DNA from: Opitutales bacterium
Lineage (GTDB): Bacteria; Verrucomicrobiota; Verrucomicrobiia; Opitutales; Oceanipulchritudinaceae
DNA: 41,928 nt
Direction: 5' to 3'
Assembly: GCA_020831525.1 (NCBI GenBank)
Contig: JAFIGH010000039.1
Span: 1-41,928, forward strand
Shown: in pieces, positions 1-41,928 of the stretch
Numbering within the stretch: the stretch's first letter is position 1
Layout: every line of letters starts with the position of its first letter
Made by a program: the position numbers and the translations under genes
The notes under the pieces: generated by a model
The model's database searches: none
Seen by the model: only the letters and a program-made list of their open reading frames with translations
What the model was told of the DNA's origin: nothing

Positions 1-460
1 GCAGCGAGAAGCGCTGCTTCAAAATCTTCACGAACATCGGCAGCGACCCCATCCGGCCCAGCAGCAGCGCGCGCATCGCCTCTCGCTCCTCCGCCGTGCC
101 ACGCTCCAAGGCACCCCGGATCCCCGCCAGCGACAACGGCTGACGCCCCCGCGACGCCGGCGCGCCGTAGAGCAGACCCGCCCGCCGCAGCAGCTCCGCG
201 TCGTCGATCTCACCAAGCTCCCCCGGCACGCGCACCAGCAGATGGAAATGGTTCTCCATGAAGCAGTACGTCAGCACCTCCACCCCGCAGAATCCCGCAA
301 CGCGCCCGAGCAACTCACGGAACGCCTCCCGCCGCGTGTCCGTCAGCAGCCGCGCCCGGCCGTTGGTCCGGCTCACCACATGGTAATACCCGTCGCACCC
401 CGCCGGCGCACACGCCCGCGGCAACCGCCGCACCTTCCCCGGCACACGACGCGCCACCAC
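1..460 (-). CDS. REP-associated tyrosine transposase (RAYT), 3' end cut by window
   Basis: This is a Y1_Tnp (IS200/IS605-like HUH) transposase of the REP-associated type, which cuts and joins single-stranded DNA at REP-like hairpins. Translated on the minus strand it shows YYHVVSRTNGRARLL, then VEVLTYCFMENHFHLLVRVP with the HUH pair HFH, then the conserved GRMGSLPMFVKILKQRFSL. The nucleophilic Tyr should lie just past the window edge. It resembles the intact copy at 28756 but belongs to a different subfamily. The start is uncertain. The only ordinary start in the reading frame is GTG at 460, whereas a good ribosome site (aaggagg) precedes an ATG at 528 in another frame that stops at 373. Either GTG is used or the N-terminal part carries a frameshift. 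Confidence 0.8.
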   Translation of the reverse strand, partial: MVARRVPGKVRRLPRACAPAGCDGYYHVVSRTNGRARLLTDTRREAFRELLGRVAGFCGVEVLTYCFMENHFHLLVRVPGELGEIDDAELLRRAGLLYGAPASRGRQPLSLAGIRGALERGTAEEREAMRALLLGRMGSLPMFVKILKQRFSL

Positions 461-559
461 CGGATTCGGCGGTGGCGCTTCCGCCGCTGACGGCGTCGGC
501 TCATACCACTCCTTCCTTTTCCACTCATGGCCTGGCCCCTCCTTGCACGCTTCTTCCAG

Positions 560-640
560 TCTGTCAACTTTTATTAACGTTGTTTATAATATTTCGGATT
601 GACCGATTCGCCGGTCTGTCAATGTAAAGTAACGTTGTTT
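560..640. repeat. Split direct repeat, two 26-base copies 55 bases apart
   Basis: The copies lie at 560-585 and 615-640. Each reads TCTGTCAA, seven variable bases, then TAACGTTGTTT, so 19 of 26 positions match with all differences in the centre. Read on the minus strand each holds AACGTTA-N7-TTGACAGAC. They sit in a low-GC spacer between the left transposase and the gene at 678. They could be promoter or operator duplications, or transposase-associated ends. Confidence 0.6.
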
Positions 641-654
641 TTTAGCTCTGCGAC

Positions 655-660
655 TTGACA
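655..660 (+). promoter_or_regulatory. Possible -35 hexamer TTGACA
   Basis: A perfect TTGACA lies 17 bases before the proposed TTG start at 678. If it is a real -35 element, transcription would begin inside the first codons assigned to that gene and the true start would be downstream (ATG at 774). No convincing -10 was seen, so this is weak. Confidence 0.25.
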
Positions 661-677
661 TAAAAAAGCACACACAC

Positions 678-2105
678 TTGAACGAACTCTTCTTCGATGA
701 AAATGCGCGCCATCTGTACGTTAGCGGGCCGGATGTCTTGTCCCTTTCTTTCTCGATCCCCCACCCCCTACTGATGGCAGGCTCCGGATTTTCAGGTTCT
801 GGCCTAGCTGACGACGGACCCTTACCGATCGACCTTCTCTATTCCCAAAGGATGCGGTCGTTCTATGAGCAGGCGCAGATATCCGTTGAGGCGATCTGGC
901 CTGGAATGGAACTCGGCCCGGTTTGCCTTTTCAGGAGGGGCGGGCCTGCGTTTCTTTTCAACCACCCGCACCCTCCCGAATCCTTCCGTGAAATCGGTGA
1001 GAACTTGTTCGTGGGTTCGCAACGGGAGTGGCAACTGCTCGGGGCCACGCAGGTGCCTGTAGAAGGTGTTCTCACTGCCATAGTTGATTATGGGAGGGAA
1101 GACTACGGCTCACCGGATGAAGTCTTCGCAGTGTTGTTTCATGAGTTGCACCATGTCTATCAACGCAATTCCATCAGAAACGTCGCTCACGACAACCCCG
1201 CTGTTTTGCTCAGATATCCGGAAGACCCTCGAAACGATGCGATCAAGCTCCTCGAGCATCGGTATCTATACCAAATGTGTTTTCCTGAGAACGATACCGA
1301 TTTCAGGAACAGTCTCGACTTATTCCACCGATGCCGGGAAGAGCGAAAATCGATAATCGGTGATTACATCGAATATGAAATGACGGTGGAGAACTTTGAA
1401 GGTCCGGCATTTTACTGTGAGTATGAATTTTTCAAGATCCACGCCAAATTGCCTCAAGCGCAAAAGGAAGACTACTCCCATCGGCATTTTTTCGGTGTAT
1501 TGACAACCCCCTACTATGGTCGAAACCGGCTTAGAATGCGCCATCTTGGCTCGGGTATGGCCTTTTGCCTGATTCTCGACAGAAACTCGCGGGACTGGAA
1601 AACCGAGTATTACAGAAGCGGGATGCATCTCCGTGACTTTTTCGTAAAGAAACTGAATCCTGGAGTCGCGATTCTTCCTGATCTGACTAGCTATGAGGCC
1701 GTGAGTGCTTACCATACCAACCGGGTGATCGCCGCGCGGCAAAAGAAATACGCGGAGTTTGGTGAGCAAGTCGGCGTGGAAGTCGTTCTCGAATTCGCAG
1801 CAATGCCGGATTTTCGCGGATTCGACCCGATGCATGCCGAGGCGATTGATGAACAGACAGTCGTTCATCCCACACTCCTTCGGCTCGGCAAAGGTGACAA
1901 TCACCTCTTCTTCTCCGGCCACCCAGTGGTGACCTACATAGTTCACGAAATTTGGCAGGTGCGGAAGGTAAGGTTCTTTGTAAGCAATGCGGCATGTGTG
2001 ATCAGTGGAGGAGGTCTTGCGATTTCGATTCCAGGGGTCGATCTGGAATGGACGGGCGAAGTCGTCGAAAGCAATGCAAAGCTACTCTATTTTCGTGCCC
2101 GATAA
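678..2105 (+). CDS. Unrecognised protein with an HELHH zincin-type motif
   Basis: I do not recognise the family. The 475-residue product has no signal peptide or membrane helix. It contains FAVLFHELHHVYQ, in which H155, E156 and H159 fit the HExxH zinc-protease motif; E193 in LLEHRYL is a possible third ligand. The C-terminal third looks beta-rich and ends LLYFRAR. A soluble metallopeptidase is an inference from the motif only. The start is TTG with no clear ribosome site; ATG at 774 is the first ATG in frame. Base use differs from the rest of the window: 25 of 60 bases at 1261-1320 are G or C, against 38 of 60 at 7021-7080 in leuA. Together with the adjacent transposase this suggests horizontal acquisition. 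Confidence 0.75.
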   Translation: MNELFFDENARHLYVSGPDVLSLSFSIPHPLLMAGSGFSGSGLADDGPLPIDLLYSQRMRSFYEQAQISVEAIWPGMELGPVCLFRRGGPAFLFNHPHPPESFREIGENLFVGSQREWQLLGATQVPVEGVLTAIVDYGREDYGSPDEVFAVLFHELHHVYQRNSIRNVAHDNPAVLLRYPEDPRNDAIKLLEHRYLYQMCFPENDTDFRNSLDLFHRCREERKSIIGDYIEYEMTVENFEGPAFYCEYEFFKIHAKLPQAQKEDYSHRHFFGVLTTPYYGRNRLRMRHLGSGMAFCLILDRNSRDWKTEYYRSGMHLRDFFVKKLNPGVAILPDLTSYEAVSAYHTNRVIAARQKKYAEFGEQVGVEVVLEFAAMPDFRGFDPMHAEAIDEQTVVHPTLLRLGKGDNHLFFSGHPVVTYIVHEIWQVRKVRFFVSNAACVISGGGLAISIPGVDLEWTGEVVESNAKLLYFRAR

Positions 2106-2338
2106 GGCGGATTCCCGGTCATTCCCATCCGTTCCCTTCGCGCCGCTCCGGGTGCCAGGATGGCCCCCTTCTACATCCGCTGCCTCTCCCCTGCCCCCCC
2201 CCGTCGATGTCGCCCGCGCCATTCACACCCCTGCCGTTGCCCGGGTCCGTAGCGAAAGTTCCGCAAACCTTCGGTGGACAGCCCGCTTTGGGCGCGGCAT
2301 GCTTTCTCTTCGCGCCCTTCGGGGCGCGGGGTCCGGCG
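2106..2338. other. Spacer between convergent genes with a TTCG-loop hairpin
   Basis: No gene is seen. A perfect stem lies at 2311-2317 (CGCGCCC) and 2322-2328 (GGGCGCG) with loop TTCG, ten bases past the htrA-like stop codon. There is no T run on either side, so it may act as an RNA 3'-end stabiliser rather than a classic terminator. Confidence 0.4.
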
Positions 2339-3478
2339 TCAGCGCGCGGGGACGAGGCGTGGCAAGCTGGCGTCGCTCTCCTCGAGGTCTTCGTCGGTGG
2401 CTTCCTCGGTCTGGACGGGGCTGACGGGCTGGAAGAGGTCGTCGCCGGGGAGGGGGCGGACGATTTCGAGGGGCTCGTCGTCCGGGCGTTTGGCGATCCG
2501 CACGTTGACCTCACGGTTCTCGCCGTCGCGGGCGACGCGCACTTGCACATACTGGCCGACGCGCGTGTAGAACATGGCGTTGCGCAAGTCGTCGAGGGAA
2601 CGGATGGTGTAGTCGCCGATCCGGCGGAGGACGTCGCCGGGGAGCAGGCCGGCCTCGCGCGCCGGGTTGTCGGTGATGGCGGCGATAATGATGCGCGAGC
2701 CGTCGCTGACGGAGCTTTCCTCGCGCACCTCGAAGCCGATCCAACCGCGCGTGACCTCCCCGGCGGCGAGCAGGTCTTCGCGGATGCGGAGGACGGCGCG
2801 CGCCGGGATAATATAGGTGGCCCCCACTTCGGGAACGGAGACGACATTCACACCGAGGAGTCGACCGTTGAGGTCTAGGTAGGCAGAGCCGCCGTCGCCG
2901 GGAGAGCCTGCCACGGAAGTGCGCAGGTATTTGCAGGGGAAGAGGCGACCGCCGAACCGGCTCTCGAACCCTGTGATCATACCCAGCTCCGGGGTGGGTT
3001 CGAATTCGAGGGGCATGCTCAGCCGGACGAGCAGGGTGCCGACCGGCGGCATGTCGGTGGTGTCGACGAGGGAGAGAAAGCGGAAGTTGCGCGGGAGGGT
3101 GTTGAGGCGCAGAAGCCCGATGTTGGCCACGGGATCGACCCCCACAACATCGGCGGAGTAAGAGACACCGTCGTGCTCGGCCCAAACGCGGATGGGTTTG
3201 CCCTCACGCAGCGGATTCTGCACGATATTGGTGTTGGTGACAACGTAGCCCTCGCGGCTGATGAAAAATCCGGTGCCGATAAACACCTGCGGGGTGTCCT
3301 CGTCCTCCATCGCCTCGTAGACCGCCTTGACCCGCACGAGGGCGGAGCGGTTTTCCTCGTAGATTTCAACGATCCGCCTCTGGAGGCTGAGGAAGTCGCT
3401 GCCGGCAGCCTGTGCCGCGAGCGAGGCGAGGATCAGAGCGACGACAAACCGGCGCCATCGGATGCACAGCGTCGTCAT
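2339..3478 (-). CDS. HtrA/DegP-like protein, trypsin fold plus PDZ, catalytic residues lost
   Basis: This 379-residue protein has an N-terminal signal peptide (about residues 11-26, ending AAQAAGS), a trypsin-like domain (about 45-235) and one PDZ domain (about 243-330). Active HtrA proteases carry VTNxH, D(I/L)A and GNSGG. Here the matching positions read VTNTN (N84 for His), ANIGLL (N119 for Asp) and GDGGS (G196 for Ser). All three are changed, so it is predicted to be a periplasmic pseudoprotease that binds peptides or misfolded proteins without cutting them. It is the last gene of a sigma factor / putative anti-sigma / htrA-like set, 15 bases after the anti-sigma gene. A stress-sensing or chaperone role is inferred. 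The family assignment is secure; the loss of activity is inferred from sequence. Confidence 0.88.
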   Translation of the reverse strand: MTTLCIRWRRFVVALILASLAAQAAGSDFLSLQRRIVEIYEENRSALVRVKAVYEAMEDEDTPQVFIGTGFFISREGYVVTNTNIVQNPLREGKPIRVWAEHDGVSYSADVVGVDPVANIGLLRLNTLPRNFRFLSLVDTTDMPPVGTLLVRLSMPLEFEPTPELGMITGFESRFGGRLFPCKYLRTSVAGSPGDGGSAYLDLNGRLLGVNVVSVPEVGATYIIPARAVLRIREDLLAAGEVTRGWIGFEVREESSVSDGSRIIIAAITDNPAREAGLLPGDVLRRIGDYTIRSLDDLRNAMFYTRVGQYVQVRVARDGENREVNVRIAKRPDDEPLEIVRPLPGDDLFQPVSPVQTEEATDEDLEESDASLPRLVPAR

Positions 3479-3493
3479 GTGTGCCGGTCCGGA

Positions 3494-4075
3494 TCAGAAG
3501 TGCCGCATGCGCGCGGAGCTGGCTGTGCCCACGCGGGATGCCGCCTCCGCGATGGGTTCGGCCACATAATGGACGGCACCGTCACGCGCGACCGAATGGA
3601 TGGACGGCGTGTAGAGCACTTTGCGGTAGTGCGTCCGCTCGGAGGACATCGAAATCGTCTCGTCGACAAACCGGTTGCGCGCCGGAGAATCACCGGAGAA
3701 CGCCTCCGCCGAAACCACGTTTTCGCGGGCCGAAGCCATCGCGAACTCGAGGGCGGAAGCGGGTGCGAACTCAAGCTCCGCCGCCATCGGGGAGGCAGCT
3801 GCCGCAGCCGCGGGCGCATCGCCCGTGCGTCCGGGATCGGCGAGGACAAAGAACGCGAGGTATGCCGCCGCCGCCGTCGGTGCTAAAACATAAACCGCGC
3901 GGCGCAGTGACCGCGCCCAAACGGCCCACGGGGACGGGCGTTCCACCAGCTTCTGCAACCGCCGGGTGTGCAATGCCTTGTCGAACGAGTCCCAGAATTC
4001 CGGCGATGGTTGCTCGGCGCGCTTCAATTGAAGGAGCTTCTCGAGCGTTACGGGTGACGGATCTTTTTTCGGCAT
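3494..4075 (-). CDS. Putative anti-sigma factor, single-pass membrane protein
   Basis: The 193-residue product has a charged, helical N-terminal part (LEKLLQLKRAEQPSPEFW then RRLQKL) expected in the cytoplasm. One membrane helix lies at about residues 60-79 (VYVLAPTAAAAYLAFFVLA), followed by an Ala-rich exported part of about 110 residues. No zinc-binding HxxxCxxC motif is present, so it is not a ZAS-type anti-sigma factor. The role is inferred from topology and position: it lies 15 bases after the ECF sigma gene and before an HtrA-like gene, the order seen in rpoE-rseA-type operons. An unrelated membrane-anchored protein is possible. Confidence 0.6.
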   Translation of the reverse strand: MPKKDPSPVTLEKLLQLKRAEQPSPEFWDSFDKALHTRRLQKLVERPSPWAVWARSLRRAVYVLAPTAAAAYLAFFVLADPGRTGDAPAAAAAASPMAAELEFAPASALEFAMASARENVVSAEAFSGDSPARNRFVDETISMSSERTHYRKVLYTPSIHSVARDGAVHYVAEPIAEAASRVGTASSARMRHF

Positions 4076-4090
4076 GCGGAGAAAATTGAA

Positions 4091-4732
4091 TTAACGGATG
4101 TAGTCCTGAAGGTAGGACTGCAGTTGCTGCTTCGCGTAGTGCAACCGGGACCGAACCGTCCCGACCGAACAATTCATGATCTCGGAGATCTCCTGATGAC
4201 TCAGGCCTTCGATCTCAAAAAGCACGACCACAGTCCTATGTTTGGGAGACAGTTTCTGCAGGGCCTCGTTCAATCTTTCCTGCAGCTCCCGGACGAGCGC
4301 TCCCTTTTCCGTGCGGGTCTTCACGGAAAGAGCCTCAATGATCTCGCTGCTGCTCGCCTCGTCGTTGATGTTCTCCAAACTGAAGAAACGGCGGAGGCGG
4401 TTCTTCTTCAGCTGGCTGAGGGTGGTATTGACCGCGATGCGGTAAAGCCAAGTGAAAAAGGAGGATTTGCCCCGGAACCGCCCGATGGAGGAAAAGGCCT
4501 TGATGAAGGCATCCTGCGTAAGATCGGCAGCGTCCTCGCGGTTGGAGGTGAGATTGTAGATGATGGAGAACAGCCGTTCGCGGTATTTCACCACGAGACG
4601 GTCAAAGGCGGCCACGTCGCCGCCCTGCACGCGCTGAACGAGGACGGCGTCCTCGCTGGCTTCCGACCGCACCGGGCTATCCGCCGCGGCCGTTGTCGTC
4701 AGCTGTTCTGTCGCTGTTTGTGTGAGCGCCAT
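4091..4732 (-). CDS. ECF-family RNA polymerase sigma factor
   Basis: This 213-residue sigma-70 family factor directs RNA polymerase to a special promoter set. Region 2 covers about residues 40-110, with YRERLFSIIYNLTSN, the DAADLTQDAFIKAF helix and SFFTWLYRIAVN. Region 4 covers about 155-205, with the helix-turn-helix HQEISEIMNCSVGTVRSRLHYA. There is no region 1 or 3, as is usual for ECF factors. ATG at 4732 was chosen because conserved sequence begins soon after it; the frame stays open upstream to 5011 but would overlap coaC. A one-helix protein and an HtrA-like protein follow, consistent with envelope-stress control. No clear promoter was found in the 145-base gap before it. Confidence 0.9.
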   Translation of the reverse strand: MALTQTATEQLTTTAAADSPVRSEASEDAVLVQRVQGGDVAAFDRLVVKYRERLFSIIYNLTSNREDAADLTQDAFIKAFSSIGRFRGKSSFFTWLYRIAVNTTLSQLKKNRLRRFFSLENINDEASSSEIIEALSVKTRTEKGALVRELQERLNEALQKLSPKHRTVVVLFEIEGLSHQEISEIMNCSVGTVRSRLHYAKQQLQSYLQDYIR

Positions 4733-4877
4733 AATTTGGTTAAAGCAGTGGGATTGTGAATGGTAAGATGCCCCCTTCCATTGCCCGAGGCAACGAAAAT
4801 CCGCCATTGCCGATTGGCTGTCCGGGAAACACCCGCGTTTTAGTCGAACACCCCTTATGAGGACCTTCGCCCGCGGA

Positions 4878-5441
4878 TTATTCCGGCGCTTCCGCGAGGA
4901 CCCGTCCAGCCGCCGCAACCACGTCGTCGACGAGCGCCAGTTTGCCGCGGCCCTCGTAGCCGCAGGCCAGCATGCCCGCCGCGGGATCGACGACGGTGTG
5001 CCCGCGCTCACTAAGGACGCGGAGATTCGCCGCCGTGGCGGGGTGTTCGAGCATTTTTGTGTTCATGGCAGGGGCGAGGACGACGGGCGCACGCGTGGCG
5101 AGGTAGATGCAGGCAAGCAGGTCGTCGGCAAGGCCGTGCGCGAAGCGGGCGAGGCAATTCGCCGTGGCGGGCGCAACAAGAAGGAGGTCGGCGCGGTCGG
5201 CAAGGTCGATGTGCCCCGGCTGCCACCCCTTTTCCTCCTCCCACAGATCCACCGCCACCGGGTTGCGGCTCAGCGTCTGGAGGGTCATCGGCGCAATGAA
5301 ACGCGCCGCCGCCGCCGTCATGACGACATGCACGGCGGCACCCCGGCGCACCAACTCGCCCGTAATATCCGCCGCCTTGTAAGCCGCGATGGACCCCGTC
5401 ACCCCGAGAACGACTGTTTTGCCGGCGAAGGGAGCGCTCAT
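4878..5441 (-). CDS. coaC: Phosphopantothenoylcysteine decarboxylase (stand-alone CoaC)
   Basis: CoaC is an FMN flavoprotein that decarboxylates phosphopantothenoylcysteine to phosphopantetheine in coenzyme A synthesis. The 187-residue product has the N-terminal VTGSIAAYK flavin-binding segment, GHIDLADRAD with the active-site His (H77), the PAMNTKM motif (124-130) and the substrate-recognition segment MLACGYEGRGK with its conserved Cys (C160). The length fits the decarboxylase alone; the CoaB synthetase half, usually fused in bacterial CoaBC (about 400 residues), is absent here. ATG at 5441 overlaps the stop of the upstream RDD gene as ATGA, which suggests translational coupling. Confidence 0.9.
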   Translation of the reverse strand: MSAPFAGKTVVLGVTGSIAAYKAADITGELVRRGAAVHVVMTAAAARFIAPMTLQTLSRNPVAVDLWEEEKGWQPGHIDLADRADLLLVAPATANCLARFAHGLADDLLACIYLATRAPVVLAPAMNTKMLEHPATAANLRVLSERGHTVVDPAAGMLACGYEGRGKLALVDDVVAAAGRVLAEAPE

Positions 5442-6013
5442 TTTTTCCGCTCCACGACAAAGGTTTGCGCGAGGAGGTCGTGCACGCCGCGCTTGCGCGG
5501 GTGGAAGGCCACCCAGACCACCGTAACCACCCAGACGACCCACAGGACGTTGGAGAGTATCCCGGCCGTCTGATAGCGCTCCGTGATCTTGGCGATCTCC
5601 TCCGCGCGCGAGAAGTCGAGGGGGTTGAGCCCCGCCTCCTTCAGGTGCACCCCGATCACCATGCCGGGGATGCCGGGCAGGATGTAGAAGAAATTACGCA
5701 ACGCCGCCGTGGGCACGCCCACAACCCCGCCCTCCGCATCCATCACGCGCAGACCGAGGGCTAACTTGCCCACCGACGCCCCGAAAATCCCCTCCATCAC
5801 CGGCTTGTAGAGCATCGCCGTGATCGACAGGATGAGGTAGAGCACGGCACCCGGCAGAAAGAGCGTGAGTATGTAAACCGGTAGCAGGACAACAAAATCC
5901 ACCACGAGCGCGCCGACGCGCAGCCAGAAACCCGCCGGCTTCGTCGCGTCGATGCGGAACATATTGCCGCGCCCCAGCTCGCTGTGCGGGATATTGTCGG
6001 GATCGTATTTCAT
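5438..6013 (-). CDS. RDD family membrane protein
   Basis: The product is about 191 residues. It has a hydrophilic N-terminus (DPDNIPHSELG), the RDD-type helix FWLRVGALVVDFVVLLPVY, a second hydrophobic segment, the conserved GIFGASVGKLALGLRV, and a third helix (VLWVVWVVTVVWVAF) ending in the typical KRGVHDLLAQTFVV. RDD proteins are poorly understood inner-membrane proteins; some are linked to ion transport or envelope functions, so no reaction is assigned. The start is uncertain between ATG at 6013 and ATG at 6025, neither with a clear ribosome site. It overlaps coaC by four bases. Confidence 0.85.
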   Translation of the reverse strand: MKYDPDNIPHSELGRGNMFRIDATKPAGFWLRVGALVVDFVVLLPVYILTLFLPGAVLYLILSITAMLYKPVMEGIFGASVGKLALGLRVMDAEGGVVGVPTAALRNFFYILPGIPGMVIGVHLKEAGLNPLDFSRAEEIAKITERYQTAGILSNVLWVVWVVTVVWVAFHPRKRGVHDLLAQTFVVERKK

Positions 6014-6380
6014 CGGATGGATCATTCGGAAAACTGGGGCGGCATGTTGCACGAGCGGACCGCTTATGCAAAGCGCGAAACGCAGCCGTTCTTGACATCC
6101 GCGGACGGGTAGACTCAACTCACCACTGAAATGGACCACTTCCGAGCCAACGGACACCATATCCCTGTCCCGGCGGGCGCGCGCCGCGCCCCGTCGTTCC
6201 TGCTCCGCGGTCTTCTTTCCCTTCTCCCCGTGTAGGGGAGTCTATCGAGCGCATTCCGCGGGCAGACGCACCCGCGCATCACCCCCTTATCGTTTCCGGC
6301 CCCCGCGCGGCCCCGATTCGCTCTTGCCCCGGCCTCCGCCGTGTCTACGTCTCTTAACCTTCACCAAACCATTGCCAGCC
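6014..6380. other. Divergent spacer between the RDD gene and leuA
   Basis: No gene is supported. A TTGACA lies at 6092-6097 on the plus strand, far upstream of leuA. A small perfect hairpin lies at 6224-6240 (CTCCCC, loop GTGTA, GGGGAG) in the probable leuA leader, with no T run after it. Pyrimidine-rich sequence surrounds it. No leader peptide rich in leucine codons was found, so classic leucine attenuation is not supported. Confidence 0.35.
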
Positions 6381-8054
6381 ATGCCGATGCAAAAACACCC
6401 GATTTCCAAATACCGCCCCTACCCGACCGTCGACCTGCCCGACCGCAAATGGCCGGGCAAGCGCATCGACAAAGCGCCCGTGTGGTGCAGCGTCGACCTG
6501 CGCGACGGCAACCAGGCCCTCCCCGTGCCCATGACGGTGGAGGAGAAACTGCGTATGTTCGACATGCTCGTCGCCATCGGTTTCAAGGAGATCGAGATCG
6601 GCTTTCCCAGCGCGTCCGACACCGAGTTCCGCTTCATGCGCCGCCTCATCGACGAGGACCGCATCCCGCCCGACGTCTATGTGCAAACCCTCGTGCAGTG
6701 CCGCGAGCACCTCATCCGCCGCACCTACGAGGCCATCGACGGCGCCCCCAACGCCATCGTCCACTTCTACAACAGCACCAACCCGCTCCAGCGCCGCGTC
6801 ACCTTCGGCATGGACAAGCCCGCCATCAAGGCCATCGCCGTGGAGGGGGCGCGCCTCGTCAAGGAACTCGCCGCCTCCGCGCCGGGCAACGTGCGCTTCG
6901 AATACTCCCCCGAGAGCTTCTCCGACACCGAGCTGGAATACTCCCTTGAAGTCTGCGAAGCCGTCAAAGAGATCATTCAGCCCACTCCGGACAATCCCCT
7001 CATCCTCAACCTGCCGGCCACCGTCGAACTCTTCACCCCCAACGTCCACGCCGACCAGATCGAGTGGTTCTGCCGGCACATCAGCGGGCGCGACAGCGTC
7101 CTCGTGAGCCTGCACACCCACAACGACCGCGGCACCGGCGTAGCCGCCACCGAACTCGGCCTCATGGCCGGGGCCGACCGCGTCGAAGGCACCCTCTTCG
7201 GCAACGGCGAGCGCACCGGCAACCTCGATATCGTCACCGTCGCCCTCAATATGTACACGCAGGGCGTCGACCCCGGCCTTGACTTCTCCGACCTGCCCGC
7301 CATCCGCTCGACCTACGAGATGTGCACGCGCATGTCTGTCGCCGAGCGCCATCCTTACGCCGGCGACCTCGTCTTCACCGCCTTCAGCGGCAGCCACCAA
7401 GACGCCATCAAGAAGGGCATGGACGCCCGCGACCGCTCCGGCGGCGACCTCTGGCAGGTCCCCTACCTGTCCATCGACTGCGATGACATCGGCCGCACCT
7501 ACCAAGCCATCATCCGCATCAACAGCCAGAGCGGCAAAGGCGGCGTGGCCTATGTCCTCGACCGCTCCTTCGGCATCGAGATGCCCAAGGCCATGCAGCC
7601 GGAGTTCGGGCAGGCCGCCACAAGCGTCGCCGACGACACCTCCGCCGAACTCACGAGCCTCCAAGTGCGCGAAATCTTCCAGAAGGAATACCTCGACCGC
7701 ACCGCGCCGCTCGATCTCGTCGACTACGAAGTCCAACACGACCCGAAGCAGCTCCACAAAGTCGGCATCACCGCCAACATCACCCTCGACGGTGAAGCCC
7801 GATCCCTCTCCGGGCGCGGCAACGGCCCCATCGCCGCCTTCGTCAACGCCCTCGAAAACGGCGGCCTCAAGGACTTCAAACTCACCGACTACGCCCAGAA
7901 AGCCATCAACAAAGGCTCCGCCGCCGAAGCCGTCAGCTTCATCCAGATCGAGCGCCAGCCCGACGGCGAATCCTTTTGGGGCGCCAGCATCGACACCAAC
8001 GTCGAACTCGGCGGCCTCAAAGCCCTCGTCTCCGCCTACAACCGCTCGCGCTGA
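6381..8054 (+). CDS. leuA: 2-isopropylmalate synthase, long (type 2) form
   Basis: LeuA condenses acetyl-CoA with 2-ketoisovalerate, the first committed step of leucine synthesis, in the cytoplasm. The 557-residue product opens with KYRPYPTVDLPDRKWPGK, typical of the long form also found in yeast and actinobacteria. It has the catalytic WCSVDLRDGNQAL segment, the metal-binding SLHTHNDRGTG (H245 and H247) and LFGNGERTGNLD. The C-terminal regulatory domain (from about residue 430) is present, so leucine feedback inhibition is expected. ATG at 6381 was chosen because homology begins here; ATG at 6387 is also possible and a TTG at 6324 is unlikely. It stands alone and converges with marC. Confidence 0.95.
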   Translation: MPMQKHPISKYRPYPTVDLPDRKWPGKRIDKAPVWCSVDLRDGNQALPVPMTVEEKLRMFDMLVAIGFKEIEIGFPSASDTEFRFMRRLIDEDRIPPDVYVQTLVQCREHLIRRTYEAIDGAPNAIVHFYNSTNPLQRRVTFGMDKPAIKAIAVEGARLVKELAASAPGNVRFEYSPESFSDTELEYSLEVCEAVKEIIQPTPDNPLILNLPATVELFTPNVHADQIEWFCRHISGRDSVLVSLHTHNDRGTGVAATELGLMAGADRVEGTLFGNGERTGNLDIVTVALNMYTQGVDPGLDFSDLPAIRSTYEMCTRMSVAERHPYAGDLVFTAFSGSHQDAIKKGMDARDRSGGDLWQVPYLSIDCDDIGRTYQAIIRINSQSGKGGVAYVLDRSFGIEMPKAMQPEFGQAATSVADDTSAELTSLQVREIFQKEYLDRTAPLDLVDYEVQHDPKQLHKVGITANITLDGEARSLSGRGNGPIAAFVNALENGGLKDFKLTDYAQKAINKGSAAEAVSFIQIERQPDGESFWGASIDTNVELGGLKALVSAYNRSR

Positions 8055-8113
8055 GGCAGAAAGCGAGGCTCCCTCCGCAGGCTGCATCTGTCAGCGAAAA
8101 GCGCACTCCGGTA

Positions 8114-8758
8114 TCAGGAGCCTTCGTTGCCGGGAAGAAAAGGCAGGTTTTCGATGCCGTTGAGGATGAACTGGACAGCGATGGCGGCGAAGAGCAGTCC
8201 CATGAGGCGCTTGAGGACGCGGAGAGCAAGCGGATTGATGCGGGCGGCACCGCGGGCGGCACCCGCGAGGATGAAAAAGAAGCTGGCGTAGACCACCGGC
8301 ACAACGGCGAGTAGGATACCGCGGTGGGCGAGGGTGACTGCCTGCGTCTGGAGGATGAGAACGGTGGAGATCGCACCCGGACCGCAAAGGAGCGGCACGG
8401 CAAGCGGGGTGATGGCGACATCGTCCTTTCGGGCGGCGAAAGCGCGCTCTTCGGCGGTGATCCGGACTTCGGCGTCGGGAGAGCGGAGCATCTCGAAAGC
8501 GATGACGAAGAGCAAAGCACCTCCGGCGATCTGAAAGGCCGGGAGGGTGATACCCAGAAACGAAAAGAGGAAAGGGCCGGTGAGCGCGAAGAAGAGCATA
8601 ATGCCGCCCGCGACGGTGGCGGCGGTGCGGGCGGTCGCAATCCGGTCGCGGGGCGAATCACCGGGGGTGATGGCAAGGAAGACCGGAATCGTCGAAAACG
8701 GATTGACGATGACGAAGAGCGATACAGGCGCGAGCAGGGCGAACTCGAGAAGACTCAT
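8114..8758 (-). CDS. MarC family integral membrane protein
   Basis: The 214-residue protein has six predicted membrane helices. It begins MSLLEFALLAPVSLFVIVNP, with the NPFSTIPVFLAITPGDSP motif of the family, then IAGGALLFVIAFEML and LAVPLLCGPGAISTVL. The name comes from the E. coli mar locus, but the family is not shown to cause multiple resistance and its substrate is unknown. ATG at 8758 fits the usual family N-terminus. It is 46 bases after ribD and may be co-transcribed with it. Confidence 0.88.
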   Translation of the reverse strand: MSLLEFALLAPVSLFVIVNPFSTIPVFLAITPGDSPRDRIATARTAATVAGGIMLFFALTGPFLFSFLGITLPAFQIAGGALLFVIAFEMLRSPDAEVRITAEERAFAARKDDVAITPLAVPLLCGPGAISTVLILQTQAVTLAHRGILLAVVPVVYASFFFILAGAARGAARINPLALRVLKRLMGLLFAAIAVQFILNGIENLPFLPGNEGS

Positions 8759-8804
8759 GGCTGTCAAAAGAGAGGTCGAAGATGAAACGGTGGACAACGA
8801 GGGA

Positions 8805-9932
8805 TCAAGGACGAAGCGAACCGCGGACCAACTGGTCGCCACCGGCGAACTCCGCGGTGCGGACGTTCGTAAGACGCCGGGCGCCGGACATTAGGTCGAC
8901 CATCTCCCCCGCGAAAGGCCGCCGCCCCTGTGCGTCGCCCAGCACAATCGGCGCACGGTAGGCAAATAGATAGTCGATGGCATCGGCCCGCCAGAACGCG
9001 GTCCACAGGCCCGTACCGCCCTCGAGAAAAAGTCCGGTGGTCCCCGCCTCGCCCAAGCTCCCGAGAAACGCACCGGGAAACGACTCTCCGGCAAACGCCG
9101 CAACCGCCGCCGCCGAGCCCTCAAGCCATTCGCGGGCCTTGCTTTGTGAAGCCGGGTCGACGACGATGGTTGTGCGGTCCGCGCCGGAATCGGTGAAGAC
9201 GTTGAACTCCGCCGAGCGTCGCGTGCGCAGACGGAAGGAACGATCAAAGACATATCGCCGGGAGCACCAAACCGCCTCGCCCGGCAGCCGCGCGGTAAGC
9301 CGCGGATTGTCCGCCGCGAGCGTGCCCGCGCCAACGGCGATAGCCGGAAAGTAGCGCCGCCAGCGCGCGACATCGGCCCGCGCCGCCTCGCCCGTAATCC
9401 ATTTTGACGATCCCGACCGCGTCGCCACGCAGCCGTCGAGCGTTGTGGCGCACTTTGCGGCCACAAAGGGGCGCCCCGTGCGGATCCAGTGATTGAAGAT
9501 GAGGTTGAGGTCGGCGCACTCCGCGGCGAGCACACCGATCACCACCTCGATACCTTTGTCGCGCAGCAACGCGTATCCACGCCCGGCGTGCCGCGGATTC
9601 GGATCTGTCGCCCCGACAACGACGCGCCGGATGCCGGAGGCGACAATGGCGTCGACACAAGGCGGCGTGCGCCCGTGCGTCGAGCAAGGCTCCATGGTCA
9701 CGTAGAGCGTTGTCCGCGCATCCACGGGAGCGCCGCGCGCGCGCCAGTCCTCCAGTGCCCGCACCTCGGCGTGGGGACCGCCGACGGGGGCGGTGTATCC
9801 GAGCCCAACGGCTTCATCGCCGTGGACCACGACAGCGCCGACGGCGGGATTCGGGTGCGTGCGGCCCCATCCCCGGCGCGCCTCGGCAAGCGCCCGTCGC
9901 ATCCATTGCTTGTCCGGTGTCTCCCGCTCCAT
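8805..9932 (-). CDS. ribD: Bifunctional riboflavin deaminase/reductase RibD
   Basis: RibD carries out the second and third steps of riboflavin synthesis, deaminating the pyrimidine from GTP cyclohydrolase II and then reducing the ribosyl side chain with NADPH. In the 375-residue product the N-terminal deaminase domain shows THPNPAVGAVVV, the zinc-binding HAE (H54-E56) and EPCSTHGRTPPC (C83, C92). The reductase domain begins near residue 150 with RPFVAAKCATTLDGCVATR and has GGTGLWTAF near its end. ATG at 9932 was chosen because the deaminase homology starts directly after it. No other rib gene is in the window. It lies between a metallo-beta-lactamase-fold gene and marC on the same strand. Confidence 0.95.
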   Translation of the reverse strand: MERETPDKQWMRRALAEARRGWGRTHPNPAVGAVVVHGDEAVGLGYTAPVGGPHAEVRALEDWRARGAPVDARTTLYVTMEPCSTHGRTPPCVDAIVASGIRRVVVGATDPNPRHAGRGYALLRDKGIEVVIGVLAAECADLNLIFNHWIRTGRPFVAAKCATTLDGCVATRSGSSKWITGEAARADVARWRRYFPAIAVGAGTLAADNPRLTARLPGEAVWCSRRYVFDRSFRLRTRRSAEFNVFTDSGADRTTIVVDPASQSKAREWLEGSAAAVAAFAGESFPGAFLGSLGEAGTTGLFLEGGTGLWTAFWRADAIDYLFAYRAPIVLGDAQGRRPFAGEMVDLMSGARRLTNVRTAEFAGGDQLVRGSLRP

Positions 9933-10024
9933 TACCGAGCCACGGTACCCGCTGACCGCATCTTGCCAACGGCAAAGCACGGGGTCGGCTATCTGTTCCG
10001 GACTTGCGCCGACGAATGGAGGAG

Positions 10025-10663
10025 CTATCCGCGCACGAAGGAATTGTTCTCCCGCTCGTGCGCCACGGATGTCGGCGGACCGTGCCCCGGATACAAACGG
10101 GTTTCGTCCGGCAGCGTGTAGACTTGCCGACGAATCGAGTCGCCGAGCGTGGCAAAGTCCCCGCCGGGAAGGTCGTAGCGACCGACCGACCCGCGGAAAA
10201 CCGCGTCGCCCGAAAAAGCGATGCCCTCGTCCTTGAACCAAAAGAGTAGACTCCCGGGGCAATGTCCCGGCACCTCGCGGACCTCCACGGCGCGGCCGAG
10301 CAATTCGATACAGTCGCCCTGATTCACCCAATCAGTGACCGCAACGGGATGCATCTCGATTCCCGGCATGGCAAAAGCGCTCATCACCTGCGGTTCGCTG
10401 AAAAGCACGCGGTCCGCTTCATGGCCGAAAATCTTCGCACCGAAGGCAGCGAAGCGGTGGCCGTCGAGCGTGTGATCCCAGTGGCCGTGGGTAAGCAACA
10501 GACCCTCCAGCGTCCACCCGTTGCGGACAAGGAGTTTCTCCACTGTCGAAAAAGCGTTGAGCGGTGCGTCAACGACAATGCAGGCCGCGCGCGCGCGGTC
10601 GGCCACGATAAAGGCGTTTGTGCCGATGGGCGGCAGTTCGAAATCCAGTACTTCCAGTGCCAT
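10025..10663 (-). CDS. Metallo-beta-lactamase-fold hydrolase, glyoxalase II-like
   Basis: The 212-residue protein is a compact metal-dependent hydrolase. It shows the HxHxDH motif in LLLTHGHWDHT (H59, H61, D63, H64), a third His in VPGHCPGSLLFWF, the bridging Asp in FSGDAVF, and the last His in YPGHGPPTSV. The length and the PGHCPGS segment match the YcbL/glyoxalase II-like group that hydrolyses thioesters such as S-lactoylglutathione; the natural substrate cannot be read from sequence. ATG at 10663 was chosen from the family N-terminus. It lies 68 bases after the sulfatase gene and 92 before ribD. Confidence 0.88.
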   Translation of the reverse strand: MALEVLDFELPPIGTNAFIVADRARAACIVVDAPLNAFSTVEKLLVRNGWTLEGLLLTHGHWDHTLDGHRFAAFGAKIFGHEADRVLFSEPQVMSAFAMPGIEMHPVAVTDWVNQGDCIELLGRAVEVREVPGHCPGSLLFWFKDEGIAFSGDAVFRGSVGRYDLPGGDFATLGDSIRRQVYTLPDETRLYPGHGPPTSVAHERENNSFVRG

Positions 10664-10731
10664 GAGCGTTGAACCTATGGCACCCGCCCCCTTTGCCAAC
10701 ACCGAAGCAGACAATGCGCGGCCCGACCCGG

Positions 10732-12192
10732 TCAGCGCGCCGCAGGCAACCCCGCCTCCATGAGCATCTGCGCAGGCGGCGTGCTCTCCACAACCCACTC
10801 GCGACGGGCGCGGAACCATTCCAACGTCTCTGCCGACTCCGGCCGGGCGGCGAGGTTTTCGAGTTCGGCGGGATCTGTCGACCAATCGAAAAGACGCTCC
10901 ACCGGCGGGGTCTGCGGTGAAGTGCGGCGCTCCCGCACATACTTGTGCGTGCGCGTACAGAGGCACTCCCAGTCAGGACCCTCCGAAAAACTGAACTCCC
11001 GCACGGAATCCGTTTCACCCCGTACCATGGGCAGGAGCGAGCGGCACGGGACCGCCGCGTTCCCCGCCGGCCACGGTCGCGACAACGCCTCCTGCGGGTC
11101 GATGCCCGCCGCGTCGAGGATCGTCGCGGTGAGGTCCGTCAATTCGACCGGAGCGGCATGCGTGAGCCCGAGCGGTGCCCCCGGCATACGCACGGTCGTC
11201 GGCACAGTGAGCGACGAATACCATGGCACCGCCTTCTGCACACGAAAATGATCTCCCATCATTTCGCCGTGGTCGGAGGAAAAGAGAACCAAGGTGCTGT
11301 CGGCGGCTCCGCTCGCGTCCAATTCGTCGAGCAGTCGGCCCACGGCGTCATCTACCAATAAAACCGTGGCAAGGTAGGCGCGCCGCAGCCGCCACAGGAC
11401 GGACTTCATCTCCCCGCTGAGCACCTGCCCGTTTTCCGAGTCGGGGACGAAATCATCGATTTCCTGATACGGCACACGGTCGAGGTATTCCTGCGGGGGA
11501 TCGAACGGTTTGTGCGGACTGCAAAAGCTTGCCATGAGGAAGAAGGGCTTGCCCTCCGGACGCTCGCGCATAGCCCGGAGTGCCTCGCGGCACGTCACCT
11601 CGTCGACATGGTGCTCACCTGCAAACGGAAGCGGATGACCATCCGCGGCGAGAGAGGTGTCGGGCTCGGGCTTGTTGGGTCCCGCGCCGTCGGAAAAATC
11701 ACGATAGATTTCGAGCAGCCCCCGTTCATCGAGGTAGGCGCACCAGTCGCAGTAGTCTTTCACAGCGAGCTGCTTTCCCGCGCTCTGCCAAACGTGATCG
11801 AAACCGTAGCGCCGGAAAAACTCCCGCATTGCGGCGAGGTTGTTTCCCTCGCCGCGCGGTGTTCCCCACGGCCAGCTCTGCAGGTAGTGAAGCTTTCCAA
11901 CAGCGGCGGTGTGGTAGCCGACCGCTTGCAGCGCACGGGCAAATGTCGGGTGCTGCGGCGACAGATCGCCTGACATCGTCCGCAGGCCGATCTGGTGCGG
12001 GTATTTTCCGGTGAGCAGGGCGGCACGAGCCGGTTGACAGATCGGATTTACGCTCTGGCAGGCGGAGAACACGCTCCCCTCCGCGATGCGATCAAGGTTG
12101 GGCGTGGGGAAGTGACCGTACGGCCCGAAACCAACCGCGTCGGGACGCAATTGATCCGTCATGACAAAGAGGATGTTGGGACGATCCTGCAT
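10732..12192 (-). CDS. Sulfatase (formylglycine type), predicted cytoplasmic
   Basis: The 486-residue protein begins PNILFVMTDQLRPD, with the metal-binding Asp pair and no signal peptide, so it should act in the cytoplasm. The sulfatase signature CQPARAALLTG places C52 for conversion to formylglycine and R56 in the CxPxR motif. Further family segments are VGKLHYLQ, SFCSPHKPFDPP and LVLFSSDHGEMMGDH. It would hydrolyse sulfate esters; the substrate is unknown, and choline-sulfatase-like or sugar-sulfate activity are both possible. It needs a formylglycine-generating enzyme encoded elsewhere. ATG at 12192 puts the conserved PNIL motif at the N-terminus. It follows argF by 100 bases on the same strand. 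Confidence 0.9.
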   Translation of the reverse strand: MQDRPNILFVMTDQLRPDAVGFGPYGHFPTPNLDRIAEGSVFSACQSVNPICQPARAALLTGKYPHQIGLRTMSGDLSPQHPTFARALQAVGYHTAAVGKLHYLQSWPWGTPRGEGNNLAAMREFFRRYGFDHVWQSAGKQLAVKDYCDWCAYLDERGLLEIYRDFSDGAGPNKPEPDTSLAADGHPLPFAGEHHVDEVTCREALRAMRERPEGKPFFLMASFCSPHKPFDPPQEYLDRVPYQEIDDFVPDSENGQVLSGEMKSVLWRLRRAYLATVLLVDDAVGRLLDELDASGAADSTLVLFSSDHGEMMGDHFRVQKAVPWYSSLTVPTTVRMPGAPLGLTHAAPVELTDLTATILDAAGIDPQEALSRPWPAGNAAVPCRSLLPMVRGETDSVREFSFSEGPDWECLCTRTHKYVRERRTSPQTPPVERLFDWSTDPAELENLAARPESAETLEWFRARREWVVESTPPAQMLMEAGLPAAR

Positions 12193-12292
12193 ACCACAAA
12201 AAAAGAACCGCGCGAATACCGGCAGGCAACCGGTAATACGTCCGCACGATGTTATGTTGCCCGCTGCTCCGCCGGCACCGCCGCCCGTGCCG

Positions 12293-13237
12293 TCAGACCT
12301 CCTCCTGCAGATGGACAATGAGCGCCTTCTGCATGTGGAGGCGGTTTTCCGCTTGGTCGAGGACGATCGAACGGGACGAACGGTAGACGCTCTCCGTGAC
12401 TTCCTCGCCGACATGGGCAGGGAGGCAGTGCATGAAGAAGGCATCCGGCTTGGCGGCGGCCATCACGCTGTCGTTCACTTGGAAGGGAGCGAAGGCAGCG
12501 AGGCGATCGGCACGTTCGCCTTCGTCGCCCATGCTCACCCAGACATCGGTGTAGACAACATCCGCGCCCTCGGCGGCTTCGCGCGGGTCGGTAGTGAACC
12601 GGTAGTCGCAGGGAAGACCGGCGGCCTTGAGCCGGGCGGCGATCTCCGCACCGGGACGGAACGGTTCGGGACCCGCGAGGGCGATTTCCATACCGAAGTG
12701 CGCGCCGCCGAGGATCCACGAATGGGCCATGTTCGAGGCGGTGTCACCGATGAACGCAACCTTCCGGCCCTTCAGGCTTGCCGCCCACTCTCCGTCCTCG
12801 ACAGTCCACCGTTCCGCGAGGGTGAAAGCATCGGAGTAGACTTGGCATGGATGCAAGAGGTCGGTCAGCCCGTTGATCACGGAAACGCTGCCCTCGCGGG
12901 CCAGTTCCTCGACCATGGTCTGATCGAAGGTGCGGATGACGATGCCGTGGACGTAGCGCGAGAGCACCTTGGCCGTATCGGCCACGCTTTCGCCCCGGCC
13001 CATCTGCGTCTGGCTCTGCTCAAGGTAGAGGGGGTAGCCGCCCAGTTCATTGATGCCGACCTCGAAGGACACCCGCGTGCGCGTACTCGGCTTGTGGAAA
13101 ATCAGAGCCCACGTCTGGCCTTCAATAAAAGGCGGGTGCCCGCGCGGGCGCTCCGCTTTGAGCGCGGAGGCTTGGTGAAAGACGGCGTCCAGCTCCCCCG
13201 CGGGGATGTCAGTGCACTGCAGAAATGAACGGGCCAT
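12293..13237 (-). CDS. argF: Ornithine carbamoyltransferase
   Basis: ArgF joins carbamoyl phosphate and ornithine to give citrulline in arginine synthesis. The 314-residue product has the carbamoyl-phosphate loop KPSTRTRVSFE (S51-R55), LLHPCQVYSD and the ornithine-binding FMHCLPAH near the C-terminus. Length is normal for the family. It is the last of five arg genes in a row and lies 38 bases after argD. No argR box or regulator gene was recognised. carAB, argG and argH must lie elsewhere. Confidence 0.96.
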   Translation of the reverse strand: MARSFLQCTDIPAGELDAVFHQASALKAERPRGHPPFIEGQTWALIFHKPSTRTRVSFEVGINELGGYPLYLEQSQTQMGRGESVADTAKVLSRYVHGIVIRTFDQTMVEELAREGSVSVINGLTDLLHPCQVYSDAFTLAERWTVEDGEWAASLKGRKVAFIGDTASNMAHSWILGGAHFGMEIALAGPEPFRPGAEIAARLKAAGLPCDYRFTTDPREAAEGADVVYTDVWVSMGDEGERADRLAAFAPFQVNDSVMAAAKPDAFFMHCLPAHVGEEVTESVYRSSRSIVLDQAENRLHMQKALIVHLQEEV

Positions 13238-13275
13238 GATGGTATTCCGGTTGTGGATTGAGTTTTGGAAGTAGG

Positions 13276-14520
13276 TTACGCCGCGCCGGTTCCAAGGGCG
13301 AGATCAATGATATCGACGGAGGTTTCGAGTTCGTTGGCGGAGACGGTGAGCGGCGGCATGAGGCGGATGGCGTCGGCGCCGCCGCGGACGGTGAGGAGGC
13401 CGTGTTCGCGGAAACGGGTGACCCACGGGAGCGGGTCAGTCTTCATAACGAGGGCGACATGGTAGCCCCGGCCGCGCACGTCGGCGACATGGTCCGGGTG
13501 TTTTTCGGCAAGGGCACGGAGCGACTCGATCCACGGCCCGCTCTGCACCTGCACGCGGTCAAGGAGGTTGTCCTCTTCAATCACATCGAAGACGGCATGG
13601 GCGGCGGCGCAGGCAAGCGGGGTCCCACCGAAGGTGGTTCCATGCGAACCGGGCGTGAAAAGTTCGTCGTATCCCGAGCGCACCCACGCAGCCCCAATGG
13701 GAAATCCCCCGCCGAGCCCCTTTGCCATACCAATGGCATCGGGCGTGATGCCCGCGCGCTCGTAGGCAAAGAAGGTGCCCGTGCGGCCGATACCGCACTG
13801 CACTTCGTCGATCATGAGGAGGAGCCCCTTCTCGTCGCAGAGCTTGCGCAGGCCCTGAAGGAAGTCCGTCGTGGCCTCGTGGATACCGCCCTCCCCTTGA
13901 ATCGTCTCGATAAGAACGGCGGCGGTGCGCCCGGAGACTTTGGCGGCAAAGTCGCCGACATCGTTGAACGCCGCGTGCAAAAACCCGGGAAGAAGCGGAG
14001 CGAATCCGTCCTGCACCTTCTTCTGGGGTGTCGCAGACATGCCGCCGAAGGTGCGCCCGTGAAAGGCGTTGGTCGCCGTAATGACCTCGAAGCACTCCCC
14101 CTCGCGTCCGCCGGAGCGCTCGCGTCCCCACAGCCGTGCAAGTTTAATGAGGAATTCGTTGGCCTCGGCGCCGCTGTTGCAAAAGAAGAGACGGCCCGGG
14201 CCGGCGCGTTCGCAGAGGCGCGCGGCGAGGCGGCCCTGCTGTTCGTTATGAAAGAGGTTACTCACATGCGCGAGTGCGCCGGCCTGCGTCCGCACCGCCT
14301 CGACCCAGCGCGGGTGGGCGTGGCCGAGCGTGTTCACAGCGATACCCGAGAGGAAGTCGAGGTAGCGGCGACCATCCGCGTCCCACACATAACTGCCCTC
14401 GCCGCGCACGAGTGCGCAGGGAGCGGGGCCGTAGTTTTTCAGGATATGGGCGTCATACAGCGCGGCGACCTTGGCGGAGGTCGTCTTGGCGGAGGTGACA
14501 GACTTGGTTTTCGTCGTCAT
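13276..14520 (-). CDS. argD: Acetylornithine aminotransferase
   Basis: ArgD is a PLP enzyme that transfers the amino group of glutamate to N-acetylglutamate semialdehyde to form N-acetylornithine; it often also serves lysine synthesis. The 414-residue protein shows LDFLSGIAVNTLGHAHP, FFCNSGAEANE, NAFHGRTFG, the PLP-anchoring IDEVQCGIGRTG, and MAKGLGGGFPIGA with the Schiff-base Lys (K267). The first 15 residues are Thr/Ser/Lys-rich and probably disordered. It lies 41 bases after argB and 38 before argF. Confidence 0.95.
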   Translation of the reverse strand: MTTKTKSVTSAKTTSAKVAALYDAHILKNYGPAPCALVRGEGSYVWDADGRRYLDFLSGIAVNTLGHAHPRWVEAVRTQAGALAHVSNLFHNEQQGRLAARLCERAGPGRLFFCNSGAEANEFLIKLARLWGRERSGGREGECFEVITATNAFHGRTFGGMSATPQKKVQDGFAPLLPGFLHAAFNDVGDFAAKVSGRTAAVLIETIQGEGGIHEATTDFLQGLRKLCDEKGLLLMIDEVQCGIGRTGTFFAYERAGITPDAIGMAKGLGGGFPIGAAWVRSGYDELFTPGSHGTTFGGTPLACAAAHAVFDVIEEDNLLDRVQVQSGPWIESLRALAEKHPDHVADVRGRGYHVALVMKTDPLPWVTRFREHGLLTVRGGADAIRLMPPLTVSANELETSVDIIDLALGTGAA

Positions 14521-14561
14521 TATCGGATACAGAATCGGAGTGAATGATGAAGGCGCGGGCC

Positions 14562-15440
14562 TCAGGCGGCAACAATTTCGGTGCCGATGCCGCGGTCGGT
14601 GAAGATTTCGAGAAGGAGACTATGCGGGAGACGGCCGTCGACAAAGTGCACACGCCGCACGCCCTCGCGGATCGCGCGCACACCGCTCTCGACCTTGGGC
14701 AGCATGCCGCTGCCGATCACGCCGGAGTCGCGCAGCAGGGGAACATCGGCAACGGGCAGCGTGGAAATGATCGTCTCCGGATCCTTCGGGTCGCGGAGGA
14801 GGCCGGGCACATCGCAGAGAAAAACGAGTCGGCGCGCCCGCAGGGCGGCGGCGAGGTGCGCGGCGGCGACATCGGCGTTGATATTGTAGTATTGACCTTC
14901 GGCGTCGCGTCCCACCGGCGAGACAACGGGTGTTTGAGCCGCCTCCAGGGCGCGGAGAACGGGAGACGGATCGACGCGCGTGACGGAGCCGACGAAGCCG
15001 AGATCGACGGGCTGCCCGCTGCCGTCGACGGAAAGCCGCTCGGCATGGAAGACTTCTTGGCCGAAGACGCCGCACGGCTCGCACTTTTTCTCGCGGAGGC
15101 GGCCCGCCACCTCGGCATTGACGACATGGTTGAGGGTGCGCTCGACGATCTCCACGGTGCCGGCGTCGGTGACGCGCAGGCCGTTGCGGAAGACGGGCTC
15201 GATGCAGGCCTCCTGCATGGCGCGGGAGATGGCTTTGCCCCCGCCGTGGACGACGACAACCTTGATACCGATGGCTGCAAGGAAGGCGAGATCGCCCGCC
15301 ACGCTGCGCTGCGCCTCCACGGCCTCCATGAATGAGCCGCCGATCTTCACAACGAAAACACTCCCGCGGAAAGCTTGCACGTAGGGCAGCGCTTCGAGCA
15401 GGACCTCGGTCTTGGTGTGGATGTCGATGTCGGCGGGCAT
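14562..15440 (-). CDS. argB: Acetylglutamate kinase
   Basis: ArgB phosphorylates N-acetylglutamate and is usually the arginine-inhibited control point when ArgJ recycles the acetyl group. The 292-residue amino-acid-kinase-fold protein has VVKIGGS (from residue 30), VVVHGGGKAIS and the ATP-binding LVFLCDVPGLL, and ends in EIFTDRGIGTEI. The arginine-sensing N-terminal helix appears present (TEVLLEALPYVQAF). ATG at 15440 follows the argJ stop with one base between, so the two are probably coupled in translation. Confidence 0.95.
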   Translation of the reverse strand: MPADIDIHTKTEVLLEALPYVQAFRGSVFVVKIGGSFMEAVEAQRSVAGDLAFLAAIGIKVVVVHGGGKAISRAMQEACIEPVFRNGLRVTDAGTVEIVERTLNHVVNAEVAGRLREKKCEPCGVFGQEVFHAERLSVDGSGQPVDLGFVGSVTRVDPSPVLRALEAAQTPVVSPVGRDAEGQYYNINADVAAAHLAAALRARRLVFLCDVPGLLRDPKDPETIISTLPVADVPLLRDSGVIGSGMLPKVESGVRAIREGVRRVHFVDGRLPHSLLLEIFTDRGIGTEIVAA

Positions 15441-15441
15441 G

Positions 15442-16677
15442 CTATTCGGACTTGTTGAAGTTGACGTAGCCTTCGGTGAGGTCGGCGGAAAGGAGGCGGT
15501 AGGCATGACGCCCCGCGCCGAGATCGAGCCGGATGGTGAAGCGCGGCCGGGCGACGATTTTCTTCCAGCGCGGCTTGTTTTGGGCAGCGGCGGTGCCCGC
15601 AGCGAAGACGGGCACGGGCTTGTGCTTGGCCGAGGCCGCGTAAGCGAGTGCTACCCGCGCGGGATCGAAGGCGGCGTGCGCATAACCGGCCGCATCGAGA
15701 ATACGCCCCCAGTTCGGGTCGTTGCCGTACCATGAGGATTTGACGAGGAGCGAGTTGCCGATGGCGCGGGCCACGGCCTCGGCGTCCGCGCGCGAAGCCG
15801 CGCCCCCGACGAGCAGTTCGACGACCTTGGTGATTTTCTCGCCGTCGCCCACGATCTTTTCGGCGAGCGCGTCGCAGACAAGGCGCACGGCTTCGCGGAA
15901 ACGGGCGAGGTCCCCGCCCGCCGGGCGCACGCCGGAGGCACCGTTGGCGAGAAGGAGCACGGTGTCGTTGGTCGACATGTCGCCGTCGACGGTGATGGCA
16001 TTGAAGGTCGTGTCCACCGCATCGCCCAAGGCCTTGCGGAGCCCACCGGGAGCGACCATGGCGTCGGTGGCGAGAAAGGCGAGCATTGTGGCCATGCCCG
16101 GCTCGATCATGCCCGCGCCCTTGGCCATACCCGCCACGGTGAAGGTACCGGCGGCGGTCATGACGCGCGCGGTGGCGACCTTTCGGCGGGTGTCCGAGGT
16201 GAGGATGGCATCGGCGGCGCGTTCGCCGTGGGTCGCCGTCGACCCGAGATCCGCGCCGGCCAGTGCGATGCCGCGCCCGAGGCGGTCCATGGGCAGGGCT
16301 TCGCCGATGCGCCCGGTGGAGCAGACGAAGACTTCGCCCGCTTCGCAACCGGCGGCCTCGGCGGCGAGCGCCTGCATGCGCTCGGCATCACCGTGTCCCC
16401 GCTCGCCCGTGCAGGCGTTGGCATTGCCGCTATTGGCGACTACCGCACGCACGCGGCTGCCCCCGCGCAGCACTTCCCGGCATAGAGCAACCGGCGCTGC
16501 CGCAAAGGCATTGCGTGTGAACACACCGGCGGAGGCGGCGGGCGCATCGGAAACGATGAGCGCCACATCGAGCCGGTCGTCGCCCTTGCCGCGAATATCG
16601 GCGGCGGCACCGTTGAGGCGGAAGCCCGCGACATCGGCGATGCCGCTGGAGCGGGGTTGGAGGCGGAGTTCGGACAT
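15442..16677 (-). CDS. argJ: Bifunctional glutamate N-acetyltransferase / ornithine acetyltransferase
   Basis: ArgJ moves the acetyl group from N-acetylornithine to glutamate, recycling it; many also use acetyl-CoA. The 411-residue precursor should cut itself between A196 and T197 in KGAGMIEPGMATMLAF, freeing the Thr nucleophile. Other family segments are VVANSGNANACTG, VCSTGRIGEALP, DGDMSTNDTVL and YGNDPNWGRI. The ending YVNFNKSE replaces the more usual YV(T/R)INA tail. The presence of argJ fits the absence of argA and argE in this operon. Confidence 0.95.
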   Translation of the reverse strand: MSELRLQPRSSGIADVAGFRLNGAAADIRGKGDDRLDVALIVSDAPAASAGVFTRNAFAAAPVALCREVLRGGSRVRAVVANSGNANACTGERGHGDAERMQALAAEAAGCEAGEVFVCSTGRIGEALPMDRLGRGIALAGADLGSTATHGERAADAILTSDTRRKVATARVMTAAGTFTVAGMAKGAGMIEPGMATMLAFLATDAMVAPGGLRKALGDAVDTTFNAITVDGDMSTNDTVLLLANGASGVRPAGGDLARFREAVRLVCDALAEKIVGDGEKITKVVELLVGGAASRADAEAVARAIGNSLLVKSSWYGNDPNWGRILDAAGYAHAAFDPARVALAYAASAKHKPVPVFAAGTAAAQNKPRWKKIVARPRFTIRLDLGAGRHAYRLLSADLTEGYVNFNKSE

Positions 16678-16725
16678 GGCGGTGAGTGGGAGTGTCGTGT
16701 CGGCGGGCGGCGGCTAAAGACGGCC

Positions 16726-17748
16726 CTACAGCAGCCCGTCCGTCTCAGGCAGGCCGAAAAGCCGGTTGCATATCTGCACGGCCTGACCGCCCGCCCCTTT
16801 CAAGAGGTTGTCGATGACACTGGTAATGACGAATGCTCCGGTGCGCTCGTCATACACGATGGAGAGGTCGCAGCGGTTGGTGTGGACGACGTTGCGCGTG
16901 TCCGGAAACGTCCCGGACGGCAGCAACCGCACAAAGGGCGCGTCGTCAAAAGCCGCGCGCAGCGCCTCCTCCGCGGCGGCGAGGGAGCCGGCCGCGCGGG
17001 CCACGATGGTCGTGGCGATGCCCCGCGCCATGGGAACGAGGTGGGGCGTGAACTGCACGACGACTTCGCGCCCGGCGGCGGCGGAGAGCTGTTCCTCGAT
17101 CTCGGAAAGGTGGCGGTGGCGCGGCGCACCGTAGGCGACGACGCTGCTGTCCCGCTCGCAGTAGCTGAAGAAAGCAGTGGCCTTGCGGCCCGCGCCGGAG
17201 ACGCCGCTCACGCTGTTGATGACGATGCCCTCCGCCTCAACAAGGCCCGCGCGCAGGAGCGGAACGAGCGGAAGCTGCACGCTCGTCGGGTAGCAGCCCG
17301 GGCAGGCGATGAGGCGCGCAGTTTCCCACCCCGGCGCAGCAAGTTCCGGCAGGACGTAGGGCGCGGCGGCGAGTAGTTCCGGATCTGGATGGTCGGTCCC
17401 GTAGTAATCTGCATATACGGCCGAATCACCCAGCCGGAAGTCCGCGCTCAGGTCGATGACGCGCACCCCGGCGTCATACAGCGGGCGCGCGAATCCCGCT
17501 GCCACGCCGTGCGGCAGGGCGAGAAACACGACATCGGCACCGGTATCCGCAAGAGCCCGCGGATCGGCCGCGCAAAACGCAAGGTCGCCGGGCAGATCGC
17601 CGAGTCCGGGCATCGCCTCCCCGACGGGCCGCCCCGCCTCGGACCGCGAGGCGACAAAGGCCAGCCCCGCCTGCGGATGGCGTGCGATGAGCCGCACGAG
17701 CGCCTCGCCGGAGTATCCGGTGGCGCCGATTATGCCTGCTTTGATCAT
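16726..17748 (-). CDS. argC: N-acetyl-gamma-glutamyl-phosphate reductase
   Basis: ArgC reduces N-acetylglutamyl phosphate to the semialdehyde with NADPH. The 340-residue protein starts MIKAGIIGATGYSGEALVRL (nucleotide-binding GxTGYxG), has LIACPGCYPTSV with catalytic C152, and HRHLSEIEEQL and HLVPMARGI in the C-terminal part. ATG at 17748 was chosen from homology; an upstream ATG at 17835 falls inside a terminator hairpin and is not credible. It is the first arg gene, only about 28 bases past the T run of the terminator after rpsI. Confidence 0.95.
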   Translation of the reverse strand: MIKAGIIGATGYSGEALVRLIARHPQAGLAFVASRSEAGRPVGEAMPGLGDLPGDLAFCAADPRALADTGADVVFLALPHGVAAGFARPLYDAGVRVIDLSADFRLGDSAVYADYYGTDHPDPELLAAAPYVLPELAAPGWETARLIACPGCYPTSVQLPLVPLLRAGLVEAEGIVINSVSGVSGAGRKATAFFSYCERDSSVVAYGAPRHRHLSEIEEQLSAAAGREVVVQFTPHLVPMARGIATTIVARAAGSLAAAEEALRAAFDDAPFVRLLPSGTFPDTRNVVHTNRCDLSIVYDERTGAFVITSVIDNLLKGAGGQAVQICNRLFGLPETDGLL

Positions 17749-17775
17749 GTTCGTTTCAGTCTTGGCGGAAATTCG

Positions 17776-17833
17776 GAAAAAAGAAAGCCCTTCCCCCGCA
17801 CCGGGCACTTGCGTACCAGGGAGGGGGAAGGGC
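17776..17833 (-). terminator. Strong rho-independent terminator between rpsI and argC
   Basis: Read on the minus strand the arms are GCCCTTCCCCC (17833-17823) and GGGGGAAGGGC (17797-17787), perfectly paired over 11 bases, followed by TTTCTTTTTT (17786-17777). It ends the rplM-rpsI transcript or controls its passage into argC. A T-rich stretch also precedes the hairpin. Confidence 0.85.
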
Positions 17834-17850
17834 AAAAAGATAAACCCTGG
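17816..17850 (-). promoter_or_regulatory. Possible anti-terminator stem before the arg operon
   Basis: On the minus strand CCAGGG (17850-17845) can pair with CCCTGG (17821-17816). The 23-base loop contains the whole 5' arm of the terminator (17833-17823), so the two structures would compete. This is the geometry of an attenuator. It is only a 6-pair stem and may be chance. Confidence 0.3.
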
Positions 17851-17859
17851 AACGGGAAA

Positions 17860-18267
17860 TTAACGCTTACTGAACTGGAATCGCTTGCGCGCGCCGGGCT
17901 GGCCCGCCTTCTTGCGCTCGCGACGGCGCGGATCGCGCTTGAGGTGCCCGGCCTTCTTCAAGCTGCCGCGCAGCTCGGGGTCGTGCTTCACGAGGGCGCG
18001 TGCAATGGCGAGAGCGATCGCCGTCGCCTGGCCGTGCTTGCCGCCGCCTATGGCGCGGGCGGCGACATCGAACTGGTCGCGCATCTCCACAGTCTGCAGG
18101 GGCGCGGAGGCTTCGGTGACAAGCGCCTCCGAGCCGAAGTAATCCTCGACGCTTGCGCCGTTGACGGTGAAGGCGCCGGAACCGGAAGTGCTCAGGCGCG
18201 CACGGGCCGAGGCAGTCTTGCGACGGCCGGTGCCAAGAAGAAAGGGTGTCGCGGTTTCAGTGGTCAT
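17860..18267 (-). CDS. rpsI: Small ribosomal subunit protein uS9
   Basis: S9 sits in the head of the 30S subunit and its C-terminal tail reaches the P-site tRNA. The 135-residue protein has LLGTGRRKTASARARL, IGGGKHGQATAIALAIARAL and the conserved end ARKRFQFSKR. It follows rplM by 28 bases, the usual bacterial pairing, and is followed by a strong terminator and argC. Confidence 0.97.
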   Translation of the reverse strand: MTTETATPFLLGTGRRKTASARARLSTSGSGAFTVNGASVEDYFGSEALVTEASAPLQTVEMRDQFDVAARAIGGGKHGQATAIALAIARALVKHDPELRGSLKKAGHLKRDPRRRERKKAGQPGARKRFQFSKR

Positions 18268-18295
18268 GCAACAAATCGAAATCGGGTGAAAAGAA

Positions 18296-18724
18296 TCAGA
18301 CAGCGAGAGCCTCGGGCTGCTGCGCGGCGTGCGGGTGCTCCGCGCCGGCGTAGACCTTGAGCTTTTTCAATTGCGCGCGGCCGAGGCGGTTGCGCGGCAA
18401 CATGCCTTTCACGGCATGGGTGATGATAAACTCCGGGCGGCGGTCGCGGAACTCCTTGAGGGAGACGCGGTATTCGTTGCCCTTGTAGCCGCTGTAGAAC
18501 ATATAGGACTTGTCCGTTTCCTTGCGGCCGGTCACCGCCACTTTGTCGGCATTGATGACAACGACAAAGTCGCCCGTATCGACATGCGGCGTGTAGGTCG
18601 GACGGCGACGACCGCGCAACGTGTTGGCGATCTCCACGGCGAGACGCCCCAGCACTTTGCCGGACGCGTCCACCACATACCACTTCGGATCTACGTCCGC
18701 TTGCTTGGCCAAATAGGTTTTCAT
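18296..18724 (-). CDS. rplM: Large ribosomal subunit protein uL13
   Basis: L13 is an early-binding 50S protein. The 142-residue product begins [20 protein letters not shown] and has [39 protein letters not shown] and [19 protein letters not shown], as expected along its length. It is co-directional with rpsI. A TTGACA lies 41 bases upstream of the ATG. Confidence 0.97.
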
Positions 18725-18764
18725 AACGAGAAAAACCGGAGAGAGAAGATTCCCCGCGCTCCCC

Positions 18765-18770
18765 TGTCAA
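18765..18770 (-). promoter_or_regulatory. Possible -35 element of rplM-rpsI
   Basis: TTGACA on the minus strand, 40 bases before the rplM start. Seventeen bases downstream lies TTCTCT, a poor -10. Position supports it, sequence only partly. Confidence 0.35.
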
Positions 18771-18783
18771 TCCTTTCATCGAC

Positions 18784-18819
18784 GAAAAAAAGCCCGCGCC
18801 CCCGAAAAGGGGCGCGGGC
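18784..18819 (-). terminator. Rho-independent terminator after the TorF-like gene
   Basis: On the minus strand GCCCGCGCCCC pairs with GGGGCGCGGGC (arms 18819-18809 and 18802-18792) around a short loop, followed by a run of seven T before CGTC. It lies about 40 bases past the stop codon of the outer-membrane protein gene. Confidence 0.85.
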
Positions 18820-18859
18820 CGTAGGTTTCTAATTCAATAGGTGTTTTTGCGGCCAAGGC

Positions 18860-19573
18860 TCAGAAGCCGGCGGACACGGCAAGACCGTAGAAGAAACGGT
18901 TGTCGCGGGTGCGGCCCGCGAAGTCGTACTTCTCGTCGGCCCAGGACCAACCTGCGCTGACCGTCGCCGAAACGTAGTCGTTGAAGGCGTAGGTGAAGCC
19001 GGCGTCGACGCCGAAGTACCAGTAGTCGCCTCCACCGCTGATGTCGCTGTAGCCGAGGTGCGCGCCGAGGTCGAACGTCGTGTCGACGGCGACTTCCCAG
19101 CTGTCACCACCGGAGACTTCCACCGTCCAGGACTTCACGTCGAAGTCGCGGAAGATGTAGATCGCGGGGGTGAACGGAACTTCCCAAGCGAGACCGCCAT
19201 ACACCTCGAAGGTGTTGACGTCGCTGTCGAAGAACTTGCTCTGCGCGTTCGGGTACGTGTAGTAGGTGAACCCGACGTCGGCGCTGACCAACTCCGAGAT
19301 GCCCCAGCCGTAACCGGCGTAGAAATCGACTTCGTTGTCGATCTCATAACCGTTTACGGTGTGGTTCGCGGGAAGCGCCGCCCAGATACCGGCGTAGAAA
19401 CCGGCAACCTCGAAGTCGAGGGAGGGCATGAACGTTTCCTCGGCGAGCTGCACACCACGGAACACGTAAGAGGACTGCCATTCCCACGTCGTGGTCACGG
19501 AGATGTCCTCTTGGGCGTTGAGTGCGGTGAAACCGGCAGCCGAAGCCGCAAGGATTGCTATCGTCTTTTTCAT
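18860..19573 (-). CDS. TorF-like outer-membrane beta-barrel protein
   Basis: The 237-residue protein has a signal peptide (MKKTIAILAASAAGFTALNAQ), then SVTTTWEWQSSYVFRGVQL, the SxYxFRG motif near the N-terminus that marks the TIGR02001-type (TorF) outer-membrane family. The rest alternates aromatic and polar residues as in beta strands and ends in a C-terminal Phe, the signal for barrel assembly. Function is unknown; some relatives are nutrient or stress regulated. The gene is divergent from tal and followed by its own strong terminator, so it is probably a single-gene transcript. TTGACA occurs at 19644-19649 on its strand, about 70 bases upstream. Confidence 0.85.
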   Translation of the reverse strand: MKKTIAILAASAAGFTALNAQEDISVTTTWEWQSSYVFRGVQLAEETFMPSLDFEVAGFYAGIWAALPANHTVNGYEIDNEVDFYAGYGWGISELVSADVGFTYYTYPNAQSKFFDSDVNTFEVYGGLAWEVPFTPAIYIFRDFDVKSWTVEVSGGDSWEVAVDTTFDLGAHLGYSDISGGGDYWYFGVDAGFTYAFNDYVSATVSAGWSWADEKYDFAGRTRDNRFFYGLAVSAGF

Positions 19574-19898
19574 TGTTCTCAGTCTGTAGTATAGGTTGTG
19601 CTTTCTAAGAAAGCGGAGAGGACAATGGAACTCCTTTCCGCCTTGTCAAGAAACTCCGGAGCTATCCAAGCGAATTTCGGGCCAATCTGGGTGTTCTCAT
19701 GGTTTTTTTCGGAGAAAATACCTATGCGCCGTTCCAAACGAGCCCGCACGCCCGGTCGCGGCGCGCATTCGACGGACCGAACCCGCCATTTTCGGTTGCC
19801 GGACCGGTGCCGGACCGGCTAAGAATCATCCCACAAACCATCCGACCAAAAAAAACAATGCGACAAAAACGCGACCACGCGCTGAACAAAAAGTTTCC
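19574..19898. other. Divergent control region between the TorF-like gene and tal
   Basis: No convincing gene. On the minus strand TTGACA lies at 19649-19644. A TATACT-like hexamer at 19593-19588 is too close to the ATG to be a useful -10 with it. On the tal side there is an A-rich stretch (from 19849) directly before the start. No operator was identified. Confidence 0.3.
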
Positions 19899-20876
19899 AT
19901 GACAACGACATCCGCTCTCACGCAACTCGACCAGTTGAAGAAAATGACCACGGTGGTGGCCGATACCGGCGATATCGGAGCCATGCGCGCCTACGAACCG
20001 CGCGACGCCACGACCAATCCCACCCTCATCCTCAAGGCCGTGCAGATGGACGCCTACAGCGCCCTCCTCGAACGGGCCGTGGCTAAAGCGGAGAAAACCG
20101 GCCTACACGGCAAGGCGCTCACCGACGCCGTCATCGAGCGGCTCCTCGTCGAATTCGGTGTGGAAATCCTCAAGATCATTCCCGGCCGCGTCTCCACGGA
20201 AATCGACGCCCGCCTCTCCTTCGACACCGAGTCGACCGTCGAACGCGCACGGGAGATCATCCGCCTCTACGCGGAGCAGGGCGTCGAGCGCGAACGCGTC
20301 CTCATCAAGATCGCCTCCACATGGGAAGGACTCACGGCCGCGCGGACGCTCGAAAAAGAGGGCATCCACTGCAACCTCACCCTTCTCTTCTCCCTCGCCC
20401 AGGCGGTCGTCGCGGCCGAAGGCGGCATCACTCTTATCAGCCCCTTTGTCGGGCGTATTCTGGACTGGTACAAGAAGGAAACCGGCAAAGACTACAGCGC
20501 TCAGGAAGATCCGGGCGTGCAGTCCGTCATCAGCATCTACAACTATTATAAGCACTTCGGCTACAGGACCGAGGTCATGGGCGCGAGCTTCCGCAACGTC
20601 GGTGAAATCATCGCCCTCGCGGGGTGCGACCTCCTCACCATCAGTCCCGACCTTCTCGCCAAGCTGCGCGAAAGCGAAGAGCCGGTGGAACGGGTCCTGA
20701 GCCCCGAGGCCGCCGCCGCCAAACCCATCCAGCGCCTCGATCTCGACGAAAAAACCTTCCGCTGGCATCTCAACGAAGACCCGATGGCGACCGACAAGCT
20801 CGCCGACGGCATCCGCCGGTTCGCCGCCGACACCGAAGCGCTCGCTGACATCATCGAAAGCGAAGTCATCGACTGA
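19899..20876 (+). CDS. tal: Transaldolase (TalB type)
   Basis: Transaldolase moves a dihydroxyacetone unit between sugar phosphates in the non-oxidative pentose phosphate pathway. The 325-residue protein shows [40 protein letters not shown] and [12 protein letters not shown] with the Schiff-base Lys (K137), then [12 protein letters not shown] and [10 protein letters not shown]. Length and motifs fit the class I TalA/TalB group rather than the short fructose-6-phosphate aldolase group. ATG at 19899 was chosen from homology; the frame stays open upstream but without family similarity. The next gene starts 8 bases after its stop codon. Confidence 0.95.
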
Positions 20877-20884
20877 GCCCCGCC

Positions 20885-21187
20885 ATGCTACGTCACATCG
20901 TTTTCTTCCGCCTCAAGGACACGCCCGACGGCAAAACGGCGGCCCAGAACGCCGCCGAGTTGAAGCGCCGCCTCGAAGCCCTCTCCCCGCTCGTCCCCGA
21001 AATCCGCTCCCTCGAAGCGGGGCTCGACGTGCTCCACGGCGACGCCTCCTACGACCTTGCCCTCACCGTCGATCTTGACGACCTCGACGCACTCGAACGC
21101 TACCGCGTCCACCCCGAGCACCAGAAAGTCGTCCAGTTCGTGAAGGAAGTCACCTCCGCCCGCGCCGCCGTAGACTACGAACGGTAG
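20885..21187 (+). CDS. Dabb domain (stress-responsive A/B barrel) protein
   Basis: This small 100-residue protein begins MLRHIVFFRLKD, with the conserved N-terminal HIVFF(K/R) strand, and has YDLALTVDLDDLDALERYRVHPEHQKVV, the mid-domain pattern ending in HPxH. Dabb proteins form alpha/beta barrel dimers; roles range from stress response to ring cyclisation and are mostly unknown in bacteria. It starts 8 bases after tal and is almost certainly co-transcribed with it. Confidence 0.88.
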   Translation: MLRHIVFFRLKDTPDGKTAAQNAAELKRRLEALSPLVPEIRSLEAGLDVLHGDASYDLALTVDLDDLDALERYRVHPEHQKVVQFVKEVTSARAAVDYER

Positions 21188-21672
21188 GAGCGCGTCTCCC
21201 GCCGCGGAGCGGGGACAACCCTGTTGCCGGCCCAGATTACGAACACTGCACCCACCAACCGCACACGGACAAGAATGTCCATGCTCCGCGGCCAGACGCC
21301 CGATCCCCGTCAGACCGCCTGCGCGGCGCGCGGCCTGGCGACTTTCGGACGTTTCCGGGCCGCACGCAGGACCGGAGAGCGAGCCGGTGCCTCCGACGGG
21401 CGGGAATCCGCCTCTCGCGCGGCGGGCAACGGCGCAGGCCGTCGAACAGACCTCGACCGCCACCGCATTGCCTGCGGCAGGCAACATTCCGCGGCGAAAA
21501 AGAGGAGAAGCATAGAGGAGAAGAGAGTGAGCAATAGCATAACGTCCTTTCGTGATTCGCCGGTCTTTACGCGAGCTCCGTGCCAACAAGCGCCGAACTT
21601 CCGTATCCCTCTGAAAGACAACAGAATAAAAGATCAGGAAGCTCAGAAAAACATGCCCCGAGGCACAAATCG
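21188..21672. other. Spacer with palindromes between tal-dabb and the SDR gene
   Basis: An imperfect hairpin lies directly after the Dabb stop (arms 21194-21202 and 21209-21216, one bulged T); it has no T run. A short dyad GGACA-AGAA-TGTCC lies at 21267-21280. A weak small minus-strand gene (21310-21540) is listed separately. The rest shows nothing. Confidence 0.4.
21310..21540 (-). CDS. Possible small exported protein, unknown
   Basis: A 76-residue frame begins with a strongly hydrophobic segment (MLLLTLFSSMLLLFFAAECC) and continues as an Arg/Pro/Ala-rich tail. Its ATG has a good ribosome site (GAAAGGACG) at proper spacing, which is why it is listed. There is no recognised domain. The Cys pair after the hydrophobic stretch could be a degenerate lipobox. 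The tail composition could equally come from GC-rich non-coding DNA. Confidence 0.3.
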   Translation of the reverse strand: MLLLTLFSSMLLLFFAAECCLPQAMRWRSRSVRRPAPLPAAREADSRPSEAPARSPVLRAARKRPKVARPRAAQAV

Positions 21673-23103
21673 CTACAAATTGGCGGATTCCGCCGCACGC
21701 CGGGTCTCACCCCGCAAATGACTCCCGAATGCACGCATGACGAACAGGTGAAGTTGGGCCTGCGTGACATTGTAGAAGTGCCATTGAAGCCTGGGCCGGT
21801 AGGCGTGGATCGCCGTAATGACGAACTGCCGCCCGCCGACCTCCCGGAACTCAAACCGTCCCGGCGGTTCAGCCGCTGGGTTTGCGAGAAGCCCGCCGGT
21901 GATAAAAAAAACACACGGATCCAAGTCACTGGTGCTTCCGCGGTCCCGTTCGAGCACGAGAAGCGGCGCGGTAAGCGGATAGAGATGGACGGCAATCCGG
22001 TCGCCCACCCCGCCCCTCACCGAAAGCAGTGGCCGGAAAATCGTCCCGAGCCAGTCGAAATATATCCGCGCCACCCCTTCCGCCCGCACCCCGTCCGGTA
22101 AGAGGACCCGCTGCACGGAGCGTACCCGGCGCTCGTCGCGGAGCATTCGGCTGTCCTTTGCCTGCGTCCGCTCGCGGGGATTGGGAAGGAGGTGCCCGTC
22201 CGCGTCGCAGGAGTCGCGCAGGGATGCCTCAAAAGTCTTCGCGCCGGGGATTATACGGTCGAGGAGCGGGTTCGGCGCAGCGTCGAGATCGTGGCGCAGA
22301 GAGTCGACGAGCGGACTGACGAGCGAACGCGGCGCGCCGCTGAAGACCTGTATCCAAAGTTTGGAAATCCGCACCGAGCGGATGGGTACCGTCACCAACA
22401 AACGGCGCAGCCCGAACGCCCGCGCTCCCGTCTCGATCATCCTGCGGTAGGTCAGCGCGTCCGGACCCGCAAGGTCGTAACAGCCGCCCCGCCATTGCGG
22501 TTCACCGAGAACGATACGGAAGGCCTCGACGAGGTCGTCGATGGCGATGCACCGCGTGCGGGCGTTGACCCATCGCGGCAGAACCATAACCGGAAGGCGG
22601 CGGATAAGGTTTACGAGAATACGCAGCGACGATCCGCCCGGGCCGACGATGACGCCCGCGCGGAGGCGGGTAACGGGAACTCCTGTCGAGCCGAGCGCTG
22701 CCTCCACTTCGAGGCGGCTGCGCAGGTGCGGCGATAGCCCGCTGCCCTCCGGAATGAGCCCGCCGAGAAAAACGATTTCCTCCAAGCCGTTGGCCGCCGC
22801 CATACGGGCGAAATTGTCGGCGAGAAGCAGGTCGAGGTCCTCGAAACGGCTTTGGTTGAGCCGGGCGGAGGGCAGCATGGAATGGACGAGGTAGACCGCG
22901 CGGCGGGTCCCCGCCAGTGCATCGCGCAATTGCGGGAGAGAGAAGAGGTCGCACTGACGCCACTCCGTGTTCCAGTCCGCGGGCGATGACGAAGCCACAA
23001 CCGGAGAGCGCGTGAGAGCGCGGAAGCGGAAGCGGTCGGCAAGCACACGGCGCAGGGCCGAACCGACAAACCCCGAAGCGCCCGCAATGGCAATGGTTTC
23101 CAT
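21673..23103 (-). CDS. NAD(P)-binding SDR-type protein with a DUF2867-like C-terminal domain
   Basis: The 476-residue protein has an N-terminal Rossmann domain (METIAIAGASGFVGSALRRV, GxxGxxG at 8-14; VYLVHSML; IVFLGGLIPEG; RLRAGVIVGPGG), typical of atypical SDRs such as YbjT. A C-terminal region (about 300-476) has DWLGTIFRPLLSVRGGVGDR and FREVGGRQFVITAIHAYRP, resembling DUF2867. The reaction is unknown; relatives are annotated as nucleoside-diphosphate-sugar epimerase-like. ATG at 23103 lies five bases past the oppF stop; TTG at 23112 would overlap it. Co-transcription with the opp operon is likely. Confidence 0.8.
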   Translation of the reverse strand: METIAIAGASGFVGSALRRVLADRFRFRALTRSPVVASSSPADWNTEWRQCDLFSLPQLRDALAGTRRAVYLVHSMLPSARLNQSRFEDLDLLLADNFARMAAANGLEEIVFLGGLIPEGSGLSPHLRSRLEVEAALGSTGVPVTRLRAGVIVGPGGSSLRILVNLIRRLPVMVLPRWVNARTRCIAIDDLVEAFRIVLGEPQWRGGCYDLAGPDALTYRRMIETGARAFGLRRLLVTVPIRSVRISKLWIQVFSGAPRSLVSPLVDSLRHDLDAAPNPLLDRIIPGAKTFEASLRDSCDADGHLLPNPRERTQAKDSRMLRDERRVRSVQRVLLPDGVRAEGVARIYFDWLGTIFRPLLSVRGGVGDRIAVHLYPLTAPLLVLERDRGSTSDLDPCVFFITGGLLANPAAEPPGRFEFREVGGRQFVITAIHAYRPRLQWHFYNVTQAQLHLFVMRAFGSHLRGETRRAAESANL

Positions 23104-23108
23104 GTCCG

Positions 23109-24086
23109 TCAAAGCGCGACGGTTTTGCGCGCGGCGAGGAAAACTTCGGCTTCGCCCACAAAGTGCCCGGGCGCAACCTCCTTCATGGCGGGCGCCGACG
23201 TCACCGCTTCGTCCACCCCGTAGAGCGGCGACGGCGGATCGCCTTCAAGGACAATGCGCTTGCGCGTCCGTTCCACGTCGGGGTCCGGCACGGGCACAGC
23301 GGATATGAGCGCCTTGGTATACGGATGCGCCGGGTTTTCCATCACCTCGGTGGCCGGCCCCAGCTCGACAATACGCCCCAGATACATGACAGCGATGCGG
23401 TCGGCGATGTACTTCACCACGGAGAGGTCGTGCGAGATGAAGAGCATTGTCAGGTTCATCTCCGCCGCGAGACGGTTGAGCAGATTGAGAATTTGCGACT
23501 GGATGGACACATCCAAAGCCGACACCGGCTCGTCCGCGAGAATGAGCTTGGGCTGCGGCGCGAGCGCTCGGGCGATGGCGATGCGCTGCCGCTGCCCGCC
23601 CGAAAATTCGTGCGGGTACTTTCGCATGAGCGCCGCGTTGAGGCCCACCGTCTCCATCAACACGGCCACGGCGGCAAGCAGCTTGCGCCCGGAGAGCCGA
23701 CGGCGCGTACGGATCGCCTCCGCGAGCGTGTCGTAGACGGTCAGCCGAGGATTGAGCGAGGCGTAGGGATCCTGGAAAATCATCTGGAAATTGATCCGCT
23801 GCCGCCGCACCTCCGCGTCGCTCAAGGCCGTCAGCTCACGCCCCTCCAGAAAGATCTTTCCGCTCGTCGCCCGCTGCAACTGCATGATCGTCCGCGAGAG
23901 TGTCGTCTTACCGCAGCCCGACTCGCCGACCAGCCCGAGCACCTCCCCCTCCCGCAATGTCAGGCTCACGTCGTCGACAGCGCGCACCTGCCCCACAGTC
24001 CGCTTCATGATCATTCCCTTCGTGATGGGGAACCACGTCTTTACGTTCTGCAGGACGAGGAAGTCCTCCCGCTTTTCAGCACTCAT
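23109..24086 (-). CDS. oppF: Oligopeptide ABC transporter ATP-binding protein OppF/DppF
   Basis: One of the two ATPases that power peptide import. The 325-residue protein has Walker A GESGCGKT (54-61), MIFQDPYASLNPR, the signature SGGQRQR, Walker B LILADEP and the switch His in LFISHDLS. The C-terminal oligopeptide-transporter extension (HPYTKALISAVPVPDP) with its Cys-poor tail is present; the four Cys that bind an iron-sulfur cluster in some relatives are not seen. It overlaps oppD by 11 bases. Confidence 0.93.
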   Translation of the reverse strand: MSAEKREDFLVLQNVKTWFPITKGMIMKRTVGQVRAVDDVSLTLREGEVLGLVGESGCGKTTLSRTIMQLQRATSGKIFLEGRELTALSDAEVRRQRINFQMIFQDPYASLNPRLTVYDTLAEAIRTRRRLSGRKLLAAVAVLMETVGLNAALMRKYPHEFSGGQRQRIAIARALAPQPKLILADEPVSALDVSIQSQILNLLNRLAAEMNLTMLFISHDLSVVKYIADRIAVMYLGRIVELGPATEVMENPAHPYTKALISAVPVPDPDVERTRKRIVLEGDPPSPLYGVDEAVTSAPAMKEVAPGHFVGEAEVFLAARKTVAL

Positions 24087-25083
24087 CGAGCACCTCCTCA
24101 AGGCTGGGAAGTTCGCAGTCGGAGTCCCGCACCCAGTGTGTATCCGAAACCTGGACCATCGGCGGCGGCGTGTGGTCATACTTGCCCCCGCTGCGGATGC
24201 CTTTGCGCAGGGCAAAGGCGTCGCCGGGAATCAGCTGCGACAGGTCGGGGGGCATGCCCGGGATGGTGTAGAGCGGCTTGCCCTTCGTTCCAAGCGACGG
24301 GATCGAGCGCTTCAATGCAATTGTGTAGGGATGCGCCGCGCGCTTGAAGATATCGTCGGCTGTGCCGCTTTCCACGATCTTGCCGGCATACATGACGTTG
24401 ATCCGGTCGCACATACCCGCGACGACGCCAAGGTCGTGCGTGATGAGAATGACCGCGCTGTTATTCGCCCGCTGCCGCTCCTTGATGAGTTCGAGAATCT
24501 GCGCCTGCACCGTCACATCAAGCGCCGTCGACGGCTCGTCCGCGATGAGCAACTCCGGGTGGGTGATCATCGCCATGGCGATCATCACACGCTGGCGCAT
24601 GCCCCCGGAAAACTCGTGCGGGTAAAAATGGACGCGGCGCTCCGGCTCCGTGATGCCGACTTCGCGTAGCGACTGAATCGCCCTCTCCAGTGCCTCTTTT
24701 TTTCCAATTCCCTTCTCATGAAGAAAGAGCGGCTCCATGATCTGCGTCGAAACCCGCAGGTAGGGATTGAGCGAGGTCATGGGGTCTTGGAAGATCATCG
24801 AGATCCGCTTGCCGCGGATGGACTGCAGGACCTTCGGCGGGCAATCCAAGAGATCCGTCGCACCGTCGAAGACGGCACTCCCTTTTTCGATACGGCCCGG
24901 CGGCATGGGGATGAGCCCGAGCATGGAATAGCAGGTGACCGACTTGCCCGAACCCGACTCGCCCACGATACCGAGCGTCTCCCCGCGGTTGAGCGAAAAC
25001 GAAACGCCGTCGACCGCACGCACCACACCATTGCGGGTGTGAAAATAGGTTGTCAGATCGCGGACTTCGAGGAGAGGAGGCAT
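24076..25083 (-). CDS. oppD: Oligopeptide ABC transporter ATP-binding protein OppD/DppD
   Basis: The partner ATPase of the importer, 335 residues. It has Walker A GESGSGKS (41-48), MIFQDPMTSLNP, SGGMRQR, Walker B LLIADEP, ALDVTVQAQIL and LITHDLGVV, followed by the HPYTIALKRSIPSL extension typical of OppD/DppD. Its ATG overlaps the oppC stop by one base (TGATG), and its end overlaps oppF by 11 bases, so the two ATPases are probably made in fixed ratio. Confidence 0.93.
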   Translation of the reverse strand: MPPLLEVRDLTTYFHTRNGVVRAVDGVSFSLNRGETLGIVGESGSGKSVTCYSMLGLIPMPPGRIEKGSAVFDGATDLLDCPPKVLQSIRGKRISMIFQDPMTSLNPYLRVSTQIMEPLFLHEKGIGKKEALERAIQSLREVGITEPERRVHFYPHEFSGGMRQRVMIAMAMITHPELLIADEPSTALDVTVQAQILELIKERQRANNSAVILITHDLGVVAGMCDRINVMYAGKIVESGTADDIFKRAAHPYTIALKRSIPSLGTKGKPLYTIPGMPPDLSQLIPGDAFALRKGIRSGGKYDHTPPPMVQVSDTHWVRDSDCELPSLEEVLDEC

Positions 25084-26006
25084 CAGTCTTTGCTCGATTT
25101 CGGGTCAAGGGCGTCGCGCAGGCCGTCGCCGAGGAAGTTCAGGCAGAAAAGCGTGAGGCTAAAGAAAAAGGCCGGAATTACGAGCAGGTGCGGGTAGAGT
25201 TGAATGTTGTCCGCCCCCAGCTTGATGAGCGAACCCCACGAGGGTTGCGGCGGCTGCACCCCGAGCCCGAGGAAACTGAGAAAGCTCTCAAGCAGCATCA
25301 CCGACGGCACGGTGAGGGTGGCATACACCGTCACGACCCCGAGCACGTTGGGAATGAGATGGCGAAAGAGGATGCGCCGCGTGCCGTAGCCCAGCGAAAC
25401 CGCCGCCTCGATGAACTCCTGCTCCTTCAGGCTTTTCACCTGCCCGTGCACGATCCGCGCCATCGTGAGCCACTCCACCGCCCCGATGGCGATAAAGAGC
25501 AGGAGCAGGCTGCGCTCAAAAATTGTCATCAGCAGAATGACGAAGATCGTGAACGGCATCGCGTAGAGAATGTCGACCGAACGCATCATCACGGCCTCCG
25601 CCTTGCCGCCCGCGTAGGCCGCCGCCGCCCCATAGGTCACTCCAATGAGAAGCGAGACACACGTTGCAATGATGCCGACCGTGAGCGACACCCGCCCGCC
25701 CACGAGCACCCGCGTCAGCTGGTCGCGCCCGAGGTCGTCCGTGCCAAACCAGTGCTGCCAGCTCGGCCCCTGCAGCGTCCGCTCCAAGTCCTGCTCCACG
25801 TAGCTGTAGGGTGTGAATACCGGGCCCGCAAAACACAGCGCGGCGATGACGATCAGCGTCCAGAAACTGAAGAGCGCCAGCTTGTTCTTGCGCAACCGCG
25901 CCCAGGCATCCTGCCACAGCGACGATCCCTTCTCGATCTGCTCCGGATCGATGGGCAGGTCGGGCAGTCGCTTTCCGTCGGGGCTGAGGTTCTTCGGAAA
26001 GGCCAT
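25083..26006 (-). CDS. oppC: Oligopeptide ABC transporter permease OppC/DppC
   Basis: Inner-membrane permease of 307 residues with a cytoplasmic N-terminal extension and about six membrane helices. It shows FGTDDLGRDQLTRVLVGGR, characteristic of the OppC/DppC family, and the EAA loop EAAVSLGYGTRRILFRHLIPN that contacts the ATPases, then LLESFLSFLGLGVQPPQPSWG. It ends in LGDGLRDALDP as usual. It is separated from oppB by four bases and fused by a one-base overlap to oppD. Confidence 0.93.
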   Translation of the reverse strand: MAFPKNLSPDGKRLPDLPIDPEQIEKGSSLWQDAWARLRKNKLALFSFWTLIVIAALCFAGPVFTPYSYVEQDLERTLQGPSWQHWFGTDDLGRDQLTRVLVGGRVSLTVGIIATCVSLLIGVTYGAAAAYAGGKAEAVMMRSVDILYAMPFTIFVILLMTIFERSLLLLFIAIGAVEWLTMARIVHGQVKSLKEQEFIEAAVSLGYGTRRILFRHLIPNVLGVVTVYATLTVPSVMLLESFLSFLGLGVQPPQPSWGSLIKLGADNIQLYPHLLVIPAFFFSLTLFCLNFLGDGLRDALDPKSSKD

Positions 26007-26010
26007 GGCG

Positions 26011-26985
26011 TCAGTCCTCGAAACGGAGCCGGGGGTTGAGGATCACCTGCACGATGTCCACAGTCAGGTTGGCAAGGGTGATGAGCACGGCATAGACCGA
26101 CACCGTGCCGAGGACGAGAAAGTAGTCCCGGTTGAAGGCCGACTGCACAAACTGGCGGCCAAGGCCCGGAATCTGAAAAATAGTCTCCACGACGAACGAG
26201 CCGCTGATCACGCCCGCGAGCGCAGGCCCCATGTAGGTGACGACCGGCAGAAGCCCCCCGCGCAGGGTGTGCTTGAAGATGATCTTGCCGTAGGGCACGC
26301 CTTTCGCCTGCGCCGTGCGGATGAAATCCTGCGAAAGGATCTCCAGCATGCCGCCGCGGGTGATGCGCGCGATGACGGCGGCGTAAACCAGCCCCAGCGT
26401 CACAGCCGGCAGCACGCGGTCTGCGGGCACAAACCATCCCGATACATTGAACCATCCCAGCCAGACACCGAAGATCAGCGCGAGAATGGGCCCCATGACG
26501 AAGGTGGGCAGGCAGATACCCGCCATCGCCACCGACATCGGCACATAGTCGAGAGCCGTGTTGCGGAAGACCGAAGCCGTCATGCCCGCCGAGACACCGA
26601 AGAGAATAGCGATAAGCAGCGCCCATGCTCCCAGCTCGAACGATACCGGAAACGTTTCCGCGATGATCTGGTTTACGGTGCGCGCGCTCGTGTAGGAGGG
26701 GCCGAGATCGATCCCGAAAGCGTTGAGCAGCGGATCCTCCGTGAAGAGCTTGTCCGGCCGGAAGCGCTTCGGCGCGGCTCCCTGCAGGTAGCGCCAGTAC
26801 TGTTCCACGGCGGGGCGGTCGAGGCCGTAGTGCTCGAGGATGCGCTGCTGGATGTAGTCGGGGATGCGCCGCTCCGAGCTGAAGGGGTCCCCCGGCGCAA
26901 GCCGCACCATGAAGAAGGTGATCGTGACGACAATAAAGATGACGACGACCGACTGGAGAATGCGGTTGAAGATGAAGCGGAACAT
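26011..26985 (-). CDS. oppB: Oligopeptide ABC transporter permease OppB/DppB
   Basis: Inner-membrane permease of 324 residues. It begins MFRFIFNRILQSVVVIFIVV with MVRLAPGDPF, the typical OppB/DppB start, and carries the EAA-type loop RTAQAKGVPYGKIIFKH and FVVETIFQIPGLG. There is an insert of about 30 residues after the first helix (YWRYLQGAAPKRFRPDKLFTED) in the periplasmic loop, commonly variable in this family. It lies 26 bases after oppA and four before oppC. Confidence 0.93.
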   Translation of the reverse strand: MFRFIFNRILQSVVVIFIVVTITFFMVRLAPGDPFSSERRIPDYIQQRILEHYGLDRPAVEQYWRYLQGAAPKRFRPDKLFTEDPLLNAFGIDLGPSYTSARTVNQIIAETFPVSFELGAWALLIAILFGVSAGMTASVFRNTALDYVPMSVAMAGICLPTFVMGPILALIFGVWLGWFNVSGWFVPADRVLPAVTLGLVYAAVIARITRGGMLEILSQDFIRTAQAKGVPYGKIIFKHTLRGGLLPVVTYMGPALAGVISGSFVVETIFQIPGLGRQFVQSAFNRDYFLVLGTVSVYAVLITLANLTVDIVQVILNPRLRFED

Positions 26986-27011
26986 GAGGCGGGGAGATCA
27001 GGACTTCGCGC

Positions 27012-28637
27012 TCACTCCAAGTAGAGGTATTTGTAGGGCCGGTTGTCGAGAAGCTTGGGATTCCAGCCCCGCACCTCGGGCCGGATTAGATAAATCCGGT
27101 TGTAGTGGTAGACCGGGATGACCGGCATCGCTTCCATGAGGATCTCCTCCGCCTCAATGAGCGCGGCGTAGTGCTCTTCCTGCGTTTCCGAACGGAAAGC
27201 TTTCCGTATGAGCTCATCGTACCGCTCGTTCGACCAGCCGGTGTTGTTGTTGCCGTTGTCCGACGTCCACAGTTCGAGGAAAGTGATGGGATCCATGTAG
27301 TCGCCGATCCAGCCCGCGCGGGACAGGTCGAAGTCCAGCTGCGACTGCGCTTCCAGGTACACGCGCCACTCCTTGTTCTCCAGCTGGAAATCGATGCCCA
27401 GCTCACGGTTCCACATCGAGACGACCGCCTCCGCGATCTTGCGGTGGTCCTCCAGCGTGTTGAAGAGGAGAAACTTGCGTGGGAAACCGTGACCTTCCGG
27501 AAAGCCCGCCTCGGCAAGCAGTCGGCGCGCCGCCTCCGGATCGTGCGCCACGAGTCGCCGCCGCGGAAAGTCATCGAAGCCGGGCGGCACAAAGGCGTAG
27601 GCCGGCGTCTGGTCGCCCAGCGTGACGCGGTTCACAATCGCCTCGCGGTCCATCGACATGGCGAGCGCGCGCCGCACACGGGCATCGTCAAAGGGCGGAC
27701 GCGTCGTATTGAAACGGTAGAAATAGGTCCCGAGGTAGGGCTCGAGCCGAAGCTCGTCCGGACGCGTCCGGCGCAAATTCGAAATATCGTTCGACGGCAC
27801 CGTATTCGTCACATGGAGGCGGCCCGATGCATACATGCGCTGCTCCGTATTCACGTCCTCGATCGCCATGAAATAGATCTCGTTCAGGCGCACGCGGTCG
27901 CGGTCCCAGTAGGTCGGGCTCTTCGTCACGCGGATATACTGGTTCACCCGCCACTCCTCGAGGACAAACGGTCCGTTGCCCACGAAGCGTCCCTGTAGTG
28001 TCCACGGCGACGAGCGGTCCAGCCGACCCGTCCCGTACGCCTCCACCGTCGGCGGATGCACCGGATACCACGCGTAGTGCTTCAGCATCCCGAGAAAAAA
28101 CGGCGTCGGCCCGACAAGGCGAATGCGCAGCGTCCGCTCATCCAGCGCCTCCACGCCGACCGCCGAGAAATCCGTCAGCTCCCCGCGGTGAAACTCCTCG
28201 GCGTTCTCCATCGAGTAGAGCATCTCCACGTATTCCGCCCCGAACTCCGGCGTGAGCATCCGCTCGTAGGACCAAACAAAATCGTGCGCCGTGACCGGAT
28301 CGCCGTTCGACCAAAGCGCGTCCTCGCGCAGAAAGAATGTCCACTCCGAGTAATCCTCGTTCGGCTCCCACCGCTCCGCCACGCCCGGCTCCGGCAGCTC
28401 GTCGTCCGTCGGATGGTACGCGATCAGACCCTCGATCAACGATGAAATGATCTTGTTCTCCGTCACCCCCGTCGCCACCTGCGGATCCAGCGTCTTCGGT
28501 TCCGACCCGTTGCCCTTCAGCAAAACTCCCTGCGCCGTCGCCTCCTCCACATCCGGTATACCCCCGCCGCACCCCGCCAGCAATGCCGCCGCCAGCGCAA
28601 CGCAACCCCGAAAATCAATCCGTCCTAAGCGTATCAT
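27012..28637 (-). CDS. oppA: Oligopeptide-binding lipoprotein (SBP family 5)
   Basis: The substrate-binding component, 541 residues. An N-terminal lipobox LLAGC (C23) indicates a lipoprotein anchored in the membrane. Family-5 hallmarks are NGSEPKTLDPQVATG, LIEGLIAY, WTFFLREDALWSNGDPVTAHDFVWSY and FNTTRPPFDDARVRRALAMS. The peptide preference cannot be read from sequence. It is the first gene of the five-gene opp operon, so its promoter should lie in 28638-28755, which it shares with the divergent transposase. Confidence 0.93.
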   Translation of the reverse strand: MIRLGRIDFRGCVALAAALLAGCGGGIPDVEEATAQGVLLKGNGSEPKTLDPQVATGVTENKIISSLIEGLIAYHPTDDELPEPGVAERWEPNEDYSEWTFFLREDALWSNGDPVTAHDFVWSYERMLTPEFGAEYVEMLYSMENAEEFHRGELTDFSAVGVEALDERTLRIRLVGPTPFFLGMLKHYAWYPVHPPTVEAYGTGRLDRSSPWTLQGRFVGNGPFVLEEWRVNQYIRVTKSPTYWDRDRVRLNEIYFMAIEDVNTEQRMYASGRLHVTNTVPSNDISNLRRTRPDELRLEPYLGTYFYRFNTTRPPFDDARVRRALAMSMDREAIVNRVTLGDQTPAYAFVPPGFDDFPRRRLVAHDPEAARRLLAEAGFPEGHGFPRKFLLFNTLEDHRKIAEAVVSMWNRELGIDFQLENKEWRVYLEAQSQLDFDLSRAGWIGDYMDPITFLELWTSDNGNNNTGWSNERYDELIRKAFRSETQEEHYAALIEAEEILMEAMPVIPVYHYNRIYLIRPEVRGWNPKLLDNRPYKYLYLE

Positions 28638-28700
28638 CCGGCCAGCAAAACCCCTCCCCCCGACAACCTCAAGCCATGCCGCATAAAAAACACACTTTTA

Positions 28701-28725
28701 TTAACCCGGTTAAAAAAAATTGACA
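28701..28725. promoter_or_regulatory. Palindrome and A-rich TTGACA block between oppA and the RAYT
   Basis: TTAACCCGGTTAA (28701-28713) is a perfect 13-base palindrome about a central base. It overlaps GTTAAAAAAAATTGACA (28709-28725), which matches 15 of 17 bases upstream of the left RAYT. The TTGACA lies 30 bases before the ATG at 28756. This could be the transposase promoter, an oppA operator, or an element end. Confidence 0.4.
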
Positions 28726-28755
28726 TTGTGCACATTCCACGCTCCGCTGCTGTCC

Positions 28756-29769
28756 ATGAAGTCAACAGACACCCCTGCGAATCGGTTACGTCGGATTGTC
28801 GTATCGGGCCGGGACGCGGTTTACCATGTGGTCACCCGCACCGCCGGGCAGGCGTTTCTTTTCGGCGCGCGAGAAAAGGAGATGTTTCGCGCCCACCTTC
28901 GGGCGACGGCGCTTTTCTGCGGGGTGGAAGTGCTGACCTTCTGCCTGCTCGACAACCATGTGCACTTGCTGATACGCATCCCCGGCGAAAAGCCCGAACT
29001 CACTGATGAAGAATTGCTTGAGCGATCCGACGGGCTCTACGGCGGAGAACTGCACAGCCGCCACGCGCTCACGATCGACGACATCCGCGAGGCCCTTGCC
29101 TTCGGCGGCGAAGTTCGCGAGCGGATGCGGGCAAAACTGATCGGGAGGATGTGCGACTTGCCGATGTTTGTGAAGCTTCTGAAGCAGCGGTTTTCCATCT
29201 GGTACAACCGCACGCACGACCGCCATGGCACGCTCTGGTCGGGGCGCTTCACCAGTATTTTGGTCGAGGGTAAGGGACTGCCCGTCGCCGTCGTGGCGGC
29301 ATATATCGACCTCAACGCCGTCCGCGCGGGCATCGTCGACGATCCCGCGAAATACCGTTGGTGCGGCTATGCCGAAGCGGTTGCCGGTGTAAAGTCCGCT
29401 TGCGCGGGACTCCACGCCATTGCCGGAGGCAACACCCCCGCAGACGGCGTCGCCCGCTACGGCGTGCTCCTCTACTACAAGGGCAGAGCCCCCGGGCGCG
29501 GCAAACCGCGGGATGCACGCATTCCGCCTGAGCTGATGGAGGCGGTGTGCCAGCGGTTCGGTTCGCTGACACCGTTCGGACAACTTCGCGCGCGAATGCG
29601 GTATGCCACCCAAGGCGCAATCCTCGGGACAGCGGCGTTCATCGAGTCATGGTTCCAGGAACACCGCTCCCACTTCGGCAAGCGCCGCTCCGGACCCCGC
29701 AAAATCCGTGGCGGCGACTGGGACGGACTCCACAGCTTCCGCGATCTACAGAGCCCCGACCGCCCATAG
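28756..29769 (+). CDS. REP-associated tyrosine transposase (RAYT), intact
   Basis: The 337-residue HUH transposase belongs to the Y1_Tnp family. It shows AVYHVVTRTAGQAFLF, VEVLTFCLLDNHVHLLIRIP with the HUH pair H68/H70, then FVKLLKQRFSIWYNRTHDRHGTLWSGRF with the nucleophile Tyr150, and VVAAYIDLNAVRAGIVDDPAKYRW. A C-terminal extension of about 120 residues is basic at its end. RAYTs are single-copy domesticated transposases thought to spread or maintain REP palindromes. ATG at 28756 was chosen; a TTG at 28720 is the end of the TTGACA motif. No flanking inverted repeats typical of an IS were found, which fits a RAYT. Confidence 0.92.
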   Translation: MKSTDTPANRLRRIVVSGRDAVYHVVTRTAGQAFLFGAREKEMFRAHLRATALFCGVEVLTFCLLDNHVHLLIRIPGEKPELTDEELLERSDGLYGGELHSRHALTIDDIREALAFGGEVRERMRAKLIGRMCDLPMFVKLLKQRFSIWYNRTHDRHGTLWSGRFTSILVEGKGLPVAVVAAYIDLNAVRAGIVDDPAKYRWCGYAEAVAGVKSACAGLHAIAGGNTPADGVARYGVLLYYKGRAPGRGKPRDARIPPELMEAVCQRFGSLTPFGQLRARMRYATQGAILGTAAFIESWFQEHRSHFGKRRSGPRKIRGGDWDGLHSFRDLQSPDRP

Positions 29770-29915
29770 ACGCCTTGCGGGCACCGCCGTCCCCACTTCG
29801 ATTCTCGCGAGTCTCGGTTCTCCGGATTTCAGAATCGCGGACCAATGTCGCGTTCCCCACTCTTTCCGGTTGCTCCCCGCCGGATTTTCCGCATGCCTTC
29901 CCTCAACAAACGGAT

Positions 29916-29992
29916 CGGGGTGTAGCGCAGCCTGGTAGCGCATCTGCTTTGGGAGCAGAGGGTCGCAGGTTCAAATCCTGTCGCCCCGACCA
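29916..29992 (+). tRNA. tRNA-Pro, anticodon UGG
   Basis: A full cloverleaf can be drawn. The acceptor arm CGGGGTG (29916-29922) pairs with CGCCCCG (29982-29988); the D arm lies in GTAGCGCAGCCTGGTAGCGC. The anticodon stem TCTGC/GCAGA encloses TTTGGGA with anticodon TGG, and the T arm holds GGTTCAAATCC. The discriminator is A and the 3' CCA is encoded. The gene stands alone after the transposase. Confidence 0.97.
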
Positions 29993-30146
29993 TTTTCGGC
30001 CAAAGTTTGCGCGGCGCGGGATCGTGGACCGTTTGCATGATTGAGACCGCAGACCGGCGAATGCCACGGCCACAACCCGCTTCAGAATCACTGGGTCGCG
30101 CTTCGCCGCGGGCGTGGTGTGCAAGCGCGACGGGTGCGGTTGGGAG

Positions 30147-30162
30147 GGGTCCAGCCGGACCC
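30147..30162 (-). terminator. Small hairpin after tatD-like gene
   Basis: GGGTCC (30147-30152), loop AGCC, GGACCC (30157-30162), ending one base from the TatD stop codon. There is no T run, so termination is only possible, not shown. Confidence 0.3.
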
Positions 30163-30163
30163 G

Positions 30164-30976
30164 CTAGTCATCCGCCGCCGGGCCGCCCCACCAGCGGAGA
30201 AAGTTTTCAGCGGTGCGTTGTTCGAGAGCGGCGACGGTTTCGCTGCGGATTTCCGCGAGAGCGGCAAGGGCAAGGGCAAGGTTGGCCGGATGGTTGAGGG
30301 GACTGCCGTCCTCTGGATCATCGAGGTGGTTTCTGTTGAGCCGCGGCGGAGGAGGCATGGCGGGGGCGTCGGTCTCGACGAGAAGACGTTCCGCCGGGAT
30401 GTGTGCGAAGGTGTCGCGCACTCGGTGCCGCCGCGGATCCGTGAAATAGGTGGAGAAGGAAAAATATGCGCCCATGTCGACAAACGAACCAAGCATCTCC
30501 GCGGGACCGCCATAGGCATGAAGGAGAAATCCGCGCTCCGGCAGCGGTCCCGCCGCGAGGCAGTCGCGCATCGCTCCCCAGGCGCGCAGGCAATGAACCG
30601 TAAGAGGCCGGTTCAGTTCCGCCGCGATCTTCATGTGCACCCGGAAGACGCCCAGTTGGTCGTCGAGGTCGTGGCCCTCGATCCAGCGGTCGAGGCCGGT
30701 CTCTCCCACGCCCGCGCTCGGGTCGCCTTCGAGACGCAGGCACAGGCGCTCTTCCCAGCCGCGGCGTCGGCCCGCGATCTTCCATGGATGCAAGCCGTAG
30801 ACGGGATGCACCCCTGGATGCTCCGCAAGCCGCGCGACGGCGTCCCAGTCCGCCTCATCCGTGGCATTGACGGCGCACGCGTAGGCCCCGGAACGCTCCC
30901 GCAACCACGCGGGCACATCAAAACCGGCCGCGGCAAAGCGGGGATCCTGCAGGTGGGTGTGGGCGTCGCAGCGCAC
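30164..30976 (-). CDS. TatD family metal-dependent hydrolase
   Basis: TatD proteins are two-metal TIM-barrel hydrolases; several are 3'-5' DNA or RNA exonucleases. The 270-residue product begins with VRCDAHTHLQDPRF (metal ligands H6 and H8) and has GLHPWKI, GVGETGLDRW with the bridging Glu, TVHCLRAW, LLHAYGG and LLVETDAPAM with the catalytic Asp. The start is GTG at 30976, preceded by AGGGGG at proper spacing; an upstream ATG at 31033 lies within sufE. It begins 13 bases after sufE. The nucleic-acid role is from family knowledge, not proven here. Confidence 0.88.
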   Translation of the reverse strand: MRCDAHTHLQDPRFAAAGFDVPAWLRERSGAYACAVNATDEADWDAVARLAEHPGVHPVYGLHPWKIAGRRRGWEERLCLRLEGDPSAGVGETGLDRWIEGHDLDDQLGVFRVHMKIAAELNRPLTVHCLRAWGAMRDCLAAGPLPERGFLLHAYGGPAEMLGSFVDMGAYFSFSTYFTDPRRHRVRDTFAHIPAERLLVETDAPAMPPPPRLNRNHLDDPEDGSPLNHPANLALALAALAEIRSETVAALEQRTAENFLRWWGGPAADD

Positions 30977-30989
30977 GCTGCCCCCTGCT

Positions 30990-31442
30990 TCAGGCGCGGG
31001 CGGTTTCGTCCGCCGCGAGCGCGTGCACGGCAAACGCCTTCATGCGCTTGTAGACTTGGGTGAGGCCGTTGCGCCGGTTGGGCGAAAGGTGCTGGGTGAT
31101 GCCGAACTCCTCCAGAAAATCCGGCTCGCGCGCGACAACGCACTCCGGCGGCTCTCCACTGTAGAGATCGCAAAGGAGCGCAGCGATGCCTTTGACGATA
31201 GCCGAGTCGGCCTCGACGCGAAACTGGCAGCGCCCGTCTTCAAGCGCTTCGAGCAAATGTACGTTGGAGACGCAGCCCTCGACCTTGCGCTCCGGTGTCT
31301 GCTCCTCCGCCGAAAGGCCGCAGTGGGTGCGCCCGAGGTCGACGAGGTAGCCGAATCGTTCGTATGCGTCGGGCAACGCCGCGAGATCCTCTTCAAGGCG
31401 TACGCGCTTTTCGTCGAATCCAATGCAGGTGGTCGATTCCAT
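30990..31442 (-). CDS. sufE: SufE family sulfur acceptor protein
   Basis: SufE takes persulfide sulfur from the cysteine desulfurase SufS and hands it to the SufBCD scaffold for iron-sulfur cluster assembly. The 150-residue protein has the active-site segment ERKVEGCVSNVHL with C57, and FGITQHLSPNRRNGL near its C-terminus, both diagnostic. SufS and SufBCD are not in this window, so it could also serve another desulfurase (as CsdE does). It is followed by the TatD-like gene on the same strand. Confidence 0.93.
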   Translation of the reverse strand: MESTTCIGFDEKRVRLEEDLAALPDAYERFGYLVDLGRTHCGLSAEEQTPERKVEGCVSNVHLLEALEDGRCQFRVEADSAIVKGIAALLCDLYSGEPPECVVAREPDFLEEFGITQHLSPNRRNGLTQVYKRMKAFAVHALAADETARA

Positions 31443-31648
31443 TATCCGATACTATGCGCGGGTTTCTCCGAAATGCGAGGAACTTTGCCATCCGGTGCGG
31501 CCCTGCGCCCGCAGCAACCGCCTAAGGGAATTCCCCAAATTCTTTCAGTAAATTCTTTATTTCGTAAAAAAGCTTTGCCGCGCCCGCCGGAAATCCCCCC
31601 AATCAAAGAACCTCAGTTGTCTACGACCGCCCCAAGACCCGCAAATGC

Positions 31649-32041
31649 ATGGCCTGCACAATCGAAATGTCGCTTACCGAAACGCCACCGCTGGAGTCCG
31701 GCTCATCCCACAACGGCAGCTTCCGGGATCACTTCTGCCGCGAACTTTCCTGCCCGCCGGAAGCGTTTGAGCGCGAAGTCATGCGCCGCTGCCTTTTCCG
31801 GCGCGCCCGCCTCCTCTATCCGTGGATTGAGTTGTTCAACGGCGACTTCTTCTTTCACGAGCGCAAGCTCATAGAGCGCATCGCGAACGAGAGAAACCTC
31901 AACGACATACGCCACGATATCGACTTTTACCAGCACAAGTTTGTCTCCATGTCGGCGCGGCGGGGTGCGTTCCGCATCCGCATTTCCGGCCAGCGCCTCA
32001 TTCGTATCGTCCGCCGCGTCATGCAGGCGGACGTGGAGTAA
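31649..32041 (+). CDS. Hypothetical protein, unknown function
   Basis: I do not recognise this 130-residue protein. It is soluble, with no signal peptide or membrane helix. It has a basic, helical look: FCRELSCPPEAFEREVMRR, RARLLYPWIELFNGDFFFHE, a charged central part (RKLIERIANERNLNDI) and a basic C-terminus (RIRISGQRLIRIVRRVM). The coding character fits its neighbours, and the upstream 200 bases are AT-rich, as for a promoter. A regulatory or nucleic-acid-binding role is possible but not shown. ATG at 31667 is an alternative start. It converges with serS. Confidence 0.75.
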   Translation: MACTIEMSLTETPPLESGSSHNGSFRDHFCRELSCPPEAFEREVMRRCLFRRARLLYPWIELFNGDFFFHERKLIERIANERNLNDIRHDIDFYQHKFVSMSARRGAFRIRISGQRLIRIVRRVMQADVE

Positions 32042-32062
32042 GCACTCCTCGGTCCCGGCGCT

Positions 32063-33337
32063 TTACCCGCGGGGAAACGTGTCCGCCCCGAACCACGGAC
32101 GAAGGGCCTTCGGCAACTTCACCCGGCCCGCCGCATCCGCATTGTTCTCCAGCAGTGCAGCGAGGACGCGCGGCACGGCGAGGCCGGATCCGTTGAGGGT
32201 GTGGACGACCTGCGGCTTACCGCTATTGTCGCGGAAACGGATGTTGGCGCGGCGCGCCTGAAAGTCGGTGAAGTTGCTGCAGCTCGACACCTCCAGCCAG
32301 CGGGCCTGACCCGCGGCCCACACCTCGAGATCGTATTGCTTGGCATGGGGGAAGCCAATGTCGCCCGCGCACATGAGGAGGGTGCGGTAGGGCAGCTCCA
32401 GCTTCTTCAAGAGACTCTCGGCATGTTCGCGCAGCGACTCGAGTTCGTCGAAACTGGTGTCAGGATAGACCCATTTGACGAGTTCCACCTTGTCGAACTG
32501 GTGTACCCTGTTGAGCCCGCGCACATCCTTGCCGTGGCTCCCCGCCTCGCGCCGGAAACAGGGCGTGTAGGCGCAGGCATAAAGCGGCAGGGCGTTCTCC
32601 GCGAGGATCTCGTCGCGATAGTAGTTGGTTACCGGCACCTCCGCCGTGGGGATCATGTAGAGCCCTTCGCCGGGCACCTCGTACATCTGCCCCTCCTTGT
32701 CCGGCAGTTGGCCGGTTGCCGTCGCACTTTCGGCGTTCACGCAGATCGGCGGCATCATTTCCGTGAAACCCGCGCGTGTGTTCTCATCTAGGAAAAACTG
32801 CAGCAATGCCCGAACGAGGCGTGCCATGTCGCCGACGAAAAACGGCCAGCCCGCGCCCGTCACCTTCGCCCCGCGTCCGAGATCGACGTATCCGGCAAAG
32901 CCCGGCAGATCCCAGTGCGGCACCGCCGCGTCGCCCGCCGCAACGGCCCCGGGATCACCCCACTCCGCGACAACGACATTGTCATCCTCGCTATCCCCGG
33001 CCGGAACGGACTCGTGCGGGAGGTTGGGTACCGCCATGAAGGCGCTCTTCCACTTCGCCTCGACCTCCGCCTGCTCAGCCTGCAGCGCCTTCACCTGCGC
33101 CGCCAAGTCGCGCATGCGCGCCACCTGCTCGCGGAACTCGTCCGAGCCCTTGGGCAGCTTGGCCATCGCGGCGTTGGCCGCCTTCTGCTCGGCGCGGCGC
33201 GTCTCCGCGTCGTGGATGATACGCCGTCGCTCCTCGTCGAGGGCGAGCACTGCGTCGATGTCACAGGCGAACTTCTTCTTCGCCACTCCCGTGCGCACGG
33301 CATCGGTATTTTCACGGAAAAACTTTAGGTCCAGCAT
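32063..33337 (-). CDS. serS: Seryl-tRNA synthetase
   Basis: SerS charges tRNA-Ser (and selenocysteine tRNA). The 424-residue class II synthetase has the N-terminal tRNA-binding coiled coil (about 30-100), the TEMMPPICVN region, ATGQLPDKEGQMY, motif 2 in CFRREAGSHGKDVRGLNRVHQF and motif 3 near the end in NGSGLAVPRVLAALLENN. ATG at 33337 gives the usual MLDLKFFREN start. The gene is alone on its strand, with an AT-rich spacer upstream. Confidence 0.97.
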   Translation of the reverse strand: MLDLKFFRENTDAVRTGVAKKKFACDIDAVLALDEERRRIIHDAETRRAEQKAANAAMAKLPKGSDEFREQVARMRDLAAQVKALQAEQAEVEAKWKSAFMAVPNLPHESVPAGDSEDDNVVVAEWGDPGAVAAGDAAVPHWDLPGFAGYVDLGRGAKVTGAGWPFFVGDMARLVRALLQFFLDENTRAGFTEMMPPICVNAESATATGQLPDKEGQMYEVPGEGLYMIPTAEVPVTNYYRDEILAENALPLYACAYTPCFRREAGSHGKDVRGLNRVHQFDKVELVKWVYPDTSFDELESLREHAESLLKKLELPYRTLLMCAGDIGFPHAKQYDLEVWAAGQARWLEVSSCSNFTDFQARRANIRFRDNSGKPQVVHTLNGSGLAVPRVLAALLENNADAAGRVKLPKALRPWFGADTFPRG

Positions 33338-33556
33338 GGCATGTCTCCGGTTCCGGAATGCAAAAGCCTGCAATATTTCATCCCGCACCCACTCCGGGCA
33401 ATCCCTTTTCCATCATTCCACGACGGGCCGTCCGATCCCCCGCCGCCAAAGCCCGGATCACTCAGGTCCAGTCAATTAATATTAGTCCGGGTTGAATATT
33501 GCAGGTATTTAAATAATTCGTAGAAGTATTTATTGACGGATGGAGGGCCGCTGGAG
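33338..33556. other. AT-rich spacer upstream of serS
   Basis: No gene. From about 33470 to 33535 the DNA is distinctly AT-rich for this window and contains the palindrome TATTTAAATA (33506-33515). TTGACT on the minus strand (33475-33470) could be the serS -35. No T-box-like leader was recognised. Confidence 0.35.
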
Positions 33557-34396
33557 TCAAAGCGTGACCGGGCGGCTCTGCAGGGCGGCGAACCGTTCCG
33601 ACAGGAGGTCGACGATTCCCGGGCGTGTGCCGACAAGGTCGGTCATGTGGCAGCGCAGGGCTGGCTGGTCCGCTGCCGCCGCCGTGCAGATGGCGGCAAC
33701 ATCACCGCCGGGTCCGGCGTGGCGTCCGGGCGAGAGGAAGAGCATGGCCACGACGACGTCCCCGGAGTCGTAGCCGGGCGAGCGCAAACGCCGCTCCAGC
33801 AACGGCTCGTTGAACTCGTACTCCGCTCCCTCGCGCCGCTCCATGGAGGCCGCGCCGACGCGCGCGACCTCCTTCGGCCCGAGGAGAACGCTAAGCTGCC
33901 CCGCAATGTAGTTGCGCACGCAGGCCACGGCTGCGAGCGGCGAGCCGTGGTCGACAAGCACGACAGGCGGGCGGCGGAGACCCTTCTTCCTCGCGCAACG
34001 GCGCACGTTGTCCGCCACAATTTCCGCCACGGCACGGTCCAAACCCGCGTCACCGTCGAAAAGGAAGGGTGCGCGCACCACCCCGAAAGGTCCGTGGCGG
34101 GCGCGCAGCGCTTCGAGGCGCTCCGGGAGGTAGCGGGTGATCGCTCCCGTCGGTCCGAAGAAAAAGGGCAGGATACCGAAGGTCCGCACACCCGCGGCGA
34201 TGCGCTCCCGGACAAAAGGCTCGAACGTCCATGCGCGCATCCCTCCCAGCTCCGCCGGATCGATTTTGCGCGAGTGCAGCAGCGAAACAGGATGCACGCG
34301 CACGCCCACGCGCCGCCCGAGGGCCGCCGCCACCGCCTGCAGATTGCGGTACGACGCCGCCTGCAGGGAACCGTTGTCGATCAAAAGGTATTCCAT
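33557..34396 (-). CDS. Tandem CbiX/SirB-type chelatase, likely sirohydrochlorin ferrochelatase
   Basis: The 279-residue protein is a duplicated CbiX-like domain. In the family the chelating site is a His in LxxHGS and a second His in the FLxPGxH segment. The C-terminal half keeps both: [13 protein letters not shown] (H150) and [12 protein letters not shown] (H226). The N-terminal half reads [12 protein letters not shown] (N8) and [10 protein letters not shown], so both His are lost. Only the second half should insert metal. The gene lies 60 bases after cobA and is divergent from cysH, so iron insertion to make siroheme for sulfite reduction is the likely role; cobalt insertion cannot be excluded. 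Confidence 0.8.
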
Positions 34397-34456
34397 GTGT
34401 TCTGTGTCCGCGCTCCCCAAAGGTCATCTGTGCGGGCACCGGAGCAAACGCCGGCG

Positions 34457-35272
34457 TCAGATGACGGGATCAAACCACGCGAGGGTGTCGCCGAAGCGCG
34501 CCACCTCGCCCACGATAACGACCGCCGGGGCTCCGATGCCCGCCTGCTCCACCCGCCGCACAATGTCTCCAAGGGTGCCACTGACCGACCGCTGGCGGGG
34601 CGTCGTGCCCCATTGCACCACGGCCACCGGAGTGGAGGGATCGCGCCCTCCCCCGATCAACTCGTCCGAGATCTCCCCCAACCGACCCATCGCCATGTAA
34701 AGGACCAAGGTGGCCCCTGTCGCCGCGTGTGCACGCCAGTCGACCCCCGCCGCACCCGGACCCTTGTCCGGTGCCTCGTGGCCGCTGAGAAAGGTCACCG
34801 CCGCGCTCGCGGCACGGTGCGTGAGCGGGATGCCGACATACGCCGCGCAACCGAGCGCCGCCGTAACCGCCGGCACGACCTCGTAGTCCACCCCCGCCGC
34901 GCGCAGGGCGAGCGCCTCCTCGCCACCCCGCCCGAAAACAAAGGGATCGCCCCCTTTCAAGCGCACCACCGAACGACCTTCGCGCGCCAGACGCACAAGG
35001 AGCGCCTCGATCTCCGCCTGCGGCAGAGAATGGAAACCCGCTCGTTTACCCACACAGATTCGCTCACAGTCCGTCGTCACCCAGTCAAGAAGCGTCTCGT
35101 TGACGAGGTAATCGTAAACCAGCGCCTCGCACTCTCCGATGAGCCGCCGCGCTTTCAGCGTGACCAGTTCCGGATCGCCCGGCCCCGCGCCAACCAAATA
35201 CACTTTTCCTGTCTCCCGCATAACTTCCGCAGGCTCCGGCAACATTTTCCCGTTGCCACTACCCGCATTCAA
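34457..35272 (-). CDS. cobA: Uroporphyrinogen-III C-methyltransferase (SUMT)
   Basis: SUMT methylates uroporphyrinogen III twice to precorrin-2, the branch point to siroheme and cobalamin. The 271-residue protein has [65 protein letters not shown] and the [10 protein letters not shown] segment, as in CobA and the C-terminal half of CysG. It lacks the CysG oxidase/chelatase half, which fits the separate CbiX-like gene downstream. The start at 35272 was chosen because GGAG lies five bases before it; ATG at 35221 is also possible. Confidence 0.93.
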
Positions 35273-35282
35273 TCTCCAGTAT

Positions 35283-35301
35283 CTTGCCTAAATTACTCAA
35301 G
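35283..35301. promoter_or_regulatory. CTTG-N11-CAAG dyad between cobA and cysH
   Basis: A perfect CTTG (35283-35286), eleven bases, CAAG (35298-35301) lies in the 60-base gap between the divergent cobA and cysH starts. It fits the T-N11-A pattern of LysR-type regulators such as CysB. Such a dyad could control both directions. Short, so chance is possible. Confidence 0.35.
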
Positions 35302-35332
35302 TTAAAACAAGAGAGCCACTTTCGAGAAGAGA

Positions 35333-36058
35333 ATGACCACGGTAAAGACAATCGAGACCCCCGAGGAAATCAACGCCCGTCTCGCGGGCGCGGACGCCGG
35401 GGAGCGCATCCGCTGGGCGCTGGAGGCGCACGGCGGCGGACTCATCCTGTCCACTAGTTTCGGCACGCATTCCGCGCTCATGCTCCACCTCGTGACGGAA
35501 GCCGCGCCGGACATCCCGGTGGTCTTCGTCGATACCGGATACCTTTTTCCGGAGACCTACCGCTTCGCGGATGAACTGCGCGAACGCTTTTCCCTGAATC
35601 TGCACGTCTACAACCCGCGCATGACCGCCGCGCGCCAGGAGGCGCTCCACGGCAAGCTGTGGGAGCAGGGTCCGGAGGGCTTGGAAACCTACGGGCGCAT
35701 CAACAAGGCGGAACCCATGAACCGCGCCCTTGTCGACCTCGGCGCCACGGCGTGGCTCAGCGGCCTGCGACGCTCGCAGGCGAGCACCCGCGCGAATCTC
35801 CCCGTCGTCGCCCGCCAGGGCCGCACCTGGAAGATCCACCCGATCATCGACTGGGACGAGCGCCGCGCTTACCACTACATGCGCGAAAACGGTCTGCCTT
35901 TCCATCCACTCTGGGAGAAGGGCTACGTGAGCCTCGGCGACTGGCACAGCACCCGCCCGCTCGACGACGGTCTCGCCCACGAGGAGACGCGCTTCAACGG
36001 TGTCAAACGCGAGTGCGGTCTGCACGAGCCCTCCGGGCAGCCCGATTGGCAAATCTAA
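35333..36058 (+). CDS. cysH: Phosphoadenylyl-sulfate reductase
   Basis: CysH reduces (phospho)adenylyl sulfate to sulfite using thioredoxin in assimilatory sulfate reduction. The 241-residue protein has [15 protein letters not shown] (PP-loop), [34 protein letters not shown] and the C-terminal KRECGLH with catalytic C228. The CC/CxxC cysteines that bind the 4Fe-4S cluster in APS-specific reductases are absent, so PAPS is the likely substrate. It is divergent from the siroheme genes cobA and the CbiX-like gene, which supply the sulfite reductase cofactor. No other cys gene is in the window. Confidence 0.94.
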
Positions 36059-36091
36059 AGCGGCTCGCGAAGCAGCCGACGACGCGGCAAA

Positions 36092-36125
36092 GAAAAAAAG
36101 GAGCGCGGTCCGTCGACCGCGCTCC
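36092..36125 (-). terminator. Rho-independent terminator after the PEP-CTERM gene
   Basis: Arms GGAGCGCGGTC (36100-36110) and GACCGCGCTCC (36115-36125) pair perfectly over 11 bases with a four-base loop. On the minus strand a run of seven T follows. It may also stop cysH transcripts coming from the other side, though without a T run there. Confidence 0.85.
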
Positions 36126-36163
36126 CCGTGAAAGCTCCAAACCGAAGAAACAGGCGTCCCGCC

Positions 36164-37003
36164 TCAGTTGCGGCGGCGGCGCCAGAGAACCAACCCGAGG
36201 GCAAGCGCCCCGATAAGCGCAGCGTAAGCCGACGGTTCGGGAATGGCTGTGACGACGTAGCGGTCGAGACGCGCCCATGCGTCATTTCCAGTCAGATCGC
36301 CAATCCAGTAGGCCCATGCATATCCTTCGACTACGTCGTTCCCGTCGAGCGTAACAAACGACGGGCTGTCGAGATCGATATCAAGAGAGACTCCGGGCGC
36401 AAACGCGCCGCTGATCCACTGCTGCGAGGCGGGATCGGCGAGCGAATAGTCACCCCAACTGGTTTCGAGATTGATCGCGTCTGCACTGAAATACCAGTCA
36501 CCGTTAACGCGGAGACCGAAACGCGCCTCGATTCCGTCCACGCCCGCCGATGTCCGCACATTGCTGCGCACCGTCAAGTCGGTGATCTGGCCGAGGGTCA
36601 AGCCTTCAAACGACATCGCCGGCCCGATACGGTACCAGTCCGGCTGCGGGTCGTTCTGCAGGTCCGTGGAAACACCGGAGTGCGTCGTGTACTTCACGTA
36701 GGCACCGGGGGTGGAGCCGTCGGTCACAGTGCCGAAGAGGAATCCGCGACCGCGGAACGCTTCGCCGTCGAAGAGAGGGCTGGGGTCGGTGTTGCCCGCG
36801 CTGACGTTGCCCGTCGCCGGCGAAATGTAAGATGGATTGACGTCGGCGGCGGAGCCCGCCGCGACATTCCAATTGTACTCCGTGGCAAAAGAATCCGTGA
36901 AGCCCGCATTATCGTTATTGAAGGATTGATGAAAAAGGGTCTGGCCGAACGCCGCAGGCGCGAGCACAGCCAAGCCCAAAGGGATAACTGAAGGGATTTT
37001 CAT
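36164..37003 (-). CDS. PEP-CTERM sorting-domain exported protein
   Basis: The 279-residue protein has a signal peptide (MKIPSVIPLGLAVLAPAAFGQ) and ends in a PEP-CTERM sorting signal: IPEPSAYAALIG, a hydrophobic helix and the basic tail LWRRRRN. Such proteins are thought to be processed by an exosortase at the inner membrane and released to the surface or matrix. The middle (about 22-250) is rich in Asp, Ser, Gly and aromatic residues and looks beta-rich; it is not assigned. ATG at 37003 was chosen for the signal peptide. It has its own terminator and is divergent from rpmF. No exosortase gene is visible here. Confidence 0.88.
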   Translation of the reverse strand: MKIPSVIPLGLAVLAPAAFGQTLFHQSFNNDNAGFTDSFATEYNWNVAAGSAADVNPSYISPATGNVSAGNTDPSPLFDGEAFRGRGFLFGTVTDGSTPGAYVKYTTHSGVSTDLQNDPQPDWYRIGPAMSFEGLTLGQITDLTVRSNVRTSAGVDGIEARFGLRVNGDWYFSADAINLETSWGDYSLADPASQQWISGAFAPGVSLDIDLDSPSFVTLDGNDVVEGYAWAYWIGDLTGNDAWARLDRYVVTAIPEPSAYAALIGALALGLVLWRRRRN

Positions 37004-37296
37004 TATAGCAGTAGTTGTTTTAGGTTTACGGGAAACAACCCGAACGTCGTCCATCACACGATGAATTTCATTCGAATTCGACCCCATTCCAACGGTCGAA
37101 ACACGTGCATGCAAGCCTTTTTGGTGAAAACGTCGTTCCGCATCCGCAAGTCCGGCCCCGCTGAGCCGACGATCTGCCATGCAACCGAGCAGCGCGTTTT
37201 TCTCTCCGCTTTCGCGCTTGACCACGGGGTGCGGATACCCTGTCCTTGCCCGTTTTCCATTTTCAGAAAGCAGGAACCTCAAGCCGATAACGAGCC

Positions 37297-37476
<180 letters not shown>

Positions 37477-37556
37477 CACAGGCGGAGCCAACCGCCGCCC
37501 GGGCTGAACCGGGCAAGAAATCATCGCCGCGGGACGCACCTGTCCCGCCCCTCTCC

Positions 37557-38618
37557 GTGGGTGAAGACGCACGCATAATCGCGGTGGACGCGATGGGTTC
37601 GGACCTCGGTCCCGCCGAAGTCGTCGCCGGTGCCAAACTGGCGGTGGAACGCGGCCATGCCCTCGACGGCGTGGTCCTCGTCGGCGACGACGAGGTCTTG
37701 CAGCCTATTCTCAGCGCCGCCGGCATCGCTGACGACGACCGCTTCCGCACCTTCCACGCGTCGGAAGTCATCCGCATGGACGAAAAACCCGTGCAAAGCC
37801 TAAAGGCCAAGAAGGACGCCTCCCTCGTCCGAACTGTCGAACTTGTGAAGGTCGGCTCGGCCCTTGCCGCCGTGAGTTGCGGCAACACCGGTGCGCTCAT
37901 GGCCTGCGCCACCCTGCGGCTGCGGCCCCTCGCGGGCGTTTCCAAGCCCGCCCTCGCTTCCGTCTGGCCGAGCAAGGACAACCACTTCGTTGTCCTCGAC
38001 TCCGGCGCCAACCCGCAGTGCAAGGCCGAGAACCTCGTCCACTACGCCCTCCTCGGTGCCAACTACGCGAAAGACGCGCTCGAACTCAACAATCCCCGCG
38101 TCGGCCTCCTCAGCATCGGCACGGAAGAAGGCAAGGGCAACGACCTCGTCAACGAAACCCACGAACTGCTCAAAAAGCTGGACGAACAGATCAACTACAT
38201 CGGCCTCATCGAAGGCTTTCAGATCTTTCGCAACGAGGTCGATGTCGTTGTGACCGACGGATTCACCGGCAACGTAATCCTCAAGACCTGCGAATCGCTC
38301 TGGAAAATGCTCAAGGAACTCGTGCGCGAGGAAGTGGGCAAGAATCCTGTGCGCCTCGCGGGCGGACTGCTGATGAAAGGCGCGCTGAAGGGTGCGAAAG
38401 AACGTCTCGACCCCGACCGGTTCGGCGGCGCACCGCTCCTCGGACTGCGCGGCAACGTTCTCAAAGCCCACGGGTCGAGCAACCGCGAGGCCGTCGCCCA
38501 CGCCATCCGCATCGCCTCGCGCGTGGTACAACAGCAGCTCAACGAACACATTCGCGAAGACATTCTGCGCGCGGGTAAGATCCTCGGCACGAGCGCCTCC
38601 CCGAAGAATGGCAAGTGA
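37557..38618 (+). CDS. plsX: Phosphate acyltransferase PlsX
   Basis: PlsX makes acyl phosphate from acyl-ACP for phospholipid synthesis. The 353-residue protein has IIAVDAMGSDLGPAEVVAGA, ASLVRTVELVKVGSALAAVSCGNTGALMA, VLDSGANPQCKAENL, LLSIGTEEGKGNDLVNE and VVVTDGFTGNVILKTCES. It ends in HIREDILRAGK and a short Lys-rich tail. The start is GTG at 37557, the only ordinary start between the upstream in-frame stop (37467) and the conserved region; no strong ribosome site is seen. It lies 80 bases after rpmF and about 150 before fabH. Confidence 0.95.
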   Translation: MGEDARIIAVDAMGSDLGPAEVVAGAKLAVERGHALDGVVLVGDDEVLQPILSAAGIADDDRFRTFHASEVIRMDEKPVQSLKAKKDASLVRTVELVKVGSALAAVSCGNTGALMACATLRLRPLAGVSKPALASVWPSKDNHFVVLDSGANPQCKAENLVHYALLGANYAKDALELNNPRVGLLSIGTEEGKGNDLVNETHELLKKLDEQINYIGLIEGFQIFRNEVDVVVTDGFTGNVILKTCESLWKMLKELVREEVGKNPVRLAGGLLMKGALKGAKERLDPDRFGGAPLLGLRGNVLKAHGSSNREAVAHAIRIASRVVQQQLNEHIREDILRAGKILGTSASPKNGK

Positions 38619-38718
38619 GCCGCACGCGCCGCAGCCGACGCGCTTCCCCGGCGGGCGGACGCGAAAACCCGTTGCGCCGCAGACAGGATTGCCGACTCGC
38701 CGTTTACCCAAGCGCTCC

Positions 38719-38724
38719 TTGACA
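38719..38724 (+). promoter_or_regulatory. Possible -35 element before fabH
   Basis: TTGACA lies 46 bases before the fabH ATG in the plsX-fabH gap. No good -10 at 17 bases. Could give fabH and the genes after it a promoter of their own. Confidence 0.3.
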
Positions 38725-38770
38725 GGGCGGGCGCGAAAACCCTTCCTTAACCGATTACTTTCGAATCAAC

Positions 38771-39772
38771 ATGAGTGCTCCCAACGGAAAGTCGGTCGTC
38801 GTCAGCGGCGTCGGATCCTACACCCCGCCCCGCGTTCTCACGAACGACGACCTCTCCAAAATGGTGGAGACTTCCGACGAGTGGATACGCACACGCACGG
38901 GCATCCGCGAGCGCCGCATCGCCGCCGCCGATGAGACGACCTCCGACATGGCGGCCAAGGCCGCCGCGGAAGCCCTTGCCGACTCCGGTCTCAAGTCCGC
39001 CGACATCGACTTGCTCATCGTCGGCACCGTCACCCCGGACATGCCCTTTCCCAACACCGCATGCTTCGTGCAGCAAAAGCTCGGCATGGGCAAGGTCCCC
39101 GCCTTCGACGTCGAGGCGGCGTGTTCCGGCTTCATCTACACCCTTGAGATCGCGCGGTCGCTCATGCTCACCAACGGCTACCGCCACGCCATTGTCATCG
39201 GCGCGGAGAAGCTCTCCAGCATCACCAACTGGCAGGACCGCACCACCTGCGTGCTCTTCGGCGACGGCGCGGGCGCGACCGTGCTCTCCCTCGTCGACGA
39301 ACCGGGCGTGGGCATCCTCCAGAGCCTCATGGGCGCCGACGGCACCGAGACCGGCATCCTCTGCGTGCCCGGCGGGGGAAGCGCCAGCCCGTCCACCGTC
39401 GAAACCATCGAGCGCTCCATGCACACCATTCACATGCAGGGCAACCAAGTCTTCAAGATCGCCGTCCGCGTCATGTGCCAGAGCGCCCTCGAGATCCTCG
39501 ACAAGACGGGATACAAAGCCGAAGACATCTCCATCGTCATCCCGCACCAAGCGAATAACCGCATCATCGAGGCCCTCGCCCAACGGCTCGGCATCGGCAT
39601 GGACCGCTTCAAGATCAACCTCGACCGCTACGGCAACACCTCCGCCGCCTCCATTCCTATCGCGCTCGACGAGGCGCACCGCAACGGGCGCATCCACTCC
39701 GGCGACCTCGTTCTCCTCGTCGCCTTCGGCGGCGGCTTGACGTGGGCCGCCTCCCTCGTGAAATGGCAATGA
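38771..39772 (+). CDS. fabH: Beta-ketoacyl-ACP synthase III
   Basis: FabH starts fatty acid synthesis by condensing acetyl-CoA with malonyl-ACP. The 333-residue protein has TSDEWIRTRTGIRERRI, the catalytic Cys in DVEAACSGFIYTLE, the His in IPHQANNRIIEALA and the Asn in DRYGNTSAASIPIAL, giving the full Cys-His-Asn triad, and ends in FGGGLTWAASLVKW. Its stop codon overlaps the start of the BamD-like gene (ATGA). Confidence 0.96.
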   Translation: MSAPNGKSVVVSGVGSYTPPRVLTNDDLSKMVETSDEWIRTRTGIRERRIAAADETTSDMAAKAAAEALADSGLKSADIDLLIVGTVTPDMPFPNTACFVQQKLGMGKVPAFDVEAACSGFIYTLEIARSLMLTNGYRHAIVIGAEKLSSITNWQDRTTCVLFGDGAGATVLSLVDEPGVGILQSLMGADGTETGILCVPGGGSASPSTVETIERSMHTIHMQGNQVFKIAVRVMCQSALEILDKTGYKAEDISIVIPHQANNRIIEALAQRLGIGMDRFKINLDRYGNTSAASIPIALDEAHRNGRIHSGDLVLLVAFGGGLTWAASLVKWQ

Positions 39773-40911
39773 AGGTCCCAATGATCATTTTCCGCATTGT
39801 AATTCTCGCCGGCATCCTCGCCGCCGCCACCCCCGCCGCCGCGCAGTGGTGGAATCCCTTCTCCACCCGGCCCAGCGACCGGCCCCGCGCCGAGCAGACC
39901 GAACTTTCCCGGCCGCTCTACGAGCGCGCCATGCGCAGCCTCGAACGCGGCAACAACCGTACCGCCGAGCGCCGCTTCCGCCGCGTCGCCCGCCGCTACC
40001 CGCTCTCCGACTACGCCGCGCAGTCGCTCTACCAGCAGGGCATACTCGCCTTCGACCGCCGCAATATGCGGCGCTCCTTCGAGTCCTTCCAGACCCTCCT
40101 TGCCCGCCACCCCGAGTTTCCGCGCTTCAACGAAGTCGTGGAATACCAGTTCGAAATCGCCCTTTCTCTCGCCGAGGGCCGCGGCATGCGCTGGCTGGGC
40201 ATCATCCCCTACCGTGCCCTCAACCGCTCGCGCCAGTATTTCGAAATCATCGTCTTCAATGCCCCTTACAGCGACTACGCGCCCCTCGCCCTCATGAATT
40301 CGGCGCGCATCAGTGAGCGGCAGGGCAACATCCCCGAGGCCATCGACGCGCTCGACCGCCTCATCAACAACTACCCCGCCAGCCTCCTTGCCAACAAAGC
40401 CTACCTCGAACTCGCCGAGACCTTCTCCGAACTCGTCTCCGGCCCGCTCTACGACCAAGGCTCCACGCGCGAGGCCATAAGCTACTACCAGGATTTCCTC
40501 ATCCTCTTCCCGGAAGATGATAACGTGGACCGCGCCGAAGAGGGTCTGCAGGAAATGCGCGATATCTACGCGCGCAGCAAAGTCGTCGTCGGCGAGTACT
40601 ACTACCGCCACCGCAACTGGTACCGCGCCGCCGAGATCTTCTTCAACGAAGCCATCACCATCGCCCCGGAGTCCGAGTCCGCGGACCTCGCCCGCCGCTA
40701 TCTCGCGCGCATCGAAGAGTTCCGCCGCCTCGCCGCCGAGGACCCCGACTACCGCCCGCCGCGCACCACATGGGGCGAACGCATCTTTTTCTGGCGCCGC
40801 CGTGCCACCGACCTTGATTTCGAGGAACCCGAATTCGATCCGGCCCTTGAGGAACCGCCCACCGAGGACCTCCTCGACCGCGACCGCGATCCGTTCGTCC
40901 TGCCCGACTGA
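39769..40911 (+). CDS. BamD-like (YfiO) outer-membrane assembly TPR protein
   Basis: The 380-residue protein has a signal peptide (to about A25 in TPAAAQWW) and a helical repeat region of TPR type: YERAMRSLERGNNRTAERRF, QSLYQQGILAFDRRNMRRSFESF, LMNSARISERQGNIPEAIDALDRL and YYYRHRNWYRAAEIFFNEAI. This is the pattern of BamD, which helps BamA insert outer-membrane barrels. E. coli BamD is about 245 residues and lipidated; here no Cys follows the signal peptide, and there is an acidic tail (about 345-380). Start at 39769 overlaps fabH as ATGA. LptE-like gene follows by 20 bases. Confidence 0.75.
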   Translation: MKVPMIIFRIVILAGILAAATPAAAQWWNPFSTRPSDRPRAEQTELSRPLYERAMRSLERGNNRTAERRFRRVARRYPLSDYAAQSLYQQGILAFDRRNMRRSFESFQTLLARHPEFPRFNEVVEYQFEIALSLAEGRGMRWLGIIPYRALNRSRQYFEIIVFNAPYSDYAPLALMNSARISERQGNIPEAIDALDRLINNYPASLLANKAYLELAETFSELVSGPLYDQGSTREAISYYQDFLILFPEDDNVDRAEEGLQEMRDIYARSKVVVGEYYYRHRNWYRAAEIFFNEAITIAPESESADLARRYLARIEEFRRLAAEDPDYRPPRTTWGERIFFWRRRATDLDFEEPEFDPALEEPPTEDLLDRDRDPFVLPD

Positions 40912-40931
40912 TTGATTACGCCGCCCGCACC

Positions 40932-41462
40932 ATGCACCACGGCCCCGCACTGCCGCTTCCCGCCGCAATTGCTTTTCTCGCTCTAGCGGCTCTGCTTCTC
41001 GCCGGGTGCGCCGCCTACCGCCCCGGCGCTCCGGACGCCGCCCCCGTGCGCTCCGTTTTCGTCGAAATCGTCGAAAACGAAACCTACCTCCCGCAGGTCA
41101 ATGCCCTGCTCACCCGCCAGATCCGCGAAACGCTTGCCGCCCGCGGCGGCACCACGCTCGCCGCCTCCCCGCGGCGGGCCGCCTACATCCTCCGCGTCAC
41201 CCTCACGGACCTTGAGCAGACGCCCCGCGCGGCCCTTCCCGCCGACACAACGCGGGCTGCGTCCTACGACCTCCGCCTCGGCGCCGCCCTCGCCCTCGTC
41301 AACGCGGAGGGCGAAACCGTGCGCGAATCCGCCGTCGAAGCCGCCACTGTCGCCTACCTCAACCCGGCCCTCCCCGACGCCCGCCACCAAGCCCTTCCCC
41401 GCCTCACCACCGACCTCGCCCGACGCATCGCCGACGCCGTCCTTCACCCATGGGACGATTGA
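40932..41462 (+). CDS. LptE-like lipoprotein
   Basis: The 176-residue protein has a lipobox LLAGC (C26) and is thus a predicted lipoprotein. The following region (VRSVFVEIVENETYLPQVNALLTRQIRETL, then YILRVTLTDLEQ and LRLGAALALVNAEGE) has the alternating strand-helix pattern of the LptE family, which plugs the LPS translocon LptD. Sequence similarity in this family is weak, so the assignment leans on fold pattern and on its place after a BamD-like gene. Related lipoproteins of the LptE/DUF4136 kind are alternatives. Confidence 0.65.
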   Translation: MHHGPALPLPAAIAFLALAALLLAGCAAYRPGAPDAAPVRSVFVEIVENETYLPQVNALLTRQIRETLAARGGTTLAASPRRAAYILRVTLTDLEQTPRAALPADTTRAASYDLRLGAALALVNAEGETVRESAVEAATVAYLNPALPDARHQALPRLTTDLARRIADAVLHPWDD

Positions 41463-41699
41463 GCCCGGCAGCGCGGAGGCCTTGCGGGTTTCCCCGGACG
41501 ACAGGGTCAACGCCTCGGCCGGTGGCACCTTATTATACGGTACCGTCGTACCGCCGATCTCCGTCCCGGCGTTGTCCGCAAACCGTCGAGATTGGGGCGG
41601 GCGAGCTTACCTCGCGCCTACGGAGCCTGTGCCCATCCCTCCGCAGCGCCAATGACAAAGGAATGACCCCGTGCAACCCGACACCTCCTGTCATCGCAT
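41463..41699. other. Spacer after the LptE-like gene
   Basis: No gene. A palindrome CGGTAC-CGTC-GTACCG lies at 41538-41553 in otherwise GC-rich sequence, 75 bases past the stop codon. It has no T run. It might be a REP-like remnant, as the RAYT relic lies nearby. Confidence 0.35.
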
Positions 41700-41920
41700 C
41701 TCCATTCGCTCAATCCATACGAACCCGCCCCCGCTCCCACGCCGCCACAGGAGCCGCGGACATACCCGGCGCACCCGCCGTCTCACGGGCCGCTCCCGCC
41801 GCGTGTCCAGTCAGCAACCACGCCCGACCGTTGATCCGGCTGAACCCATGGGAATAGTCGTCGCACCCCTCCGCCGCTACCCGATCACATCCTTTTTCAA
41901 ATCGCGCAGACTGCACAGCC
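41700..41920 (-). pseudogene. Decayed RAYT transposase fragment
   Basis: The minus-strand translation contains GCDDYSHGFSRINGRAWLL, which matches GCDGYYHVVSRTNGRARLL of the left-end RAYT. At DNA level 41782-41868 aligns with 314-400 over 87 bases in each; by hand about 85% of bases agree, with one inserted base and one deleted base that shift and then restore the frame. After the matching part the frame ends with TGA at about 41710 and no HUH domain follows. It is a 5' remnant of a second copy of the same RAYT subfamily. Confidence 0.75.
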
Positions 41921-41928
41921 CGCCCCAG

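Follow-up and report, generated by a model that had tools for sequence, protein, structure and literature searches.

The window analysed here was a 41,928-nucleotide stretch of DNA from an Opitutales bacterium (contig JAFIGH010000039.1). It carries three genes on one strand, separated by 15-bp gaps, in the operon order ECF sigma factor, membrane anti-sigma factor, and an HtrA-fold protein without a catalytic triad, called pseudo-HtrA here. Counts out of 119 in the feature list and below refer to the set of pseudo-HtrA sequences assembled in this study.

2339..3478, minus strand: pseudo-HtrA, with a signal peptide (by eye), a trypsin-like domain lacking the triad, and one PDZ domain (reading frame, Pfam, alignment, structure model)
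2498..2743, minus strand: PDZ domain of the pseudo-HtrA (Pfam)
2891..2893, minus strand: codon GGC for Gly196 at the catalytic Ser position (alignment; Ser in 16/119)
3122..3124, minus strand: codon AAC for Asn119 at the catalytic Asp position (alignment; Asp in 0/119)
3227..3229, minus strand: codon AAT for Asn84 at the catalytic His position (alignment; His in 0/119)
3494..4075, minus strand: membrane anti-sigma factor of 193 aa, with cytoplasmic helices, one membrane helix, and a tail predicted to be disordered (adjacency, model, profile)
3497..3499, minus strand: codon TTC for the C-terminal Phe of the anti-sigma factor, which ends MRHF (sequence)
3842..3931, minus strand: long helix of the anti-sigma factor (residues 49-78), read as the membrane span (structure model)
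4091..4732, minus strand: RpoE-like ECF sigma factor (TIGR02937; ATG at 4732 chosen, with a longer GTG form extending to 5011)

The pseudo-HtrA gene is an intact open reading frame of 379 aa that begins with ATG at 3478 and runs to 2339 on the minus strand; on the plus strand, a stop interrupts reading in the frame of 2339, and the first-pass annotation had named no strand. By eye, the signal peptide consists of a hydrophobic stretch (residues 11-21) followed by AQA (22-24). Pfam placed Trypsin_2 at residues 68-210 (50.4 bits; cut-off, 27.6) and PDZ_2 at 246-327 (56.3 bits; cut-off, 27), which is the domain order expected of HtrA/Deg (S1C) proteins, but the His-Asp-Ser triad of that family was missing (N84, N119, and G196). 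An AlphaFold2 model (40-row alignment; mean pLDDT, 88.6) was matched by Foldseek to DegP, DegQ, and DegS and was aligned with DegP chain 8f0a_A by VIA-align over 287 residues at 2.4 Å (Z, 30.7). Assignment to narrower families failed: scores lay below the NCBIfam cut-offs for DegS (TIGR02038, 77.1 bits versus 422.95) and MamO (NF040961, 31.5 bits versus 800), and Pfam at E values up to 0.1 returned only Trypsin_2 and PDZ families, with no MucB_RseB domain. We take residues 245-248 (GWIG) to be the loop by which PDZ domains of HtrAs engage the carboxylate of a C-terminus; of the 119 pseudo-HtrAs, 99% keep Gly248 and 87% keep Trp246.

Triad positions were placed by alignment to DegP-type PDB chains and to three canonical HtrAs with intact triads encoded in the same genome (L001, L002, and L003). 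With the catalytic position bracketed, the window protein reads VVTNT[N]IV against TNN[H]V, DPVA[N]IGLL against D..[D]LALL, and GD[G]GS against GN[S]GG. The first-pass annotation, made from the letters of this stretch, had described an intact frame with a trypsin fold and a PDZ domain and had named Asn84, Asn119, and Gly196 as the replacements for His, Asp, and Ser; Pfam and the model, with its DegP/DegQ/DegS fold, bore out the first description, and the alignment and codons confirmed the second.

A search of 55 related genomes gave matches at E values up to 1e-20 in 49. The first alignment placed 41 loci (window included) in a new group with no His and no Asp at the catalytic positions (L053 was gapped at the His column), and its five canonical HtrAs kept all three triad residues. 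Class-wide (188 genomes) and phylum-wide (194 genomes) searches together yielded 79 further members, of which 78 were among the better matches in the class sample, with E values no higher than about 1e-53. The remaining member, L175, belongs to a genome outside the class, where the other 11 matches (L178 to L188) were canonical HtrAs. The resulting set of 119 sequences comprised these 79 and 40 order-level sequences, including the window and two congeners, and left out duplicates and the copy of the G005 relative, in which the gene is frameshifted and split over two frames. Loci L039 to L046 were metagenome-derived Opitutales, Puniceicoccales, and other Verrucomicrobia. At the His position, the 119 members have Ser (44), Thr (20), Asn (11), Asp (10), Ala (9), Glu (6), Gly (5), and others; at the Asp position, Asn (56), Gly (54), Ser (5), Arg (2), Thr (1), and Cys (1); and at the Ser position, Gly (50), Ser (16), Ile (14), Val (12), Ala (10), and others. 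The 14 canonical HtrAs aligned with them carry His in 14, Asp in 13 (Glu in one), and Ser in 14. The orthologue comparison proposed in the first-pass annotation accordingly found His and Asp absent in all 119 members and Ser left in 16.

A residual or non-standard protease working through other residues might draw on the Ser kept in those 16 members and on a His found at alignment column 184 in 61% of the set, but with His and Asp gone from the triad positions of every member, and with the window protein carrying Gly in place of the Ser and Tyr in column 184, we regard it as very improbable. An alternative triad was judged unlikely on the same alignment: among its Ser, Cys, and His columns, only the His of column 184 reached a conservation of at least 60%. 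Ser198, which the first-pass annotation had singled out as a possible nucleophile whose working triad would overturn its reading, is not conserved among the 119; to the extent that sequence can show, this objection fails. Ser74 is nearly invariant at the order level but lies within an FFIS strand common to DegP-type chains. Two residues after column 184 stands Arg186, present in 91% of the 119; the 14 canonical HtrAs have Gln in that column.

In a tree of 99 rows (80 pseudo-HtrAs and 19 canonical HtrAs; quick search with SH-aLRT, taking in about half of the class-level pseudo-HtrA rows), a branch with support of 100 separated all pseudo-HtrA rows from the canonical ones. The copies in two congeners show 94% and 92% identity, and dN/dS among the three congeners was 0.072, 0.070, and 0.096 (NG86). 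Because the triad is lost throughout the group, the members form one group in the tree, and dN/dS is low, the simplest reading of the sequences is a single ancient loss of the triad, after which the protein was kept. Chance decay would not leave congeners with dN/dS of 0.07 to 0.10 and a loss common to the whole ortholog group, and on this comparison local decay is ruled out. A pseudogene or an assembly error could be imagined, with the genome in 184 contigs and the G005 relative split over two frames, but both congeners share the frame and the replaced residues under the same low dN/dS, which rules this out as an explanation for the gene; we consider it next to impossible. The kept non-proteolytic role put forward in the first-pass annotation is well supported by a loss common to 119 members and by purifying selection.

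The first gene of the operon scored 123.3 bits (long form) with the ECF model TIGR02937 (cut-off, 42.9), and both Sigma70_r2 and Sigma70_r4_2 of Pfam were above cut-off; with the RpoE equivalog TIGR02939 it scored 157.4, below the cut-off of 236.15. These sigma factors may, reportedly, be listed by gene context in the 2021 ECF classification of Casas-Pastor. A sigma gene lies upstream of the pseudo-HtrA in 113 of the 119 loci. At the order level, sigma and anti-sigma genes are directly upstream in 38/40, the exceptions being G024 (L047) and G051 (L056); of the class- and phylum-level loci, 75/79 have the sigma gene upstream, with L126, L134, and L164 at a contig edge and L144 (G182) not adjacent. 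None of 14 canonical HtrAs had a sigma neighbour within about 1.5 to 2.5 kb on either side. In G051 and G182, the sigma/anti-sigma pair occurs elsewhere in the genome, and the anti-sigma factor nonetheless ends in Phe; G024 has the pseudo-HtrA and gave no anti-sigma match at E values up to 0.001. Upstream of the sigma gene, GAAC-N15-18-GTC occurred in 6 of 36 regions (1.25 in shuffles) and TTGA-N13-CGT also in 6 of 36 (0.2 in shuffles), both weak signals picked from many patterns, and the other promoter patterns tried showed a smaller excess over shuffles. An RseP homologue is present in the genome.

The structure model of the middle gene product has helices at residues 11-44, the long helix at 49-78, and a tail without confident structure save for a weak helix at 107-117; the first helices are confident, the tail has a pLDDT of about 50, and the pTM is 0.33. 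The window protein matched no Pfam family at E values up to 0.5 and so could not be placed among zinc-finger (ZAS) anti-sigma factors. On the order-level set, Pfam gave only scattered weak matches, and no RseA domain appeared among the matches of 39 anti-sigma members, the window protein being without any family. Among 44 homologues scanned, zf-HC2 was found in eight (six above the Pfam cut-off, one level with it, and one just under), and the motif HxxxCxxC occurred in 0/38 order-level relatives and in 13/74 distinct class-level homologues. Profile-profile comparison (hhalign) of the order-level set with the zinc-finger set gave a probability of 98% (E value, 4.9e-14) over 49 residues following the finger. 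On the strength of this homology, the sigma adjacency, and the single membrane helix, the middle gene has the general characters of a membrane anti-sigma factor and is so designated.

These anti-sigma factors nearly always terminate in an aromatic residue: Phe or Tyr comes last in 109 of 112 relatives. At the order level, 29 of 38 end in Phe and 6 in Tyr, the other three ending in Lys, Met, and Asn; at the class level, where reading frames were chosen with models stripped of the last 15 residues, 69 end in Phe and 5 in Tyr (74/74). The L160 anti-sigma factor, which selection by position had overlooked, likewise has Phe as its last residue, like its counterpart in the window. Among controls, 22 of 259 other open reading frames, 0/38 sigma factors, and 0/114 HtrAs end in Phe or Tyr (control frames of at least 200 aa from 39 loci and the window, excluding one duplicate locus, two canonical-HtrA loci, and four duplicate HtrA rows). 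Entropy at position -1 was 0.68 bits, against 3.09 to 3.78 at positions -2 to -15. OMPs of the same genome likewise tend to end in Phe (12 of 14 loci examined, comprising two Omp85 matches and twelve of 24 TonB-receptor matches), and passages in PMC8103513 and PMC8545111 describe the PDZ domains of DegS and AlgW as binding the C-termini of unfolded OMPs.

We give an even chance to an envelope-stress switch of the sigma-E type, in which the dead HtrA would hold the anti-sigma tail with its PDZ domain and unfolded OMPs would compete for that domain; both this contact and the sense in which control runs are what we infer. At rest, the pseudo-HtrA PDZ domain would grip the C-terminal aromatic residue of the tail, and this grip would shield the tail from active proteases. 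Unfolded OMPs, mostly Phe-ended in this genome too, would compete for the PDZ domain, and the freed tail would be trimmed by an active HtrA or another protease. RseP would then cut the anti-sigma factor in the membrane, and the sigma factor would be released. Sensing (by the pseudo-HtrA) and cutting (by other proteases) would in this way be divided between two proteins. The fuller proposal, that the dead HtrA directly caps the aromatic C-terminus, that unfolded OMPs uncap it, and that this split of sensing from cutting is widespread in Verrucomicrobiota, we hold tentatively, at somewhat short of an even chance; that the anti-sigma factors mimic an OMP C-terminus, which is part of it, is likewise possible, with doubt slightly outweighing belief.

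The anti-sigma profile matched 163 of the 188 class genomes, outnumbering those with a pseudo-HtrA, and 40 loci were hand-picked from genomes in which even the best HtrA match fell short of those of the pseudo-HtrA group. In one family among them (f30; L225 to L229 and L242), the third gene is very divergent, with no aligned HtrA triad in any of the six loci; PDZ_2 was above cut-off in 6/6 and Trypsin_2 in 0/6 (weak in two), and all six anti-sigma factors end in Phe. A shielding role for the pseudo-HtrA is favoured because its gene occupies the place of rseB in the rpoE operon, as given in a passage of PMC8103513, because the protein cannot cut, and because in f30 it is the protease part that has eroded and the PDZ domain that has stayed. 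A recruiter role, by analogy with MamO and MamE and of opposite sign, would fit the same facts.

One form of recruitment is an adaptor: the pseudo-HtrA would bring the anti-sigma tail to an active HtrA, or form mixed trimers with one, and switch it on. MamO is described in part of PMC4794232 as activating MamE without a triad of its own, and the three HtrAs with intact triads (L001 to L003) are candidate partners in the genome. Against this, no second HtrA-like reading frame lies beside the gene in order-level loci (the frameshifted G005 copy aside), nor in class-level stretches at an E value of 1e-10, and we think an adaptor unlikely.

Other hand-picked loci bear on whether the pseudo-HtrA reads the tail at all. 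In family f14 (L205 to L217), 13/13 anti-sigma factors (reading frames of 281 to 339 aa, stop to stop) end in Phe, with no HtrA-like reading frame in the stretch; the next gene in six of these loci has, by eye, a fumarase-like start. Among the matches from a search of five f14 genomes, all those with a full trypsin domain keep the triad, and the rest are PDZ proteins. Since f14 keeps the Phe end without a pseudo-HtrA in the operon, another PDZ protein may read the aromatic tail there, or none does. L224 (family f39) also has an anti-sigma factor with Phe as its last residue, and its stretch yielded no HtrA; in 20 loci of other families without an HtrA-like reading frame in the stretch, Phe or Tyr ended the anti-sigma factor in 1/20. 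A sigma-factor tree of 88 rows shows three independent losses of the third gene, at most two of them accompanied by loss of the aromatic end (sign test, p 0.5, not significant), so that a link between the third gene and the aromatic end is suggestive. Two PDZ proteins without a Pfam trypsin domain, L252 (G135) and L259 (G050), each adjoin a canonical HtrA; with L255 and L259 together at G050:C1:2423421-2425711, these neighbours in two f14 genomes are possible pairs of an active and an inactive protein.

The f14 loci, together with further PDZ proteins in the genome (8 PDZ_2 matches) and the report, in part of PMC11642142, that inactive HtrA variants still protect cells, would suit a different division of labour. 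The pseudo-HtrA would be a holdase chaperone of the sigma regulon, placed in the operon for co-expression, and the tail would be read by another PDZ protein, for which an active HtrA, RseP, and a tail-specific protease are candidates. The nearly universal sigma neighbour speaks against this, as do the scarcity of aromatic ends outside f14 in loci without the third gene (the same 1/20) and the erosion in f30 of the protease part while the PDZ domain stays, and we rate it as rather unlikely, if worth keeping in view. The first-pass annotation had offered a peptide-binding sensor or a chaperone; with the operon context and the aromatic anti-sigma end, a sensor seems the better guess, and a chaperone is still a possible one.

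The switch proposed above, with the pseudo-HtrA holding the anti-sigma tail, resembles the RpoE/RseA/DegS/RseP system of E. coli and the MucA/AlgW system of Pseudomonas in its ECF sigma factor, membrane anti-sigma factor, one-PDZ HtrA fold, and RseP homologue. It departs from them in two respects: the HtrA-fold protein is encoded together with the sigma factor and has no triad, and the aromatic C-terminal residue is that of the anti-sigma factor itself, in which no RseA domain was found. RseB/MucB is a periplasmic rpoE-operon product that guards the anti-sigma tail, according to a passage of PMC8103513; the same role is proposed here for the pseudo-HtrA, but its fold is HtrA plus PDZ, with no RseB domain by Pfam. 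MamO, in which Thr replaces Ser and metal is bound (as stated in part of PMC4794232), and the inactive MamE copies of magnetotactic bacteria are likewise HtrA-fold pseudoproteases with a non-proteolytic job. A passage of PMC8545111 presents MucE of Pseudomonas as a periplasmic protein with a C-terminal WVF, and it is this tail that the HtrA AlgW recognises through its PDZ domain. MucE, however, activates a working protease, whereas here the C-terminal tail belongs to the anti-sigma factor.

No title in the open-access literature, among the matches listed, described an anti-sigma operon that includes a pseudo-HtrA, or a circuit of this sort from Verrucomicrobiota, and passages of three reviews (PMC11642142, PMC8103513, and PMC6411480) gave no description of one. 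We take the parts to be of known kinds and the combination to be a variant of the sigma-E type of switch. In the E. coli sigma-E pathway, the protease DegS both senses and cuts. A large bacterial group instead appears to run a circuit of the sigma-E kind with a non-cutting DegS-like protein, kept class-wide, and with an anti-sigma factor that appears to carry an OMP-like C-terminal aromatic residue. If true, this would make PDZ sensing separable from catalysis, would assign a role to a large number of proteins that domain models count as proteases, and would offer a simple peptide-binding test of envelope-stress sensing outside Proteobacteria.

On the plus strand of the window, positions 678-2105 hold a 475-aa open reading frame with a TTG start, which had no Pfam or NCBIfam match and no counterpart beside the operon in order-level loci; its product contains HELHHVYQ, by eye a zincin-like HExxH motif.
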